Assembly: GCF_036880985.1 (NCBI RefSeq)
Contig: NZ_JBAJNO010000009.1
Coordinates: forward strand, 2,516,501 to 2,580,500
DNA length: 64,000 bases
Direction: 5' to 3'
Source of the DNA: Limibacter armeniacum
GTDB lineage: Bacteria > Bacteroidota > Bacteroidia > Cytophagales > Flammeovirgaceae
Of this stretch, positions 1 through 64,000 are shown piece by piece; within the stretch, counting starts at the first letter, position 1; each line of letters begins with the position of its first letter. Both the position numbers and the translations under genes were made by a program. The notes below the pieces were generated by a model that worked only from the letters and a program-made list of their open reading frames with translations, was not told the origin of the DNA and made no database searches.

Positions 1-672
1 ATATCGCAACCACACATCCCTGTCACCATCTTCTCCAACCAACCTGTTTGCTACATAATCAGGAGCAGCTTCTTTACCAAAAGAGATAGCAGCAACGTCC
101 TTTTGGCTATTAGCCTCTGTAACTGCTTCAAAAATTTGGCTGGCGATAAACTCTACAACTTCCTCACTAAATATACCTGTCATAGCCTGCCCAACCGCAG
201 AAGGGTCCCACCCTCCATAACCATTATGCGTATGTGTAGCCGAACAGTACACTTGGTCCTTATCAATACCAATCTCAGATAGTTTTTCATTCAATCGTTC
301 AACCACCGCAGGCGGAAATATCATCAAGTCCAATGTGACTAATACAGCTTTTGAAGTCCCTTGTTCCAGTACAAAAACTCGTGTATAAAGTGAGTCGTGC
401 ACTGATTCAAACTCACCTCTAATCCCATAGCCTGCCATAACATGTGGTTCAGAGGGAACAATATTCGCCTTTGCCCACCCTGCCTGCAGAGGAGCTTCGC
501 TAATCTTGTTAGGAAAGTCTGTCTCATTGATTGCTTGAAAAGTTGCTTGATATGCCTCTGACCCCTTAAAAGGTTCACGGTCGATTTTACCGATTACAGC
601 TACTGCAATCACCAATAGAAACAGTAGAAAAACCGATATCCATTTGAGGAACCTGATCAAAAAATTTTTCAT
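1..672 (-). CDS. Membrane-anchored neutral/alkaline ceramidase-like protein (N-terminal part, cut by window edge)
   Basis: The gene starts at the ATG at 672-670 and runs off the left edge, so only 224 N-terminal residues are visible. Residues about 5-27 form a hydrophobic anchor or uncleaved signal (FLIRFLKWISVFLLFLL). After it come the segments MAGYGIRGE, VLVTLDLMIF and CSATHTHNGYGG. The last matches the THTH metal-ligand region of neutral/alkaline non-lysosomal ceramidase N-terminal domains (PF04734-type), zinc amidohydrolases that cleave ceramide-like N-acyl bonds. In this family such bacterial proteins are often annotated only from the domain, and the natural substrate here is unknown. 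It is divergent from the TlpA/NosL pair. The C-terminal part cannot be judged. Confidence 0.75.
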   Translation of the reverse strand, partial: MKNFLIRFLKWISVFLLFLLVIAVAVIGKIDREPFKGSEAYQATFQAINETDFPNKISEAPLQAGWAKANIVPSEPHVMAGYGIRGEFESVHDSLYTRVFVLEQGTSKAVLVTLDLMIFPPAVVERLNEKLSEIGIDKDQVYCSATHTHNGYGGWDPSAVGQAMTGIFSEEVVEFIASQIFEAVTEANSQKDVAAISFGKEAAPDYVANRLVGEDGDRDVWLRY

Positions 673-866
673 TCGAGCGTACGTTCGTTGCTTATTTAGT
701 TTTGGTAGTGGTAAAAGAGGTTTATTTCTCTTTGACAAAGTTCTATTTTTTTATTTTTGAATCACAAATAATCTACTAAAAATTCAAATGAGTGTTAATA
801 AAGATTCGTTAACGCTCTCTCTTGAGTATTTATAGTTTTTTCATTTTATGTGACAATACCATATTT

Positions 867-874
867 TAAATTTG
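867..874 (+). promoter_or_regulatory. Bacteroidota-type -7 box (TAAATTTG)
   Basis: TAAATTTG matches the TAnnTTTG consensus of Bacteroidota primary-sigma promoters and lies 16 bases before the ATG at 891. A TTTATG about 17 bases upstream is a weak -33 match. It probably drives the TlpA/NosL pair from a very short leader. Confidence 0.5.
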
Positions 875-890
875 TGCCATAACGAATTGA

Positions 891-1427
891 ATGACAGCTA
901 AACTTACGGGAATGAATATGTCTTTAAAGAAACTTATCGTCACCTCTTTATATATCTCAGTTATAACTACCTTGTTATCATGTGGTGGTGCCAAAACACC
1001 AAAGCCAGGTGAAACTGCGCCAGATTTTTCACTCAGCAGTGTAGACGGGCAAACCTACTCCTTGTCAGGGCAAAAAGGCAAACTAACAATGGTTAATTTT
1101 TGGACTGATAACTGTGATATCTGTAAGAAAGAATTTCCAATGATTGAAAAGTACTACAAAGAGCTGGCTGGCGAAGATTTGGAAATACTCGCTGTATATA
1201 TTGGCGAATCCAAAACAGCTCCTGAAGAGTTCAAGCAAAATTTCGGAATTTCATTTCCAATCCTGACCGGTGGGCAAGAGGTTGCTTTCGGGCAATACAA
1301 TGTAAGGGCAACGCCTACCAATTTCCTGATCAACCCTGAAGGAAAGGTAATTCGCAAGATTGTAGGCTTTGTCGATAAGCAACAAATTGAGAACCTTCTG
1401 AAAAGTCTTAAAAGACACGATGGTTAA
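891..1427 (+). CDS. TlpA-like thioredoxin-fold lipoprotein
   Basis: This 178-residue protein has a lipoprotein signal ending in LLSC (Cys31), so it should be anchored in the periplasm or envelope. An AhpC/TSA-TlpA-type thioredoxin fold follows: APDFSL at the strand before the fold, the redox motif CDIC (Cys75, Cys78) after WTDN, and the cis-proline segment RATPTNFLI. Family members reduce or oxidise disulfides in exported proteins, often cytochromes or metal chaperones. ATG codons at 912 and 918 give a more usual short signal n-region and may be the true start. NosL begins 27 bases downstream, which suggests an operon and a role in keeping the cysteines of NosL or a copper protein reduced. 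The partner assignment is inference. Confidence 0.8.
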   Translation: MTAKLTGMNMSLKKLIVTSLYISVITTLLSCGGAKTPKPGETAPDFSLSSVDGQTYSLSGQKGKLTMVNFWTDNCDICKKEFPMIEKYYKELAGEDLEILAVYIGESKTAPEEFKQNFGISFPILTGGQEVAFGQYNVRATPTNFLINPEGKVIRKIVGFVDKQQIENLLKSLKRHDG

Positions 1428-1454
1428 CATCTTCACAGTCTAAATTCAAATTCA

Positions 1455-1937
1455 ATGAGATATTTATTAGGGGCATTAACAGTACTTATGTTATGCATCA
1501 CAGGATGTAATACCAAAACATCCGACCAAGGCAACACAGAAACCGAAACTACCTCACAGGTGAACTATGACTGTGCTTTTTGTGGGATGCCTTCTCAAGA
1601 GTACCCAAAATGGAATGCCAACACAACCTCACAGGATGGTACTGAGAAACACTATTGCAGTAGCAGATGCCTGTTTGTAGCAATTACAGAGACCAAAGAA
1701 ATGGCTGAAAGTCTGAAAACTGTCAATGTTACGGACTACTATACACTTAAGAAAACGGATGGTAAAAGTGCCTACTATGTTTCAGGAAGTGATATTACAG
1801 GTCCTATGGGGAAAGGTTTTGTTGCTTTCTCATCCAAAGAAGCTGCTGATGAGTTTTCCAAAGACCATAACGGAAAACAAGTTCTGACATTTGAAGAGAT
1901 TGATCTAGAAGCTGTAAAAGCTTCTATTGAAGACTAA
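1455..1937 (+). CDS. NosL family copper-binding lipoprotein
   Basis: This 160-residue protein has a lipobox ending CITGC (Cys18). The mature part carries CAFCGM (Cys40, Cys43, Met45), HYCSSRC (Cys68, Cys72) and the C-terminal GPMGKGFVAFSSKEAADEF segment typical of the NosL family. NosL proteins bind Cu(I) and are best known for supplying copper to nitrous-oxide reductase, but many Bacteroidota carry solo NosL homologues. No nosZ, nosD, nosF or nosY lies nearby, so here it may serve general envelope copper handling. It is probably cotranscribed with the TlpA-like gene and ends at the hairpin at 1951-1980. Confidence 0.85.
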   Translation: MRYLLGALTVLMLCITGCNTKTSDQGNTETETTSQVNYDCAFCGMPSQEYPKWNANTTSQDGTEKHYCSSRCLFVAITETKEMAESLKTVNVTDYYTLKKTDGKSAYYVSGSDITGPMGKGFVAFSSKEAADEFSKDHNGKQVLTFEEIDLEAVKASIED

Positions 1938-1950
1938 TAATACATAAAAC

Positions 1951-1980
1951 AAAAGCGGAGCCTAAAGGCTCCGCTTTTTT
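1951..1980 (+). terminator. Rho-independent terminator after nosL-like gene
   Basis: AAAAGCGGAGCC, loop TAAA, GGCTCCGCTTTTTT: a perfect 12-base stem followed by a T run, 14 bases after the NosL stop codon. Confidence 0.9.
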
Positions 1981-2153
1981 GTAGTTCATTTTCATATTTA
2001 CGGCAGAAACATAATGCTTAGCTATGTTCTACTTAAGATTAATCTTCATTTACAATACAAATGTAATCAAAACACTTAAAAGTAAAAGTTTTTTGTACTT
2101 TAAAATTTATTGATTGTAATCATCAATGAAAGTTGATCCAACTCGTAAAAACA

Positions 2154-3374
2154 TTAACGAGCACTTACCTTAATTATAAACGCATCAGGAAATCCCATCT
2201 TCCTCACTTTTTGCATCAAGGCACTCGCTTCTTGTTTATCAAAGGTTTTCCCAACCAAATACTGATACTTATAAGACGTCTTTGATGACGGGTTTTCAAC
2301 CACTCTTACAGGCGTTCCTAACTTAACAAACTCTCTTTTTTTAGTGCTAATCTTTTTGGTCGCTGACATGATCTGCACACAATAATGAGGGTAAGAATAA
2401 TCAGGCTCTGGATAGTCATTACCTCCCTCATCCTGATAAATTGGGACAATAAATGCATCCTTAACCCCCTTATGTTTCACTTCCTTAAGCAGCTCCTTAG
2501 CATAACGCATTTCATATTCCCTGCCAACCATGTACCTGAATCGGTTTGGGGCTGTCTCCACGATATCTTTCATCAAGTCTATACGCATATCTAGCTTTTC
2601 GAGCGTTGTGCTTGCCGTATCTACCTCTTTGTCAGATGCTAGAACTTGTACCTTATAGTAAGGTCGTCTTGGCTCTGGTTCCAACGATGGGTGTTTCATA
2701 ATAACTCCTCGCAATGCCCTAAAAATAGCTGAAGCTACCAATGCTTGCCCATTATCAGAATTCAGGAATTTTTCTTCAGAAGGATTACTCATAAATCCGC
2801 ATTCCACCAAGACACCAGGCATATCAGTATATTGTAAAACCTGTAAATTATGTCCTCTGTCATTATGATCCTTCACACCTCGGCTGGTACGTCTCGCCCT
2901 ATTCTGAAATTCACTTTCAATTTGCTGAGCTAGCTTATAAGAAGTTTTAAACTGCCTGCTTTGAATATGAGATTGGGTACCGTGATAACTCTTTACGGGC
3001 AAAGAATTACAATGAATACTTATAAAGTAATCTCCATTACTGCTATTGGCAATATCAACACGTTCGTCCAATGACAATGTGCTATCATCTTTACGGGTAT
3101 AAACGACTTTGACATTTTTCATTAGAGTCTCAAGATAGCCTCCAAGCTTTAATGCTATCTCAAGGTTAAGGTTTTTTTCATGCTTCCTGTCAGATGAGCC
3201 CTTTTCTTTACCCACATCTTTTCCTCCATGTCCTGGATCTATCACAACCGTTACAGGAACGGGAGCCTTGAATATTTTAGGCTTTTTTTCCTTGCCGGAC
3301 TGTCCATATCCTAGGCTTAGTATTAAGCATAAAAAAACTACTATAATTGGTCTTAGCATATCCTCAACACACAT
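2154..3374 (-). CDS. N-acetylmuramoyl-L-alanine amidase (Amidase_3) with two SPOR-like repeats
   Basis: This 406-residue exported peptidoglycan hydrolase cuts the bond between N-acetylmuramic acid and L-alanine of the stem peptide. A signal peptide precedes the catalytic domain; the second ATG at 3359 gives the tidier signal. Zinc ligands and catalytic residues are visible: His49 in DPGHGG, Glu66 in HEKN, His121 in SIHCNS and Glu191 in LVECGFMSNPSE. The C-terminal half has two related segments starting YYKVQVLAS and HYCVQIMSA, which look like SPOR-type septal peptidoglycan-binding repeats. That architecture suggests action at the division septum. It has its own well-formed promoter at 3457-3486 and no obvious operon partner. 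Confidence 0.88.
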   Translation of the reverse strand: MCVEDMLRPIIVVFLCLILSLGYGQSGKEKKPKIFKAPVPVTVVIDPGHGGKDVGKEKGSSDRKHEKNLNLEIALKLGGYLETLMKNVKVVYTRKDDSTLSLDERVDIANSSNGDYFISIHCNSLPVKSYHGTQSHIQSRQFKTSYKLAQQIESEFQNRARRTSRGVKDHNDRGHNLQVLQYTDMPGVLVECGFMSNPSEEKFLNSDNGQALVASAIFRALRGVIMKHPSLEPEPRRPYYKVQVLASDKEVDTASTTLEKLDMRIDLMKDIVETAPNRFRYMVGREYEMRYAKELLKEVKHKGVKDAFIVPIYQDEGGNDYPEPDYSYPHYCVQIMSATKKISTKKREFVKLGTPVRVVENPSSKTSYKYQYLVGKTFDKQEASALMQKVRKMGFPDAFIIKVSAR

Positions 3375-3732
3375 TTTGTTAATTGGTATAGGCTTTACTA
3401 TACAAAAAAGCTGCTAGAAGCAGTAAAAACAAGTCAGATTCTCATTGGTCATTGCACAAAAATAAAAATTTTGATAGGCCTTCAAAGAATGTGACTTCAT
3501 GGCGGGTTTTATCCACTTCAATCACTGAATAGGATGATAACTTTTTTGAATAAAATAATTTTAAGAAATAATTATGAAAAAATTCACGAAATTTGGCGTG
3601 CCCAATTGGCTCAATCAACTGAAAATCAGTTCATGAATTATTAGAGAGGTAGTTATAGCTTATTCATGCCTTTCTTTGGTGGAAGCAAGAGGGTTGGCTT
3701 CTTAAAAATAACAGCAGAAACTTTTTAGATCT
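3375..3732. other. Gene-poor divergent spacer between the amidase and tatC
   Basis: About 360 AT-rich bases between divergent genes. It holds the amidase promoter. Two 20-codon plus-strand frames (from ATG 3573 and ATG 3667) are too short and featureless to call. No tatA or tatB is present here. Confidence 0.6.
3457..3486 (-). promoter_or_regulatory. Bacteroidota-type promoter of the amidase gene
   Basis: Read on the minus strand, TTTG (3486-3483), an 18-base spacer, then TATTTTTG (3464-3457). This fits the TTTG-N19-TAnnTTTG consensus closely and points to the amidase ATG at 3374. Confidence 0.65.
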
Positions 3733-4563
3733 ATGTCAGAAAAGAAGGATATGTCATTCCTAAACCATCTTGAAGAACTGAGATGGCATATATTAAGAGG
3801 AGTAGCGTCAGTACTTGTGTTTTCAATCGCTGCCTTTGTATCAAAATCGTTCGTGTTTAATATAATCATTTTGGGGCCTTCCAAAACTGATTTCATTACC
3901 TACAAATTGCTTTGCCGCCTGTCTGCATGGCTACATTCGGATGCTCTCTGCATTCAGCAACTTCCTTTTACGATACAGAACCGTACCATGACAGGACAGT
4001 TTGCGATGCACATTATGTCATCAGTCGTCATTGGGTTGGTTTTCGCATTTCCTTATATGTTTTGGGAAATCTGGCGCTTTGTAAAGCCTGGACTCTACAA
4101 GCATGAACAAAGTGCCACAACTGGTGCAACCTTCTTTGTAACTTTGCTGTTTATGGCTGGCGTATTATTCAGTTACTATATTGTCTCACCTTTGGCGGTT
4201 AATTTTTTAGCCAACTACCAAATTGACCCTAGTATCCTGAATGAAATTGACCTGTCTTCATATATCTCAACCATCGCAATGATTGTGCTATCAGGTGGTG
4301 TGATGTTCCAGCTTCCTATCGTAGTATATTTCTTTGCCAGAGCTGGTTTGGTGACCCCGCAAAACATGCGTGAATATCGTAAGCATGCGATTGTGGTTAT
4401 CCTAATCATTTCAGCGATTATCACACCTCCAGACCCAATGACTCAGTTACTGATCAGTTTCCCTATCATTATGCTTTATGAAATGAGTATCTTGATTGCA
4501 GGTAGAGTACAGAAGAAACTTGCTAAGGAAGCGGAGATGATCTTGGGCAAATCATTCGATTAA
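3733..4563 (+). CDS. tatC: Sec-independent protein translocase TatC
   Basis: This 276-residue multi-pass membrane protein is the substrate-receptor core of the twin-arginine translocase, which exports folded proteins. The diagnostic N-terminal MSFLNHLEELRWHILRG is present, followed by six hydrophobic segments, FPYMFWEIWRFVKPGLYKHE in the first conserved loop, and ITPPDPMTQLLISFPIIMLYE near the end. Length is slightly above the usual 240-260 residues. The ATG at 3733 is preferred because the conserved motif begins ten residues later. tatA/B must be encoded elsewhere. It ends at a bidirectional terminator shared with the convergent cyclophilin gene. Confidence 0.95.
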   Translation: MSEKKDMSFLNHLEELRWHILRGVASVLVFSIAAFVSKSFVFNIIILGPSKTDFITYKLLCRLSAWLHSDALCIQQLPFTIQNRTMTGQFAMHIMSSVVIGLVFAFPYMFWEIWRFVKPGLYKHEQSATTGATFFVTLLFMAGVLFSYYIVSPLAVNFLANYQIDPSILNEIDLSSYISTIAMIVLSGGVMFQLPIVVYFFARAGLVTPQNMREYRKHAIVVILIISAIITPPDPMTQLLISFPIIMLYEMSILIAGRVQKKLAKEAEMILGKSFD

Positions 4564-4584
4564 AACATAATATCATTTATATAC

Positions 4585-4620
4585 AAAAGGCTGACGGTAA
4601 TATTAACTGTCAGCCTTTTT
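4585..4620. terminator. Bidirectional terminator between tatC and the cyclophilin gene
   Basis: AAAAGGCTGAC with a short AT loop pairs to GTCAGCCTTTTT. T runs lie on both strands, between convergent stop codons at 4563 and 4645. Confidence 0.85.
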
Positions 4621-4644
4621 TCTTGAATAAGTAGAGGTGATTGA

Positions 4645-5085
4645 CTACTCTTCAATAATCTCTACTTTGATGATTTTGTCACCCGCTCTGATATCATCCA
4701 CAAGGTCTACATTCTCCACTACCTTTCCGAAACAAGTGTGACGTCTGTCAAGATGTTGTGTGTTTTTGCGGTTATGGCAGATGAAAAACTGAGAACCTCC
4801 TGTGTTTGGAGAACCTGTATGAGCCATAGATAATACTCCACGATCATGGTACTGGTTTTCACCATTCAGTTCACAGTCAATTGTATAACCTGGTCCACCT
4901 CTACCATCACCATTTGGACATCCACCCTGAATAACGAAATCAGGAATTACTCTGTGGAATGTCAGTCCATCATAAAACCCAGACTCTGATAGTTTCACGA
5001 AATTCTCAACTGTTTTAGGTGCATCATTTTCGTAAAACTCTACTGTCATGACCCCTTTGTCTGTATGGATCTTCGCTTTTTTCAT
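4645..5085 (-). CDS. Cyclophilin-type peptidyl-prolyl cis-trans isomerase
   Basis: This 146-residue single-domain cyclophilin has no signal peptide, so it is probably cytoplasmic. It speeds cis-trans isomerisation at proline bonds. Recognisable segments are [13 protein letters not shown] (with the catalytic Arg), [30 protein letters not shown] and the [14 protein letters not shown] loop. It matches the short bacterial PpiB type in length. It follows the giant sensor gene by 23 bases on the same strand and may be cotranscribed with it; a functional link is not shown. Confidence 0.93.
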
Positions 5086-5108
5086 CGTGTGTTACAGTTA
5101 ATTGTTTC

Positions 5109-8100
5109 TTAATTCAAATTGCGCTTACGCTGTGGACGCAAGTTGGTGATATCAGTTAAGTATCCTTCTATCTCCTGCTTTCCATCCAACCCCGTAATCA
5201 CTTTCCCTTTTTCCAGAATAAGTCTGGTTTGACCATTCTTATCCGTAATTGGATACTTTACAGTATAATTTGTTCTATGTTCTAACGCCTTTTCAATCTC
5301 TTTTAGCGCCATTGCATAACTGCTTTGTCCTGTAGCAGGAATAAGGTCCTTCAACTTCAGTTCTGCATGGTTAAAGTCAGCTACATTATACCCCGTCAAT
5401 TCCTCAATATTTCCAGCTATAATGGTTTGTACCTGTACATCCGTTGTGCTTCTCAAACAAACAACACCTGGCAAATGTGACAACCAAATGGGCAATTCCT
5501 CTGATTGTTTTATATCATAAGGTTGACTAGCCAAACTCGCTAACTGCTCCTCTTTTTTGTTTAAAGATTTTTGGAGCTGCAAGATAACACTTTCATCACT
5601 ATATGTAGTGGCGGCTGTCAACAACCCGTTCCATGTAATTTGCTCATCATCTTTCTCCGTCACCCGACCATTCCATGTTACCATTATAAATCCCCCCCCT
5701 ACAGCAGCCTTCATCAGTCCACTCCATACAACACTTTCTCCTTTTTCTAGCTCACTAATCAGTTTTGAAAAGTCCTCTTGTGACTCAAACTGGATAGGGG
5801 AGTCTTCTTGCCTAAATATTCCTGTCAGTTTTTGAGGTGTTTCGCCCAGTAAATTGGCTACATATCCAGACAGGTAACTAAAGCCATATTCATTCTGCAA
5901 ACGTTTGTAATGGAACTCACTGATCACCCCTGGCACATTGGCCAACATACGTTCAAATATGATTTCCTTATTTCTGAAAGAAACCTCAATTTGTTTATAT
6001 TCTGTCACGTCCATACCAATGGAACAGATACTGTAGACCTTTCCTTTTCTATTGAACAGCGGAAATTTTGTAAAGGAATAAATTTTACCTGAACGCCCTC
6101 GATATTCAAAATGTGAAGCTTGCCTAGATTCTAACACCTGTTTATCTGAAGCCCAAATATCCTGTGCCATTTGCTCAGGAAATAACTCTGAATCTATCTT
6201 CCCTATTATTTCATAGTTTTCCTTTCCTACTGCCTGACAGAACGTATAATCTGCCATAATATATTTTCCGTGTGTGTCTTTGAGGTAGACCTCTGCCTTA
6301 TAATTATCAAGGATGGATTGTAACTGTTTCTGTGACTGTTCCGCATCTAGCTGTTTCTGCTTTATCTCTGTGATATCTTTGGTGACAATGGCAATCCCTA
6401 AGGTTTCATGCTCTTCAGTGATAATTGGAGTAAAATTATATTCATAGTGCTTGAAGTTACCTCGATGATCCTTATTACTGATTGTTTCTGTATGTCTGCC
6501 TCCTGCAAGTACCCGATTCAATATTTTCCTAAAGTGTTCATGATCTGTTTCAGGCAACAATTGCCATAATGTAGAAATTCCCTCCTTGATCTGTACACCC
6601 AATGTTTTATAATGCTTTTTCTGTGGAGCATTTGCCATAATGATTTTGAAATCCTTGTTGACTCCTAAAATCATATCTGCAGTATTGTCCATCAAGGCAT
6701 TAAATTGAGCTTCCCGCCCCCTTAAGACCTGCTGGTTTTTCTCCAATAACTTTTTAGCAGAAATATCACTTATAGCTCCTGCAAAACGGACAGGCAAGCC
6801 ATATTCATTTCTTTGAGTTGTTCCTACCGCCCTAAACCAATTGTACGAACCATTTTTCATCCTTAACCTCACTTCCATATCGAGCATCACCTTACCTGCT
6901 GTATCTCCAAGGTGCTTCATCATCATCTCAACTATCTGCTCTCTGTCGTCTGGGTGTATATTCTCCTTTAAGCTTCTGAACTCGTGGGCAAACTCATTAT
7001 CATTATAACCTAATAGCGTCTTGAACTTTGGAGACCACCAAAACTTTGTGTCATCCGTTATCACACCATCCTGCGGAAGTACTGTATCCCACAGGCCTTC
7101 TGTTGTTCCCTCTAATGCTAGGTTAAATCGCTCCAATGCATTATTCAGTTCTTCCGTTCTATTTTGTACTTCTATTTCCAAGTCAGATTTGAGTACCTGC
7201 AACTCTTGTTGTTTCCGATCCATCTCCTCCTGTGTAGCCGCCAACTCTTCCATATTTTGGCGCATTTCTTCTTCCTGTGCCCTCATTCTTTCACTTTGAA
7301 GCTGACTTTCCTCCAACAATAACTTGGTTCTTTCAGCTGTCCGAACGGCTCTGAGCGTTGAGGTGATACTTTCACTAAGCCTTTCGACAAACGCTATTTC
7401 ATGCTCTTCAAAATCCTTGAATGAAGCCAGTTCTATTACTCCCTCCGAAGACTCATTCATCCTTAGTGGAACAATCAGAATACTTTTGGGTGTTGCCTCT
7501 CCAAGTCCCGATGTAATCTCCGTATAGCCATCAGGGACATTGTTCATATAAATAGTTTCTCCTGTAATAAAGACTTGCCCAATGAGTCCTTCACCATAGC
7601 CACTTTCCAAAAACACCTGTTTGTTCAACACCCTTCTTTTGTTGTAAGCGTATGCTGCCATCAACTCTAGGTACTGGCTCTCTTCTTTTGTTTCATTCAG
7701 GATGTAAATGGCTCCTTGGTTTGCCTCAACAAACTCTACCAATTCAGAAATAAGATGTTCACTAAGTGACTTCGTTCCTGTATTATAGTCACGTAAAATC
7801 TCACCAAAATGGGCTACTCCTTTGGTTGACCAATTCCTTTTCTCATCCTCTTTTGCTATTGCCTGTAACTTATCCCTCATCTGAATAAGTGCATTCCCCA
7901 ACACATCCGTCTCACTTGCTGGATGAAAGTCCATCACAAACTCTCCATTTCCGATACGGGCAGCAAACTCACTGGCACTCTTCAGGTTTTCTTTCACCTG
8001 ATTACCTGCCACAATTACATCATTCAACTCATCCTTAGTATATGAAATATCTACTTCAGAGATGTTACCTGTTGCCAATACCTGCAACAGCTCCACTGGT

Positions 8101-8882
8101 TTTCGGATAGAAAGCCCAAGAATACGGATAACTACTAGAGTGGAAGCAATCGCCATTATGGCAAACAGAATGGTTATAAGTCCAATAGTTGAGTTGGCTT
8201 TTGCAATATCAACATGAATATGAGAGATATCTTCTTCCAATGCATTGGACTGTGTCTTACTTAGAGGCTGAAGCAGTTCTTGAATCTCTATCTTCAGAGG
8301 TCGTAATGTATTGACAATCGACTCCTCAATATATTTTCTTGTCTCTTCCTGCCCACGCATTGATTCAGTCAGAAATCCATTTTGGGCAGTTGCCGTAATG
8401 TCTCCTGACTCTGCTTGATTATATCTCTGTTCAAAATAAAGCTCCAAGTCATCTTGTGCATGCTTATACTCTTTCAAAAGCACTCCCAAAGCATCAATGC
8501 TTCTCCGTTCTTCCGGTGTTAGCATTACCGCTAACTGCTCCAATTTTTTTAGACTTGTAAACACCGTCAAATCCCAAAGTGCGTTCCGTTCATCTTTCAA
8601 CTCTCCTGAATGGGTCAAAAAATATCCTCGCATGACAGAAGACGACTGCTCTATTCCAGCAGATATCCGTGAAATCTCATAGGTTATCGGGTTACTGATA
8701 TTTACGACCCGTTCACCTATTTTTTTCACTTCACTGTTTTGGATTAGAACCAACCCCGTAAAGGATCCGAGAATAATCAAGAAGAACAAAGTAAGCAGGA
8801 CTGTACGCCCCATAATGGTCTCGAGACTTACATATTTTCCTAGCTTTTTGAGCAAATTGGAGGTGTTATCCTTTCTCAGCAT
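5109..8882 (-). CDS. Membrane sensor with HAMP, GAF and multiple PAS domains, no recognisable output domain
   Basis: A protein of 1257 residues from the ATG at 8882 (an in-frame TTG lies at 8891). Approximate layout: transmembrane segment 26-48; extracytoplasmic helical sensor 49-230, similar in build to CHASE3/four-helix sensors; second transmembrane segment 231-256; HAMP 257-340; GAF 370-515; a Glu/Gln-rich coiled coil 515-595; then about five PAS units (near 600-735, 745-870, 880-995, 1000-1125 and 1150-1250). The WFRAVGTTQRNEYGLPVRFAG and AGAISDI segments are typical PAS/PAC endings. I find no HisKA H-box, no HATPase N/G boxes, no GGDEF/EAL, no receiver and no MCP hairpin; it ends a few residues after the last PAS (TDITNLRPQRKRNLN). 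It must signal through partner proteins. The cyclophilin gene follows at 23 bases. Confidence 0.8.
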   Translation of the reverse strand: MLRKDNTSNLLKKLGKYVSLETIMGRTVLLTLFFLIILGSFTGLVLIQNSEVKKIGERVVNISNPITYEISRISAGIEQSSSVMRGYFLTHSGELKDERNALWDLTVFTSLKKLEQLAVMLTPEERRSIDALGVLLKEYKHAQDDLELYFEQRYNQAESGDITATAQNGFLTESMRGQEETRKYIEESIVNTLRPLKIEIQELLQPLSKTQSNALEEDISHIHVDIAKANSTIGLITILFAIMAIASTLVVIRILGLSIRKPVELLQVLATGNISEVDISYTKDELNDVIVAGNQVKENLKSASEFAARIGNGEFVMDFHPASETDVLGNALIQMRDKLQAIAKEDEKRNWSTKGVAHFGEILRDYNTGTKSLSEHLISELVEFVEANQGAIYILNETKEESQYLELMAAYAYNKRRVLNKQVFLESGYGEGLIGQVFITGETIYMNNVPDGYTEITSGLGEATPKSILIVPLRMNESSEGVIELASFKDFEEHEIAFVERLSESITSTLRAVRTAERTKLLLEESQLQSERMRAQEEEMRQNMEELAATQEEMDRKQQELQVLKSDLEIEVQNRTEELNNALERFNLALEGTTEGLWDTVLPQDGVITDDTKFWWSPKFKTLLGYNDNEFAHEFRSLKENIHPDDREQIVEMMMKHLGDTAGKVMLDMEVRLRMKNGSYNWFRAVGTTQRNEYGLPVRFAGAISDISAKKLLEKNQQVLRGREAQFNALMDNTADMILGVNKDFKIIMANAPQKKHYKTLGVQIKEGISTLWQLLPETDHEHFRKILNRVLAGGRHTETISNKDHRGNFKHYEYNFTPIITEEHETLGIAIVTKDITEIKQKQLDAEQSQKQLQSILDNYKAEVYLKDTHGKYIMADYTFCQAVGKENYEIIGKIDSELFPEQMAQDIWASDKQVLESRQASHFEYRGRSGKIYSFTKFPLFNRKGKVYSICSIGMDVTEYKQIEVSFRNKEIIFERMLANVPGVISEFHYKRLQNEYGFSYLSGYVANLLGETPQKLTGIFRQEDSPIQFESQEDFSKLISELEKGESVVWSGLMKAAVGGGFIMVTWNGRVTEKDDEQITWNGLLTAATTYSDESVILQLQKSLNKKEEQLASLASQPYDIKQSEELPIWLSHLPGVVCLRSTTDVQVQTIIAGNIEELTGYNVADFNHAELKLKDLIPATGQSSYAMALKEIEKALEHRTNYTVKYPITDKNGQTRLILEKGKVITGLDGKQEIEGYLTDITNLRPQRKRNLN

Positions 8883-8948
8883 TGTTAACAATGTCAGTTT
8901 AATGTCTGGATAGAGAAATGTGTAACCAAAATGGTACTTTTCAGATAG

Positions 8949-8970
8949 GTAGGGGAATCAGTAGGGGAAT
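8949..8970. repeat. Tandem 10-base direct repeat
   Basis: GTAGGGGAAT occurs at 8949-8958 and again at 8961-8970, about 70-90 bases upstream of the sensor ATG. The G-run stands out in an AT-rich spacer. Regulatory meaning is a guess. Confidence 0.4.
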
Positions 8971-9160
8971 AGTATCAGTTCATACTCATTGATTCCATTG
9001 GTTATCAGTATCAGGGTTACTAATTGGTTATTTCAGCTGCTTTATTCGCAAAATCCAAAGGAAAAGGTATTCACAAATAAAGCCTTTGTAAATATAAATT
9101 AAGAAATAAGTCTGAACTCTACTAACCCTCAACAAGACATAATGCTAGAAAAATTAAGTA

Positions 9161-9207
9161 CAAAAAAAGAGTTTACTGACTGATCAACTCCAGCCAATAA
9201 ACTCTTT
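9161..9207 (-). terminator. Terminator after thymidine kinase
   Basis: On the minus strand AAAGAGTTTA pairs with TAAACTCTTT across a loop of about 22 bases, followed by a run of seven T, 30 bases after the tdk stop codon. Confidence 0.75.
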
Positions 9208-9236
9208 ATATATCACCGTCTCTGGTGTTATCCTTT

Positions 9237-9836
9237 TTATTTTACTTCTTTCTGTGTTTTCATGCCTTCACAATAACACTTCCTGCACCTTGCTTCATAT
9301 ACATCTGATTCACCTAACACCACCTGCTCACCTGAAGCATCAAAACGATAGGAAAACTGTGCAGGCTCTCCGCATTTCATACAAACCGCATGTAACTTGG
9401 TTACAAACTCAGCAACACTCATCAGCTGTGGCATTGGCTCAAAAGGTTGTCCCATAAAATCCATATCCAAGCCACAGACAATCACCCTAAGTCCATTATT
9501 TGCCAGCTCTGTACAGACTTCTACCAAATCGTTGTCAAAGAATTGTGCTTCATCAATTGCCACTACATCACACTCTGAAACGTGGTCATAAATCTCCTTG
9601 GCATTGTTGACAGGAACCGAAGTGACTGCATTTTTATTATGGGAAACCACATCTTTATCATCGTATCGTACATCAATAGATGGCTTAAAAATCAGGACCC
9701 GTTGTTTAGCTATCAAGGCTCTTGTTACTCTCCTGATCAACTCTTCTGTTTTACCAGAAAACATGGAGCCACAGACTACCTCTATCCATCCTGTATGAGT
9801 GGTGGATGGATTATTAAACCTCGGTTCTACAAACAT
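9237..9836 (-). CDS. tdk: Thymidine kinase
   Basis: This 199-residue type-II thymidine kinase transfers phosphate from ATP to thymidine in the dTMP salvage pathway. Visible elements are the P-loop GSMFSGKTEELIRR, the Walker B-like VVAIDEAQFFD, the lasso-region RFDASGEQVVLGE and zinc cysteines in CMKCGEPA and CRKCYCEG. The start is the ATG at 9836-9834, giving the usual MFVEPRF N-terminus. The open frame extends upstream, but that extension has no family similarity and would overlap the promoter region shared with divergent miaA. A TACTTTTG box lies 67 bases upstream. Confidence 0.95.
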   Translation of the reverse strand: MFVEPRFNNPSTTHTGWIEVVCGSMFSGKTEELIRRVTRALIAKQRVLIFKPSIDVRYDDKDVVSHNKNAVTSVPVNNAKEIYDHVSECDVVAIDEAQFFDNDLVEVCTELANNGLRVIVCGLDMDFMGQPFEPMPQLMSVAEFVTKLHAVCMKCGEPAQFSYRFDASGEQVVLGESDVYEARCRKCYCEGMKTQKEVK

Positions 9837-9902
9837 GACTATTAGGTATTTAAAAATGGAAAAGCACAACTCTTGAAAGCCTTGGTGACTTTCGAAGAGG
9901 TG

Positions 9903-9910
9903 CAAAAGTA
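9903..9910 (-). promoter_or_regulatory. Putative -7 box of tdk
   Basis: TACTTTTG on the minus strand fits TAnnTTTG. It supports initiation at 9836 rather than at the upstream codons of the open frame. Confidence 0.45.
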
Positions 9911-10001
9911 ATGGATTAACTACAAAATTTGGGGACAGGTTAGGATTTTTTAAACCTTTCATCCTGTTTCTTTCAGAAATCGCTGATTTGCACATTTTGC
10001 C

Positions 10002-10009
10002 TAACTTTG
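10002..10009 (+). promoter_or_regulatory. Putative -7 box of miaA
   Basis: TAACTTTG matches TAnnTTTG exactly and lies 25 bases before the miaA ATG at 10034. It overlaps the upstream in-frame TTG, arguing against that TTG as a start. Confidence 0.5.
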
Positions 10010-10033
10010 CCTGATTTTAAATTCAGCGCCACC

Positions 10034-10936
10034 ATGAAAGAAAAGTTACTAGTCGTTATCGTTGGTCCTACTGCTGTAGGAAAAACCACTCTCTGTGTTG
10101 ATGTTGCCAAGCACTTTGAGACGGAAATTCTATACGCAGACTCAAGACAGTTTTTTAAAGAACTAGCCATTGGTACTGCCAAACCTACTCCAGAAGAAAT
10201 GCAGGGAGTTCCACACCATTTTGTTGACTGCATGTCTGTAGCTGATGAATATAGCGCAGGGCAATTTGAGCGAGATGTCCTACAAAAATTAGATTCCCTT
10301 TTTCAAGAAAAAGACATCGCTATCCTGTCTGGAGGTTCGGGGCTATATGTACAAGCGGTATGTGAAGGAATGAATGACTTACCTCCAGTTGATTTTTCGA
10401 TCAGGGATGCTGTTATCAACCAATATCAGGAAGAAGGCTTATCAGGTCTGCTAGAAGAACTCAAGGAAAAAGATCCTGCACACTACGATAGGGTTGACAG
10501 ATCAAATACACAACGCATTATGCGGGCTGTGGAAGTAGTCCGTCAAACCGGAAAACCTTTTTCCTCATTTAGAGACTTGGAAAAAGCAGAAAGACCATTC
10601 CGTATCCTTAAAATAGGGCTAGACAGGGATAGGGAAGAATTGTATGATAGAATCAACCTAAGAATGGACTTGATGCTACAACAAGGCTTGATGAATGAGG
10701 TCAACAGTGTAATGCAATTCAGAGATAAAAATGCCTTACAAACCGTAGGATACAAAGAAGTTTTCGACTTTATGGATGGGCTATATGATGAGGAGGAGAT
10801 GGTCAGACTGCTAAAAAGAAATAGCCGTAGATATGCCAAGAGACAATTAACTTGGTTCAGGAAAGACACGAACACTCATTGGTTTCATCCTGACGAGTTA
10901 CCTCAAATTATAGAGCTCATCGAAGCTACCATATAA
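10034..10936 (+). CDS. miaA: tRNA dimethylallyltransferase MiaA
   Basis: This 300-residue enzyme transfers a dimethylallyl group to N6 of adenosine 37 in tRNAs that read codons starting with U. The P-loop GPTAVGKTTL opens the protein. It is followed by LYADSRQFFKELAIGTAKPTPEE with the DSRQ substrate loop, GVPHHFVDC, SGGSGLYVQAV, RSNTQRIMRAVEV and a C-terminal RRYAKRQLTWFRKD. All are standard for the family and the length is normal. The ATG at 10034 starts directly before the P-loop strand. It is divergent from tdk and ends at a hairpin terminator. Confidence 0.96.
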   Translation: MKEKLLVVIVGPTAVGKTTLCVDVAKHFETEILYADSRQFFKELAIGTAKPTPEEMQGVPHHFVDCMSVADEYSAGQFERDVLQKLDSLFQEKDIAILSGGSGLYVQAVCEGMNDLPPVDFSIRDAVINQYQEEGLSGLLEELKEKDPAHYDRVDRSNTQRIMRAVEVVRQTGKPFSSFRDLEKAERPFRILKIGLDRDREELYDRINLRMDLMLQQGLMNEVNSVMQFRDKNALQTVGYKEVFDFMDGLYDEEEMVRLLKRNSRRYAKRQLTWFRKDTNTHWFHPDELPQIIELIEATI

Positions 10937-10942
10937 CCAAAA

Positions 10943-10987
10943 AATACCCCTCCTGATGAATATGAAAATATTACAAGGAGGGGTATT
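10943..10987 (+). terminator. Hairpin terminator candidate after miaA
   Basis: AATACCCCTCCT (10943-10954) pairs perfectly with AGGAGGGGTATT (10976-10987) across a 21-base loop. It lies just after the stop codon. There is no long T run, so termination efficiency is uncertain. Confidence 0.6.
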
Positions 10988-11362
10988 ATGGATAACTCTG
11001 ACATTTAAGCTAAAATTCATATTGAGAACAAACATTAAGAATAAAAGCTTCCTTTCACATGTCAATTAATGCAATTTAGCCTTATTATCTGAAATACACA
11101 GATAACACAATTTGTCCTTTCCTCTTCCTCAACAGTTCATTGACTCACTTATTCTGTTTTCAAAACTGATTTTTTTGAGATATGCCCAATCAAATAAAAT
11201 GAACAAAACATTTGTTCCCCTGTTTATTAACAAGTTAATTTGCTGAAATCATTAATATTGCTTAGAATTGAACAATTTCAACATAAAGTTTTGATTTAAG
11301 GGTCATTACCTCCATATAACTTACCTTTCAATTACGAAAACTTCATTGCAAATAATTACCTT
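10988..11362. other. Spacer with no recognisable gene
   Basis: About 375 AT-rich bases between miaA and a small hypothetical gene. I see no coding frame, RNA gene or repeat. Confidence 0.5.
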
Positions 11363-11602
11363 ATGCTGTTCAAAAAGGAAGTTTTGGCAATCGTACTACT
11401 AACTGCCATACTAGTGTCATCAATATTCATGGTAAAGAATCCAATGCTGCTTCAAAAGTTCTCTCATCACTTCCACCTTGATCATGGTGTAGATATTGAA
11501 GAGAAACAAGCTGGCAGTGGAGCTGAAGAAAGTACAGAACATAAATTTGGAAGTCTACACCTTTGGGGAAAAGCCTTTGGGTTAATTCCTTCTCTCAGAT
11601 AA
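11363..11602 (+). CDS. Small single-pass membrane protein, unknown function
   Basis: A 79-residue frame starting at an ATG, with an N-terminal hydrophobic segment (residues about 7-23, LAIVLLTAILVSSIFMV), then a His-rich patch (KFSHHFHLDHG) and an acidic middle. The tail is LHLWGKAFGLIPSLR. I recognise no family. It is followed by a strong terminator, which supports a real transcript. The His-rich patch could bind metal but that is only a guess. It has no operon partner. Confidence 0.5.
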   Translation: MLFKKEVLAIVLLTAILVSSIFMVKNPMLLQKFSHHFHLDHGVDIEEKQAGSGAEESTEHKFGSLHLWGKAFGLIPSLR

Positions 11603-11624
11603 TTCGGTAAATGCTATAAACACA

Positions 11625-11662
11625 AAAACGGAGCATTAACACTTCAGTTAATGCTCCGTTTT
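11625..11662. terminator. Bidirectional terminator between the small membrane protein and dus
   Basis: AAAACGGAGCATTAAC (11625-11640) pairs perfectly with GTTAATGCTCCGTTTT (11647-11662). It lies between convergent genes. Confidence 0.88.
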
Positions 11663-11680
11663 ATGCTTTTCAATGTATTA

Positions 11681-12676
11681 CTACAATACATTCTCGTTTA
11701 GTGCATAGTATTCACTTACCTCATCAAGGATTTGAATGATATCTTCTAGTGTCATCGCTTCTACCAGCCTTGTTCTGAAAGGCTTGAAGTTGATCATTCC
11801 CTTGAAGTATTGTGTATAATGACGGCGCATCTCAAAGATACCTTGACGGTCACCTTTCCATTCTACAGAGAACTTCACATGTCGAAGACAAGTATCAATA
11901 CGCTCCTCCAATGTTGGTGCAGCCATGATTTCACCTGTTTCCATAAAATGTTTGATCTCTCTGAATATCCAAGGGTAACCAATGGCAGCCCTACCAATCA
12001 TGATACCATCAATTCCATACTTATTTTTATATTCCAATGCCTTCTGAGGCGAATCGATGTCCCCATTTCCGAAAATAGGAATATGAATATCTGGATGGTT
12101 TTTCACTTCAGCGATATGTGACCAATCAGCCTCACCTTTATACATTTGCTGCCTTGTACGACCATGAATCGTAAGCGCTTGTATTCCCACGTCCTGAAGC
12201 CTTTTGGCTACTTCAAGGATTTGAATGCTATCATGGTCCCAACCCAAACGGGTTTTTACAGTTACTGGCAAATTGACTTGCTTGACAATTTCTTCTGTCA
12301 TCTTCTGCATCTTCGGCAGATCTTTCAAAATACCAGCTCCTGCTCCTTTACAAGCTACTTTTTTTACAGGGCAACCGTAATTGATATCAATCAACTCTGG
12401 CTGTGCCTGTTCTGCAATTGCTGCTGCTTCTCTCATTGATTCGATCTTGTCTCCAAAGATCTGAATGCCTATTGGGCGCTCATAGTCGTATATATCAAGC
12501 TTCTGCACACTTTTAGCTGCATCACGGATTAGCCCTTCGGCAGAAATAAACTCCGTGTACATCATGTCTGCGCCGTTTTCTTTACAAACCGCTCTAAATG
12601 GAGGATCACTCACATCTTCCATCGGAGCCAACAGCAGGGGGAACTCACCTATTTCTAAATTTCCTATCTTTACCAC
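11681..12676 (-). CDS. dusB: tRNA-dihydrouridine synthase (DusB/NifR3-like)
   Basis: This 331-residue FMN enzyme reduces specific uridines in tRNA to dihydrouridine. Family landmarks are LLAPMEDVSDPPFR at the FMN barrel entry, MMYTEFISAEGL, DINYGCPVKKVACKGAGAG with the catalytic Cys, VKTRLGWD, IHGRTRQQMYKGEADW, FGNGDI and MIGRAAIGYPWIF. The start codon is GTG at 12676. No ATG lies between the upstream in-frame TAG and the conserved KIGNLEIGEFPLLLAP, so the non-ATG start is well supported. It stands alone and converges on the small membrane protein. Confidence 0.93.
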   Translation of the reverse strand: MVKIGNLEIGEFPLLLAPMEDVSDPPFRAVCKENGADMMYTEFISAEGLIRDAAKSVQKLDIYDYERPIGIQIFGDKIESMREAAAIAEQAQPELIDINYGCPVKKVACKGAGAGILKDLPKMQKMTEEIVKQVNLPVTVKTRLGWDHDSIQILEVAKRLQDVGIQALTIHGRTRQQMYKGEADWSHIAEVKNHPDIHIPIFGNGDIDSPQKALEYKNKYGIDGIMIGRAAIGYPWIFREIKHFMETGEIMAAPTLEERIDTCLRHVKFSVEWKGDRQGIFEMRRHYTQYFKGMINFKPFRTRLVEAMTLEDIIQILDEVSEYYALNENVL

Positions 12677-12808
12677 TGGATAAAAGTATATTTGGATGCT
12701 GATAGCCTAAACAGCCATTCTAGTGGGTTTGAAGGTGTAACACTTCAAATTAAGCTTCAGCATCAGTGTTAAAATTTCACAACAACGATCATTATTTTTC
12801 CTTAACTG

Positions 12809-12816
12809 TATTTTTG
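12809..12816 (+). promoter_or_regulatory. Putative -7 box of the CPBP-DUF2007-cdsA unit
   Basis: TATTTTTG fits TAnnTTTG, 62 bases before the CPBP start codon. Confidence 0.45.
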
Positions 12817-12877
12817 CAGCCGCCAATAAGGCTGTAACAATCGGTAATGATCTAACGTCGGCACAAAATTACAACAA

Positions 12878-13825
12878 ATGGAATACAAACATATTGATCA
12901 GCAGACACAAAACCCATTTTTACAACTTGTTAAGCTTGTGATTTACATAATTGGGGGTCTGTTTGTAGGACAGTTTCTCGCTTATGGAATGTTACTGCCT
13001 ATTTATCAATTCGACTTCAACGCTGTAAATAACATGATTACAGCGCCTATGAGTTCCCCCGACGTCAGAATCCCTTACTTGATGCTGCAAGCCTGTATGA
13101 GTATATCCATGTTTGGGCTAGCTCCAATGGCATTCTGGCATTTTTCTGAAGAAAAGTCACTAGTCGACATCTGGACATTCAAAGAAAGCAACTGGCCAAT
13201 ATTATGTTTGCTTGGAGGTGCTATTGCTATTGCAGCTATGCCACTCGGTACTTATTTGGGAGCATGGAACCAATCTATGCACTTACCTGAATCACTATCC
13301 TTGGTAGAGGAATACATGCGTGAGACGGAGGACAGACTAGGGGAGTTGACCAAGTTTCTACTTGATTTTGAATCTACAGGGCAATTTCTTGTTGGGCTAA
13401 TCGTCATTGCAGTGTTACCCGGATTATTGGAAGAACTACTCTTCAGGGGCATTCTGCAAAACATTTTACATCGTTATACACGCAATATTCATTGGGCAAT
13501 ATGGATATCAGCATTTGTTTTTGCTGCTATCCATTTTCAGTTTTATGGATTTCTTCCGAGAATGGTACTTGGTGCATTATTCGGATATTTATATTTTTGG
13601 TCAGGAAAATTAATAGTTCCAATTTTTGCGCATTTCCTAAATAATGCCTATACAGTAACCGCGTTCTACTTGAAAAAAGATTTGTTCACAGACCAAGTGG
13701 ACTTCGAACAGGTTAGTACCCCGCCTGTATATGTATTGCTGATCTCTGTAATGGTTTTAGTAGCATTGCTATTTACCTTTTACAAAAGCACTGTCCGCAG
13801 TGAAGAACAGATCCATCAGCAGTGA
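12878..13825 (+). CDS. CPBP family intramembrane glutamic endopeptidase
   Basis: This 315-residue integral membrane protein has about eight hydrophobic segments. The CPBP (Abi, Rce1-like) motifs are visible: EELLFRG with Glu185, Glu186 and Arg190; FAAIHFQF with His219; and HFLNNAYT near the end. The family comprises membrane proteases or related proteins with glutamate and histidine active-site residues. The specific substrate is unknown. It sits upstream of a DUF2007 gene and cdsA, an arrangement I recall as common in Bacteroidota, which hints at an envelope role. Confidence 0.88.
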   Translation: MEYKHIDQQTQNPFLQLVKLVIYIIGGLFVGQFLAYGMLLPIYQFDFNAVNNMITAPMSSPDVRIPYLMLQACMSISMFGLAPMAFWHFSEEKSLVDIWTFKESNWPILCLLGGAIAIAAMPLGTYLGAWNQSMHLPESLSLVEEYMRETEDRLGELTKFLLDFESTGQFLVGLIVIAVLPGLLEELLFRGILQNILHRYTRNIHWAIWISAFVFAAIHFQFYGFLPRMVLGALFGYLYFWSGKLIVPIFAHFLNNAYTVTAFYLKKDLFTDQVDFEQVSTPPVYVLLISVMVLVALLFTFYKSTVRSEEQIHQQ

Positions 13826-13898
13826 TAGAGAAAAGCACACGAAGAAAGATTTTTAATAATTTATAAACGCATTATAACCAATACAACACACACAGTTC

Positions 13899-14105
13899 AT
13901 GAAATGGGCAAAGGTCTATAGCACCAAAGAAATCTATCAAGCTGAGATCGTCAAAGCTACTTTAGAAGAGAGAGGCGTCAATGCTGTAATTGTTGATAAA
14001 GTGGACTCTGCCTATAATGATTTTGGCCAACGCGAAGTGTATGTGGAAGAGAAGTACTTGGATAGGGCAATACTAATTATCAAACAGGATGTTGAATTTA
14101 AATAA
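13899..14105 (+). CDS. DUF2007 domain small protein
   Basis: This 68-residue soluble protein spans the whole DUF2007 fold: KVYSTKEIYQAEIVKATLEERGVNAVIVDK at the start and EVYVEEKYLDRAILIIK at the end. The family resembles the putative signal-transducing Pii-like group, but biochemical function is not established. The last 17 bases overlap the start of cdsA, so the two are translationally coupled. It lies 73 bases after the CPBP gene and is probably part of one operon. Confidence 0.85.
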   Translation: MKWAKVYSTKEIYQAEIVKATLEERGVNAVIVDKVDSAYNDFGQREVYVEEKYLDRAILIIKQDVEFK

Positions 14106-14928
14106 ATATTCCGAGCTGACGCAAAGAGTCGTTGCCGGACTCATTGGAGGACTGGTTATCGTAGCAGGGATCAGTTACAGTGTTTGGACTTACTTTTTTG
14201 TTTTTTTGGCAATCTGCATTTTCACGATGCAGGAGTTTTACAGACTACTCGGACTCGATGGAAACCTGCCATTAAAAACCTATGGCACACTACTAGGAAC
14301 CATGCTCTTTGTGGTAACATTTCTTGTTGAAAAGGGAATATTTGACTTCTATTACATGTACTTGACTTTTGTAGGGTTCTCTACTGTTTACCTTGTCAAG
14401 CTTTACAAAAAAGACGATAAGAAACCATTTATCAATATTGCGCTTACATTTTTAGGAATAGCCTACGTTGCACTCCCAATCTCATTGATAAACGCTGCCA
14501 GCTTTTTTGAGAATGAATACCATTTTGAGATACCTCTCGGTCTAATCTGTATTCTTTGGGCCAGTGATACAGGGGCATACTTCTCAGGAAAAACATTTGG
14601 TAAACGAAAGCTTTTTGAACGTGTTTCTCCTAAGAAAACATGGGAAGGAAGTATCGGAGGAACTATTCTGGCTGTAATTGTCAGCCTTGTGTTTGCCCAA
14701 TTCTTTGATACGCTGGCTACTTGGATGTGGGTAATCTTTGCATTAATTATCGTTATTATGGGTACTTATGGTGACCTTGTTGAGTCTCTTTTCAAACGTA
14801 GTATCCATATCAAGGATTCAGGCAGAAGTATTCCTGGTCACGGTGGTTTCCTTGACCGATTTGATGGGTTACTACTTGCAGCTCCTTTTATCGCTGCCTT
14901 CCTGCACCTGTTTCCGCTAACTAGGTAA
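14089..14928 (+). CDS. cdsA: Phosphatidate cytidylyltransferase CdsA
   Basis: This 279-residue membrane enzyme makes CDP-diacylglycerol from phosphatidic acid and CTP, the branch point for bacterial phospholipids. It has about seven hydrophobic segments, the mid-protein ASDTGAYFSGKTFGKRKL with the catalytic Asp region, SPKKTWEGSIGG, and the C-terminal signature GDLVESLFKRSIHIKDSG...PGHGGFLDRFDG. It starts within the DUF2007 gene (ATG 14089). It ends at a strong hairpin. Confidence 0.95.
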   Translation: MLNLNKYSELTQRVVAGLIGGLVIVAGISYSVWTYFFVFLAICIFTMQEFYRLLGLDGNLPLKTYGTLLGTMLFVVTFLVEKGIFDFYYMYLTFVGFSTVYLVKLYKKDDKKPFINIALTFLGIAYVALPISLINAASFFENEYHFEIPLGLICILWASDTGAYFSGKTFGKRKLFERVSPKKTWEGSIGGTILAVIVSLVFAQFFDTLATWMWVIFALIIVIMGTYGDLVESLFKRSIHIKDSGRSIPGHGGFLDRFDGLLLAAPFIAAFLHLFPLTR

Positions 14929-14951
14929 CACCTAACAAATCCCCAATATAT

Positions 14952-14988
14952 AATACCCGAGATCAGTAAATGGTCTCGGGTATTTTTT
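14952..14988 (+). terminator. Terminator after cdsA
   Basis: AATACCCGAGA and TCTCGGGTATT form an 11-base stem followed by seven T, 24 bases after the stop codon. Confidence 0.88.
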
Positions 14989-15068
14989 TGTCTTTTACAA
15001 TGTACTACCACTATGATGATTTATGTCATATAGCCTAAAAAGACCCTAAAACTGAAGTGGTTATGCTT

Positions 15069-15076
15069 TATATTTG
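15069..15076 (+). promoter_or_regulatory. Putative -7 box upstream of a small membrane gene
   Basis: TATATTTG fits TAnnTTTG, 41 bases before the ATG at 15117. It may also serve cydAB. Confidence 0.45.
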
Positions 15077-15116
15077 TATAAGAGGCAATGGCTTAACTTC
15101 CTCTCATTCTATTATA

Positions 15117-15326
15117 ATGAATAGACAAAATTTCAGTCAGACACAAAAGCTATTCCTGCTTTCTATATTTGCGATGTCCTTATATGTGATCCTCTCACGG
15201 ACACTACCCTTTCTAATTGATACATACCCTACAGACATTGTAAAAAAATGGGTAAAAATAGGGACTGGGTGTCTGTTTGTCCTGTTTGCGGTTTTGCTTT
15301 ACCTAAAGAAAAGTAACCGTACATAA
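15117..15326 (+). CDS. Small two-helix membrane protein, unknown function
   Basis: Starting at the ATG at 15117 (MNRQNFSQ), this gives 69 residues with two hydrophobic helices, about 12-32 and 45-62, and a basic tail KKSNRT. The frame continues upstream to a GTG at 15057, but that extension overlaps the promoter-like box. I recognise no family. It precedes cydA by 83 bases and could be a small accessory protein of the oxidase unit, by position only. Confidence 0.5.
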   Translation: MNRQNFSQTQKLFLLSIFAMSLYVILSRTLPFLIDTYPTDIVKKWVKIGTGCLFVLFAVLLYLKKSNRT

Positions 15327-15408
15327 ATATAAGGCAATCCAGAATTACAGATTATTCAGATGGCAATCAGTTTCAATCTGAATTATTTTCTACTAACCCG
15401 AACTAACT

Positions 15409-16821
15409 ATGAATTTGGATGTCGAAATCCTGGCGAGGATCCAATTTGCCTTCACAATAATGTTCCATTACATCTTCCCACCTTTTACGATGGGGACAGG
15501 GTTTATCCTTGTAATCATGGAAGGCTTATACCTCAAAACCGGTAACAAGGCATTTGAAGTAGCTGCTAAATTTTGGACAAAGATATTTGCAGCCAACTTC
15601 TCCATCGGAGTTGCTACCGGTATTGTGATGGAGTTTGAGTTTGGAACCAACTGGGCGACTTACTCCCGTTATGTTGGAGATATTTTTGGCTCTCCTCTTG
15701 CTGCTGAAGGTATTTTCGCCTTTTTCTTGGAGTCTGGCTTTTTAGCATTACTGTTGTTTGGTTGGAACAGGGTCACTCCACGTGTTCACTTCCTCGCTAC
15801 TTGTATGGTCTCATTAGGATCTCTTATGTCTGGGTTCTGGATAGTTGTAGCCAACTCATGGATGCAAACACCAACTGCTTACGAAATCGTGGGAGAGGGC
15901 ATACAAGCAAGAGCTGTTATCACAGATTTCTGGGCAATGGTTTTTAACCCTTCTATGATGATCCGATATACTCATACCATTATTGGAGCCTTTATACAAT
16001 CTGGCTTTCTGGTTATGAGTGTTTCTGCTTATTACCTGATCAAGAAGCGCCATAAGTCAGTTGCCAAACGGTCTTTCAAAATTGGTTTGTATGTCGCTTT
16101 CTTTGCATCTCTTATTCAGCCCATTCTTGGACACGAACACGCTAAGGTGGTCGCTGAATACCAACCAACAAAACTTGCAGCATTTGAAGGGCTATATGAA
16201 ACCACTGAAAGTGCTCCACTTTATATACTCGGCTTTACAGATCCTGAAGATGAAAAAACATATGGTATCGCCATTCCTGGAATGTTGAGTTTCCTAATCT
16301 CCGGCAGCACCGAACATAGTGTCAAAGGTCTGAAGGAATTTCCTAAAGAAGACTGGCCTGGCAGTATCGGATTGGTCTTTCAGTCATATCACTTGATGGT
16401 CGGCCTAGGAACACTTTTCATCCTTATGACGGCTATCGGTGTACTACTCAACAGGCAACGTAAGCTATTTGAGAACACGCTCGTCCTTAGGATATTTTCT
16501 TGGGCTGTTTTTTTACCAGTGCTTGCCAATCAGGCAGGATGGGTCTCCGCTGAAGTCGGTAGGCAACCCTGGATAGTATATGGTATGCTGCGTACCAATG
16601 AAGCTATTTCCAAATCTGTTACAGGAGAGGAAGTGCTCACCTCTATAATTCTTTTCTTCATACTTTATGTGCTACTATTCTTTACTTGGCTTTACATTCT
16701 TGATAAAGAAATCAAACATGGTCCTGATGATCATGACCCTGAACACTTTGAAAGCGGTTATCTGCATCGGGCTGAAAAAGCTCAAAACATTGGTAAAGCT
16801 ATCAAAGGTAAAGGTGAGTAA
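15409..16821 (+). CDS. cydA: Cytochrome bd ubiquinol oxidase subunit I
   Basis: This 470-residue membrane subunit carries hemes b558, b595 and d and the quinol site of the high-affinity oxygen-reducing bd oxidase. The N-terminal [20 protein letters not shown] contains His20, matching the conserved heme-ligand His. [45 protein letters not shown] and [19 protein letters not shown] are standard. [15 protein letters not shown] is the CydA GRQPW motif. The length suggests the short Q-loop form. cydB follows after 45 bases. It supports microaerobic respiration. Confidence 0.96.
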
Positions 16822-16866
16822 TAGTAGCACTTTCTATTGATTAGAAATGATGAACCTTATGCAATT

Positions 16867-17943
16867 ATGGATTACAATGTAATATGGTATTTTCTAGTAG
16901 GGGTACTACTGATCGGTTATGCAATACTTGATGGTTTTGATCTAGGAGTAGGTGCTTTGCACTTATTTTCGAAAGGTGATCATGACAGGCGTATCCTTAT
17001 GAATTCAATCGGTCCCGTTTGGGATGGTAACGAGGTTTGGCTAATTACAGCGGGAGGGGCTCTTTTTGCTGCATTTCCACATGTTTATGCTACTGCCTTC
17101 TCTGGGTTTTACCTACCATTTTTCCTCTTGTTGATGGCTTTGATTTTTAGAGCTGTAGCAATGGAGTTTCGATCCAAGGAAAAAAGTACCGTCTGGCGGT
17201 CTACTTGGGACAAGGTATTTTCAATAGGATCTATTTTAGCCTCTATTCTTTTTGGAGTGGCGATTGGTAATATTATACTGGGAATGAAAATAGGTTCAGA
17301 TATGGAGTACAAAGGAACATTGTTGGACCAACTCAACCTTTATGCTATAATGACAGGTATTTTTGCCTTAAGTATGTTCACCATGCATGGTGCCAATTAT
17401 TTACTGATCAAAACAGAAGGAGCTTTACAAAGACAGGTTCGTAAATGGGCTTTCAATGCATTTTGGGTGTTTGTTGTATTGTATGTTGTGGTAACTGCTT
17501 TTACACTATTAGCAAAACCGGAAATGGTTGCCAATTTCTCATTCGGAAATGTACAAGCTGTTGGGGTAAAACATCCGCTTATTTCTGAACATGAATACAT
17601 CCTTTCTGTATTTACATGGGGCATTGCCATCCTTAACTTTTTGGCGGTGCTTAACATTCACCGGTCATTGTCCAAGAACAACTACGGATGGGCCTTTATC
17701 TCTTCTTCTTTGTCCATTGGGGCATTTATCGCCCTTTTTGCGATGGGCATTTTCCCTAACATGATGGTATCAAACCTTGACCCTAATTACAGTCTTGATA
17801 TCTATAATGCCGCCTCTTCTCAAAAAACGCTTCGAATCATGTTTTACTTAGCTATTGTAGGAGTGCCTTTTGTACTGTCTTATACCATATCCATTTATTG
17901 GGTATTCAGAGGAAAAACCAAAATAGACGAACATAGCTATTAA
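16867..17943 (+). CDS. cydB: Cytochrome bd ubiquinol oxidase subunit II
   Basis: A 358-residue multi-pass partner of CydA. It opens with MDYNVIWYFLVGVLLIGYAILDGFDLGVG, the conserved first helix, followed by GPVWDGNEVWLITAGGALFAAFP and EFRSKE. The ATG at 16867 is used; an in-frame TTG 30 bases upstream adds residues with no family match. It has no signal beyond the first helix and ends at a bidirectional terminator shared with the convergent DUF389 gene. No cydX or cydDC is seen in the window. Confidence 0.95.
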   Translation: MDYNVIWYFLVGVLLIGYAILDGFDLGVGALHLFSKGDHDRRILMNSIGPVWDGNEVWLITAGGALFAAFPHVYATAFSGFYLPFFLLLMALIFRAVAMEFRSKEKSTVWRSTWDKVFSIGSILASILFGVAIGNIILGMKIGSDMEYKGTLLDQLNLYAIMTGIFALSMFTMHGANYLLIKTEGALQRQVRKWAFNAFWVFVVLYVVVTAFTLLAKPEMVANFSFGNVQAVGVKHPLISEHEYILSVFTWGIAILNFLAVLNIHRSLSKNNYGWAFISSSLSIGAFIALFAMGIFPNMMVSNLDPNYSLDIYNAASSQKTLRIMFYLAIVGVPFVLSYTISIYWVFRGKTKIDEHSY

Positions 17944-17945
17944 GT

Positions 17946-17985
17946 AAAAAGGCTGCTTTAAATCTAGATTCAAAGCAGCCTTTTT
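17946..17985. terminator. Bidirectional terminator between cydB and the DUF389 gene
   Basis: AAAAAGGCTGCTTT (17946-17959) pairs with AAAGCAGCCTTTTT (17972-17985), between the convergent stop codons. Confidence 0.9.
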
Positions 17986-17990
17986 AATTT

Positions 17991-19481
17991 CTAATAACCT
18001 ACCACCTGTACATCAGCCCCACCTAGCTTAACACTCAAGTAGTCAGCCAATCGTTTCTCCATCTTCTTCTTATCTGAATAGCGTCCCAACTTCTTGCTAT
18101 CCCATCTGATCACTGCCATATACTTCATTCTTGCCCCTTCATCTCCAAAACTGGTATGGTGAGCCTTTGCCACTGAAAGCTCTTTCAGTTCAGGATAAAA
18201 AGCCTTTAGTTCTTTTTCTACAGCACCAAAAGGAATAGAATCATTGACAATTGTAAGTAACTCGCTTTTGAGACTGTCAATCTGAGCCCCATCACTTTTA
18301 ATTACTTGCATCAGCTCTGATCGCTCCTCTTCTTGTAACTTCGTCAGCTCACCCAATTTGGCATGTAACGCAGTTATATTATTCTTGATCATTTCTTTTT
18401 CCTTGTCAGGTGGAGCCTCTGTAGAAGTCAGGCTCAATGCCATCGAGTCAGGCATATCATACCACCCTAAAAGAATTTGACTCTTAAATGCTTCCTTGAT
18501 CTTCCCTTCCAATACCTTGACAGAATCATCTCCAATAGACTGACCAAAATAATACACCCTCAAGGTTGCAATTGAATCATTTGCTGTATAGTTCCATTGC
18601 GCTCCCTTATCAACATCTTCATGTATATTTTTTGAGATAAAATCCCTTACCGTATTGTGCCTTGTGATATTACGAAGACTCTCCAACAGGAAAATAATAC
18701 TAGGAATAAGCAAAAGCAGCAAGAATGCATATACCAGTGTCTTTGTTCTTTGAGCTTTTGCAGGATCAGTTTCACCTACCTTTGGGAACTTCAGTAACGT
18801 AACAATCAGGTAAGTGGATACACTGATCAATACTGCATTGATAAAAAACAGATAAAAAGCACCAGCAAATACTTCTGCCTGTCCTGTAGCCAAACCGAAA
18901 CCTGCTGTACAAAGCGGAGGCATCAAAGCAGTTGCAATTGCTACACCTGGAACAGCATTCGTTTTCTCTGTACGAGAACCTGCAATGATCCCTGCCAAAC
19001 CACCAAAAAATGCCACAAATGCATCCAAAATAGTTGGACTCACTCGTGCTTTCATTTCGTCTGTATATTCACCCAAAGGAGACAGTTGAAAATAGACGTA
19101 ACTCACAAAAAGGCTCAAAAAGGTTGCTGCCATAAAATTCCGGAGTGATTTCCCCAACATTTCACGGTCATTGATACCTACTGAAAGTCCAATTCCCAAA
19201 ATTGGAGACATTAGGGGAGACACCAACATGGCACCAATAATTACCGCTGGAGAATCTGTATCCAAACCTATACAGGCTATAAAAACGGAACATATTAGCA
19301 TCCAAAGGTGAGAGCCACTTAACACTACTCCACTCTGTATCCCTTGTATAGTTCCTTCTACATCTGTGTCTGAAGCCAAATGAGTTATACGGAAAACAAA
19401 CCTGCGAAGAAAGACTTGAATTTTACGTCCTTCCATCTCAAGGAAATCTTTATCCTTTGTTTCTTTTTCAGTGTTGTTCAT
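17991..19481 (-). CDS. DUF389 family membrane protein with C-terminal coiled-coil extension
   Basis: A 496-residue protein. Residues about 45-270 hold five or six membrane helices with the DUF389 (TIGR00341-type) core: GSHLWMLICSVFIACIGLDTDSPAVIIGAMLVSPLMSPILGIG, then SRTEKTNAVPGVAIATALMPPL. After the last helix (about 245-265) the remaining 230 residues are soluble. They include a charged helical stretch near 370-425 (LGELTKLQEEERSELMQV). No function is established for DUF389. A role in transport or stress tolerance has been guessed from context in other genomes; nothing here decides it. It is a single-gene unit. Confidence 0.85.
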   Translation of the reverse strand: MNNTEKETKDKDFLEMEGRKIQVFLRRFVFRITHLASDTDVEGTIQGIQSGVVLSGSHLWMLICSVFIACIGLDTDSPAVIIGAMLVSPLMSPILGIGLSVGINDREMLGKSLRNFMAATFLSLFVSYVYFQLSPLGEYTDEMKARVSPTILDAFVAFFGGLAGIIAGSRTEKTNAVPGVAIATALMPPLCTAGFGLATGQAEVFAGAFYLFFINAVLISVSTYLIVTLLKFPKVGETDPAKAQRTKTLVYAFLLLLLIPSIIFLLESLRNITRHNTVRDFISKNIHEDVDKGAQWNYTANDSIATLRVYYFGQSIGDDSVKVLEGKIKEAFKSQILLGWYDMPDSMALSLTSTEAPPDKEKEMIKNNITALHAKLGELTKLQEEERSELMQVIKSDGAQIDSLKSELLTIVNDSIPFGAVEKELKAFYPELKELSVAKAHHTSFGDEGARMKYMAVIRWDSKKLGRYSDKKKMEKRLADYLSVKLGGADVQVVGY

Positions 19482-19631
19482 CTAATTAATGAGCGTACTA
19501 ATAAGTATAAATGAAAAAGGTTTTTGTGGTATTTTGAACCGAAAAAACATTACTAAAACCAAAATAGTCGGCAATACCTTTCAAAACCATCGTTAATGTA
19601 TTATAATTTTTAATTTTTGAACTATTTTTAT

Positions 19632-19645
19632 ATCTCATATGAGAT
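19632..19645. promoter_or_regulatory. Perfect 14-base palindrome followed by a T run
   Basis: ATCTCATATGAGAT followed by T in the spacer between divergent DUF389 and TPR genes. It could be an operator for a dimeric regulator or a weak hairpin. No terminator is needed here because the flanking genes diverge. Confidence 0.3.
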
Positions 19646-19753
19646 TTTTTTTTGCTTTCCAGCTATAAGCCTAACCCAATAGAAGAAATTTATCAAGTGT
19701 TAGTGCGTTATTTTAAGAAGTAGTATTACGATCAATTTATCTAAAGACTAAAT

Positions 19754-21061
19754 ATGCGGTTTCTTATTGTTTCTGTTTGCTTCATGGCTTTACTCTGCAA
19801 AATGGCTTCTCCTGCCGTAGCTCAGGATGCTTTAGTGCATTATGTGAGTGCAGAAAAACTCCGAGAATCCAAGAGGATTTTGGAAGCTATTGATGAATAC
19901 AACGAAGCGATAAAGCTTGATCCTAACAATTTTAAGTTTCATTTCCAAAAAGCCATGTGCCACCTTATGATCAAGCAGGAAGAGCACGCACTTAGAGCTT
20001 TTACTGAAGTTCTCAGGCTTGAAAAAGGAAATATAGAAACTCATAAACGAATGGCTTGGCTTTATCAACGCAAAGAGCAGTTTGAAAAAGCCATCTATCA
20101 TTTTGATCAATTCTATCAACACTCCGATAACACTGATGACCGTGTCATGAGTAAAATCACGATCATCAAAATCCTATATAAAACTGGTAAGTTTGATCAA
20201 GCAGAAAAGCACATTCAAGATGCTTTAAGTATCAAGCCGCATGATATTGTTGCACTATACTATGCAGGCAAGTACTACAACAGTCATGGACAATACCAGA
20301 AATCTAAAGAGTATATCACAAAGGCATTAGATATTATCAAAAGTGAGTCGATTCCTACCACAGCTCCTTACTACTATGAGCTGTGCTATGCTTATTACCA
20401 TTTGCAGGAATACGATACACTGAACAATGTATTGCCGAAGGCAAACCATGGCCCTTATAAAAAGGAAGTAGTCAAACTTACTTCTGATTATAAGTATACC
20501 ATTGCAAAGTGCTATTATGAGATCTATGAATTTCAGAAAGCCCGTGACTTACTCAATGAAGCAATCCTGCAAGACAACACCAATACAAAGGTTTTTGACC
20601 TTCAGGTAAAGATTGCAGAAGCAACAGCAGATAAATCAACCTTAATCGCACACTCAAAGGGGCTTCTTGAGACAGAAACTGATCCTATCAGAAGAGGTAG
20701 AGCACTTAATGAAATTGCACAACTGTACCTTTCCCAACAAAACTTTGATGCAAGTATTCAAGCTGCATCAGAGTGTTTGGAAATCAATAAGGGAGATTAT
20801 GTAGTACAATACATCAAGGCTATAGCACTTCATAAGAAAGGGATGGAACAGGAAGCGATGGATGAATTGATTAAACTATTGAAATTTAATGGTCTTGACA
20901 TATCTTCTAAAGCAAAGTATAACTTTACATTAGGAATGATCAGTATGGGGATGGGAGATCAAGTAACAGCCAAGAGAGCTTTCACGAGCGCCAAACTGGA
21001 TAACAACTACAGGTTTGCTGCTATTGACATGATGGAAAGTATGATACAAGATCAGCAATAG
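19754..21061 (+). CDS. Exported TPR-repeat protein
   Basis: A 435-residue protein with a cleavable signal peptide ending near AVAQ (residues 21-24). Almost the whole mature part consists of tandem tetratricopeptide repeats, about ten, for example ILEAIDEYNEAIKLDPNNFK, ALRAFTEVLRLEKGN, AIYHFDQFYQHSDN and AKRAFTSAKLDNNYR. TPR arrays bind partner proteins. The periplasmic location suggests scaffold work in the envelope but no partner is indicated. It is a single-gene unit closed by a strong terminator. Confidence 0.85.
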   Translation: MRFLIVSVCFMALLCKMASPAVAQDALVHYVSAEKLRESKRILEAIDEYNEAIKLDPNNFKFHFQKAMCHLMIKQEEHALRAFTEVLRLEKGNIETHKRMAWLYQRKEQFEKAIYHFDQFYQHSDNTDDRVMSKITIIKILYKTGKFDQAEKHIQDALSIKPHDIVALYYAGKYYNSHGQYQKSKEYITKALDIIKSESIPTTAPYYYELCYAYYHLQEYDTLNNVLPKANHGPYKKEVVKLTSDYKYTIAKCYYEIYEFQKARDLLNEAILQDNTNTKVFDLQVKIAEATADKSTLIAHSKGLLETETDPIRRGRALNEIAQLYLSQQNFDASIQAASECLEINKGDYVVQYIKAIALHKKGMEQEAMDELIKLLKFNGLDISSKAKYNFTLGMISMGMGDQVTAKRAFTSAKLDNNYRFAAIDMMESMIQDQQ

Positions 21062-21076
21062 TATAGCAATACTTCT

Positions 21077-21117
21077 AAAAAAAGGGATGTTTGTCTGAGC
21101 AAACATCCCTTTTTTTA
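21077..21117. terminator. Bidirectional terminator between the TPR gene and the SpmA/SpmB gene
   Basis: AAAAAAAGGGATGTTTG, loop TCTGAG, CAAACATCCCTTTTTTT. It lies between convergent stops at 21061 and 21135. Confidence 0.92.
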
Positions 21118-21134
21118 TAGCTACCTAATTAAGC

Positions 21135-22367
21135 CTAACCAAAAAACATATAGGCAATTAAGATAGCTGCAATTACTCCCACTGCATCCGCAAAAAGACC
21201 ACAGGTAATCGCATACCTTGTATGCTTGACATTAACTGCTCCGAAGTATACGGCAATAATGTAGAGTGTTGTATCTGTAGCACCTTGCATTGTACTCACC
21301 AATCGGCCAATAAATGAGTCTGCACCATAAGTATTCATGGCGTCAATCATCAATCCTCTTGCACCACTACCACTTAGCGGTTTCATCAATGCCACTGGCA
21401 ATGCTTCAATAAACTCACCATTCCATCCTGCCCAGTTAAATGCTGTATGCAAGCCGTCCATAACGATATCTAATGCACCTGAAGCACGGAAAATCCCAAT
21501 AGATATCAACATGGCGACCAAGTATGGGATAATCTGTACAGCAGTACTGAACCCATCTTTTGCGCCATCAATAAACGCATCATAGGCATTGATCCTTCGA
21601 TACAATGCCAACCCTACAAAAAATACGATTACACTGAACAGAATAATATTACTGACCATGGAGGATACAGTCTTTACCTGTTCACTGTCCATATTACTGA
21701 ACAAGTAGATGACACCTGCAATAAACGCGACAATCAATCCAAGGTAAAGCATGATGACCTTATCAAATAAATTGATTCGTTGGTATACGGCGATAATCAT
21801 AAGTCCAGCCAAGGTAGAGGCTAAAGTTGCCAGCATAATTGGTATAAAGACGTCAGCGGGCTGAGCAGCTCCCATCTGTGCCCTGTACATCAGCACTGTG
21901 ATTGGTATCAATGTTAACCCTGAGGTATTCAACACCAAAAACATGATCATGGAATTAGAAGCGGTATCTTTATTTGGGTTGGTCGCCTGCATCTCTTTCA
22001 TAGCTTTAAGCCCCAAAGGTGTTGCTGCATTATCCAGCCCCAACATGTTAGCAGAGAAGTTCATCAGGATGGGCGTCATGGCTGGGTGATTTTCACCTAG
22101 ATCTGGAAAGATCCTTTTGAAAAATGGACCCACGACTTTAGACATCACTTTTACTATACCTGCCTCTTCACCTATTTTCATCAATCCCATCCATAAGGTA
22201 ATCGTTCCTGTCAGGCCAATGGATATCTTAAATGCCGTTTCTGACATATCAAATGTGGAGTCAACAATGGCTGTAAACACCTGCTGGTCTCCCCAAAATA
22301 TTGTTTTGACTAGTGCAACAAGAAATGCAATCAAGATAAATGCAGTCCAAATGTAATTCAATACCAT
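21135..22367 (-). CDS. Fused SpmA/SpmB-like nucleoside-recognition (Gate domain) membrane protein
   Basis: A 410-residue multi-pass membrane protein. The N-terminal half corresponds to spore maturation protein A (GLTGTITLWMGLMKIGEEAG, then NFSANMLGLDNAATPLGLKAMKEMQ). The C-terminal half corresponds to SpmB (DGAKDGFSTAVQIIPYLVAML, SGSGARGLMIDAMNTYGADSF and a QGATDTTLYIIAVYFG segment). In sporulating Bacillus these are separate proteins needed for spore core dehydration. Bacteroidota do not sporulate, so a different transport role is likely. The Gate domains suggest a transporter for an unidentified small molecule. It has its own transcription unit. Confidence 0.85.
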   Translation of the reverse strand: MVLNYIWTAFILIAFLVALVKTIFWGDQQVFTAIVDSTFDMSETAFKISIGLTGTITLWMGLMKIGEEAGIVKVMSKVVGPFFKRIFPDLGENHPAMTPILMNFSANMLGLDNAATPLGLKAMKEMQATNPNKDTASNSMIMFLVLNTSGLTLIPITVLMYRAQMGAAQPADVFIPIMLATLASTLAGLMIIAVYQRINLFDKVIMLYLGLIVAFIAGVIYLFSNMDSEQVKTVSSMVSNIILFSVIVFFVGLALYRRINAYDAFIDGAKDGFSTAVQIIPYLVAMLISIGIFRASGALDIVMDGLHTAFNWAGWNGEFIEALPVALMKPLSGSGARGLMIDAMNTYGADSFIGRLVSTMQGATDTTLYIIAVYFGAVNVKHTRYAITCGLFADAVGVIAAILIAYMFFG

Positions 22368-22553
22368 AGGTTAATCCTGTTTCGTTCGTTCTTCAATTCT
22401 CTTCCGTGATCAGATAGATAGGCTACTTAAAGGAGGTAGTAATAGATTTGCACTCTGACCATTCTATAAATATCGGTAAATCAATCTGCTGATCTACATT
22501 ATTAACAATTTTTTCAATGAAAATCACAAAACCTCATTCTATCATTCCCTAAA

Positions 22554-22590
22554 CAAAAAAACGCCAAGCTCAATTTGATAAGCCTGGCGT
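22554..22590 (-). terminator. Terminator after the exported 137-residue protein gene
   Basis: On the minus strand ACGCCAGGCT pairs with AGCTTGGCGT (one G-U pair), followed by seven T. Confidence 0.75.
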
Positions 22591-22610
22591 CTGTTCGGAT
22601 ATATTATCAC

Positions 22611-23024
22611 TTATTCCATTGGAAGTGCCTCCACACTTCTGGAAACTGCATTTTTCTTTGCTATGCTATTGGTTTTGTGTAACCGTGCTTCCTCCAAAGA
22701 GGTAAACTCTCCTTGAAACACTTCTAAGTTCACCTGAAAAACACTCTTGGGATAATACTTACTTAGCGAATGTTCAAACTTTTGAAGAATCGCATATTTT
22801 TCCTTTGCCCAAGAGGCTTTTGATACTTTTACAATTGGTGAGAAAATATGGGTGTTCCCAGTCACACAATTGCGTTGCGTTACAACAAGGTAAGTAAAGA
22901 CCTCCATGTTTGCCTCTTCAGATTTAGGCTTACCCTCATGAGCAGAAGATTCGATCGAAAGTAGCAATCCACTACAAAGTAATAACAGCAGTGATATTAC
23001 TCTAAAAAGTTTTTTTACTAACAT
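22611..23024 (-). CDS. Exported protein of unknown function (137 aa)
   Basis: Starts at ATG 23024 with a basic n-region and a strong hydrophobic signal segment (LFRVISLLLLLCSGLLLSIES), probably cut after the SSA/H area. The mature part is about 110 residues: EVFTYLVVTQRNCVTGNTHIFSPIVKVS, then a helical segment with several aromatic residues and a C-terminal Lys-rich tail. The strand pattern suggests a small mixed fold, possibly related to envelope-stress proteins, but I recognise no family. It has a clear terminator downstream. Confidence 0.6.
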   Translation of the reverse strand: MLVKKLFRVISLLLLLCSGLLLSIESSAHEGKPKSEEANMEVFTYLVVTQRNCVTGNTHIFSPIVKVSKASWAKEKYAILQKFEHSLSKYYPKSVFQVNLEVFQGEFTSLEEARLHKTNSIAKKNAVSRSVEALPME

Positions 23025-23482
23025 AAGTTACAAAAGTTGGCTATTAAGATTGTTGTTAGTTGTAAGGACGTTTTCAGTTCCGACGAAAATAAATAAAATA
23101 CAGTTAAATTTAAAAGTGTTAACGTAATTAAAATTAAAAAATTTAATAATCATTTTCACAGAGTTAACAAAACAATACATTTTCATTTACTCTCAATTCA
23201 GTTATAAATTCTGTTTTAAGAATATTGATCAAGAACCATTCAAGTTCCATTGTTGACGCTACTTCAAACAGAACAAATAACTCACCACGACTTCAGATTG
23301 CAAATATTATTCCTTTACAATTTCATATTGCAATAAAGCGAAGTTGATCCCATTCCTAATTATAAAGGTTTACTTTTTGTTAACATCAATATGGATAGGT
23401 ATTTTGATAATGAGTACCTTTCATCAATTTTTTTTGACATACTGTATCTGTATGCTGAAATACTAAAACGACTCATCAATAC
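23025..23482. other. Spacer between divergent exported-protein genes
   Basis: About 460 AT-rich bases. I see no gene, RNA or repeat. TTTTTTTGAC around 23425-23440 could be part of a promoter for the downstream outer-membrane protein gene. Confidence 0.45.
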
Positions 23483-24271
23483 ATGAATAAATCTGTATTA
23501 TCCCTAACCATCATAATGGGGCTATCTGGCTTTTTCTCTGCTCAAGCCCAATACCGAAACAGCAAGGTAAAACATCGACATTTTGAGTTTGGTGTACACG
23601 CTGCTATCGTAAAAAATCAGGATAAGGCCACATCACCCCTGATGTACAAAGGCCCTGGATTCGGACTTCAAACCGGCTTTACAAGCTACCGGTCCAAAGC
23701 CATAAACCACTTCTATGGCCAGTACACATTAGGTTTGATGGAACCAGTCACAGGAAATGAGCTTTCTGATGCACAAGCTATTTCCAATCAAATAAATTTC
23801 GGGTACAGGCATTTAAGGCATATACTTGGGCGCAATGAGGAAAAGCTCAGATGGTGGGCGGGTGGCAATGCTTCCGTCTTTGGAAACCTTCGATACAATA
23901 CCTTATTCAGTAATAGTGCTTTCAGTTATGAACTATACCCTAATTTAGGACTCAGTTCACGCCTAGAGTATGACCTTTTTAAAACTGACCGCCACGTTAT
24001 CTCAGGGTATCACCTCTTAGACGTTCCTTTACTGGGGTATGCTTTTAAAACTTTTTATGCGACAACACTAGATGTAAGTTCTCTTTATGGGAATTTTGCT
24101 GGTATAGGTACTTTTCCAAAAGTCGACAGCGAAATAGGACTTACGTATAGCCTATTCAATGGCAATAAATTAGGCATTGCTTACCTATGGAATTATTACA
24201 GTTACAACAGTCTGAACGTTGTTAAGAATGCCTCGCATGGATTTAAATTCTCCATCCTTTTCCAATACTAA
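23483..24271 (+). CDS. Putative outer-membrane beta-barrel protein
   Basis: A 262-residue protein with a signal peptide ending SAQA (residues 17-22). The mature part is rich in alternating aromatic and small residues, as in FEFGVHAAIV, GFGLQTGFTSY, FYGQYTLGLM, INFGYRHLRHILG and LGIAYLWNYYSYNS, and it ends in an aromatic residue (FSILFQY). This fits a beta-barrel with C-terminal Phe/Tyr recognised by the Bam machinery. No specific family. It precedes an S41 peptidase lipoprotein by 33 bases and may share its operon. Confidence 0.65.
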   Translation: MNKSVLSLTIIMGLSGFFSAQAQYRNSKVKHRHFEFGVHAAIVKNQDKATSPLMYKGPGFGLQTGFTSYRSKAINHFYGQYTLGLMEPVTGNELSDAQAISNQINFGYRHLRHILGRNEEKLRWWAGGNASVFGNLRYNTLFSNSAFSYELYPNLGLSSRLEYDLFKTDRHVISGYHLLDVPLLGYAFKTFYATTLDVSSLYGNFAGIGTFPKVDSEIGLTYSLFNGNKLGIAYLWNYYSYNSLNVVKNASHGFKFSILFQY

Positions 24272-24304
24272 ACTTCAGTACCATTTATTCAGCAATTGAA
24301 TACC

Positions 24305-25543
24305 ATGAAAAAAATCATTCTTGCCACACTGTTTCTGATAAGCTGCCTTTCTTTTGTTTCCTGTGAAAATCTTTTCATGGAACCTAGCCCTTCTGAAGAC
24401 CCACAAGCTGTTTTCAATAGTATGTGGGAGACTGTCAGGGATAAGTATTCTTTTTTCGAATATAAAAACATCGACTGGGAATCTATTCGTGCAGAATATG
24501 AATCTCGTATATCCCCTGAAATGTCGGATGAAGATCTTTTTTATGTATTGGCTGATATGCTTAACGAACTTAGGGATGGACATGTCAACATTAGGTCTAG
24601 ATTCGATGTTAGTGTTTATAAAGGCATCAATAGGGTAGAAGGTGAGGACAGTCTCTTCACTGAGTTTATTCCAGATTTTTATGATGGAGATATTCTGGAG
24701 GAACGATACTTTATCAAGCTTGATGACAATGATGAGGAAATCAGAATTGCCAACGGATTTTCCAACAAGATTTTCTCAAGGGTTAATCTACAAGGAGGAC
24801 TATCCAAAATTGGCTATATCCGTTATTCAAGTTTTGTCAATACAATCAACAAAGAAGCATTGGATAATACGCTAAAGAGATTTGAAGACGCAGGAGTTGT
24901 TGGACTTATACTGGATATGCGTGAAAATGGAGGAGGCTCTCTCACCAATGCATTCCGTTTGAGTAGTCGCCTAATCAACGTTGACGAAAGTACTGTACTT
25001 GAGACAGTCTACAAGGATGGTCCTGCAATAGACAGTTTTACAGCACCCGCTGCATACTCTGTCAAAAAAGAGGGGCCAATACAATTTACAAAGCCTGTTG
25101 CCTTACTGATCAACAGAAACTCATTTAGTGCTACATCCTACTTTGCTGCCATTATGCGTGCCCCAGGTTTTGAACATGTACGCAGTTTTGGCAACAACAC
25201 TGGCGGGGGAGGAGGCTTACCTTCCGACTTTCAATTACCAAATGGCTGGTATTACAGGTTTTCGACAACCAGAACATACACCCCATTTATTGGCACAGAC
25301 CAAATCTATATAGGCGAAAACCAATTTAAAGGAGCTAATGGGAGTGAGCTAGTACATCCTGAAAACAGATTTGATTTTGAAGCGGGTGTTCCAGTCGAAT
25401 TTCCAATCAGCAATGAGCGCTTTGAAGCTGCTCAAGACATACAACGTGACTACCTGATGGAGGCTACTATGCGACTGATTATCCAGAATCAGGAACAATG
25501 GAACCAGATAAGCCCAGGTCAACTGATTGACTTTGAACTTTGA
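24305..25543 (+). CDS. S41-family peptidase lipoprotein
   Basis: A 412-residue protein from the ATG at 24305 (the frame also has a TTG nine bases upstream). The lipobox ends SFVSC (Cys20). A helical domain FNSMWETVRDKYSFFEYKNIDW is the N-terminal C-terminal-protease cap. The S41 core follows: IGYIRYSSF, GLILDMRENGGGS, then NRNSFSATSYFAAIM, where Ser sits in the nucleophile region, and SFGNNTGGGGG. Related Bacteroidota proteins are surface or periplasmic Tsp-like proteases. The specific substrate is unknown. Downstream, the M14 peptidase starts 99 bases later, so a proteolytic gene pair is plausible. Confidence 0.85.
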   Translation: MKKIILATLFLISCLSFVSCENLFMEPSPSEDPQAVFNSMWETVRDKYSFFEYKNIDWESIRAEYESRISPEMSDEDLFYVLADMLNELRDGHVNIRSRFDVSVYKGINRVEGEDSLFTEFIPDFYDGDILEERYFIKLDDNDEEIRIANGFSNKIFSRVNLQGGLSKIGYIRYSSFVNTINKEALDNTLKRFEDAGVVGLILDMRENGGGSLTNAFRLSSRLINVDESTVLETVYKDGPAIDSFTAPAAYSVKKEGPIQFTKPVALLINRNSFSATSYFAAIMRAPGFEHVRSFGNNTGGGGGLPSDFQLPNGWYYRFSTTRTYTPFIGTDQIYIGENQFKGANGSELVHPENRFDFEAGVPVEFPISNERFEAAQDIQRDYLMEATMRLIIQNQEQWNQISPGQLIDFEL

Positions 25544-25642
25544 TCTCATATTCCTCTAAACTGTATTTAAATCAAACTCAATTTTAAGGTACATTTGAAT
25601 CAACTGCTAATAATTCATCTGTACAAACTACTTTTTATCTCA

Positions 25643-28180
25643 ATGAAACAACTATACTTTTTGGTGCTTTTGACCTTCTTGTCTACCACAACTCTAATGG
25701 GACAGGAAGAAATTCCTTTTAAGCTCAAATCTCCAGAATCATTTCTGGGATATGAGTTAGGTACCCAATTCAGTTTTCATCATCAAGCATTGGCTTACTT
25801 CAAACATGCCTCCGAAGTGTCGTCAAAAGTAAAGCTTCTCTCATACGGTAAGTCTAATGAGGGGAGGGAGTTGGTAGCTGCCGTAATTACCTCAGAAGAG
25901 AATATGGCACAACTAGAGCAAATACGCCAAAACAACTTGATCAGTTCAGGACTTCAGCAAGGTACTGTGCAAGGAAAACGCCTTCCTATTATTTGGCTAA
26001 GCAGCAATATCCATGGCAATGAAGCTGCCTCCACAGAAACAGCCATGAAAGTGCTTTATAAGTTGATCTCAAGTGAAAGCGACACCGTCAACCAGTGGCT
26101 ACAGGAAATGGTGGTTGTTCTTGACCCTTGTGAAAACCCTGACGGTAGAGACCGATATGTAAATTGGTACAAGCAGAAAAAAAGTACCCTACCACGTGCA
26201 AACAAGGAAGCTTGGGAACATCATGAGCCTTGGCCTAGTGGCAGGTACAACCATTATGTCTTTGATTTGAATAGGGACTGGGCTTGGCAAACTCAGGTAG
26301 AAAGCCGTCAGCGAACCAAACTATATCAGCAATGGATGCCCCTAATCCATGTCGATTTGCATGAGATGACAGCCGAAGCTCCGTATTTCTTTGGTCCTGC
26401 AGCAGAGCCAATGCATGAGGAAATTACACCTTGGCAACGTTCCTTCCATGAGATTGCAGGTCAAAACCATGCTATGCATTTTGACAAAGAGGGCTGGACT
26501 TATTTCTCTAAAGAGACTTATGACCTTTTTTACCCAAGTTATGGCGATACATGGCCTATGTTTAACGGGGCTATTGGGTTTACCTATGAACAAGGAGGTA
26601 ATGGAAGAGCTGGACTCTCTTACGAAAGAGCGTCTGGAGATACATTGACTTTAGCAGACAGAGTCATTCACCACTATACCAGTAGTATTTCAACTCTAGA
26701 AGTTGCTTACAAGCACAAGAATGAGTTGCTAAAAGAGTTTGACACCTTTTTCAAAGAAGGTTCTAAAGGCTTATACAAAACTTATGTTTTGAAATATAAA
26801 GGGAATGAAGGTAAAATTGAAGCACTCAAAAAACTGTTAGACAGACAGCAAATTCAATATACCTATGCAGCCAGCAACAGAACGGTAAATGGTTTCAATT
26901 ACTTTGAAGGAAAAGAAGGTCCATTTACCATACAGTCAGGAGACCTAGTAATAAGTACCAATCAGCCAAAAGGCAAGTTCGCTAATGTATTGTTTGAGCC
27001 TGAAGCTACGCTGTCTGACTCTCTAACATATGACTTAACTGCATGGGCGCTTCCATATGCTTATGGTATTGAAGCTTCCGCACTCAAGACTACCATTAAA
27101 ACTACATCAAAGGAACCTACCAATCATTGGACTGAAAATGATACACCTCAGGACAATACGTACGCCTTCCTAGTTAAATGGAAAAACATCGAAGACGGTT
27201 ATTTCTTGGGACAACTTCTACAAGAGCAGATTCAAGTCCGTTATGCAACTGAGCAGTTCACGATAAGGGGGAAAAACAAAGTAATAGAGCAATTTGAACC
27301 CGGTTCCTTGGTAATTACCCGTAAAGACAATCCTCAATTGGGTGACAAGTTTGAAAAAACTATTGTCGATCTCGCAAATAAGCATAAGCAAAAACTACAG
27401 GTTGCTTTTACTGGTATGGCTGACAGCGGTAAAGACTTGGGGTCTTCTTCCAAAGCATTTTTGAAAAAACCGAATATAGCTTTGGTTGGAGGAGATAAAA
27501 CAACGCCAACTGACTTCGGTGAATTATGGTACTACTTCGAGCAAGTGCTTCAATATCCCGTGACTGTCATTAATACAGAAAACCTGTCTTCGGTAGATTT
27601 ACAGCAATACAGCACCATCATTGTACCTTCGGGTAATTATGACCAGATGGAAGGGAGAGCAAAACTTCTTGATTTTGCCAAACAGGGAGGTAAATTGATT
27701 ATGGTAGAAAAAGCCATTGAGATTGCCTCAAAAGCCACAGGTACTGAGCTCAATAAACTCACTGAAGAGCTTGAAAAAGAGAAGGAAAAGGAGAAAAAAG
27801 GAAAAAACAGAAGAAGCTATGCAGAGCGAGAAAGGGAACAACTTTCAGAATATATAGCAGGAAGTATCTATAAGGTAGACCTAGATACAACACACCCAAT
27901 TGCATACGGTGAACAGAACAAACTATTTGTCATCAAAGGGAATAAACACCTCTACCCAGCACTTGAAAATGGCTGGAATGTTGGTGTATTTGATCAAAAT
28001 AGCCTTATGAGTGGCTTTGTTGGATATAAACTTAAGAAGCAAATTCCTGGTACATTATCCATTGGAGCGGAAAAATTCGGTAAAGGTCAATTAGTTTATT
28101 TCTCAGACTCACCTGTATTTCGAGGATTCTGGAGAGGTAGCATGATGACGCTTAATAATGCACTGTTCTTTGACTTTTAA
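25643..28180 (+). CDS. M14-family zinc carboxypeptidase with C-terminal GATase-like domain
   Basis: An 845-residue exported protein starting at ATG 25643 with signal peptide to about residue 20 (TTTLMG). The M14 metallopeptidase core has His124 and Glu127 in IHGNEA, His240 in VDLHEM and Glu316 in TYEQGG (general base). This leaves a domain of about 330 residues at the C-terminus: ALVGGDKTTPTDFGELWYYF and TIIVPSGNYDQMEG recall class-I glutamine-amidotransferase-like folds without an obvious catalytic Cys. A Lys/Glu-rich linker (near residues 715-740) divides it. Such M14-GATase-like proteins are known in Bacteroidota. Probable role: degradation of peptides or peptidoglycan fragments; not shown. 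Confidence 0.82.
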   Translation: MKQLYFLVLLTFLSTTTLMGQEEIPFKLKSPESFLGYELGTQFSFHHQALAYFKHASEVSSKVKLLSYGKSNEGRELVAAVITSEENMAQLEQIRQNNLISSGLQQGTVQGKRLPIIWLSSNIHGNEAASTETAMKVLYKLISSESDTVNQWLQEMVVVLDPCENPDGRDRYVNWYKQKKSTLPRANKEAWEHHEPWPSGRYNHYVFDLNRDWAWQTQVESRQRTKLYQQWMPLIHVDLHEMTAEAPYFFGPAAEPMHEEITPWQRSFHEIAGQNHAMHFDKEGWTYFSKETYDLFYPSYGDTWPMFNGAIGFTYEQGGNGRAGLSYERASGDTLTLADRVIHHYTSSISTLEVAYKHKNELLKEFDTFFKEGSKGLYKTYVLKYKGNEGKIEALKKLLDRQQIQYTYAASNRTVNGFNYFEGKEGPFTIQSGDLVISTNQPKGKFANVLFEPEATLSDSLTYDLTAWALPYAYGIEASALKTTIKTTSKEPTNHWTENDTPQDNTYAFLVKWKNIEDGYFLGQLLQEQIQVRYATEQFTIRGKNKVIEQFEPGSLVITRKDNPQLGDKFEKTIVDLANKHKQKLQVAFTGMADSGKDLGSSSKAFLKKPNIALVGGDKTTPTDFGELWYYFEQVLQYPVTVINTENLSSVDLQQYSTIIVPSGNYDQMEGRAKLLDFAKQGGKLIMVEKAIEIASKATGTELNKLTEELEKEKEKEKKGKNRRSYAEREREQLSEYIAGSIYKVDLDTTHPIAYGEQNKLFVIKGNKHLYPALENGWNVGVFDQNSLMSGFVGYKLKKQIPGTLSIGAEKFGKGQLVYFSDSPVFRGFWRGSMMTLNNALFFDF

Positions 28181-28186
28181 TAAAAA

Positions 28187-28227
28187 GCCCCCTTACCAAA
28201 CTTATTGGTAAGGGGACTCTTTTTTTG
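28187..28227 (+). terminator. Terminator after the M14 peptidase gene
   Basis: CCCCCTTACCAA pairs with TTGGTAAGGGG, followed by a T run, near the stop codon at 28180. Confidence 0.8.
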
Positions 28228-28243
28228 ATCGATAGTAAAAACC

Positions 28244-28765
28244 TCAGTAACTGCTTTCACCATCATATATATCCTGCGCCTGTGTCATCATATTGACAAT
28301 TCCCTTGATTAATCTTTTTCCATATCCATCTTTATGAAGTCTGATTAAGCAAAGCTCTTCATTGGGTTCTACTTTTGACGCCTCATGATCCATCACTTGT
28401 ACCATAAGGGTTTTTCCATCATCAACTGCTTGAAAGAAATTGAAATTTGCAAAATCTACTTTCTTCGGAAAGGTCTTAAATTGCAAATCCTTATCACTGA
28501 AGTACTTGACAAAGATTGTCTTTTCCTGAGGTTTGTAGACAAACTCCACATACCGTACTTGTTCCCCATTTGGTGCTATGACATACTGCTCGTTCTGAGG
28601 AGAGGCAAAGATTGAGTTTATTTCCGCTACAATATTATGGACTTTTCTGTTTGCCGCCGTCTTCTTATCCAGTCCCATAACAGTTGTTGTAAAGACTAAT
28701 TCTCCAAACAATAACAAGGTCAATAGGAGAACTGAAATGCTAGTTTTAAATACATTGTTTTTCAT
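28244..28765 (-). CDS. Exported protein of unknown function (173 aa)
   Basis: Starts at ATG 28765 with a signal peptide (VLLLTLLLFGELVFTTTVMG). The mature 145 residues are predicted mixed alpha/beta: NIVAEINSIFASPQ, then strands VRYVEFVYKPQEKTIFVKYFSD and LCLIRLHKDGYG. I know no matching family. It converges on the M14 peptidase and has no operon partner. The surrounding spacer offers a promoter-like AT-rich stretch but no clear box. Confidence 0.6.
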   Translation of the reverse strand: MKNNVFKTSISVLLLTLLLFGELVFTTTVMGLDKKTAANRKVHNIVAEINSIFASPQNEQYVIAPNGEQVRYVEFVYKPQEKTIFVKYFSDKDLQFKTFPKKVDFANFNFFQAVDDGKTLMVQVMDHEASKVEPNEELCLIRLHKDGYGKRLIKGIVNMMTQAQDIYDGESSY

Positions 28766-28901
28766 GGTTAGGGTATTTAAAATGTGATAGTGGGTAGGTG
28801 TAATAAATAATTTGTGTCAGTGCGATTTTTTAATGATTTTACAGGTAATAGTCCCAGACCTTACCAGGTCTGTTCCTTGTAATTTTTTACGCTGAGAGTT
28901 A

Positions 28902-30677
28902 ATGAGAAAATTGATAAAATGGGGATTGCTGTTTTTATGCTGCTTGCTTTTAGTAGGGCTGATTGCTGAATTTGTGTTTCCTCCATTCAGTGAATCAGTA
29001 CTACGCACTGTCCCTAAGCAAAGCATGCTGGCAGCGATCTCAACAAACAAACCAAGAGAGTTGGTGCAGAAGTTCCAAAAAACGCCCATATGTAAGGAAA
29101 TTGAAACTTTAACACATTTTCACACAACTTCTCAAGCACTTTTACGTATCGATGGCGCATTTTCCACATACCCATTCTTAGGTTGGCTAGCCAAAAGACC
29201 TGTCAACATTTCACTACATCTGACTGGAAACAATAAAGATTTAATGCTGGTGGCAGACTTACACCAATGGAGTCGGTTGAGGGGACTGTTTATTCCTGCT
29301 ATGCGAAAGTTTGTTCGTGGAGGGCTTCATATCCAAGAATTATCTACCCAAAGTAGTGAGCACGATACATTTGTCATTAGCCAAAATCAGCAGAAGCTCT
29401 TTGGATACTTTTACCGAAACTTATTGGTCATTTCTAGCAGTGAAGATTTACTGAAGCAATCTATTAGCCTTGGGTTAAATCAGAGCTTGGCTAGCTCTAC
29501 TGATTACTGGCAGACTGAAACATTAAAAGGTGATTTTGATCTTTTTACACAAGGTGAAAATATAGCTACATGGGGAAGTGATTTTTTGACTATAGAGGAA
29601 AAAGACAATCTGCTTGTAGCTGGGCATGAATTCACCACAACAGCTCTCAGTTGTCATATAGATAGCAAAGGGGATATTACAGCAAGAGGCAAAAGCAAAC
29701 TAGCCTATACTAAAAATTCCCGATTCACTACAATGCTGGCAATGAGTAAGCAAAAAGCAGCCATAAGCAAAGTAGTACCAGAGAGTGTAGCGTTATTTTC
29801 CAGTTTTGGGACAGAAGGCTTGCGCTACGCCTATACCAAGATGATAGAGTATGACCAAGAATACCGTCAACAGATTTCGGACTTGGAACAAAAGCTGGAA
29901 ATAGATATAAATGAAGATATCTTTTCTTGGGTAGGCAAAGAGATGGCCTTTATTCAAACTGCTTCTTTTGAATTGGGTTATAAGAATGAGCAAACAATTG
30001 CCATAAGTCTAAACAACCCTACGCTGGCACAGGAAAAATTATGGCAAATAAGTGACAAAACACGCCAACTAACACTTCAGCGGTTTGAAAAACTAAATTA
30101 TCGCGAATATCTTGTAGGCTATCTGCCAGTAAAAGACTTTTTCCGTTTACTGTTTGGTGAGTTTTTCAGCAAGATCGAGCGACCTTTTTTCAGTATCATC
30201 GATAATACATTGATCGTTAGCAATCACCCTGTCACTATCAAAAGAATTATTGATGATTTTGAAGCTGGAAAAACACTAGCCAACCAAGAAAGCTTCCGTC
30301 ACAATATCAGCAAGGTTGATGGCAGTACTTTCTTACTACACTTGCAAGGAAGCACCGCTTTTGACGCGCTGCACGGACTTCTTGCGCCTGAATATTACCA
30401 AGCAGTACTCTCCAATCAGGAACTTTTTCTTTCCTGCAAGTCGGCTACATTTGGGCTAAAAAAGGATGGGCAAAACTTTTCAGTCTCAGGCGTATATCAA
30501 TATGGGAAACCAAGTCACACACGCCTGAAACTTGACCATATAGCACAAGATCAAGCTTGGCAAGATAGAAATGGACTGTCAGCCATACTTGACGGTGATA
30601 CGCTAAAAGGATGGAAAGCTTTTTCAGAAATAGCACCACAGCTAGCTGACAGTCAGAATATGCTACAGGCAAATTAA
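28902..30677 (+). CDS. Large membrane-anchored DUF3352-like protein
   Basis: A 591-residue protein with one N-terminal transmembrane anchor (residues 6-25, KWGLLFLCCLLLVGLIAEFV). The rest is probably periplasmic. TVPKQSMLAAISTNKPRELVQKFQKTP, with later segments SVALFSSFGTEGLRYAY and FFSIIDNTLIVSNHPVTIKRIIDDFEAGKTL, resembles DUF3352-type proteins seen in Bacteroidota and cyanobacteria. Function unknown. It ends 31 bases before the LOG-family gene and is probably cotranscribed with it. Confidence 0.6.
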   Translation: MRKLIKWGLLFLCCLLLVGLIAEFVFPPFSESVLRTVPKQSMLAAISTNKPRELVQKFQKTPICKEIETLTHFHTTSQALLRIDGAFSTYPFLGWLAKRPVNISLHLTGNNKDLMLVADLHQWSRLRGLFIPAMRKFVRGGLHIQELSTQSSEHDTFVISQNQQKLFGYFYRNLLVISSSEDLLKQSISLGLNQSLASSTDYWQTETLKGDFDLFTQGENIATWGSDFLTIEEKDNLLVAGHEFTTTALSCHIDSKGDITARGKSKLAYTKNSRFTTMLAMSKQKAAISKVVPESVALFSSFGTEGLRYAYTKMIEYDQEYRQQISDLEQKLEIDINEDIFSWVGKEMAFIQTASFELGYKNEQTIAISLNNPTLAQEKLWQISDKTRQLTLQRFEKLNYREYLVGYLPVKDFFRLLFGEFFSKIERPFFSIIDNTLIVSNHPVTIKRIIDDFEAGKTLANQESFRHNISKVDGSTFLLHLQGSTAFDALHGLLAPEYYQAVLSNQELFLSCKSATFGLKKDGQNFSVSGVYQYGKPSHTRLKLDHIAQDQAWQDRNGLSAILDGDTLKGWKAFSEIAPQLADSQNMLQAN

Positions 30678-30708
30678 TTTCAACCATTGACAACCAAATT
30701 ATTCAAGC

Positions 30709-31473
30709 ATGAAAGACGATAAAAACAAACAACCTAAAGACAATACCAACCAACCTAAAAAGTGGGATGCTTCTGAAGAAAAAATTATACAGGCTTTTAA
30801 ACAGAAGGACTGGAATGAAATCAAAAGCACTAATTCATGGGTGATTTTTAAAGTCATGTCTGAATTTGTGGAAGGGTTCGAGAAGCTCGCTAAAATAGGA
30901 CCATGCGTTTCGATATTTGGTTCAGCCCGTACCAAAGGCGACCATAAATACTATAAAATGACTGAAGAAATTGCATACAAACTTGTAGAGCATGGTTATG
31001 GTGTCATTACTGGTGGAGGACCTGGTATTATGGAGGCTGGAAACAAAGGTGCACACAAAGCAGGAGGTACATCTGTAGGACTTAACATTCACTTACCATT
31101 TGAACAGTTTGACAACCCATACATTGACAGAGATAAGCTACTTACATTTGATTATTTCTTTGTACGAAAAGTCATGTTTGTCAAATACTCACAGGGATTT
31201 ATTGTGATGCCAGGTGGACTAGGCACTTTAGATGAGCTGTTTGAGGCTTATACACTTATCCAAACCAAGAAAATTGGAAGGTTCCCAATAGTTCTTGTCG
31301 GAAAAAATTACTGGTCAGGTCTAATGGACTGGATCAAGACGACATTATTGGAAGCAGAAAACAATGTAAGCCCTGAAGACCTTAACTTGATTAGCTTGGT
31401 AGACACTCCTGATGAAGCAGTTAAAGTCATTGATGATTTTTATGCACAGTACCTGCTTTCTCCAAATTTCTAA
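30709..31473 (+). CDS. LOG family protein (TIGR00730-type Rossmann-fold)
   Basis: A 254-residue protein with a charged 70-residue N-terminal region rich in Lys and Gln, then the LOG domain: CVSIFGSARTKGD, GYGVITGGGPGIMEAGNKGAHKAGG and the signature PGGLGTLDELFEAYTL. Plant LOG enzymes release active cytokinin from the ribotide. Bacterial homologues hydrolyse nucleoside monophosphates in some cases, so a role in nucleotide metabolism is plausible; here it is undefined. It is downstream of a DUF3352-like protein. Confidence 0.9.
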   Translation: MKDDKNKQPKDNTNQPKKWDASEEKIIQAFKQKDWNEIKSTNSWVIFKVMSEFVEGFEKLAKIGPCVSIFGSARTKGDHKYYKMTEEIAYKLVEHGYGVITGGGPGIMEAGNKGAHKAGGTSVGLNIHLPFEQFDNPYIDRDKLLTFDYFFVRKVMFVKYSQGFIVMPGGLGTLDELFEAYTLIQTKKIGRFPIVLVGKNYWSGLMDWIKTTLLEAENNVSPEDLNLISLVDTPDEAVKVIDDFYAQYLLSPNF

Positions 31474-31767
31474 AAGAAGAATTAACAATGTTGTGTGCTT
31501 AATTATTAAAAAATTCATTATGTGAGTATTTTATCCAAAAAAATCTTTACAAAAGAAAAAATCTTAATCAAAGTTCTTGATAATTAGCATATAAAAGTAT
31601 CATCTTCGCATTACTTCAGACAATCCACATCAAGTATAAGTATGGATTTAAGAAGCACACAACACTGTTAACGAATAATCGCTTTTACAAACCAAATTTT
31701 GATCAGTATTACATAACTATCCAGAAGGGATCAACTAGCAAAAAATAGGATTATCACATTCAAAAAA

Positions 31768-32700
31768 TTGAAAACCTTGAAGAATTATCATCAAATCATA
31801 CTAGCAGCAGCAGGACTTCTGGTATTAGGTTCATCGTCCTGTAACTTTCAGCAGCCACAACAGAGTCAGCAAAATGCAATAGCCTCAATGGAAGCTCCCA
31901 AAAAGGAGCAAGCTAACCCATTACTGAATATTGACTTGCCTGAAAGCTTTACCTTTTGTGGCGAAAAAGTCAAAATGGAAGATATTGATGTCAGAGAACG
32001 ATTTGACAGAGAATTGTATGTCAATACATTTTGGCATTCGAGCACAATCTTAATGCTAAAACGAGCAAACCGTTGGCTTCCTGTCATCGAAGAGGTGTTA
32101 AAAGAGGAGGGTGTTCCAGAGGACTTTAAATACCTGTCTATGATAGAAAGTGGGCTGCAAAATGTAGTTTCCCCTGCCGGTGCAAGAGGCTTTTGGCAAT
32201 TCCTGTCCGGTACAGCCAAAGATTATGGCCTAACGGTCAATGGTGAAGTGGATGAACGCTATCATGTAGAAAAATCCACAAGAGCTGCTTGTTCGTATCT
32301 TAAAGAAGCAAAAGATAAACTGGGGTCATGGACATTGGCTGCCGCTGCATACAACAGGGGAGTTAATGGAGTCAGAAAAGCATTAAATGAGCAAAAAGCC
32401 GATGACTATTATGATCTGCTTCTAAATGAGGAAACTTCACGTTACCTTTTCCGCATTCTTGCCATCAAGATGATTCATTCTGATCCACAGCAATATGGTT
32501 TTGACCTTAATGACCGTGTTCTTTATACACAAGAGCGCCTAAAATATGAGAAAGTGGAGCAGTCTATCAGTGACTTACCTGCTTATGCTCAGGAAAAAGG
32601 GATTTCTTACAAACTATTGAAACGTTATAACCCTTGGCTCAGGGATTCAAAACTCACTTTAAAGAATGGTGAATCATACCTGATAGCCCTGCCAAGGTAA
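31768..32700 (+). CDS. Lytic transglycosylase lipoprotein (SLT/MltD-like)
   Basis: A 310-residue peptidoglycan glycosidase that cleaves with formation of 1,6-anhydro-muramyl ends. The start codon is TTG at 31768: an in-frame stop lies at 31714 and no ATG precedes the signal. The lipobox ends LVLGSSSC (Cys25). The SLT core has MIESGLQNVVSPAGARGFWQF, with catalytic Glu127, and ATAYNRG-type AAAYNRGVNGVRKAL. The C-terminal 70 residues, KYEKVEQSISDLPAYAQEKGISYKLL, may be a truncated LysM-like module, but no full LysM repeat is obvious. It stands alone between long spacers. Confidence 0.9.
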   Translation: MKTLKNYHQIILAAAGLLVLGSSSCNFQQPQQSQQNAIASMEAPKKEQANPLLNIDLPESFTFCGEKVKMEDIDVRERFDRELYVNTFWHSSTILMLKRANRWLPVIEEVLKEEGVPEDFKYLSMIESGLQNVVSPAGARGFWQFLSGTAKDYGLTVNGEVDERYHVEKSTRAACSYLKEAKDKLGSWTLAAAAYNRGVNGVRKALNEQKADDYYDLLLNEETSRYLFRILAIKMIHSDPQQYGFDLNDRVLYTQERLKYEKVEQSISDLPAYAQEKGISYKLLKRYNPWLRDSKLTLKNGESYLIALPR

Positions 32701-32818
32701 ACATTAAGGATCTATAAGTATTTTACAGCCCTGTAATACAACATATTTCGATACTTATTCCGATATTTGCGGGTTCAAAAATCACCCTGATGCTCCAATG
32801 GCTCAAAAAGCCTCATAA

Positions 32819-32926
32819 ATGAAAAGTACATTTAGTCTCGTCGGTATCTGTACATCTTTTGTTATAACAGTAAAGGAGCCTCAGGCATACCGCGCACGAT
32901 GGTCATCACTATCGTCGTTGGACTGA
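32819..32926 (+). other. Possible short leader ORF (35 codons) upstream of der
   Basis: An ATG at 32819 opens 35 codons ending at TGA 32924. The ATG overlaps the TGA of a 10-codon frame (ATG 32790) in an ATGA arrangement. The tail of the region can fold into ACGATGG/CTATCGT. This might be a small leader but no conservation can be tested here. Confidence 0.25.
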
Positions 32927-32977
32927 ATTTATTTTCAGGAGCAAACAAAATACTTCAAAAGTAAAGATTTTAAGATT

Positions 32978-34291
32978 ATGGCAAATATAGTGGCTATTGT
33001 AGGTCGTCCGAACGTCGGCAAATCAACCTTGTTCAACAGACTGGTTGAGCGAAGAGATGCGATTATGGACAACCAAAGCGGTGTAACCCGTGACCGTCAC
33101 TACGGAAAAGTAACTTGGACAAACAAAAGTTTCACTGTCATTGATACTGGTGGATATGTTGTAGGATCTGAGGATACTTTTGAAGCAGCTATCCGAGATC
33201 AGGTAGCTGTATCATTAGAAGAAGCATCTGTTGTGCTTTTTGTGGTAGACTGTATCACTGGTCTTACTGACCTTGATAAGGACTTTGCAAAAGTACTGAG
33301 ACGCTCAGACAAACCTGTATACTTGGTAGCGAACAAGGCTGATGATACAGAAAAACTGTACGCAGCCAATGAGTTCTATGAACTAAGCATGGGAGATCCA
33401 TTCCCAATAGCTGCTGTTAGTGGTTCAGGAACTGGTGACCTGCTGGATGCAGTAGTCAACCACTTCGAAGAGGATGAGGAAGAAACGGACGAAAAAGAAA
33501 ATAACATTCCAAGAATTTCGGTGATTGGTCGTCCTAACGTAGGTAAATCGTCTTTTGTAAACTTCTTGTTGAACAACAACAGAAGTATCGTAACTGATAT
33601 TGCAGGTACTACACGTGATGCTGTCGATGCCCATTACAATGCATTCGGACATGAGTTTATCCTAACCGATACTGCGGGTATTCGTCGTAAATCAAGAGTA
33701 CATGAAAATATCGAGTTCTACTCAGTAATGCGCTCTATCAAGGCCATTGAGAACTCGGATATCTGTGTATTGGTAGTAGATGCCACCAATGGTGTAGAAT
33801 CTCAGGATGTGAACATCATCAACCTTGCCATCAAGAATAAAAAAGGGGTGGTACTGATGGTGAACAAATGGGACTTGGTAGAAAAGTCAACCAATACCGC
33901 TCGTGATGTTGAGCGTGAGATTCGTACAAAACTACCTCACTTGCCTTACTTACCAATCATTTTTGCATCAGTACACGAAAAGCAGCGTGTAATGAAAGTG
34001 ATTGAAAAGGCTGTTACTGTTTATGAGAACAAACGCAAGAAAATCCCTACTTCACAGCTGAATGAAGCGATGCTGAAAGAGATAGAAAACTATCCACCAC
34101 CATCGTATCGTGGAAAGTACATCAAGATCAAATACATTACACAGATCCCAACGTACAATCCAACTTTTGCATTCTTCTGTAACTTCCCTAAACACATTAA
34201 GGATCCTTACAAGAAGTATTTGGAAAACAAGCTGAGAAGCCACTTTGATTTTGAAGGAGTTCCTGTACAACTCGTATTCAGAAACAAGTAA
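32978..34291 (+). CDS. der: Ribosome-assembly GTPase Der (EngA)
   Basis: A 437-residue GTPase with two G domains and a C-terminal KH-like domain, acting in maturation of the 50S ribosomal subunit. Domain 1 has GRPNVGKSTLFN, TRDRHYG, DTGGY and NKAD. Domain 2 has GRPNVGKSSFVN, TTRDAVD, DTAGIRRKSR and NKWD. Start ATG at 32978 leads directly into the first P-loop strand. The KH-like tail begins near residue 350 (PTSQLNEAMLKEIENYPPP). It ends at a shared terminator with the convergent DUF4249 lipoprotein gene. Confidence 0.97.
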   Translation: MANIVAIVGRPNVGKSTLFNRLVERRDAIMDNQSGVTRDRHYGKVTWTNKSFTVIDTGGYVVGSEDTFEAAIRDQVAVSLEEASVVLFVVDCITGLTDLDKDFAKVLRRSDKPVYLVANKADDTEKLYAANEFYELSMGDPFPIAAVSGSGTGDLLDAVVNHFEEDEEETDEKENNIPRISVIGRPNVGKSSFVNFLLNNNRSIVTDIAGTTRDAVDAHYNAFGHEFILTDTAGIRRKSRVHENIEFYSVMRSIKAIENSDICVLVVDATNGVESQDVNIINLAIKNKKGVVLMVNKWDLVEKSTNTARDVEREIRTKLPHLPYLPIIFASVHEKQRVMKVIEKAVTVYENKRKKIPTSQLNEAMLKEIENYPPPSYRGKYIKIKYITQIPTYNPTFAFFCNFPKHIKDPYKKYLENKLRSHFDFEGVPVQLVFRNK

Positions 34292-34303
34292 AAAATAAAC
34301 ATC

Positions 34304-34336
34304 AAGCCTCTTACTATTCAGTAAGAGGCTTTTTTA
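34304..34336. terminator. Bidirectional terminator between der and the DUF4249 gene
   Basis: AAGCCTCTTAC, loop TATTCA, GTAAGAGGCTTTTTT. It overlaps the last codon of the DUF4249 gene. Confidence 0.9.
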
Positions 34337-35134
34337 TTCGGCAGGTATAAGCAATATAAAAGAGGTATCTGTCGCGATTCCTGAAAATATTCCTGTGCCA
34401 TTTTCAATATTCGTTGGGTCCCGTAAAAGGTGTTCTATCTCAGGGTTATTTCCTCCAAAAAACTCTACATAAGGACTGTCTACAGCCATCAAGGTAACTT
34501 GATTTGTACCATATTTCTGGAAATTGACATCATACACCACCTGTTCTTCTTTTGTGGTGAGTGTCCCTCTTATGTTAAGAAGGGTTAGTAATATATTTCC
34601 TTCCTCAAACGGGATTTTCTCCTCTTCTTCAACGACACTTTTGGTTGTCACAATAAAATTGGCACTATCAGGGTTGTCCCAAACCAAACTGACAAAATTA
34701 TTTCCAGGCTGTACTAAGCCATCATTTTCTCGTAAAAACATGGTTCCTGAAGAAAGTCTCACATTACTAGGCCGCATTGGAACCCTTGTGGAGGCTGTGA
34801 TCAAAACGCCATTGTACCTGATTTCTAGTCCATACTGTTCTCCTTCCATCACCTCTAGTTCATTCCCCTCATAAAGATAGTTGCCTTCCTCTTGAGAGTC
34901 CTGCTCAAGTGGGTATCGGTTACCTCTCCATAAAACAGTGACAAGTGCATCATTGATATAGAGTCCTTCATTAACAGCTACTTCATTCAACCGTTTCAAA
35001 CGGACATCCTTAACAGGTTGACCTGCATAAAGGTAGGCTTCTACTACAATTACATTCGAGGGGTCTCGAACTTCTGTACTCTCACAGGAAACAAACCCTA
35101 ATAACGCTAAAAATATTCCCAAAAAAGCCTTCAT
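34334..35134 (-). CDS. DUF4249 family lipoprotein
   Basis: A 266-residue protein with signal and lipobox ending FVSC (Cys18). The mature part starts VRDPSNVIVVEAYLYAGQPVKDVRLKRL and continues as beta-rich DUF4249. Members of the family are almost always encoded next to a TonB-dependent receptor, as here, and are thought to sit on the outer face of the barrel, assisting ligand capture. The stop of the receptor and this ATG are separated by one base (TGA G ATG), so the pair is translationally coupled. Ligand unknown; iron chelates or sugars are both possible. Confidence 0.85.
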   Translation of the reverse strand: MKAFLGIFLALLGFVSCESTEVRDPSNVIVVEAYLYAGQPVKDVRLKRLNEVAVNEGLYINDALVTVLWRGNRYPLEQDSQEEGNYLYEGNELEVMEGEQYGLEIRYNGVLITASTRVPMRPSNVRLSSGTMFLRENDGLVQPGNNFVSLVWDNPDSANFIVTTKSVVEEEEKIPFEEGNILLTLLNIRGTLTTKEEQVVYDVNFQKYGTNQVTLMAVDSPYVEFFGGNNPEIEHLLRDPTNIENGTGIFSGIATDTSFILLIPAE

Positions 35135-35135
35135 C

Positions 35136-37844
35136 TCAAAAACTGATTTTCATGGATACACCCGGTAATATTCCCAATTGCTGAACATCTGTCAGTACAA
35201 ATGTTCGCCCTGTTTGCTCTGTAATTTCCTGTGGAACGCTCACCAATTTCTTGTACTTGATATTTTTCCTGTTATAAAGATTAAAGCATGATGCTCCCAG
35301 CTCCAACTCCAGTTTATCCTTTATATGCGTCCTATAAGTTACAGAAATGTCAAGTCGATGATATGCAGGCAAACGGTTATCATTATAGATATCAGCATAG
35401 TTAAAAAGTAACTCATCTCCATTTGGGTTTTCAATGGTTAAAGTATTATCAGGTAAAGTAAAAGGCTTACCTGAACCATAAGCCCAAGTAAGTGCAAACA
35501 CCCATCTTTTAAGGTTATAAATATTGACAGTTTTGAACTCATGCCGATGGTCATCCTGTCCTGGAAACCATTCTCCCTGATTCACTTTGTCAAACTTGTT
35601 CGTCACCTTTGCTAGTGTGTAGCTTATCCAACCCGTGTATTTGCCAACTTTTTTCTGAAGCAATACATCTAGTCCAATTACCCGCTCATCTCCGGGGAAA
35701 TAGAAGTCATCTTCTGAAATTACAACAGTAGGAGAGAAGTTCACAACTCTCGGAATATAACTGACAATCCCTTCTGACTTCTTGAAATAAACTTCTCCAT
35801 CCAATAACCAAGCGTCCTGCTCATAAGTAACACCTGCGATATAATGGGTCGCTGTAATATCTGGAACCTCGTTACCATTGGCTAGTACCCAAAAATCAGG
35901 ACTACCACTATATACCGTATGCCTTACAACCCTAGAAACAAACTGACTGTACTGTCCCCATGCTGCTTTCACCCTCAAAGAAGGATTAAAGGAATAAGAA
36001 GTTGATAACCTTGGTTCCAATATTTTGGACCTACTCAGGTCAAAATAGTTGTACCTAAGTCCTGCCGTAATACTCCAATCTGGTATTGGGTTGTATATAT
36101 CCTGTACGTAAACACCTACCTGTGTTCCTTCCTCATCAAACTCATCCAGTGTTGTCGAGACCAAATCAAATGTCAATCGGGCATCATTGTAAGTTGCCTG
36201 CACACCATACGAAAGTCTATGTTTTGAGTTTAAAGCATAATCATGGTCCCACTTTACTGATGCATCCTGTACTTTATTATTTTGTACCTGAAAGAAATTG
36301 AAAATTACTCCTTCTTCACCTGTTGCATCTGATTTCAATGTAAAAAGGTGGCGGTCATCTAGCTTACTCCTGTACAGTGAATATGAGATTTTGAAGTCAG
36401 AAGCATAACGGTCACTCCACTGCCTCCCCCATCGAAAGCTACCTCCCTTTGTTCCCCAATTCTGTAATTGATCAAGGTTGTAAGTAACTAGAAACCCATC
36501 TTCTGAGTCTTGTTGCCTTTCATCAAATATCAGTTCATCCCGACCTCCATAATAGGATAATGAAAACACATCCTTATCCTTAGGTGTCCATGTCAACTTT
36601 GCATTTACATCATAAAAGAAAAACGTAGGTATAAAAGGTTCTCCACCAAAACCAACCCTATCAATAGATGCATTTGTTTCAACCGCAGCATCAAATAGTT
36701 TCTGGAATAATCTATTTCTTACTAGGTCCGTATAGGAGCGTCTACCTGCCAGCATCAACCGTAACCTATTTTTAACAAGCGGAACCTCTAAATATCCGGA
36801 TGCACTTAACAAGTTAACTCCCATCGTACCACCCATCTTGGAACTGCTACCTTCTTTTCCTGTTATATTTACTACTCCTGAAACCCTTCCTCCATATTCG
36901 GCACCAAAACCTCCTTTGTTTACCTGAATATTCTTGATGGCATCAGCATTAAATGCACTGAAGGTTCCAAAAAAATGGTCCAAGTGATAGATTGATATAC
37001 CATCAAAAAGCATCAGGTTTTTATCATTTCCACTTCCCCGTATGACTAATCCTCCCGATGTTTCGTTGGTACTTCCTATTCCAGGCATCAGCTGTAAAGA
37101 CCTAAAAACATCTACCTGTCCCAATGATGGCAATACCTTAAATGTAGAGGGGTCTACTGAGTAACTACCTGCATCAGATGATGCATCCAGCAACTGTGGT
37201 ATATTATCGTCCCAAACAACTACCTCCTGAAGCTCTTTAGCGCCTCTTTCCATGCGTAAGTCTAACCTTTGCTTACTTACATAAGATGATAGCTTATATT
37301 CCATTGGCTGATAACCAATATACTGACAGACTATCGTGGATGTATCGGTAGGTACTTCCAATAAAGTAAAAAAACCAAACTGGTTGGTTACTGTACCCTT
37401 GCGGGTATCTTTTACATAAATGGTTGCATATGGTAATGGCTCTCCCGATTGGGCATCTTTCAGGGTCCCTGTGATATTTATATCATAAGACACTTCACTC
37501 AGTTCTTCGATCTCATCTTTTGGTCTAATTAGAATTTGAACATCATCAAGCAGCATAAAACCTAAATCTGTGTCTGAAAGAATGGTATTCATTGCCTCAA
37601 CCACGGAGGCCTCATCTAGTGTTACACTTATCTTGATATCTTTTAGCAGATCTCCATCAAAAGCAAACTGCAAATTGTACTTCGATTGAAAGTCCTCCAA
37701 GATGTCCATTAATAATACATCCTGATAGCTCTCTGAAATCTTTAAGGTATCCTGCACCTGTGCTTCAACATTACCAGCATATGAGCAGAACAACCCGAGC
37801 ATCAATAAAAAGATCAGTTTTAGCTTTAAGTCACGAATCATCAT
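35136..37844 (-). CDS. TonB-dependent receptor with STN and carboxypeptidase-regulatory-like domains
   Basis: A 902-residue outer-membrane transporter. Signal peptide to about 28 (NVEAQ), an STN domain at about 33-110 (YQDVLLMDILEDFQSKYNLQFAF), a CarboxypepD_reg-like domain at 125-205 (GEPLPYATIYVKDTRKGTVTNQFGFFTL), a plug from 225 (QVDVFRSLQLMPGI, FGAEYGGRVSGVVNI) and a 22-strand-type barrel ending in FSF-like MKISF. STN domains contact a FecR-type anti-sigma in the periplasm, and a FecR gene is encoded immediately upstream on the same strand. So this is a signalling receptor. Substrate not inferable from sequence. Confidence 0.9.
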   Translation of the reverse strand: MMIRDLKLKLIFLLMLGLFCSYAGNVEAQVQDTLKISESYQDVLLMDILEDFQSKYNLQFAFDGDLLKDIKISVTLDEASVVEAMNTILSDTDLGFMLLDDVQILIRPKDEIEELSEVSYDINITGTLKDAQSGEPLPYATIYVKDTRKGTVTNQFGFFTLLEVPTDTSTIVCQYIGYQPMEYKLSSYVSKQRLDLRMERGAKELQEVVVWDDNIPQLLDASSDAGSYSVDPSTFKVLPSLGQVDVFRSLQLMPGIGSTNETSGGLVIRGSGNDKNLMLFDGISIYHLDHFFGTFSAFNADAIKNIQVNKGGFGAEYGGRVSGVVNITGKEGSSSKMGGTMGVNLLSASGYLEVPLVKNRLRLMLAGRRSYTDLVRNRLFQKLFDAAVETNASIDRVGFGGEPFIPTFFFYDVNAKLTWTPKDKDVFSLSYYGGRDELIFDERQQDSEDGFLVTYNLDQLQNWGTKGGSFRWGRQWSDRYASDFKISYSLYRSKLDDRHLFTLKSDATGEEGVIFNFFQVQNNKVQDASVKWDHDYALNSKHRLSYGVQATYNDARLTFDLVSTTLDEFDEEGTQVGVYVQDIYNPIPDWSITAGLRYNYFDLSRSKILEPRLSTSYSFNPSLRVKAAWGQYSQFVSRVVRHTVYSGSPDFWVLANGNEVPDITATHYIAGVTYEQDAWLLDGEVYFKKSEGIVSYIPRVVNFSPTVVISEDDFYFPGDERVIGLDVLLQKKVGKYTGWISYTLAKVTNKFDKVNQGEWFPGQDDHRHEFKTVNIYNLKRWVFALTWAYGSGKPFTLPDNTLTIENPNGDELLFNYADIYNDNRLPAYHRLDISVTYRTHIKDKLELELGASCFNLYNRKNIKYKKLVSVPQEITEQTGRTFVLTDVQQLGILPGVSMKISF

Positions 37845-37923
37845 ATTCCCTTATTGTGGATCACCCTATTATCAATCCAAACAGCAAGTTACATCTTTCA
37901 ATAAATCAATTCATAGAAACGAG

Positions 37924-37955
37924 AAAAACCTTTGGATTTACTCCAAAGGTTTTTC
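37924..37955 (-). terminator. Terminator between fecR-like gene and the receptor gene
   Basis: AAAAACCTTTGGA pairs with TCCAAAGGTTTTT, 33 bases after the FecR stop codon on the minus strand. It may attenuate readthrough into the receptor rather than stop it fully. Confidence 0.75.
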
Positions 37956-37988
37956 ATTCTTCTGCAAGCTGATATGAAAGTGAATATG

Positions 37989-39017
37989 CTAATGAGTAAT
38001 ACTGACTACTCTTTTATTTCTGTCGACTTTATATTTGAGTCCCATTGGCACACATACCAACTTCAATGATTTTTCTAGATTATCATTGGCAAAGAAGCCT
38101 GTGTACTTTCTTTTTCCTTCTTCTTGCGGACAATCAACTTTAACGTCATACTGTCTCTCAAGTGTACCAAACACATTCTGTAAATGTTCTTGGTCAAAAT
38201 AAAACGTACCTGTTTGCCAACCCAACACTTTTTCAGCATCATTGTCATAAGGTTCACAAAGCAAGCCATTTTCTAGCAGCTTAGTAGACTTACCTTTACT
38301 AAGTACCTGCTGCTCTCCAACACCATCCCCTACTTTTACGGCTACTTTCCCTTCAATACAATCTACTTTGAATTGACCAATTCTTGACAAAACGGAAAAT
38401 TGCGTACCCAATACTGTTGTTGTACCATTCTCCGTTTCTACATCAAATCGACTTCCTTTTTCCACATCAAAATAGGCTTGTCCGTCTAAGGTGACAATAC
38501 GGCTATCATCCCAACTGCTTTCATCATAGGAGAGCGTTGTTCCTGCATTAAGCTGAACTTCCGAGCCATCAGGCAATACAACAGAGAGCTGTTCTCCATT
38601 ACCTGACTCAACTTTTGTCCCCTGATTTGCTAAAACGGTCCAAAAAGCTGCGGCAAGTAAGACAACTGCTGCTGCTACAGATGAAAAGTACGCACGCTGC
38701 GTCCACACTACGACACGAGGTCGTGATTTCTTACCATTTTCAAAAAGCTCTTCGTTTGGCTTCTGAACAGTTAAATTATTGCCTTTGACTGTTTGGTTAT
38801 AATCAGATAGGTCCAATTTTTCGCTAATTTTTAACCATGCCACATCCTTGTTTTGGTTTTCCGGTACATTCAACTGAGCAATCCGCTCAACAGAACGCTC
38901 CAATTCGTGAAAAGACTCACCCTCTGTCTCTATGATTTCTTGGAGCTCATTCTTTTCACTTTCGGAAATAGTACCTTCTAACCACCTTCGTATTAAGTCA
39001 TCAAGGTCGTGTGACAT
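37989..39017 (-). CDS. FecR family anti-sigma factor
   Basis: A 342-residue inner-membrane protein. The cytoplasmic N-terminus (1-108) has LIRRWLEGTISESEKNELQ and the VPENQNKDVAWLKISEKL helix that binds the sigma factor. One transmembrane helix spans 111-130. The periplasmic FecR domain is at 140-235 (GSEVQLNAGTTLSYDESSW, VTLDGQAYFDVE, TTVLGTQFSVLS). A C-terminal DUF4974 segment (YFDQEHLQNVFGTLERQYD) covers 265-340. It should hold the adjacent ECF sigma until the STN domain of the receptor signals ligand binding. Confidence 0.92.
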   Translation of the reverse strand: MSHDLDDLIRRWLEGTISESEKNELQEIIETEGESFHELERSVERIAQLNVPENQNKDVAWLKISEKLDLSDYNQTVKGNNLTVQKPNEELFENGKKSRPRVVVWTQRAYFSSVAAAVVLLAAAFWTVLANQGTKVESGNGEQLSVVLPDGSEVQLNAGTTLSYDESSWDDSRIVTLDGQAYFDVEKGSRFDVETENGTTTVLGTQFSVLSRIGQFKVDCIEGKVAVKVGDGVGEQQVLSKGKSTKLLENGLLCEPYDNDAEKVLGWQTGTFYFDQEHLQNVFGTLERQYDVKVDCPQEEGKRKYTGFFANDNLEKSLKLVCVPMGLKYKVDRNKRVVSITH

Positions 39018-39048
39018 CGCAACATTGATTTATTAGGTACAGTTATAA

Positions 39049-39564
39049 TTATATCTTATAGTCGATTCTTTCTCTAAGTAACTCCAAGGCCTTTCGCATT
39101 CGCTTCTCTACTGCCTTTACACTAATTTCAAGCCTTTCAGCTACTTCATTATAGGTCAAGCCTTCGATACGATTCATCAGAAAAACTTCACGACTCTTCT
39201 CTGGAATATCTCCAATCGCTTTCTTCAATCGTTGGTCAAACTCTTGCATCTCCATTTCAAAATCAGGACCATTTGACGAATCATTTCCTTGGTAGTTTGA
39301 CACAAAGTTAAACACGACAGAGCCATGCTTCAAATGATTAATTGCCAAGTTTCCTGTGATGGTATACAGGAGTGTCTTTACAGTCTCCTGCTTGATGTCT
39401 TCACGTTTCTCCCAAACTTTTATGAAAGCTTCCTGTGTCAGATCCTCCGCTACATCTATATCTCCCACCTTATAATAGGCGAAGTTACGAATGCTTTCAT
39501 AATACTGGTCAAAAAGCTGCTTGAAGTTATCCAGCTCCAGTCCAGTAGTACGCTCTTTTGTCAT
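39049..39564 (-). CDS. ECF-type RNA polymerase sigma factor (FecI-like)
   Basis: A 171-residue sigma factor from ATG 39564; the frame also has an upstream TTG at 39579. Region 2 is visible as FDQYYESIRNFAYYKVGDIDVAEDLTQEAFIKVW and region 4 as LKKAIGDIPEKSREVFLMNRIEGLTYNEVAERLEISVKAVEKRMRKALELLRE. It directs transcription of the linked receptor genes in response to FecR, encoded 31 bases downstream on the same strand. No autoregulatory promoter could be picked out with confidence. Confidence 0.92.
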   Translation of the reverse strand: MTKERTTGLELDNFKQLFDQYYESIRNFAYYKVGDIDVAEDLTQEAFIKVWEKREDIKQETVKTLLYTITGNLAINHLKHGSVVFNFVSNYQGNDSSNGPDFEMEMQEFDQRLKKAIGDIPEKSREVFLMNRIEGLTYNEVAERLEISVKAVEKRMRKALELLRERIDYKI

Positions 39565-40105
39565 TTCAATATCAGCCAATGTAGTTCAGTATTTTAGGTA
39601 AATAACTCCGGATACAAATTACGTTCCGGCCACTCATCACTAAAAAACCAAACCCTATTTTGACTTGATCAGTTCACCAGCCCTACATGTATCCCTTCTT
39701 CTATTACAGATCAGAATTTGGCAGTTTCGGATAATTTCATTCGATTATATGCTGCCAAACCACTAAGTACAAAGAACTTCTGTTAATATTAATTCCTTCA
39801 AATATTATATATAATTCGTACACTTCCACTTTCGTTTAGAAAGATTCACAACTTAATGGCAATAATTCTAGTGGTACTACTTTTTAACAGATTCTTAATA
39901 GAAATGTGGAAATTAATAAAATATAAGAAAAGTTACATTTACTCGTTATTTCATAGTTAATGCAGCATCGTGGTAGGGTAAAGGCAAGTCTGAACTGTAT
40001 TAATGCTAAATAAGCACCATCATTCACTTTTAGTTCAGTGTTAAATTTTAACATACCAATTCTTTGAGTTGGTTGTGTTTACCTAAATAAAAAGAATAGT
40101 TAAGC
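39565..40105. other. Long spacer between divergent sigma-factor and FecR-like genes
   Basis: About 540 AT-rich bases. It must hold the promoters of both units; ATTCTTTG near 40061-40068 is one mismatch from TAnnTTTG and precedes the plus-strand gene. I found no RNA gene or inverted repeat of note. Confidence 0.45.
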
Positions 40106-40510
40106 ATGGAGAATAACCACATTAGCGACAAAACAATACAAAGGCTGATGGAAGACCAATTATCTAACGAGGAGATGGACCAACTAAGCAAGTCTGAGGA
40201 AGGTCAGCAACTCGTAGACATTTCACAAGCGGCGGGTCAATGGAAAGTTCCTGTAGGTAAAGATCAAGGTGAAGCATGGAATAAACTGTCTCAGCAAATA
40301 TCTTCCTCCTCAGCGAAGAAAAGTAGCTTCGGTCGCCGTTATATTTTTTTAGCAGCAGGTGCTGTCATTTTATTGGCCACTGCACTTATTTTTTGCCTTT
40401 ACATGTATATGACTTCTAAATCAGGTGATGGGTTGACGGCATTCAATAATCTAATGCCTGTTCTCAACAATGTGATTGAGACTGTTTCTGATAAGGTATC
40501 AGTCTCATAG
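40106..40510 (+). CDS. Small single-pass membrane protein with FecR-like cytoplasmic region
   Basis: A 134-residue protein: cytoplasmic N-terminal 78 residues, one transmembrane helix (79-102, YIFLAAGAVILLATALIFCLYMYM) and a short outer tail of about 30 residues. The segment VPVGKDQGEAWNKL (48-61) lines up with VPENQNKDVAWLKI in the FecR-family protein encoded 1 kb away, the part before the membrane helix in that family. It lacks the periplasmic FecR domain. It may be a truncated or minimal anti-sigma factor. No sigma gene is next to it on its own strand; the FecI-like gene diverges from it. Confidence 0.55.
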   Translation: MENNHISDKTIQRLMEDQLSNEEMDQLSKSEEGQQLVDISQAAGQWKVPVGKDQGEAWNKLSQQISSSSAKKSSFGRRYIFLAAGAVILLATALIFCLYMYMTSKSGDGLTAFNNLMPVLNNVIETVSDKVSVS

Positions 40511-40768
40511 CTTTTCTCTCCACTTTAGTCAGTTTCTTTATATAGTCCTGTATCTACTTATAGTACTATACTAGTCTTCGTTATGGCAAACTCCTCTTTT
40601 CCTATATTTTACGGCTATATTACCATTACTTCTTCCGAATTTTAAATAAATGTGTTTTATTTATTTTTTCGTTGGGAGATAGGCAAAACATGCACGGTGA
40701 CAATTATTGCCTTTTTTACACTACCTGACTGATAATCAGTTACTTTAAATAAACATTTTACATAAAAG

Positions 40769-41341
40769 ATGCTTAATCTTGTATTGTTTGGCCCTCCGGG
40801 TGCAGGAAAAGGCACGCAAAGTGCTAAAATCAAGGAAAAATACAACCTCGTACACCTTTCAACTGGTGACTTGCTTAGGTCTGAAATTAAGGCAGGTACG
40901 GAGCTGGGCTTAAAGGCTAAGTCCCTGATGGATCAAGGTCAACTTGTTCCAGACGAAGTTGTAATTGGGATGATCGACTCCAAACTAAAAGAAAATAAAG
41001 CTGCTAACGGTTTTATCTTTGATGGTTTCCCTAGAACAGTGGAGCAGGCTAAAGCGTTGGATACGCTGACGGAGCAAAACAATACTTCTATCTCTGGCAT
41101 GGTGGCTCTTGAGGTAGATGAAGAAGAGCTGACTACTCGAATTCTTGAAAGAGGTAAGACTTCTAACCGTGCTGATGATCAGAACGAAGAGCTGATCAGA
41201 AACAGAGTTCAAGAGTATGAGAACAAGACAGCGCCAGTTGCTGATTACTACAAAGCGCAAGACAAATTCAAGTCTGTATATGGAGTTGGCAGCATTGAAG
41301 AAATCTTCGACAAACTGTGTTCTGCAATTGACTCATTATAA
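40769..41341 (+). CDS. adk: Adenylate kinase (short-LID form)
   Basis: A 190-residue enzyme that interconverts ATP + AMP and two ADP. It shows GPPGAGKGTQ (P-loop), HLSTGDLLRSEI, DGFPRTVEQA and the LID entry RILERGKTSNRADD. There the usual insertion with zinc cysteines is absent, which is the short-LID type. Two catalytic Arg are visible (in RTVEQA and NRADD). Its own unit; a hairpin lies 120 bases downstream. Confidence 0.95.
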   Translation: MLNLVLFGPPGAGKGTQSAKIKEKYNLVHLSTGDLLRSEIKAGTELGLKAKSLMDQGQLVPDEVVIGMIDSKLKENKAANGFIFDGFPRTVEQAKALDTLTEQNNTSISGMVALEVDEEELTTRILERGKTSNRADDQNEELIRNRVQEYENKTAPVADYYKAQDKFKSVYGVGSIEEIFDKLCSAIDSL

Positions 41342-41447
41342 GTCATCATGGGTTAACTGATAATCAACATTTTGAATTGGTTAGAAGACAACTTGCAGAT
41401 CAATAAGCATTAACGAAAAAGATTCATTTCTTCGAATGAATTTTTCA

Positions 41448-41455
41448 TATCTTTG
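41448..41455 (+). promoter_or_regulatory. -7 box directly before a hairpin
   Basis: TATCTTTG fits TAnnTTTG. A start about seven bases downstream would place the first transcribed bases at the hairpin 41462-41498, before obg. Confidence 0.45.
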
Positions 41456-41461
41456 CAAACT

Positions 41462-41498
41462 AAAAGAGGTATTGACTCAATCAATACCTCTTTTTTTC
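41462..41498 (+). terminator. Strong hairpin with T run between adk and obg
   Basis: AAAGAGGTATTGA, loop CTCA, TCAATACCTCTTT then T. It is either the adk terminator or, because a promoter box abuts it, an early attenuator or tiny RNA for the obg leader. Confidence 0.75.
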
Positions 41499-41602
41499 TG
41501 AAAATAATTTACAACTTCAGCAGGCTGAATTCTCCTAAGCTTAATATATAAAGGCATTGATGCCTTTGAATAGGTTGGCCGCTGATAACTGGTCACTTGA
41601 CA

Positions 41603-42607
41603 ATGGCTTCATCCAACTTTATAGATTACGTAAAAATATTTTGCCGCTCCGGTAAAGGTGGTGCAGGTTCTGTACACTTCCGTCGAGAGAAATTTGTACC
41701 CAAAGGCGGCCCTGATGGTGGTGACGGTGGTAGAGGTGGTCACATTATTTTGAGAGGTGACAGCAACTACTGGACATTGCTTCACCTCAAGTATACCAAA
41801 CACATTCATGCTCCTAATGGTAAACCCGGAGGTGGTCATGGAAGTACAGGTGCTGAAGGTGAGGATATAATTATGCCTGTACCTTTGGGAACTGTTGCCA
41901 AGGATGCTGAAACAGGTAAGGTATTGTTTGAAATCACTGAGCATGGTGAAGAGAAGCCCCTGATGAAAGGAGGTAGAGGTGGTTTGGGTAATACCAACTT
42001 CAAGACTGCTACCAATCAGGCTCCACACTATGCACAACCAGGTGAGCCAAGTGAAGAAGCTTGGATTATCTTGGAATTGAAAGTATTGGCTGATGTAGGC
42101 TTGGTAGGTTTCCCTAACGCAGGTAAATCCACACTGCTTTCTGTTATTTCTGCAGCTAAACCAGAAATCGGAGATTATCCTTTTACTACCATGACGCCAA
42201 ACCTTGGTGTTGTTGCTTATCGTGACTCTAAGTCATTTGTTGTTGCAGATATCCCTGGTATCATTGAAGGTGCTGCGGAAGGTAAAGGATTAGGGACTCG
42301 TTTCCTGCGCCACATTGAGCGTAACTCTGTACTCCTATTTATGGTGCCAGCAGATGCCGATGATATTTCTAAAGAATACCAGATTTTGGTAAACGAAATC
42401 AAGAAATACAATCCGGAACTGCTCGACAAAAATAGAGTTCTAGCTATCACCAAGTCTGATATGATTGATGATGAACTAGAACAACTATTATTGGAAACTA
42501 TTCCAAAAAATGTTCCGTATGTCTTTATTTCATCGGTTGTTCAAAAAGGTCTAACAGAACTGAAAGACCTTTTATGGAAAGCAATCCATGATAGAACAGA
42601 TATCTAA
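41603..42607 (+). CDS. obg: Obg/CgtA GTPase
   Basis: A 334-residue essential GTPase bound to the 50S subunit, involved in ribosome maturation and stress response. The glycine-rich Obg fold fills residues 1-155 ([30 protein letters not shown], glycine triplet helices). The G domain follows with [28 protein letters not shown] and TKSD. The C-terminal OCT domain is absent, as in many short bacterial forms. ATG 41603 is used; an in-frame TTG sits six bases upstream. It ends near a bidirectional terminator. Confidence 0.96.
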
Positions 42608-42618
42608 ATCAAATAATT

Positions 42619-42654
42619 AAAAGGCGCAAAGAATATTATTCTTCTGCGCCTTTT
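42619..42654. terminator. Bidirectional terminator between obg and the GT9-like gene
   Basis: AAAAGGCGCA (42619-42628) pairs with TGCGCCTTTT (42645-42654). It overlaps the last codons of the convergent GT9-like gene. Confidence 0.8.
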
Positions 42655-43625
42655 ACTTTCTCCATTTCTTCCAGTAAAGCCTGCTTCACAATATCAACCT
42701 CAACCTGTTTGATACAAGCACAAGCCTTTTTCTGTGTACAGGTATTGCAACCTATATTATCTATCACCAAAAGTTTTATATCCGGATTCAATGGCTGATA
42801 ATATGGCAACTCAGCAGGAGCCGTAACCATCAGCGTTGACTTTCCAAGCGTCGACGTCCAATGGGCAAGTAAGCTATTGAATGAAATCAGGGTATCTGCA
42901 TGAACAATTAGATCCATAGCTTCCTGAAGGCTTTCCATTCCTGTCATGTCTTTGACATTCGGCTGCCTGAACAATTCTGGAAGGTATTGTTTCAGTAGAT
43001 TTCCTTCCCATTCCGAACCAACCACTATAAAATTGAATTGATGTTTTGGTAAGCTCTCCACCAACTCAAGGTACTTTACCAAAGGCCATATTTTATCTTC
43101 TCCTTTTGCAAAAGGGTAGAGTACAACATTGTAAAGTGTCTTCTTAATAATACCCCGATATTTCATTCGTGATGAAACCGGTTCTTCCATACCTAACCAT
43201 TCAAGCTGAACCTTACATTCAAAATCCAACTCAAGTGCTTTGGCAACAAAAGCAAGACTACGCAAAGAGGTTGTCTCTGTTTTGTCTAAAACCAATCTTT
43301 TATTGTAATAAAGCCTGTCAGTGACAGAAGATTTCTCACAAATTCTTAATGGAACGGCTGCGTTTTTGGCAGCTTTTGCGATTTGCTTATCTTTATTGAG
43401 AAAAATTATTACATCGGGAACAATATCTTTCAGTTCCGCTAACACATTACGCACGGAAACAAACCCGTCCACCAGCTTTGAAGACGCAACCAAAAACCGG
43501 CTATGCTCATGTGCTATAAAATATATTTCACAACCCGGAACCTTTTCCTTAAGAAAACCCGCCACCGGTAGGTTCAAAAAAGTATCTCTTTCCGTTCCAG
43601 TACTATTGATTACTATCTTTTTCAT
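42636..43625 (-). CDS. Glycosyltransferase family 9-like protein with C-terminal Cys cluster
   Basis: A 329-residue protein from ATG 43625 (a GTG lies nine bases upstream). The GT-B fold of ADP-heptose:LPS heptosyltransferase type is suggested by KIVINSTGTERDTFLNLPVAGFL at the start, PDVIIFLNKDKQIAKAAK, NVVLYPFAKGEDKIWPL and HADTLISFNSLLAHWTSTLGK. These match GT9 in order, but the sequence is diverged. Near the end, CNTCTQKKACACI gives four or five closely spaced cysteines, which could bind zinc or another metal, unusual in GT9. Likely role: sugar transfer in LPS or other surface glycan; donor unknown. Confidence 0.75.
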   Translation of the reverse strand: MKKIVINSTGTERDTFLNLPVAGFLKEKVPGCEIYFIAHEHSRFLVASSKLVDGFVSVRNVLAELKDIVPDVIIFLNKDKQIAKAAKNAAVPLRICEKSSVTDRLYYNKRLVLDKTETTSLRSLAFVAKALELDFECKVQLEWLGMEEPVSSRMKYRGIIKKTLYNVVLYPFAKGEDKIWPLVKYLELVESLPKHQFNFIVVGSEWEGNLLKQYLPELFRQPNVKDMTGMESLQEAMDLIVHADTLISFNSLLAHWTSTLGKSTLMVTAPAELPYYQPLNPDIKLLVIDNIGCNTCTQKKACACIKQVEVDIVKQALLEEMEKVKGAEE

Positions 43626-43721
43626 GTATTTCACTGTAATGATGCTTCGGAGAGTGCAAAATTACTTTTAATTATTTTAAGGTGTTTTGTATATTATTCA
43701 ACTTACTAAAGGTTCCACCTT

Positions 43722-44318
43722 ATGGAGAAAGATCCTATAAAGCCAGCTTATACGGAGAATGAAAAGATGAGGATCTTTGAATCAGAATTCGTTCCTCATC
43801 TAGATTCGATGTACAATTTTGCTTACAAGCTCACGCTCGACGAAGAAGACGCTAAAGACCTCGTGCAGGACACCTACATGAAGGCCTTCCGATTTATTGC
43901 CTCTTTCGAACAAGGAACCAATGCCAAGGCATGGCTGTTCCGAATTCTTAAAAATAGCTTCATCAACGACTACCGCAAAAAGAGTAAGCAACCTTCCAAA
44001 ATCGACTATCAGGAAGTAGAAAGTATCTACAACTCTGACGATGTCGATATGGATATCACCACAGACCTTCGTGTGGAAACCATGCAGAACAGGATAGGGG
44101 ACGAGGTAACCAACGCCCTTAATTCTCTCGCTGTCGATTTCCGTATTGTCATTATACTTTGTGACCTTGAAGGCTTCACCTATGAGGAAATGTCCAAAAT
44201 ATTGGATATTCCGATTGGTACAGTTAGAAGCCGACTTCACCGCGCCCGTAACTTGCTGAAAGAGAAACTCGCCAAATATGCCAAGAAAATGGGCTACAAC
44301 GCTGAAGAAGATATGTAA
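43722..44318 (+). CDS. ECF-type sigma factor (orphan)
   Basis: A 198-residue sigma-70 family protein: region 2 DSMYNFAYKLTLDEEDAKDLVQDTYMKAFRFI, then FEQGTNAKAWLFRILKNSFINDYRKK, region 4 ALNSLAVDFRIVIILCDLEGFTYEEMSKILDIPIGTVRSRLHRARNLLKEKL. No FecR, zinc-anti-sigma or receptor is encoded beside it. It may be an envelope-stress or housekeeping ECF. In many Cytophagales this sigma gene lies next to guanylate kinase; here gmk starts 147 bases downstream with its own promoter-like box. Confidence 0.9.
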   Translation: MEKDPIKPAYTENEKMRIFESEFVPHLDSMYNFAYKLTLDEEDAKDLVQDTYMKAFRFIASFEQGTNAKAWLFRILKNSFINDYRKKSKQPSKIDYQEVESIYNSDDVDMDITTDLRVETMQNRIGDEVTNALNSLAVDFRIVIILCDLEGFTYEEMSKILDIPIGTVRSRLHRARNLLKEKLAKYAKKMGYNAEEDM

Positions 44319-44334
44319 AACTCCAAATTTGTTG

Positions 44335-44342
44335 TAAGTTTG
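44335..44342 (+). promoter_or_regulatory. Putative -7 box of gmk
   Basis: TAAGTTTG fits TAnnTTTG exactly, 123 bases before the gmk ATG at 44466, within the gap after the sigma gene. Confidence 0.45.
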
Positions 44343-44465
44343 CGTGCTCTTAACGGAGGCTGAATATTCAGAACCTCAAAAGAGAGCAACTGCACGTCAG
44401 GTGTATGTATGGCTTCTCTTCTTTAAAATCATATTCCATTTTCAAAAAAAGGCATCATACAAAAC

Positions 44466-45035
44466 ATGGCATCTGGCAAGGTATTTATCTTTTCGGCACC
44501 ATCAGGTTCGGGCAAAACTACGATTGTACATCATTTACTCAAGAAAAATCCGCACCTCACTTTTTCGATTTCCGCTACCACACGCCAACCTCGCGGGAAA
44601 GAAGTTCATGGCAAAGACTATTACTTCCTGAAGCCTGAAGAGTTCAAGGCTAAAATTGATGCTGATGCATTTGTTGAATTCGAACAGGTGTATGAAGGTC
44701 TTTACTACGGTACACTCAAGTCTGAGATTGAAAGAATTTGGGCTGAAGGCAAACACGTAGTACTGGATGTAGACGTTCAAGGGGGAGTCAACCTGAAAAA
44801 ATATTTTGGTGACAAGGCGCTTGCTGTATTCATCCAGCCTCCAAGTATTGAAGAACTTGAAAACAGGCTACGTTGCCGTCAGACAGACACAGAAGAAAGT
44901 ATTCAGGAAAGGGTCAGCAAAGCTGCCTCTGAGATGGAATACTCATGTCAGTTTGATACAATCTTGATCAATGATACACTGGAGCATGCTTTTGAAGAAG
45001 CAGAAAGATTGGTTCAGGAAAAAATAGACAACTAG
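44466..45035 (+). CDS. gmk: Guanylate kinase
   Basis: A 189-residue enzyme that phosphorylates GMP to GDP. It starts with KVFIFSAPSGSGKTTIVHHLL (P-loop), followed by SATTRQPRGKEVHGKDYYFL (GMP-binding), FVEFEQVYEGLYYGTL, VLDVDVQGGVNLKKYF and the C-terminal LINDTLEHAFEEAERLV. Start ATG at 44466 is just before the fold. Two frames overlapping its first part in other frames are shadows. Terminator at 45060-45090. Confidence 0.96.
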   Translation: MASGKVFIFSAPSGSGKTTIVHHLLKKNPHLTFSISATTRQPRGKEVHGKDYYFLKPEEFKAKIDADAFVEFEQVYEGLYYGTLKSEIERIWAEGKHVVLDVDVQGGVNLKKYFGDKALAVFIQPPSIEELENRLRCRQTDTEESIQERVSKAASEMEYSCQFDTILINDTLEHAFEEAERLVQEKIDN

Positions 45036-45059
45036 ACCAAAAATATTGCAACAGCTTAT

Positions 45060-45090
45060 ATCCCCATTACAGCAAGACTGTGATGGGGAT
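45060..45090 (+). terminator. Terminator after gmk
   Basis: ATCCCCATTACAG pairs with CTGTGATGGGGAT (one T-G pair), then a T-rich stretch. Confidence 0.7.
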
Positions 45091-45143
45091 TGTTGTTTTC
45101 AGTGAAAAATACTATTTCCTTTCTAATCCTATTGATCTTCGTA

Positions 45144-45151
45144 TAACTTTG
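45144..45151 (+). promoter_or_regulatory. Putative -7 box of nadD
   Basis: TAACTTTG fits TAnnTTTG, 38 bases before the nadD ATG. Confidence 0.5.
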
Positions 45152-45188
45152 TAATGAACAGAATGCTTTTATCTAAGAAATTACATTC

Positions 45189-45764
45189 ATGAGAATTGGT
45201 TTATTTTTCGGCTCATTCAATCCCATCCATGTAGGGCATCTCATTATTGCCAATACCATTGCAGAAAGTGGAGAAGTTGACGAAGTGTGGTTTGTGGTAT
45301 CACCACAAAACCCTTTCAAGAAAAAGAAAACATTGCTGCATGAGTTTGACCGCTACGATATGGTTCAGCAGGCTATCGTTGAAAATCCCAAACTCCGTGT
45401 AACTGATGTTGAATTCAAGATGCCAAAACCGAGCTACACTATCGACACGCTAGCCTACCTGTCAGATAAGTATCCTAAACACAAGTTCAAGGTAATTGTA
45501 GGAGAAGATAACCTCCAGCATTTCCATAAATGGAAGAATCAAGAACAGATCTTGGAATATTACGGCCTGATTGTTTACCCTCGTCCTAATACTGTCAAAT
45601 CTCCATTGCTTGACCACCCTAATGTGAAAGTTATTAAAGCCCCTTTGGTTGATATTTCAGCTACATTTATACGTGACGCAATCCGTGATGGCAAGACAAT
45701 CCGTTACCTTGTACACGAGGCTGTGCTGGAACTGATCAAACGCAAGAAGTTTTACCTTGACTAA
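45189..45764 (+). CDS. nadD: Nicotinate-nucleotide adenylyltransferase NadD
   Basis: A 191-residue NAD-biosynthesis enzyme adding AMP to nicotinate mononucleotide. The HxGH-type motif is GSFNPIHVGHL. EVWFVVSPQNPFKKK, YTIDTLAYLSDKYP and the ISATFIRDAIRDGKTIRYLV C-terminal (ISSTxIR type) are classical. Start ATG 45189. It ends 20 bases before the LolD-like gene, so the two may be cotranscribed. Confidence 0.96.
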   Translation: MRIGLFFGSFNPIHVGHLIIANTIAESGEVDEVWFVVSPQNPFKKKKTLLHEFDRYDMVQQAIVENPKLRVTDVEFKMPKPSYTIDTLAYLSDKYPKHKFKVIVGEDNLQHFHKWKNQEQILEYYGLIVYPRPNTVKSPLLDHPNVKVIKAPLVDISATFIRDAIRDGKTIRYLVHEAVLELIKRKKFYLD

Positions 45765-45784
45765 AAAATTCTGACAAACAAGCT

Positions 45785-46465
45785 ATGAATGCGATAGAAA
45801 CCAAAGCTGTCACCAAGGCTTTCAACCTTGGAAAGCCAAATGAAGTACGCCCTGTCAATGAGGTTAGTATCAGTGTTAAAACTGGAGAGTGCGTACTACT
45901 GAAAGGTCCTTCTGGCTCAGGGAAAACCACACTGCTCACGCTGCTCAGTTGTCTTTCCAAGCCTACATCGGGAGAGTATTTATGTCTAGGGAAACCTGTA
46001 TCCCATTGGTCAGAAAAGTTTTTGACACGCTTTAGAAAAGACCATATTGGAATTGTATTTCAGCATTTCAACCTGATAAAGGGCTTTACAACATCCCAAA
46101 ATATCGGGTTACCACTATTTCCCTTGGGGTATACTCAACAGGAGATAGACGCCAAAGCAAAAGAAGCTGCTGCTAAAGTCAATATTGATCACCGCCTAAA
46201 CTTCAAGGTAGATACCCTTTCAGGAGGTGAGCTACAGCGTGTGGCTATTGCACGTGCATTGGTCAGTAATCCTGAGTTGCTTTTTGCTGATGAACCAACT
46301 GCTCATTTAGACAGCCACAACTCTGAAGGAGTTCTTGAAATTTTTGCAGATCTGAAAAGTAAAGGAAAAACCATTTTGATGACCACACACGATCCAATAG
46401 TGGAACAGCACCCTATGATTGACAGAGTAATTGAAATGCGAGATGGAATTGTTGTAAAACACTGA
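45785..46465 (+). CDS. ABC transporter ATP-binding protein (LolD/MacB-like)
   Basis: A 226-residue cytoplasmic ATPase: Walker A GPSGSGKTTL, Q-loop IGIVFQHFNLIKGFTT, signature LSGGELQRVAIARAL, Walker B LLFADEPTAHLD and the H-loop MTTHDPIVE. It belongs to the small ATPases that pair with FtsX-like permeases in lipoprotein release or antimicrobial efflux. No permease gene follows here; the next gene is a DUF3078 protein after 123 bases and a separate promoter box. The partner must be encoded elsewhere. Confidence 0.92.
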   Translation: MNAIETKAVTKAFNLGKPNEVRPVNEVSISVKTGECVLLKGPSGSGKTTLLTLLSCLSKPTSGEYLCLGKPVSHWSEKFLTRFRKDHIGIVFQHFNLIKGFTTSQNIGLPLFPLGYTQQEIDAKAKEAAAKVNIDHRLNFKVDTLSGGELQRVAIARALVSNPELLFADEPTAHLDSHNSEGVLEIFADLKSKGKTILMTTHDPIVEQHPMIDRVIEMRDGIVVKH

Positions 46466-46529
46466 TAGATAAGCTAAAAACACTATTCTAACATTAGTTA
46501 ACACTTATGGGGGAGACATGAAAATATGT

Positions 46530-46537
46530 TACTTTTG
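46530..46537 (+). promoter_or_regulatory. Putative -7 box of the DUF3078 gene
   Basis: TACTTTTG fits TAnnTTTG, 52 bases before the ATG at 46589. Confidence 0.5.
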
Positions 46538-46588
46538 TAAGATGAAATAGTACATTATTTTAAATACCTTAGCTCTATCCGCTTATCT

Positions 46589-47509
46589 ATGAAAAAGTAT
46601 TTACACTTAATGCAGTATCTAGCTGCATTAGCTGTCTTTTTGATTTTTACTACCAGCCAAGCTAGTGCACAAAAATATTCACAGGACTCTGTGTGGAAGT
46701 ACCAAGGTACTTTTGGTATCAACCTCTCCAATGTAGGATTATACCAATGGGCAGGTGGTGGTTCCAGTTCCATATCTGCAGGTGCATTGGTTGATGTCCA
46801 AACAGTTCGTGAAGGACAAAAAACTGTTTGGACAAATAAGCTTCGTATGGCTTACGGTATCATCAAGCAGCAGAATACTGAATATGAAATCCGGAAAACC
46901 GATGATGAATTTTTGTTCTCGACCGACTATGGTTATAAGTTCAATAAAAAGTGGCAGGTAAAAGCAGGAATGAGCCTTGCTACACAGTTCAATATCGGTT
47001 ATGAATATAAGGCGGCTGACGGTGATAATAACCCTGAGTCTCGTAACATTATTTCCAACTTTATGTCTCCAGGTTACTTGGGGGTAAACCTGACAGGACT
47101 CTATAAGCCAAGTGAGCATATTAACTTCTCTGTTTCACCACTCTCTAACAGGATTACGTTTGTAATGGACGATACGCTTTCAGCAAGAGGAGCATTTGGT
47201 GTAGATCCGGGTGAGCATGTACGTTATCAGGTGGGTTTTACGTTCAACAACAATATTGATGTACCGCTTTTCAAGAATACCAAGTTCCAGTCTAACTTTA
47301 CACTCTTTTCACCATATGATAATATGGATAAATGGGTTGCTAACTGGGGTACATTACTTGTCATGAAAGTAAATAAGTTTATCACAACCAATTTTGGCAC
47401 TCAGCTAATCTATGACCCTGATGTAGATGTACCTAGGTCTGATGGAACTACAGGAGAGGGGATACAGTTTAAAAACGTCCTAAATGTTGGCTTCACTTAT
47501 TCTATCTAG
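46589..47509 (+). CDS. DUF3078 outer-membrane protein
   Basis: A 306-residue protein with a signal peptide ending SQASAQ (residues 23-28). It shows the DUF3078 pattern: GTFGINLSNVGLYQWAGGGSSSISAGALVD, then WTNKLRMAYGIIKQ, DDEFLFSTDYGYKFNKKWQVKAGM, FMSPGYLGVNLTGLYKP and a final FTYSI strand. This suits a beta-barrel exclusive to Bacteroidota. Function not established. It ends at a shared terminator with convergent purM. Confidence 0.9.
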   Translation: MKKYLHLMQYLAALAVFLIFTTSQASAQKYSQDSVWKYQGTFGINLSNVGLYQWAGGGSSSISAGALVDVQTVREGQKTVWTNKLRMAYGIIKQQNTEYEIRKTDDEFLFSTDYGYKFNKKWQVKAGMSLATQFNIGYEYKAADGDNNPESRNIISNFMSPGYLGVNLTGLYKPSEHINFSVSPLSNRITFVMDDTLSARGAFGVDPGEHVRYQVGFTFNNNIDVPLFKNTKFQSNFTLFSPYDNMDKWVANWGTLLVMKVNKFITTNFGTQLIYDPDVDVPRSDGTTGEGIQFKNVLNVGFTYSI

Positions 47510-47533
47510 TAAGCCTCAGCGATTAGATAAAAG

Positions 47534-47567
47534 AAATGGGATGGAAAACTGATTTTCCATCCCATTT
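47534..47567. terminator. Bidirectional terminator between the DUF3078 gene and purM
   Basis: AAATGGGATGGAAAA, loop CTGA, TTTTCCATCCCATTT, with T runs on both strands. Confidence 0.9.
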
Positions 47568-47591
47568 TTTATATAAAGTAACAACTGAAGT

Positions 47592-48755
47592 TTAGTAAAT
47601 AAACTCGCCATGCTGGCTCTTCAGTGTCAGTTTCTTACCTTCATGTGCTTCTACTCTTCCGACAATCTTCGCTTCTACACCAAATGATGTTGAGATATCA
47701 ATAATGTCTTGCGCATACTGCTCAGGCAAGTAGATCTCCATACGGTGTCCCATATTGAATACCTTGTACATTTCTTTCCAATCAGTACCACTTTCCTTAT
47801 GGATCATGTCAAACAGTGGAGGCGTGTCAAACATGTTGTCTTTGATTACATGTACATTATCTACAAAGTGCAATACTTTTGTCTGAGCACCACCACTACA
47901 ATGTACCATACCGTTAATCACCTTGCGGTACTTGTTCAGTACTTCAATGATGATTGGCGCATATGTACGAGTAGGGGACAATACCAGCTTACCAGCATCC
48001 AAAGTAACATTGGCTACTGCATCAAGTAACTTCTTATTACCTGAGTATACCAAATCTTCAGGAACTGAAGGGTCAAAGCTTTCAGGGTATTTCTCTGCCA
48101 AATACTTGGCAAATACGTCATGGCGAGCTGAAGTCAAACCGTTTGAGCCCATACCACCATTGTACTCTGTTTCGTACTTAGCCTGTCCGAAAGATGAAAG
48201 ACCTACAATCACATCACCTGCCTTAATACGGTCATTGCTAATCACGTCTTCACGCTTCATACGAGTAGTAACTGTACTGTCCACAATCAGTGTACGTACC
48301 AAGTCACCTACATCAGCAGTTTCACCACCTGTGCTGACAATGTTCAGACCATTGTCTCTCAGCATCTGAAGAACTTCCTCAGTTCCGTTGATCAATGCTG
48401 AAATCACCTCACCTGGAATCAAGTTCTTGTTTCTACCAATCGTAGAAGACAACAAAGTGTTACCAGTTGCACCTACACACAGCAGGTCATCAGTATTCAT
48501 GACAATTGCATCCTGTGCAATGCCTCTCCATACAGACATATCACCTGTTTCTCTCCAGTACAGATAAGCCAGTGAAGACTTTGTGCCCGCTCCATCAGCG
48601 TGCATGATGTTGCAGTACGCATCGTCTCCGCCCAGAAAGTCAGGAACAATCTTACAGAATGCCTTTGGGAAAAGTCCTTTGTCTAGATCCTTGATGGCAT
48701 TGTGGATATCTTCTTTGGAGGCTGAAACACCCCGCTGTGCATATCTTTCTTGCAT
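47592..48755 (-). CDS. purM: Phosphoribosylformylglycinamidine cyclo-ligase (AIR synthetase)
   Basis: A 387-residue purine-biosynthesis enzyme that closes the imidazole ring of AIR. Landmarks: HADGAGTKSSLAYLY, AIVMNTDDLLCVGATG, STGGETADVGDLVRTL, GDVIVGLSSFGQAKYE, MGHRMEIYLPE. The length is above the usual 345 residues because the form is that of Bacteroidota. A TAGATTTG box sits 64 bases upstream; the esterase gene ends beyond it, so purM has its own promoter. Confidence 0.94.
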   Translation of the reverse strand: MQERYAQRGVSASKEDIHNAIKDLDKGLFPKAFCKIVPDFLGGDDAYCNIMHADGAGTKSSLAYLYWRETGDMSVWRGIAQDAIVMNTDDLLCVGATGNTLLSSTIGRNKNLIPGEVISALINGTEEVLQMLRDNGLNIVSTGGETADVGDLVRTLIVDSTVTTRMKREDVISNDRIKAGDVIVGLSSFGQAKYETEYNGGMGSNGLTSARHDVFAKYLAEKYPESFDPSVPEDLVYSGNKKLLDAVANVTLDAGKLVLSPTRTYAPIIIEVLNKYRKVINGMVHCSGGAQTKVLHFVDNVHVIKDNMFDTPPLFDMIHKESGTDWKEMYKVFNMGHRMEIYLPEQYAQDIIDISTSFGVEAKIVGRVEAHEGKKLTLKSQHGEFIY

Positions 48756-48818
48756 GACGCTATGCTTATTTTTTTAAGAATTGAAGGAATTTAGGATAAA
48801 TCAAAGCCTTATTTGCCG

Positions 48819-48826
48819 CAAATCTA
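48819..48826 (-). promoter_or_regulatory. Putative -7 box of purM
   Basis: On the minus strand TAGATTTG fits TAnnTTTG. It separates purM from the carbohydrate gene cluster upstream. Confidence 0.5.
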
Positions 48827-48876
48827 GGACTTTCCACTTAATAATACAGGAAAATTTACCCTAAACTCCTTTTCTG

Positions 48877-49845
48877 TTACTCACAGAAATCATAAGTACC
48901 GTAGGCGGCACAACGGTCCTCTATTTTATTTTTTACAATAATATGCTGCTGAATAGTTCTTTTTTGTATCACAGTTTCATACAAATAGTCTATCATGTCA
49001 GGAATATTCTCTGATAAAGGCTCACAACACAAACCATGATGCCCACCACAGTCGGTATAAAGAAAATAGCTTTCTCCAACTGATTGTAGCTTCATCGCAA
49101 TAGAATACCCTCCATGCAACACCATGTAACCCGGCTTGTCAATTTCGCAGTAATGATGCGGAGCATCTGCATATGGAACAAGGTTGTCACACGTTCCGTG
49201 GAATAGCATTGTGGGAATCGCATTCTCTTTTGTAATCCAATCAAGGCTCAGGATTGCCCCAGCCAGACTCACTGCTCCTGCATAACGGAAATCATCAGGC
49301 AAAATCTGCTCCCCAATGTTCATATAATCACTTGGCCAATAAGCCGCATGAAGAATACACTCTGCTCCGGCACTACTACCTGCCAGAATAATTTGAGAAG
49401 CATCAAAACCTACTTCCGATGATTTATCAAGCAGATAAGCCGTTGCTTTACGCAAGTCATGTACCGTATGCTTGAAAATCTCCACCTTCTCATGACGAGA
49501 CATCTCGCAACCTACGCCACCCTTTATATCTTTTGCCCTTAACTCATAAGAAATAGATACTCCTACGTAACCAAGACGAGCAAAGGTCTCCAGAAAGTTA
49601 ATATAACGTGGCTCATCACGAACCCCTCCTGAAAAGCCGCCTCCATGTACCATTATAATCATGGGACGGTTTTTTACGGTATCCCCTTCAGGCTGGTAAA
49701 TATCCAAGGCATAGTCCTGCCCATTTTTTTGCATATACACCTCAGTCGTCCTGTTGACCTTCTCAAAAAGCTCATCCTGATAGCGCACCTGAGAAAATGC
49801 TATCAAAGGCATCCAAACCAATACAAAAAGTAAGTATTTCTTCAT
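48877..49845 (-). CDS. Exported alpha/beta-hydrolase, carbohydrate-esterase-like
   Basis: A 322-residue protein with a signal peptide ending IAFSQ (about 18). The alpha/beta-hydrolase core has MVHGGGFSGG (oxyanion HGGG), catalytic Ser158 in LAGSSAGAE, Asp in FHGTCDNLVPYAD and His in DCGGHHGL. The order fits acyl or feruloyl esterases and lipases. It is downstream of the sulfatase gene by 77 bases, across a hairpin, at the end of a minus-strand glycan cluster, so removal of ester groups from a polysaccharide is a reasonable guess. Cys-rich C-terminus (CCEP, CAAYGTYDFCE) is unusual. Confidence 0.8.
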   Translation of the reverse strand: MKKYLLFVLVWMPLIAFSQVRYQDELFEKVNRTTEVYMQKNGQDYALDIYQPEGDTVKNRPMIIMVHGGGFSGGVRDEPRYINFLETFARLGYVGVSISYELRAKDIKGGVGCEMSRHEKVEIFKHTVHDLRKATAYLLDKSSEVGFDASQIILAGSSAGAECILHAAYWPSDYMNIGEQILPDDFRYAGAVSLAGAILSLDWITKENAIPTMLFHGTCDNLVPYADAPHHYCEIDKPGYMVLHGGYSIAMKLQSVGESYFLYTDCGGHHGLCCEPLSENIPDMIDYLYETVIQKRTIQQHIIVKNKIEDRCAAYGTYDFCE

Positions 49846-49867
49846 CTTGACTCCGTTTTAAAAAATA

Positions 49868-49905
49868 ACAAAAGGCATCCCGTCTTATATCTGACGAAAT
49901 GCCTT
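49868..49905 (-). terminator. Terminator after the sulfatase gene
   Basis: On the minus strand AAGGCATTTCGTC pairs with GACGGGATGCCTT using two G-U pairs, followed by T-rich sequence. Confidence 0.75.
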
Positions 49906-49922
49906 AAGGTAACTCCTGTTTC

Positions 49923-51563
49923 TTATCTCTCCAATGTAAACCCTTTGTATTTAGGGTCACGTGGCATATTGATCAGTGGCAATTTGGTATCCTTGAACTC
50001 CTCGTATGGAGGTTCATCATACTGTTTCATTTGCTGTTCCAGCTTTGCCATCATATCTTTTTTCACATCTGCATATGCTACCTCATCAATGACATTGTTC
50101 ATCTCGTGTGGGTCTTTCTCCAAGTCATAAAGCTCCCACTCATCAATGTCATTGTAGAAATGGATCAGTTTATAGCGATCTGTACGGATTCCATATTGAC
50201 GTTTGGCAGAATGGAAGCCTGGATATTCATAGTAATGATAATAAACTGCATCTCTCCAGTCTTTTGGTGCGCTATCTCTACTCATTACTGGTTTCATGGA
50301 TTTGCCCTGCATTTCTTCCGGTATATTTAAGCCTGCATAATCCAAGAAAGTGGGCGCAAAATCAAGGTTCATCACCATTGCATCACTGTGCGTTCCCGCC
50401 TTGATACCATTCGGGTAACGAATCAGCAGGGGAATACGGAGTGTTTCCTCATACATAAATCGCTTATCAAAGAGTCCATGCTCACCCAAAAAGAACCCCT
50501 GATCGGAAGTGAAAACTACAATGGTATTCTCAGCAAGCCCTGCCTTATCCAAATAATCCAGTACCCTTCCGACACTTTCATCCACTGACTCACAAGTAGC
50601 CAAATACTCTTCCATATAGCGCTGGTATTTCCACAGGGCAAACTTCGTTGGGTCTTGCTCGATATTTTCGTCAAAGAATGACTGGTTTTTCTTGCGATAA
50701 ACCTCATTCCACTTGGCTTTCTGCTCAGGTGTAAGGCGATCAAAATCATCCGTCCACGGATTGAAGCGCAGCTCATCTGTATCAGCTGTTTTAGTCAGCT
50801 TCAAGTCGTGACCTTCATACATATCTTTCCAGACTGTCATTTCCTGTTCTTGTAATGCCTTTCTGCCATCCCAACGATCCAGATAGTTTTCAGGAACAGG
50901 GAATTTTACACTGTCATACTTATTGAGGTGGCGCATTGCTGCCATCCAGTTACGGTGTGGTGCCTTGTGGTGCATCAGCAGACAGAACGGCTTATTTTTG
51001 TCACGCTGCTTATCCATCCACGCAATCGTCTTGTCCGTGATGATATCAGTAGAATAACCTTCCTCTCTGTGGGTACCATCCTTTGTAATGAAGTCTGGAT
51101 TGTAATACTTTCCTTGGTCTGGCAATATTTCCCAGTGGTCAAATCCTTGTGGTGTACTTTTCAGGTGCCATTTCCCGATAACAGCCGTTTCGTAGCCTGC
51201 ACTATCCAAGGCATTGATAAAAGTAGGTTGGCTTGCATCAAACTTATCAGCATTATGGCGGAAGCCATTTTTATGGCTGTACTTACCTGTCAGCAATACT
51301 GCTCGGCTTGGCCCACAAAGTGCATTGGTACAGAACGCCCTGTCAAACTGTATCCCCTCATTAGCCAATCTATCAATATTCGGAGTTTCGACCACTTCCG
51401 AAAGCGGATGCTCATAGGCACTGATTGCTTGTGTCGTATGATCATCACACATGATGTAAAGAATATTCGGAGGAGTTTGTGCCACTTCACTAGTTTGCTC
51501 TTCTTTCTTACAAGAAGTCAGCGCTAGCAACAGCAACATCACCGGAAATAAATATCGTCTCAT
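49923..51563 (-). CDS. Type-I sulfatase lipoprotein
   Basis: A 546-residue sulfatase that hydrolyses a sulfate ester. The lipobox ends LALTSC (Cys18). The formylglycine motif is CGPSRAVLLTGKY, Cys83 being the residue converted by an anaerobic or aerobic maturase. Metal and substrate ligands: NILYIMCDDH (two Asp), KWHLK, HKAPHRNW, VVFTSDQGFFLGEHGLFDKR. Its place in a glycan cluster suggests a carbohydrate sulfate, such as in marine algal polysaccharides. The maturase is not in the window. Starts 26 bases after the GH31 stop. Confidence 0.92.
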   Translation of the reverse strand: MRRYLFPVMLLLLALTSCKKEEQTSEVAQTPPNILYIMCDDHTTQAISAYEHPLSEVVETPNIDRLANEGIQFDRAFCTNALCGPSRAVLLTGKYSHKNGFRHNADKFDASQPTFINALDSAGYETAVIGKWHLKSTPQGFDHWEILPDQGKYYNPDFITKDGTHREEGYSTDIITDKTIAWMDKQRDKNKPFCLLMHHKAPHRNWMAAMRHLNKYDSVKFPVPENYLDRWDGRKALQEQEMTVWKDMYEGHDLKLTKTADTDELRFNPWTDDFDRLTPEQKAKWNEVYRKKNQSFFDENIEQDPTKFALWKYQRYMEEYLATCESVDESVGRVLDYLDKAGLAENTIVVFTSDQGFFLGEHGLFDKRFMYEETLRIPLLIRYPNGIKAGTHSDAMVMNLDFAPTFLDYAGLNIPEEMQGKSMKPVMSRDSAPKDWRDAVYYHYYEYPGFHSAKRQYGIRTDRYKLIHFYNDIDEWELYDLEKDPHEMNNVIDEVAYADVKKDMMAKLEQQMKQYDEPPYEEFKDTKLPLINMPRDPKYKGFTLER

Positions 51564-51589
51564 TTTATTAATAGTATTGTCAATTGATT

Positions 51590-54259
51590 TTACCGTATAT
51601 CTTTTTGAAGTGTCTGTTCTTCTTTTTCAGTTATGACAGCATCAAACTGTAAGTAGTTCACTAACTCAATAGCTTTTTCCTCACTGATTTGAGGCATTGT
51701 AGTAAGCCATTGCTGTAACTGAGGTAATCCATTATCCATCTCCTTCAAAAGGCTTATCGCTTTTTCAGGATTGTACTCCATATAGGTCGGGGTACTAATC
51801 AGATTCAAGATTGGGTTAGGAATGGTTGCTCCCCAATCATTTTTAGCTGACGCTAACCTTAACTGCTCACCCAATTGTTCAAGTCTTCTGAATAAACCTG
51901 CCTTGCCATTAACCCATTCCTGTTGCTCAAGCATTCCAGTTTGGTATTCCACTTCAATTATTACCTTTTCATCCAATGAGAAATTACCCGTATGGATCAC
52001 CTGTGTCAGCCTCATAGCATTATATGGAAAAGCATCATCAGATAAGCTTTGTCCGTTGACCAATACTTTTTCGACTGGCAAACTATTCAACAGGTTCAAA
52101 GTGTAAGCACGCTTTTCCGGTTTATCCTGATAGACTCCTTCTGTCGGGAAAATAGTCAGCCTGATACCCGAAGCAGTCTTTTCAGATTTCACCCTTGTCC
52201 AAGCAAATGCTGACTTCTTATACCCCTGTCCATCACCATTGTCTTCATAAAAGCGGATATCATCCGTTCCGCCCGGCACCAAGGAGAAAACTATCTCATT
52301 AGGCTGATCCTGCAAGTTGCTTACTTTGGGGTACATCGGAATAATGCTGCCTACCTTGACATAAAGAGGTATTTCTTCAAAAGAAAAGCGTCTGCGGATT
52401 TCCTGACCACCTTCCAGTAAGGCCCCTGTTGACCACTCATACCATTGTCCTTCTGGAAGCCAAACAGTTTGGGTCGCTAATCTGGTTTGCTTATCTGCTG
52501 CACTGACTATTGGCGCAACCAACAGCTTATCACCCAGCATATATTGCTGATCTGATGAATATGCTTTTTCACTATCGGGATAATCATAGTACATCGGGCG
52601 GCAAATAGAGATGCCTGTATCATAAGCCAGACGGGCTGCTGTATAGAGATAAGGAACCAATGCATAGCGGAACTGAACCGCATCCCGCATCATCGGGAAA
52701 TACTCAGGGTATTTCCAAAAACGTCGCTCTGCTACATCACTTTTGGAAGCATGCGTTCTGAAAATCGGGCTAAGCGTTCCAAACTGGATCCAGCGCAGAT
52801 ACAGTTCACCATCTTTTGCCAGTTCCTTATCCTTATCAATATGGCCACCGATATCATGACTCCAGTAACCGTAACCCACATTGGATGCCGTTGCAGTAAA
52901 GTAGGGCTGAAAAGCCAATGACTCCCATGAGATCACCGCATCACCGGAAAACCCAACCTGATAGCGGTGGTTACCCAAGCCACCCCAACGGTGGAACAAC
53001 AGCGGTCTCTTTTCAGGATATTGCTTTTCCATGTCCGTGAAAAATACATAGTTCAACCAGAAGGTATTGCTTAATCCCTTCATGTGTTTGCTTTCCTGCC
53101 ACTGCTGCCAGTCAATCCACCAGAAGTCATTACCCAGCTTTTCCTTAGGGCGCAGCATATATTCAAAATAGGCTTTTGCCCATCTCTTGTCTGATAACTG
53201 GTATTCGATCCAACCTTCTTTTGTTGTGTCTCCATCAAGTGCCTCTACCATCGGTTGATAATTGTCTTCCATCGGCGCAATACCGTCAGCAGGGTGAAGG
53301 TTCAGCGCTGTCTTCAGCTTTTCGGATGCTGTCCAATTCAGGAATTTATCAGGTTGAGGAAAAAGGTTTTTGTTCCATGTATAACCTGTCCAACCCAACA
53401 TTCCATTGAAAGGGGTCTTTTCGGGATTATTGGAAGTAAGTCCGTAGGTTTCATGCCAATCCATATCCATGATCATGACATCTACAGGAATATCATAACT
53501 ACGCAATGTGCTGACCAACTCTTTCATCTCCCGATCAGCGTATATCCAGTAGCGGGACCACCAGTACCCAAATGCGTATCGAGGAGGCAATGGAATTTTC
53601 CCTGCCACTTTGGTAAAGTCTGCCAGGGCATCCTTGTAAGCATGACCATATCCAAAGAAATACCAGTCCTGATTGTTACCGGTATTCCGTTCTGTCACCC
53701 AATCCCAATCCTGATTTCCATCAAAAAGTAACCGATCAGAATCATCAACTAGACTCCAGCCATCTTTGGAGATAAGTCCTTGCTCCAGTTCCAGTTTCTT
53801 GCCATCCCAATAGCGGGTTGTGCCTTCAAAACCATCCACTGTTCGGGTAGTACCTTTCAGGTTTGCAGTATCCACCATATCAGGATACCAAACCTGCTTT
53901 TTGTCATTTAGCAGAAAAGTAATTTGAAGGTTTTTCTTTTCGAAAGGACCGGAGTCTCGCAAATAGCGCAATGTCAGTGAATCAGTTTTCACCTCAAGCC
54001 ATTTGCCAGATTTCTTGGTTTTGAAGGGGGGAACAGGAAGGTTTCTGTTGATAAATGCCAAAGAAGCCTTATCCTCAAAATGTGTGTTTTCTGAATATTC
54101 CATCCGGATCAGCCTTGCCGTCAGGACGGTAAACCGGACGTTGCCATCTGTAATTACTGCTTCAGGGTTTGCAGTTGGGTTGTTGACAGCCTGACCAAAT
54201 GTGTTCAACACAATAAGGAACAGACAAAACATTAACCCAAAGAGTATTTTCTTGTACAT
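51590..54259 (-). CDS. GH31 family glycosidase (alpha-glucosidase/xylosidase type)
   Basis: An 889-residue exported enzyme from ATG 54259 (TTG-initiated upstream extension dropped). Signal peptide ends near residue 23 (NTFGQ). N-terminal beta domain, then the (beta/alpha)8 catalytic domain with YAFGYWWSRYW, IMDMDWH, nucleophile Asp383 in FWWIDWQQW and acid Asp440 in GFSGDAVISWESL, then VGYGYWSHDIGGH. The C-terminal beta domains are followed by a 90-residue helical extra (LLKEMDNGLPQLQQWLT). Substrate is an alpha-linked sugar. It is encoded between GH3 and the sulfatase on one strand. Confidence 0.93.
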   Translation of the reverse strand: MYKKILFGLMFCLFLIVLNTFGQAVNNPTANPEAVITDGNVRFTVLTARLIRMEYSENTHFEDKASLAFINRNLPVPPFKTKKSGKWLEVKTDSLTLRYLRDSGPFEKKNLQITFLLNDKKQVWYPDMVDTANLKGTTRTVDGFEGTTRYWDGKKLELEQGLISKDGWSLVDDSDRLLFDGNQDWDWVTERNTGNNQDWYFFGYGHAYKDALADFTKVAGKIPLPPRYAFGYWWSRYWIYADREMKELVSTLRSYDIPVDVMIMDMDWHETYGLTSNNPEKTPFNGMLGWTGYTWNKNLFPQPDKFLNWTASEKLKTALNLHPADGIAPMEDNYQPMVEALDGDTTKEGWIEYQLSDKRWAKAYFEYMLRPKEKLGNDFWWIDWQQWQESKHMKGLSNTFWLNYVFFTDMEKQYPEKRPLLFHRWGGLGNHRYQVGFSGDAVISWESLAFQPYFTATASNVGYGYWSHDIGGHIDKDKELAKDGELYLRWIQFGTLSPIFRTHASKSDVAERRFWKYPEYFPMMRDAVQFRYALVPYLYTAARLAYDTGISICRPMYYDYPDSEKAYSSDQQYMLGDKLLVAPIVSAADKQTRLATQTVWLPEGQWYEWSTGALLEGGQEIRRRFSFEEIPLYVKVGSIIPMYPKVSNLQDQPNEIVFSLVPGGTDDIRFYEDNGDGQGYKKSAFAWTRVKSEKTASGIRLTIFPTEGVYQDKPEKRAYTLNLLNSLPVEKVLVNGQSLSDDAFPYNAMRLTQVIHTGNFSLDEKVIIEVEYQTGMLEQQEWVNGKAGLFRRLEQLGEQLRLASAKNDWGATIPNPILNLISTPTYMEYNPEKAISLLKEMDNGLPQLQQWLTTMPQISEEKAIELVNYLQFDAVITEKEEQTLQKDIR

Positions 54260-54289
54260 GTTACAGATTGGTTTGATAGAAGTGGGTGG

Positions 54290-54322
54290 TAAGAAAAAGA
54301 CTGGACCCAAACGGGTCCAGCG
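54290..54322 (-). terminator. Terminator between GH3 and GH31 genes
   Basis: On the minus strand GCTGGACCC, loop GTTT, GGGTCCAGT followed by a T-rich run. It is 30 bases after the GH3 stop codon and could be a partial terminator tuning GH31 level. Confidence 0.8.
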
Positions 54323-54353
54323 CTTTTCATGATGTGCGTATATGAAATTGAAA

Positions 54354-56678
54354 CTACCTTCTTGCTATAGCGCCAGACTGTGTCAGCTTAAAGCTAGACT
54401 CCTTCACATTGTCTGAGCTTGTCCCCACAAACACTTGGAAGTCGCCTTCTTCAACACCGTAAGACATATCCTTGCGGTGGAATGCCAAATCTTCTGTCTT
54501 GATCTCGAACGTAACGGTTTTGGTTTCTCCTTTTTTCAGGAAGATTTTCTCAAAGCCTTTCAGTTCTTTCACTGGTCTTGTCACTGAGCCTACCAAGTCA
54601 CGAACATACAACTGAACTACTTCGGCTCCGTCGTATTTACCTGAGTTGGTTACCTCTACTGAAACCGTGATTTTATCATTCATACCCAATGTTGTCTTGT
54701 CAAGACGAACATCACTGTATTCAAATGTGGTGTAGCTTAAGCCATGACCAAATGCATAAAGTGGTGTATTTGGTGCGTCCATATATTTTGAGCGGTACTT
54801 GTTCGCTGGATCATTATGTCCCTGCAAGCCAAGCGGACGCCCTGTATTCTTCATATTGTAGTAGATTGGCACTTGTCCCAGTTTGCGAGGGAAAGTAACT
54901 GGCAACTTACCTGAAGGATTGTGATCACCGAACAATACGTCAGCAATGGCATTACCACCTTCTGTACCTGCAAACCAAGTTTCCAACACGGCATCTACTG
55001 CCTCATTTTCTTTCTCCATCTCCAACGGACGACCGTTCATCAGTACCAGTACCATTGGCTTGTTCAGCTTCTTCAGCTCAAGCAGCAATTCAGACTGTAC
55101 ACCAGGAAGCGTGATTTCCGTACGGCTTGTTGCTTCACCGGTTTGTTCCTGTGCTTCACCCATTGCCAATACAATCACATCTGATTGCTTAGCTGCCTTG
55201 ATTGCTGCTGCAAACCCTGACTTATCCGTCTCTCCAAGTCCGTAACCACAGCCTTTTGCATAATTGATTTTCACATTACCCGCTACATTCTCAATACCTT
55301 CTTTCAAGCTGACAGGTACTGTCGTACGGTTTTTCCATCCGCCACCTGCTGATGCCCATGAACCATGCATATCAGGACGGCTATCTGCCAATGGCCCAAT
55401 CAATGCAATTGAACCTGTTTTCTTCAATGGAAGTGTTTCGCTTTCATTCTTCAGCAGTACCATTGACTTACGTGCTACGTCACGCGCCGCATCTCTATGT
55501 TCCTTGCTCAGGATTGTCTTTTTCTCTCTTTCTTCATCACTGTAGCGGTATGGATCTTCGAAAAGTCCCAGACGATATTTCATCTCCAAGATTCTTCTCA
55601 CCGCCAAATCGATCTGCTGCTCGTTTACCTTACCTTCTTCCAGTGATGTTTTCAAGTTCTGGTCATATACTCGACCTACCATATCCATATCTACACCAGC
55701 ATTCAGCGCCAACTCACCTGCTTGCTTCTCGTCCTTTGCATAACCGTGAGGTACCAGTTCATTGATTGCTGTATAGTCTGTTACTACAAAACCTTCAAAT
55801 CCCCATTCTTTTCTAAGGATTTCATCAAACAGGTATTCGTTACCTGTTGCAGGTACACCATTCAGCTCATTGAAAGCTGTCATGAAAGTACCTACGCCTG
55901 CATCAATTGCAGCCTTGAAAGGAGGAAGATACACATCTCTCAACTCACGGTCAGACATGTTGGTGGTGTGATAGTCACGACCTGCCTGCGCCTGTCCATA
56001 AGCGGCAAAGTGTTTGGCACAAGCCACAATTGTATTCAGGTCTTTCAGGTTGTCACCTTGAAAACCTTTTACCCTAGCCTCAGCAATTCGGCTACCGAGG
56101 TACACGTCTTCGCCTGCACCTTCAGAGATACGTCCCCAACGAGGGTCACGTGCGATATCCACCATCGGAGCAAATGTCCAGTGAATACCTTGTGCCGATG
56201 CTTCTGTTGCTGCTACTCTTGCTGATGTCTTGATGGCATCCAAGTCCCATGAGGCAGACTCACCCAATGAAATTGGGAAGATTGTCTGGTGTCCGTGAAT
56301 AACATCATGACCAAAGATCAGTGGAATACCCAAACGTGTCTCTTCCACTGCCATTTTCTGAAGCTTTTTAGTATATGCTGCAGAGAATGCATTCAGGAAC
56401 GAACCTACACGACCGCTCTTTACAAGCTGCTCGAAGTTCTCATTAATAGTAGGTCCTGTAACATCCCACCCACTTGTCAACTGGGTCATCTGTCCGATCT
56501 TTTCCTCAATGGTCATATTGCCCATCAAGTCATCGATAAACTTGTCCATTTCGGCTTTGTTATCTTTCCAGATCATTGTAGAAACGGCTGTGTTACTTTT
56601 ATCTGCCGATTTGTTTGGGGAGCACCCCACCATGACACCCGCAAGTGCCAACATGGTCAGAGTCTTATTCATATTCAT
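54354..56678 (-). CDS. bglX: GH3 beta-glucosidase lipoprotein (BglX-like)
   Basis: A 774-residue periplasmic or surface glycosidase cleaving beta-linked glucose or xylose ends. Lipobox ends VMVGC (Cys19). GH3 N-terminal domain: IEEKIGQMTQLTSG, FGHDVIHGHQTIFP, AKHFAAYGQAQAGRDY, then the nucleophile Asp301 in GFVVTDYTAIN. (alpha/beta)6 domain with LIGPLADSR, MLLKNE-type SMVLLKNES and VLAMGEAQEQTGEATSRTE. C-terminal fibronectin-III-like domain with YDGAEVVQLYVRDLVGSVTRPVKELKGFEKI. It is the first gene of the left glycan unit and is divergent from the receptor-regulator. Confidence 0.94.
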   Translation of the reverse strand: MNMNKTLTMLALAGVMVGCSPNKSADKSNTAVSTMIWKDNKAEMDKFIDDLMGNMTIEEKIGQMTQLTSGWDVTGPTINENFEQLVKSGRVGSFLNAFSAAYTKKLQKMAVEETRLGIPLIFGHDVIHGHQTIFPISLGESASWDLDAIKTSARVAATEASAQGIHWTFAPMVDIARDPRWGRISEGAGEDVYLGSRIAEARVKGFQGDNLKDLNTIVACAKHFAAYGQAQAGRDYHTTNMSDRELRDVYLPPFKAAIDAGVGTFMTAFNELNGVPATGNEYLFDEILRKEWGFEGFVVTDYTAINELVPHGYAKDEKQAGELALNAGVDMDMVGRVYDQNLKTSLEEGKVNEQQIDLAVRRILEMKYRLGLFEDPYRYSDEEREKKTILSKEHRDAARDVARKSMVLLKNESETLPLKKTGSIALIGPLADSRPDMHGSWASAGGGWKNRTTVPVSLKEGIENVAGNVKINYAKGCGYGLGETDKSGFAAAIKAAKQSDVIVLAMGEAQEQTGEATSRTEITLPGVQSELLLELKKLNKPMVLVLMNGRPLEMEKENEAVDAVLETWFAGTEGGNAIADVLFGDHNPSGKLPVTFPRKLGQVPIYYNMKNTGRPLGLQGHNDPANKYRSKYMDAPNTPLYAFGHGLSYTTFEYSDVRLDKTTLGMNDKITVSVEVTNSGKYDGAEVVQLYVRDLVGSVTRPVKELKGFEKIFLKKGETKTVTFEIKTEDLAFHRKDMSYGVEEGDFQVFVGTSSDNVKESSFKLTQSGAIARR

Positions 56679-57082
56679 GTGACTGAACTGATTATGTTTG
56701 TTTGTAATATCTTTTTGATTGCATTGGAAATATTCAGGAAACGTTTTTCCACGCTCCCTGAACTTTCCATTTTATAATCAATAGCTGGTGATAAAGCGTG
56801 TTCCTACTAGAAAGCAATCTCTAATAAGAGAACAGAACAAACGTATAGTGGAGACAAGCAGATTCAAATAAAAAGTGTAAAAAGTGATATTAAAACCAAC
56901 GCATTTTCAATGTTTTCAATAGCTCTTTTTACAAGGTTAAAAACAATACAACATACAGATAAACAGATACATAAAAGCACAAAAACACCAACTATACCGC
57001 ATTAATACCAAACATTTCAATTATCAGGAAAACAGTCAAAAGAGATTTACAATAAAATCCTATTTGCAATGCGTTGTTTTAT

Positions 57083-57132
57083 AAGAAATCCTGAAATATT
57101 GACAGATATCAACAAGAAATATTCTGAAATAT
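57083..57132. repeat. Imperfect direct repeat, candidate operator
   Basis: AAGAAATCCTGAAATAT at 57083-57099 and AAGAAATATTCTGAAATAT at 57114-57132, 31 bases start to start (about three helical turns). They abut the promoter region of the receptor-regulator. Confidence 0.55.
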
Positions 57133-57145
57133 GTTTTTTTTACGC

Positions 57146-57153
57146 CAATTTTG
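57146..57153 (+). promoter_or_regulatory. Near-consensus -7 box of the receptor-regulator gene
   Basis: CAATTTTG differs from TAnnTTTG by one base (C for T). A T-run (TGTTTTTTTT) just upstream could supply the -33 region. It lies 37 bases before the ATG. Confidence 0.35.
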
Positions 57154-57189
57154 CATTCATCCTAAAGAATCAATGAAAGCATTTGACTT

Positions 57190-59130
57190 ATGAAGTGTCA
57201 TAAACACACAGGTCTATTAAGCAATTCCACTTGGCTTTTGCGAAATGGGCTAATTGCCTTGCTTATGGTGGTTGGTCTGGCACAAACATTTGGTAAACCA
57301 AACCACTCGATTGAAACAATCTACTTGAGAGATGGACTTGAAGAGCAGATTCTGAATCTTTCCCATATCATGCACTGGAAAGACACTACCCAGTTGATGA
57401 CTTTTCAGGATATCCTAAAGCAGCAGCCTGAGTTTCTGCTCGCTCCCAAGTACAACAAAGACAACTTTGATATCAATAGTGCACTTTGGCTCAAAATTCA
57501 ATTACACATTGCTGAAGACTCCAAGCGACAATGGCTAATTGAGTTTTACGACCAAAGCATTGATTACATTCATGCCTTCATTCCCCAGAAGTCGGGCGAG
57601 TACAAGGAAATAACCTTAGGGGATTCCTTCGATTTTACCCATAGGGATGTACACCATAAAAACTTTATCATTCCTCTTGACCAACAGATTGACTATGAAA
57701 AGCCATTCTACTTTCAGGTCAAGTCCAATAAAGTAGCTGACCTCCACTTAGCATTCAGAAGTACCAACCGACTGATTAGCTATGCTGTTACCGAGTATCT
57801 GCTGTTAGGGCTATTGTATGGTGCCATTATCATTATGGCTGTTTACAACCTGCTTACATGGATTGCCATTCGAGAAAAAAAATACCCATACTATATCCTG
57901 CACATACTTGCTATAGGTTTCTTTAACCTAAGTGAGGATGGACTAGGATTTCATTACCTGTGGTTCCACGAACCAGCCATCAATGTCTATGCTGAACACC
58001 TGTCTACTTTTGCTGTAGTTATCAGTGCCATTGTCTTTATTAGAGACTTCTTGGACACTTCCAATGCCTTCCCAATTATTAATAGGGCACTACAGGGAAT
58101 TGCCATAATTCACAGCATCCTGTTTGTGGGATCATTATTCTTCGGGCATCAGCTTTACGACTCTTACCTTTTAAGTACTACTACCATTCTGGCGATGGTA
58201 CTAGTAAGTGGTATTGCCTTGAAGCAGCAGTATAAGTCTGCAAGGTTCCTGATGCTTGCTTGTATCTGCCTGCTAACTGGTGCATCAATCAAGGGTATGG
58301 TGGCTGTTGGCATTATCCCTTTTTCTATCATTACACACTACAGTCTTCGTATTGGTTTCGGGTTAGAAATGCTCTTCCTGTCATTTGCGCTATCAGATAG
58401 GTTAAAACTCCTCAAGGAACGTGAACAAAAAGCCCAACAACAGATTATTGAGGAACAACAGGAAAAGAAGATTGCTCAGCAGAAAATTATTGAGGAGCAA
58501 CACAAGCGTATGGAGCTTAAAGAGAAAATCAATGAGGAACTTGAAATCAAAGTCAGGGAACGCACAAAAGCACTCCAACACAGTGAAGAAGAATTGAGAG
58601 TTGCCAATGAGGCGCTATCTATTGCCAACGGAAAGCTCAACAAACTGAACCATGTATTGGACGTCGATAACTATAAGTTAAAAACCAAGGTACTGAAAGA
58701 GCGGGAGAACAGGTTTGTCAACAAGTTGATCAGCTTTGAGGAGTTCTCCGAGCTATTTCCTGACAGGTTAAGTTGCTTCCGTTATATTCAGGACCGCAAA
58801 TGGAAAGATGGGTATTCATGCCGTAAATGCAACAATGACAAGTATTTTGAGGGGACTAAGAAGTTCTCTCGCCGCTGTACCAAATGTGGCTACAATGAAT
58901 CTATCACCACAGGTTCAGTATTTCAAGGAATCAAGTTTGACATTGTCAAAGCATTCTACCTGTGTTATATCTTCGAGCACTATCCTAAGAAGTACACACT
59001 TCAGCAGCTTGCAGATATGCTTGATATGAGACGAAATACTGTTTGGAGCTTCAAGAAGAAGGCAGAAGAAGCTAGCAATCCAAAATCAGGTATCCTGCTG
59101 CCTAGCTTTATGCCTGAGGAAATGAAATAA
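57190..59130 (+). CDS. 7TMR-DISM receptor fused to an IS1595-type transposase zinc ribbon and helix-turn-helix
   Basis: A 646-residue protein. Signal peptide about 1-34; 7TMR-DISMED2-like extracytoplasmic beta domain about 40-195 (FDINSALWLKIQLH, WLIEFYDQSIDYIHAF); seven transmembrane helices about 200-405 (LLLGLLYGAIIIMAVYNLL opens them); coiled coil 405-505 rich in Glu, Gln and Lys; then the C-terminal segment SFEEFSELFPDRLSCFRYIQ, zinc ribbon cysteines Cys544, Cys547, Cys563 and Cys566 (SCRKC and RCTKC), the TTGSVFQGIKFDIVKAFYL segment and a helix-turn-helix YTLQQLADMLDMRRNTVWSFKKK (602-624). This tail is the DNA-binding part of IS1595 transposases, without the DDE domain. No kinase is present. 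It lies amid glycan genes and probably regulates them. Confidence is high on the domains, lower on function. Confidence 0.85.
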   Translation: MKCHKHTGLLSNSTWLLRNGLIALLMVVGLAQTFGKPNHSIETIYLRDGLEEQILNLSHIMHWKDTTQLMTFQDILKQQPEFLLAPKYNKDNFDINSALWLKIQLHIAEDSKRQWLIEFYDQSIDYIHAFIPQKSGEYKEITLGDSFDFTHRDVHHKNFIIPLDQQIDYEKPFYFQVKSNKVADLHLAFRSTNRLISYAVTEYLLLGLLYGAIIIMAVYNLLTWIAIREKKYPYYILHILAIGFFNLSEDGLGFHYLWFHEPAINVYAEHLSTFAVVISAIVFIRDFLDTSNAFPIINRALQGIAIIHSILFVGSLFFGHQLYDSYLLSTTTILAMVLVSGIALKQQYKSARFLMLACICLLTGASIKGMVAVGIIPFSIITHYSLRIGFGLEMLFLSFALSDRLKLLKEREQKAQQQIIEEQQEKKIAQQKIIEEQHKRMELKEKINEELEIKVRERTKALQHSEEELRVANEALSIANGKLNKLNHVLDVDNYKLKTKVLKERENRFVNKLISFEEFSELFPDRLSCFRYIQDRKWKDGYSCRKCNNDKYFEGTKKFSRRCTKCGYNESITTGSVFQGIKFDIVKAFYLCYIFEHYPKKYTLQQLADMLDMRRNTVWSFKKKAEEASNPKSGILLPSFMPEEMK

Positions 59131-59162
59131 GTAACACATCAGAACTATTAGTTATAAAAGAT

Positions 59163-59198
59163 AAAAGGACTTCGGGTGTAGCACCTGAAGTCCTTTTT
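59163..59198. terminator. Bidirectional terminator between the receptor-regulator and GH144 genes
   Basis: AAAAGGACTTCGGGTG pairs with CACCTGAAGTCCTTTT (one G-T pair), between convergent stops at 59130 and 59205. Confidence 0.88.
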
Positions 59199-59204
59199 GC
59201 TGTA

Positions 59205-60599
59205 TTATAAAACCTGCTTGGTCTGTTTGAGTCCCAGCTTTTCCAAAGCCTTTGGAATCTCAGGATTTTTCATGAAGTTTTTCCAGAGTAACCCTGTTCT
59301 ATAGTTTTCAATCATGATGATCATTGGTCCTTGATCCAGAGCTAGGTAAGCAGGTGCATACCAATCATATTTCAAGTTAAATGCATCCTTGAAACCATAT
59401 TCCTTCCACATATTCCCTCCATGTTCGTGCAGGAGATACCGTATAAAAGCCAATGACTTTTCGGGAGTATAGACAATGGAAGAAATCGCCGCAGTAGGGG
59501 ATATCGTGCCGTTATCACCTCTTCTCCCAACTTCAGCGGCATGTACTCTATAGCCTTTCTCAGGGTCGTCACTTGATGTTAATCCCCAACAGTTTTTAGG
59601 ATAACCATGCTTCAAACACCAATCATAACAATAATCCACCATTGCCTTATTGTGCGTAGCATAGTCTGCATATCCTGCCTCTTGTACATATTTATCCGTG
59701 ATATAAGGAGTTAATCCCAGAAACGAATAATGAGTAAAAAATAGCGGCCCTCCACTGTTGTTGTTCTCTCCAATCTGAAGCCTTTGAACATAATCGCCCT
59801 TTTCCTTGAAACGGTCATTATGGTCTATAGCCCAGCCTGTTTGATATAAACTTGGTTTGATCGGATGGGTAGGGGATGCCACCGCCAATACATAAGCGAT
59901 CATGCTCTCATCAAATCCCATAATTGGCATATTGATTTTGAAACCATAATCAGGAGACCAATGCCAATAAAGCCAAGGTTTCCCGTTGGTATACCAATCC
60001 CATTCAGCCTCTTCCCAAAGTCTGGTAATTGTACTTCTTAAGTTTACCTCTTTATCAGAATTGCTGTCAAAGTATTCTCTGACCGTCAATAAACCTTGCA
60101 AAAGAAATGCTGACTCTACCAGATCACCACCATTATCATATTTAGAAAGGGTTGAGACTTTTCCGGTATTGCCATCATACCAGTGTGCCCACATTCCATG
60201 AAAGCGTTTACAGCTTTCTAGAAAACTGACAATCTTACTCAGATGATTTACAGCCTTGTCCCTTGTAATCCAACCACGCTCCACTGCTACAGGAAATGCC
60301 ATAACACCAAAACCGGTACCCCTTGTTGTGACTATATTCTCAAGGTTTGGTACTCCTGCCGAGCCTCTTTTGGCTGGTTCACTTCGCTCTCTTGCCATAC
60401 CACTTTTTGCATGGGCAAAATCATAGAAATACCTAAAGGTCTGGTGCTGCACCGTATCCAATAAAGCTTCTTCAGGCAAGCTTGCCATTTTTTGAATACT
60501 TTCCTCCTCATTTCCTTTTGTAGCTGCTCTGTTACAGCTTACCAGTCCTGCACAAACCAAAAACAGCAGGAAGCTTATTGCTTTATACCATTTTCTCAT
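59205..60599 (-). CDS. GH144-type glucoamylase-like lipoprotein (possible beta-1,2-glucanase)
   Basis: A 464-residue protein from ATG 60599 (GTG one codon upstream). The lipobox ends GLVSC (Cys22). The sequence follows the glucoamylase-like (alpha/alpha)6 barrel family: HQTFRYFYDFAHAKSGMARERS, TTRGTGFGVMAFPVAVERGWI, FHGMWAHWYDG, GGDLVESAFLLQGLL, LYWHWSPDYGF, SPTAAISSIVYTPE. Characterised GH144 enzymes are endo-beta-1,2-glucanases or release glucose from such glucans. It is 30 bases after the GH2 gene, same strand, so one operon. Confidence 0.85.
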   Translation of the reverse strand: MRKWYKAISFLLFLVCAGLVSCNRAATKGNEEESIQKMASLPEEALLDTVQHQTFRYFYDFAHAKSGMARERSEPAKRGSAGVPNLENIVTTRGTGFGVMAFPVAVERGWITRDKAVNHLSKIVSFLESCKRFHGMWAHWYDGNTGKVSTLSKYDNGGDLVESAFLLQGLLTVREYFDSNSDKEVNLRSTITRLWEEAEWDWYTNGKPWLYWHWSPDYGFKINMPIMGFDESMIAYVLAVASPTHPIKPSLYQTGWAIDHNDRFKEKGDYVQRLQIGENNNSGGPLFFTHYSFLGLTPYITDKYVQEAGYADYATHNKAMVDYCYDWCLKHGYPKNCWGLTSSDDPEKGYRVHAAEVGRRGDNGTISPTAAISSIVYTPEKSLAFIRYLLHEHGGNMWKEYGFKDAFNLKYDWYAPAYLALDQGPMIIMIENYRTGLLWKNFMKNPEIPKALEKLGLKQTKQVL

Positions 60600-60629
60600 C
60601 ACGAGATTAAATTTGTTAGTATCACTTCA

Positions 60630-63311
60630 CTATTGCTTTCTGACTTTCAAAGCACTAACCAATGGCTGCCCATGAAGGGACTCAAATACAATTTGAATAC
60701 CTTCACCATTTTCAGCTTTCACTGAGTAAGTCTTTTCAACTCCATAGAAAGCACCAAACTCTTTTCCTATATTAAAACCTTCCAAAACAGTCTTACCATT
60801 CATCTTGACATTGAATATTCTCACATCTTGACGTGGTGTCTCATTCTGTTGTTTGGAAGCTGACAATTCATAAATGGCTGATTCATTAGCGACCTTGGCA
60901 TTTGGTTCTACAAAATACAGTGTTACCTCATAATTGCCATCAGTCACGTCAAAGGTATAACCTTTAGGGTTAACTCGCATATTTTGGAAAAGTGGGTCAT
61001 TGTCTGTCCCTTCGATATTTCTTGGTACTCCTTGCCAAGTTCGGTTGTCTTTTCGGTAAGGCTCCCCTTCAATATATCCCCATTGGCCTTTCTGATACTT
61101 TCTGTCCGGCATCCAAACCTCTCCTGTAGTTTCATCATTGAACCAGTAGCCTGCTCCTGCATTGACATTGATTTCTCCAAAGTTGTATGCTGACAATTCC
61201 TGTGGCACAACGTCGAAGGAAATAATCAATTGATCTTCTGTTTTTCCAGCTATCGCTTTCAACGTGTTATCTCCAGACTTAAAAGGAACAGAGAAAACCA
61301 CCTGTTTTTCTAAAGCATTCTTTATTCCCAATGATTTTCCATTATGAAAAAGTTCAACGGAAGGCTGATTCGTAAATATGATAACATCCTGATTGCAAAC
61401 ACCTTTACCACTTTCACCTTCCATTGCCTGTCTTTTAGCAAAAGCACCTCCTGTAATTTTCAATACAGGTTCCTTCAGTAAATATGATTGGTAGAGGTAG
61501 TACACATCCTTTGGCTGACGGTCATAATTCATCAAACCTTTTTGGTTGATAAACGGTCTTGTATCATGTCTTCCTGCTGACCCAAAGTCGGCAAAGTTCC
61601 ATGCCGTCATTCCGGCCATATAATCTCTTTCAAGTATTTGTGTTAGGTAGCCACTGTGATACAAGCGCTGATAGTCTGCCGAAAAGTCATAGATCTTGGG
61701 CGTAAATGTATTGATACGTGTATCAGCCCCCGGACCATACTCTGAAAGAAACAAAGGTCTTTCTGGATGGTTTCTATGCTCTTCATCCAAGAACTTTCCT
61801 AACCCATAGATATCATCCACATACCATCCATAATACAAGTTCCAACCTATTAGTTGTGGAATGTCTGCGATTCCCGTTTCATTATATACCTGATCTCCGT
61901 GAAGTGCCATGACTGTAATGCGCTCAGCATCTTCGGTTCTGGTTATATCTTCTAACTTACGTGCCAGTCTCAATGTCGCATCGATCTTCGCATCCTTATC
62001 TTCTTTGGTCATTTTTCGGTTAAAAACCATACGGATAAAGATCTCATTCATATACCCCCACATCACGATAGATGGGTGGTTATAATTTTGACGGATGTGC
62101 TCCAGTTGCATATCAGTACATACCTTGAAATACTCTTCTGTATCTGTTACATCATTGATTACAGGAATCTCTGACCATGACAACAACCCTAACTCATCAC
62201 AAGCCTTGTACACCTCAGGATCATGCGGGTAATGGGCGATTCGGATAAAGTTGGCTCCCATCTCCTTCAATAACTTCATGTCCTTCCGGTGAATCGCATT
62301 TGGCAATGCATTCCCTAAACCCTTATAGTCCTGATGACGATTTGCACCAACTAATTTGAGGTGCTTGCCATTAAGGAAAAAGCCTTTGTCTGCATCTATA
62401 CTAAACCAACGAAAACCAAATGATGTCTCTACTTCATCCAGTACCTTTCCAGTTTTCTGTTCAATCAGCTTCGTCTCTACTGTATACAAGTAAGGATCTT
62501 CTGGTGACCATAGGTGTGGTTGAGTAATCGCTTTACTCATTAACATAAAGTCAGTAGTAGTACCTTGAGCTAACTTCAGCTTTTGACTCGTTTCCATTAC
62601 AGTATGTCCATCAGCATCTTTCAACACTGATTTTACCAACAACCGTTTTGTCAATGCTTCCTCATTTTTGACCTTGCCCCAAACTTTCAGTTTCCCTGAT
62701 GCTTCGGATAAATCTTCCGCCTTTACAAATACTCCATCAGATGCATAATTATCCATCTCAAAGTGAGTAGGGGACACTGTGATCAAATGAACATCTCGAT
62801 AGATACCTCCATAGAATGTAAAGTCGGCATCCAATGGAGGTATATTCCAGTTATGACGGTTATCTAGTTTTACTCGAAGTTGGTTGGTTTTCCCATATTG
62901 AACTATGTCTGTGATATCATATCGGAAAGCATTATAACCTCCTCTGTGATGACCAATTGGTTCATGGTTCAAAAACACTTGTGTTTCCTGATTTGCTGCT
63001 TCAAAGTGAAGGTAAATCTTTCTGCCCTTCCAATCTTCAGGAATTATGACAGCCTTACGGTACCAACCTACGCCACGGTAATATTTGCCATTGCCCTCAA
63101 AAGCATCTTTCTGGTTCCATGTATGGGGAATATTTACTGTCTGCCAGTCTGACTCCTCCACTTTAGTGTCTTGCCTGAAATCTCCTTTGTGAAATTGCCA
63201 CCCTGTATTGATGGTTTCTGAATGCCTGCCCTGCCCTAATGCCGTACTCCATAAAATAGCCTGAATCAGTATCAGCACTCCCTTACACATTGTCATTGTA
63301 TTGTATTTCAT
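60630..63311 (-). CDS. GH2 family beta-galactosidase-like protein with C-terminal malectin-like domain
   Basis: An 893-residue exported enzyme (signal to about residue 27). GH2 N-terminal jelly roll (WQTVNIPHTWNQKDAFEG, GVGWYRKAVIIP), immunoglobulin-like domain and TIM barrel. Acid/base Glu423 in MWGYMNEIFI, nucleophile Glu524 in PLFLSEYGPG. The last 160 residues (from INVNAGAGYWFND) are a malectin-like carbohydrate-binding module. It cleaves beta-linked galactose or another beta-sugar; exact specificity is open. It follows the SusD gene by 168 bases with a hairpin in between. Confidence 0.92.
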   Translation of the reverse strand: MKYNTMTMCKGVLILIQAILWSTALGQGRHSETINTGWQFHKGDFRQDTKVEESDWQTVNIPHTWNQKDAFEGNGKYYRGVGWYRKAVIIPEDWKGRKIYLHFEAANQETQVFLNHEPIGHHRGGYNAFRYDITDIVQYGKTNQLRVKLDNRHNWNIPPLDADFTFYGGIYRDVHLITVSPTHFEMDNYASDGVFVKAEDLSEASGKLKVWGKVKNEEALTKRLLVKSVLKDADGHTVMETSQKLKLAQGTTTDFMLMSKAITQPHLWSPEDPYLYTVETKLIEQKTGKVLDEVETSFGFRWFSIDADKGFFLNGKHLKLVGANRHQDYKGLGNALPNAIHRKDMKLLKEMGANFIRIAHYPHDPEVYKACDELGLLSWSEIPVINDVTDTEEYFKVCTDMQLEHIRQNYNHPSIVMWGYMNEIFIRMVFNRKMTKEDKDAKIDATLRLARKLEDITRTEDAERITVMALHGDQVYNETGIADIPQLIGWNLYYGWYVDDIYGLGKFLDEEHRNHPERPLFLSEYGPGADTRINTFTPKIYDFSADYQRLYHSGYLTQILERDYMAGMTAWNFADFGSAGRHDTRPFINQKGLMNYDRQPKDVYYLYQSYLLKEPVLKITGGAFAKRQAMEGESGKGVCNQDVIIFTNQPSVELFHNGKSLGIKNALEKQVVFSVPFKSGDNTLKAIAGKTEDQLIISFDVVPQELSAYNFGEINVNAGAGYWFNDETTGEVWMPDRKYQKGQWGYIEGEPYRKDNRTWQGVPRNIEGTDNDPLFQNMRVNPKGYTFDVTDGNYEVTLYFVEPNAKVANESAIYELSASKQQNETPRQDVRIFNVKMNGKTVLEGFNIGKEFGAFYGVEKTYSVKAENGEGIQIVFESLHGQPLVSALKVRKQ

Positions 63312-63410
63312 AAATAGGTTTTCTGGATTGAGGTTTAATAATGAAAGCCTAGAAAAAATCTTGTAACTAATTTAACTTTTTAAGCGCTCCATACTCAACT
63401 TTCAAATGAA

Positions 63411-63444
63411 TAAACCCAGAGCAGCAAGGCATACTCTGGGTTTA
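63411..63444 (-). terminator. Hairpin after the susD gene
   Basis: TAAACCCAGAG pairs with CTCTGGGTTTA over a 12-base loop, 35 bases after the SusD stop on the minus strand. T run is weak, so it may be a partial terminator or an mRNA stabiliser. Confidence 0.5.
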
Positions 63445-63479
63445 GGATAATCTTAGTAAATGAAAACTATTGATCTATA

Positions 63480-64000
63480 TTAAATAGCTGGTTCTCTCAA
63501 AAGAGGATTCAAGTCTTCCTGTGCCAATGGAATAGGCAGGAACTCTGACTCACCAGGTATGAAGCCTGGTAGTACCGATTGTGCCTTTCCTGTTCTCACC
63601 AAATCCATAAAGCGGTCACCCCACTCACATGAGAATTCGGCACGACGCTCATTGATAATATCGTCAAGCGTTGGAGATCCAATTGGCTCTAATCCTGCAC
63701 GCACCCTTACTTCATTAAGTGGTGTTGCAGCATCTCCACCAACTTTCAGATTTGCTTCTGCATTCATCAACAATACGTCAGCATAGCGTAACACACGGAT
63801 GTTATTGTTTGCTCCATAGTTATTACGGCCTTCTGTCAGTTGGTTTTTAGGTGTGTAAGCTTTTCCATTGTAATGAGCTTTTAACCCATCCAAGTAGCTA
63901 GGCACAAACTCTGCAATTTCATCACCTGCAGGTGTTGTTGCTCCTGACTCCAATACCGCTACATCCCAACGAGTAGAGTCATTTCTTTCGTTCAGGAAGT
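63480..64000 (-). CDS. susD: SusD-family outer-membrane glycan-binding lipoprotein (C-terminal part, cut by window edge)
   Basis: The reading frame is open to the right edge of the window, so about 173 C-terminal residues are seen. It starts at the edge with FLNERNDSTRWDVAV, typical of the SusD fold. It continues with IRVLRYADVLLMNAEANLKVGG, LNEVRVRAGL, DDIINERRAEFSCEWGDRFMDLVRTGKA and a C-terminal EFLPIPLAQEDLNPLL. SusD lipoproteins cap a SusC TonB transporter and bind glycan; SusC is expected just beyond the window. It heads the right-hand minus-strand glycan unit. Confidence 0.9.
   Translation of the reverse strand, partial: FLNERNDSTRWDVAVLESGATTPAGDEIAEFVPSYLDGLKAHYNGKAYTPKNQLTEGRNNYGANNNIRVLRYADVLLMNAEANLKVGGDAATPLNEVRVRAGLEPIGSPTLDDIINERRAEFSCEWGDRFMDLVRTGKAQSVLPGFIPGESEFLPIPLAQEDLNPLLREPAI

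Follow-up and report, generated by a model that had tools for sequence, protein, structure and literature searches.

Glycan use in Bacteroidota is usually explained by regulation through SusR, hybrid two-component systems (HTCS) or sigma/anti-sigma pairs. SusR, like the CadC/ToxR-type proteins, is a membrane-spanning one-component regulator, and the HTCS of Bacteroidota carry Reg_prop/Y_Y_Y periplasmic sensors and are found beside glycan genes. Among 7TMR-DISM receptors, the extracellular domains show a likeness to carbohydrate-binding domains. In addition, domains of transposon proteins have become transcription regulators, as in the TnpB-derived TldR proteins of bacteria and the transcription factors that arose by transposase capture in vertebrates.

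In the ChiS family, a C-terminal DNA-binding domain is carried by varied sensors, including 7TMR-DISM in the legend of Fig. 5; ChiS itself is linked to chitin, and the domain is described there as a helix-sheet-helix variant of the helix-turn-helix (HTH) in proteobacterial genomes (PMC8092284). The signalling helix has been treated separately (PMC1592074). No description of a receptor-zinc ribbon/HTH architecture, or of a zinc ribbon/HTH unit as the output of 7TMR-DISM receptors, was found in the full-text literature searched, which takes in a minority of subscription papers and preprints. In public records, such proteins from Aureibacter, Persicobacter and Flammeovirga are labelled '7TM diverse intracellular signaling domain-containing protein'.

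A 7TMR-DISM receptor with a predicted DNA-binding C-terminus

In the window, that is, the whole 64,000-nucleotide stretch of DNA analysed, an unbroken frame with an ATG start at 57190-59130 (plus strand) encodes a protein of 646 aa with the following parts:

57190..59130, plus strand: putative membrane-bound regulator, 646 aa (7TMR-DISM, long helix, IS1595-type zinc ribbon/HTH)
57364..57756, plus strand: 7TMR-DISMED2 extracellular domain, residues 59-189 (Pfam, E 1.3e-23; beta-rich in the model)
57793..58401, plus strand: 7TMR-DISM_7TM, residues 202-404 (Pfam, E 2.8e-43; helices in the model between 192 and 405)
58402..58722, plus strand: long predicted helix, likely a coiled coil, residues 405-511 (model)
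58771..58893, plus strand: IS1595-type zinc ribbon, residues 528-568, with Cys544/547/563/566 (Pfam, profile match, conservation)
58942..59076, plus strand: three-helix HTH-like unit, residues 585-629 (domain model; profile match to the same IS1595 region)

The initial annotation had read this frame as a 7TMR-DISM receptor joined to the ribbon and HTH of an IS1595-type transposase. Indeed, the frame is continuous, and both sensor domains scored far above their Pfam cut-offs (83.9 bits against 22 for 7TMR-DISMED2, 148.7 against 29 for 7TMR-DISM_7TM, PF07695). The protein thus combines the seven-helix region, DISMED2 domain and intracellular output domain of the 7TMR-DISM class. Pfam search of the 646-aa protein revealed no kinase and no DDE domain, both of which the initial annotation had described as absent, and no receiver domain, and the HTCS set (histidine kinase, receiver, AraC HTH) was absent from it at E <= 1.

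The flanking genes were as follows:

51590..54310, minus strand: GH31 enzyme (PF01055, E 3.1e-57)
54354..56678, minus strand: GH3 beta-glucosidase (bglX-like), divergent neighbour (PF00933, E 5.2e-75)
59205..60602, minus strand: PF10091 'Glycoamylase' protein, convergent neighbour (E 5.9e-63), which we take to be GH144-type
60630..63311, minus strand: GH2 enzyme with a malectin domain (PF02836, E 1.1e-34)
63480..64000, minus strand: SusD, cut by the window end (PF07980, E 7.5e-21)
65001-68051 (extended coordinates): SusC, just beyond the window (assigned by position and by its match to the SusC of locus L072)

Only the regulator lies on the plus strand, the flanking GH31, GH3, PF10091, GH2 and SusD genes all being on the minus strand, and SusC is 5.9 kb from it. 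The receptor gene is therefore set among glycan-degrading genes, as the initial annotation had it, with GH31 and GH3 on one side and PF10091, GH2 and SusD on the other. The window locus is itself a polysaccharide-utilisation locus (PUL), in the order SusC, SusD, GH2, PF10091 protein, regulator (opposite strand), GH3 and GH31. An AraC-family gene (HTH_18, AraC_binding) was also observed at extended coordinates 69565-70443 (L206:6565-7443), adjoining a 114-aa ORF, and is a possible second regulator of the locus. That the receptor replaces SusR or hybrid two-component systems, as the initial annotation put forward, is conjectural.

We consider it probable, from sequence comparison, that the protein regulates glycan-use genes as a one-component transcription factor bound to the membrane, its DNA-binding unit having been taken from an IS1595 transposase. 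Sensing would fall to the DISMED2 domain in the periplasm together with the seven helices, the most likely signal being a product of glycan breakdown; the long cytoplasmic helix would relay this signal to the zinc ribbon and HTH unit, and probably pair it up; and this unit would bind the promoters of the adjoining polysaccharide-utilisation genes, a step suggested by the gene neighbourhood and, for some sub-clades, also by a candidate operator. The IS1595 N-terminal unit would have been captured, most simply once, and later joined to Reg_prop/Y_Y_Y sensors as well. DNA binding, action from the membrane and a glycan ligand are properties that we infer.

Genomic neighbourhood of related receptors

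The neighbourhoods of 63 loci were compared (the window, L072-L091, L126-L165, L204 and L205), which had been picked non-randomly from search listings; L092-L099 and plasmid loci were kept apart from this set, and L198 was dropped before the counts, its ORF call containing no domain. At 21 loci, the gene immediately downstream, in the same orientation and no more than 1.5 kb away, was SusC, versus none of 20 loci of DISM proteins lacking the domain (DISM-only) and none of 17 IS1595 transposase loci (Fisher p = 0.0021 and 0.0041, respectively; 1.9e-5 pooled). The window was scored 'no SusC' in these counts, its slice having ended at 64000. Since the loci are related, these p-values and the one given below for hydrolases overstate independence. 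Within 8 kb, SusC was found at 32 of the 63 sensor loci, 2 of the 20 DISM-only loci and 6 of the 17 transposase loci, and this last number makes the 8-kb figure alone unremarkable against the transposase control.

A glycoside hydrolase was encoded directly upstream at no fewer than 17 of the 63 loci (10 by Pfam, 7 by blastp), versus 0 of 20 DISM-only loci (p = 0.009), with GH3, GH5, GH9, GH10, GH18/19, GH81, GH97 and PF10091 represented; a lectin-like domain occurred on one neighbour of the DISM-only controls. Overall, 33 of the 63 loci had SusC downstream, a hydrolase upstream or both, and the other 30 lacked both a SusC gene immediately downstream and a recognised hydrolase immediately upstream, the scan having covered part of the neighbours of these loci. 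At some loci the neighbours had no glycan role (RND efflux, MatE, PriA, IMP dehydrogenase, DUF2339). Homologues beside glycan-use genes thus share the C-terminal domain, and DISM proteins without it are not placed there, which agrees with the initial annotation.

Annotated neighbours were GH97-bglX-sulfatase for the Aureibacter regulator, and GH3-GH16 as well as GH3-cellulase-GH2-[7TM]-GH16-SusC-SusD in Persicobacter. PF10091 neighbours were also found directly upstream in L138, L155 and L159, which form the clade next to that of the window (88/78); a beta-glucan specificity common to both clades is therefore possible.

Other arrangements were observed. In Flammeovirga loci L092-L095, the regulator was kept with no SusC adjoining and with the same upstream genes as L096, where SusC/SusD adjoin the regulator, pointing to gain or loss of transport genes beside a kept regulator. 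The related loci L149, L151, L152 and L156 had no adjoining glycan genes and carried a divergent outer-membrane efflux protein with an AcrB-type pump (scanned in L151). On plasmid p1 of Flammeovirga kamogawensis (L306:5998-12000), the regulator preceded genes for a ribokinase, a sugar transporter and an ADP-ribosylglycohydrolase-family protein, a set that points to ribose or nucleoside use and not to polysaccharide.

Upstream repeats and a candidate operator

Two features upstream of the regulator were considered:

57083..57132, no strand assigned: imperfect direct repeat, CTGAAATAT twice, 33 bp apart (copies at 57091 and 57124); present, not beyond chance
57131..57148, plus strand: ATGTTTTTTTTACGCCAA, weakly like the candidate operator of related loci (motif match)

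The initial annotation had put forward the repeats as a binding site. Their existence was confirmed, but not their role as an operator: when the 350 bp upstream were shuffled 40 times in 40-bp blocks, the repeats proved to be within chance (p about 0.18), and they recurred in none of the other upstream regions. Direct repeats beyond all 40 shuffles were found in three loci only (L074, L075 and L205), with unlike sequences.

The intervals between regulator and SusC in one family had in common a T-run followed by GTGA/GCGA and then A-rich bases. The consensus TGTTTTTTAAGTGAWAA, fixed after L072 and L086 had been seen, was met three times without mismatch in 14 genomes (~80 Mb), each time next to such a regulator; two of these sites are counterparts, and the intergenic stretch G000:C9:42585-42924, in the genome of the window protein, contains the exact motif. 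With up to one mismatch, 22 sites occurred in these genomes, of which 5 lay between a regulator and its SusC or GH81 neighbour, versus an expected 0.006 of 22 beside regulators (from 23 genes tallied by hand, 24 on recount). The sites beside regulators share the strand of the target gene and precede its start by 150-219 bp. When the pattern was reversed, 13 sites were obtained in the 14 genomes, none of them between regulator and target. Independent support for the motif comes to two to three loci, because L279 and L280 are counterparts and L288 belongs to the clade of the training locus L085.

A regular expression built from the loci of family f19 and L085 gave, in its first test, 12 matches in 30.6 kb beside test genes (6 overlapping or coinciding in L082 and 2 overlapping in the window), versus 6 in 61.5 kb of other intergenic sequence and 1 in 44.4 kb of control loci. 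It matched before 7 of 9 SusC genes with an adjoining regulator, versus 1 of 51 without; only L217 and L260 among these 9 were independent of its building (one of the two matched), L250 being a training locus. With two mismatches allowed, TGTTTTTTAAGTGAWAA occurred in 5 of 92 test regions versus 4 of 480 others (p = 0.007), and with three or four there was no excess over the regions before other SusC genes. Column permutations of the motif performed equally well in 47 of 150 cases. The eight named plasmid loci gave one match to the regular expression and no site within two mismatches, and the candidate operator was absent from most Persicobacter loci. It is a lead for some sub-clades and is not established for the window protein.

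At the window locus, ATGTTTTTTTTACGCCAA was the sole operator-like sequence, and it sits 42 bp before the start of the regulator itself; upstream of SusC, at a distance of about 1.5 kb and in the same orientation, is the AraC-family gene. Both observations would fit a regulator that controls only itself or distant genes, with the AraC-family protein (69565-70443) controlling the window locus. We regard this as unlikely because, in counts that covered the ribbon/HTH domain alone, it was this domain that tracked SusC across loci.

Structure models of the receptor and relationship of its C-terminus to IS1595 transposases

AlphaFold modelling of the full-length protein from 8 rows reached a mean pLDDT of 73 and showed, from the N- to the C-terminus, a helix, a beta-rich part (residues 44-191), helices from 192 to about 405, a long helix (385-511), the ribbon and three helices. 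Model confidence was below 50 over most of residues 468-511. The long helix, with this stretch of low confidence, could hide a cleavage site, from which the ribbon/HTH unit would be cut by regulated proteolysis to act as a soluble factor. Such release is decidedly unlikely, given that a coiled coil of 100 residues could by itself bridge the distance between membrane and DNA, as in other membrane-bound regulators.

Modelled alone, the C-terminal domain (mean pLDDT 83.6) formed a three-helix, HTH-like unit at residues 585-629, as the initial annotation led one to expect. Structure comparison gave weak matches only (Z <= 4.7), nearly all to DNA-binding HTH folds, including homeodomains, DeoR, AsnC/Lrp and sigma region 4, and Foldseek returned nothing for this domain at E <= 0.001. 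These matches are compatible with DNA binding and do not prove it. The search of PDB sequences for solved relatives yielded four chance-level matches (E 0.34 to 0.95), one of them a ribosomal protein.

The same genome encodes two further proteins of this architecture (625 aa each, 31% and 26% identity), and gave six matches to DISM proteins without the ribbon/HTH domain. In the window protein, Zn_ribbon_IS1595 matched residues 528-568 with E 0.0012 and 19.2 bits, below the Pfam cut-off of 25.4 bits, which both paralogues passed (40.7 and 36.2 bits); of the two domain assignments made beforehand, that of PF07695 therefore stood outright and that of the IS1595 ribbon was weak in this protein alone. 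The ribbon assignment became clear through the paralogues, the whole family and profile comparison. Indeed, all 16 members of the domain alignment A2 matched the ribbon family at E <= 0.1, and the profile of the 63 sensor domains aligned with that of eight IS1595 transposase N-termini over 127 columns, covering both ribbon and HTH (probability 99.9). About 125 C-terminal residues are thus homologous, end to end, to the IS1595 zinc ribbon and HTH. The four cysteines, reported as intact, were so, and were invariant in 63/63 homologues.

The sensor proteins have the N-terminal ribbon and HTH region of IS1595 transposases and lack the DDE catalytic domain, as had been noted for the window protein: a median of 18 residues followed the domain in the 63 sensors, versus 182 in 16 transposases. 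The NCBIfam model of IS1595 transposases, NF033547, was matched by the paralogues at positions 3-61 of 215 only, and not by the window protein. Homology of the unit to the transposase N-terminus is observed; that it descends from a transposase which lost its DDE domain is a direction we infer from the presence of IS1595 ribbons far outside the sensor group (6 of 14 control genomes). On contig C2 of the same genome, two IS1595-type transposase genes were observed at two places (L010 and L011), with a third that is broken (L012).

Zinc ribbons bind proteins and RNA besides DNA, and the PDB sequence search, with its chance-level matches only, included a ribosomal protein; the unit might accordingly be a protein- or RNA-binding output (for example to RNA polymerase, a sigma factor or a nuclease partner) and not a sequence-specific DNA binder. 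This seems very improbable to us, as the homology extends over the entire N-terminal region of the transposases, HTH included, the weak structural matches are nearly all DNA-binding folds, and a candidate operator occurs in some sub-clades.

Distribution, phylogeny and selection

The domain was matched at E <= 0.001 in 129 of 291 genomes of the order, transposases counted in, and lay inside an open frame of at least 470 aa in at least 84 genomes, with up to 14 domain matches in one genome among the matches listed. Among 395 sampled genomes of the phylum, only G424 and G533 outside the order had the domain in a frame of at least 470 aa. Named carriers were Flammeovirga species including F. kamogawensis, Flexithrix dorotheae, Persicobacter, Aureibacter and two MAGs.

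The sensor part was of the DISM type in 60 of the 63 proteins and of the Reg_prop/Y_Y_Y type in two (L088 and L091); the remaining protein was short (L090). This last one (L090:7926-8633, 236 aa) carries the zinc-ribbon/HTH unit with no DISM, and its gene diverges from that of a GH18/GH19 chitinase bearing a secretion tail.

In a midpoint-rooted tree of the domain, based on 133 alignment columns only, the 63 sensor domains fell on one side of a branch from 16 transposase rows (97/97; 96% of 200 bootstrap trees); L195, identical to L194, was left out. Both Reg_prop proteins fell among the sensor domains, L091 joining L145, a DISM protein of its own genome (94/84). Read most simply, this tree would reflect a single capture from a transposase, after which sensors were exchanged. 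The domain was more conserved than the rest of the protein in 18 of 18 close pairs, and dN/dS was 0.012-0.045 in the five close pairs with usable dS; these estimates show strong purifying selection on the close pairs.

In the tree, the nearest relatives of the sensor domains were divergent IS1595-like proteins of genome G447, of which about 20 were observed (L186-L193; ~310 aa each). In the eight distinct ones examined, both Asp columns were lost; the same columns held Asp in 8/8 ordinary transposases. These proteins were considered as a domestication intermediate. Several copies carry stops, and a close relative occurs in just one further genome (G721) among the 80 of that family, so that the set looks more like a local expansion than like regulators.

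The possibility that the frame is a sequencing fusion of two genes, which the initial annotation had raised against itself, was excluded by intact paralogues in the same genome and by unbroken full-length homologues elsewhere in the family and across the order, in many Cytophagales; these also occur in named Persicobacteraceae and Flammeovirga replicons. Together with selection and conservation, the intact homologues likewise rule out the relic of an IS insertion. A decaying chimera, in which a DISM gene was hit by an IS1595 insertion and the C-terminus has no function, finds some basis in the true IS1595-type transposase genes of the same genome, and is extremely improbable in view of the wide distribution, strong purifying selection, invariant cysteines, presence of the domain on other sensors, and the fact that no inverted repeats or DDE remnant were noticed.

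Proposed role and comparison with known systems

Overall, the initial annotation proved right in substance, and the architecture, homology, conservation and neighbourhood set out above are observed. Beyond the window protein, we lean towards a wider reading, in which one IS1595 capture gave Cytophagales a new class of transcription factors embedded in the membrane, as transposase-derived equivalents of SusR and HTCS; their unit would have multiplied, swapped sensors (DISM, Reg_prop/Y_Y_Y and a short membrane protein) and kept a recognisable operator in some lineages. The comparison suggests that a piece of a mobile element was turned into a switch for polysaccharide digestion. If so, a further class of regulator would account for glycan loci without SusR, HTCS or sigma/anti-sigma pairs, and would represent a bacterial transposase capture in which a membrane receptor has the DNA-binding part of a mobile element for its output. 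Through the candidate operator, the predicted DNA binding is open to direct test.

By their architecture, the sensor proteins remain distinct from IS1595 transposases (PF12760, NF033547), with which they share the zinc ribbon and the following HTH over some 125 aligned residues: they have no DDE domain, are fused to a membrane sensor and are not repeated as mobile copies. TldR and the vertebrate captures, unlike the present proteins, came from other nuclease or transposase families and are not placed on a membrane sensor. As in the ChiS family, a C-terminal DNA-binding domain occurs on varied sensors, including 7TMR-DISM; by description, that family differs in its helix-sheet-helix domain, with no zinc ribbon mentioned in the parts of PMC8092284 considered, whereas the present unit is apparently transposase-derived and found in Bacteroidota.

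The HTCS are approached by 2 of the 63 proteins, which have a Reg_prop/Y_Y_Y sensor part; no histidine kinase or receiver is present here, however, and the DNA-binding unit is not of the AraC type. Architecture and neighbourhood bring the window protein closest to what is expected of a SusR-like PUL regulator, namely a membrane sensor with a C-terminal HTH beside SusC/SusD. As SusR is described, both are membrane-spanning sensors with no phosphorelay; they differ in that the sensor is here a 7TMR-DISM receptor and the putative DNA-binding unit an IS1595 zinc ribbon with its HTH.
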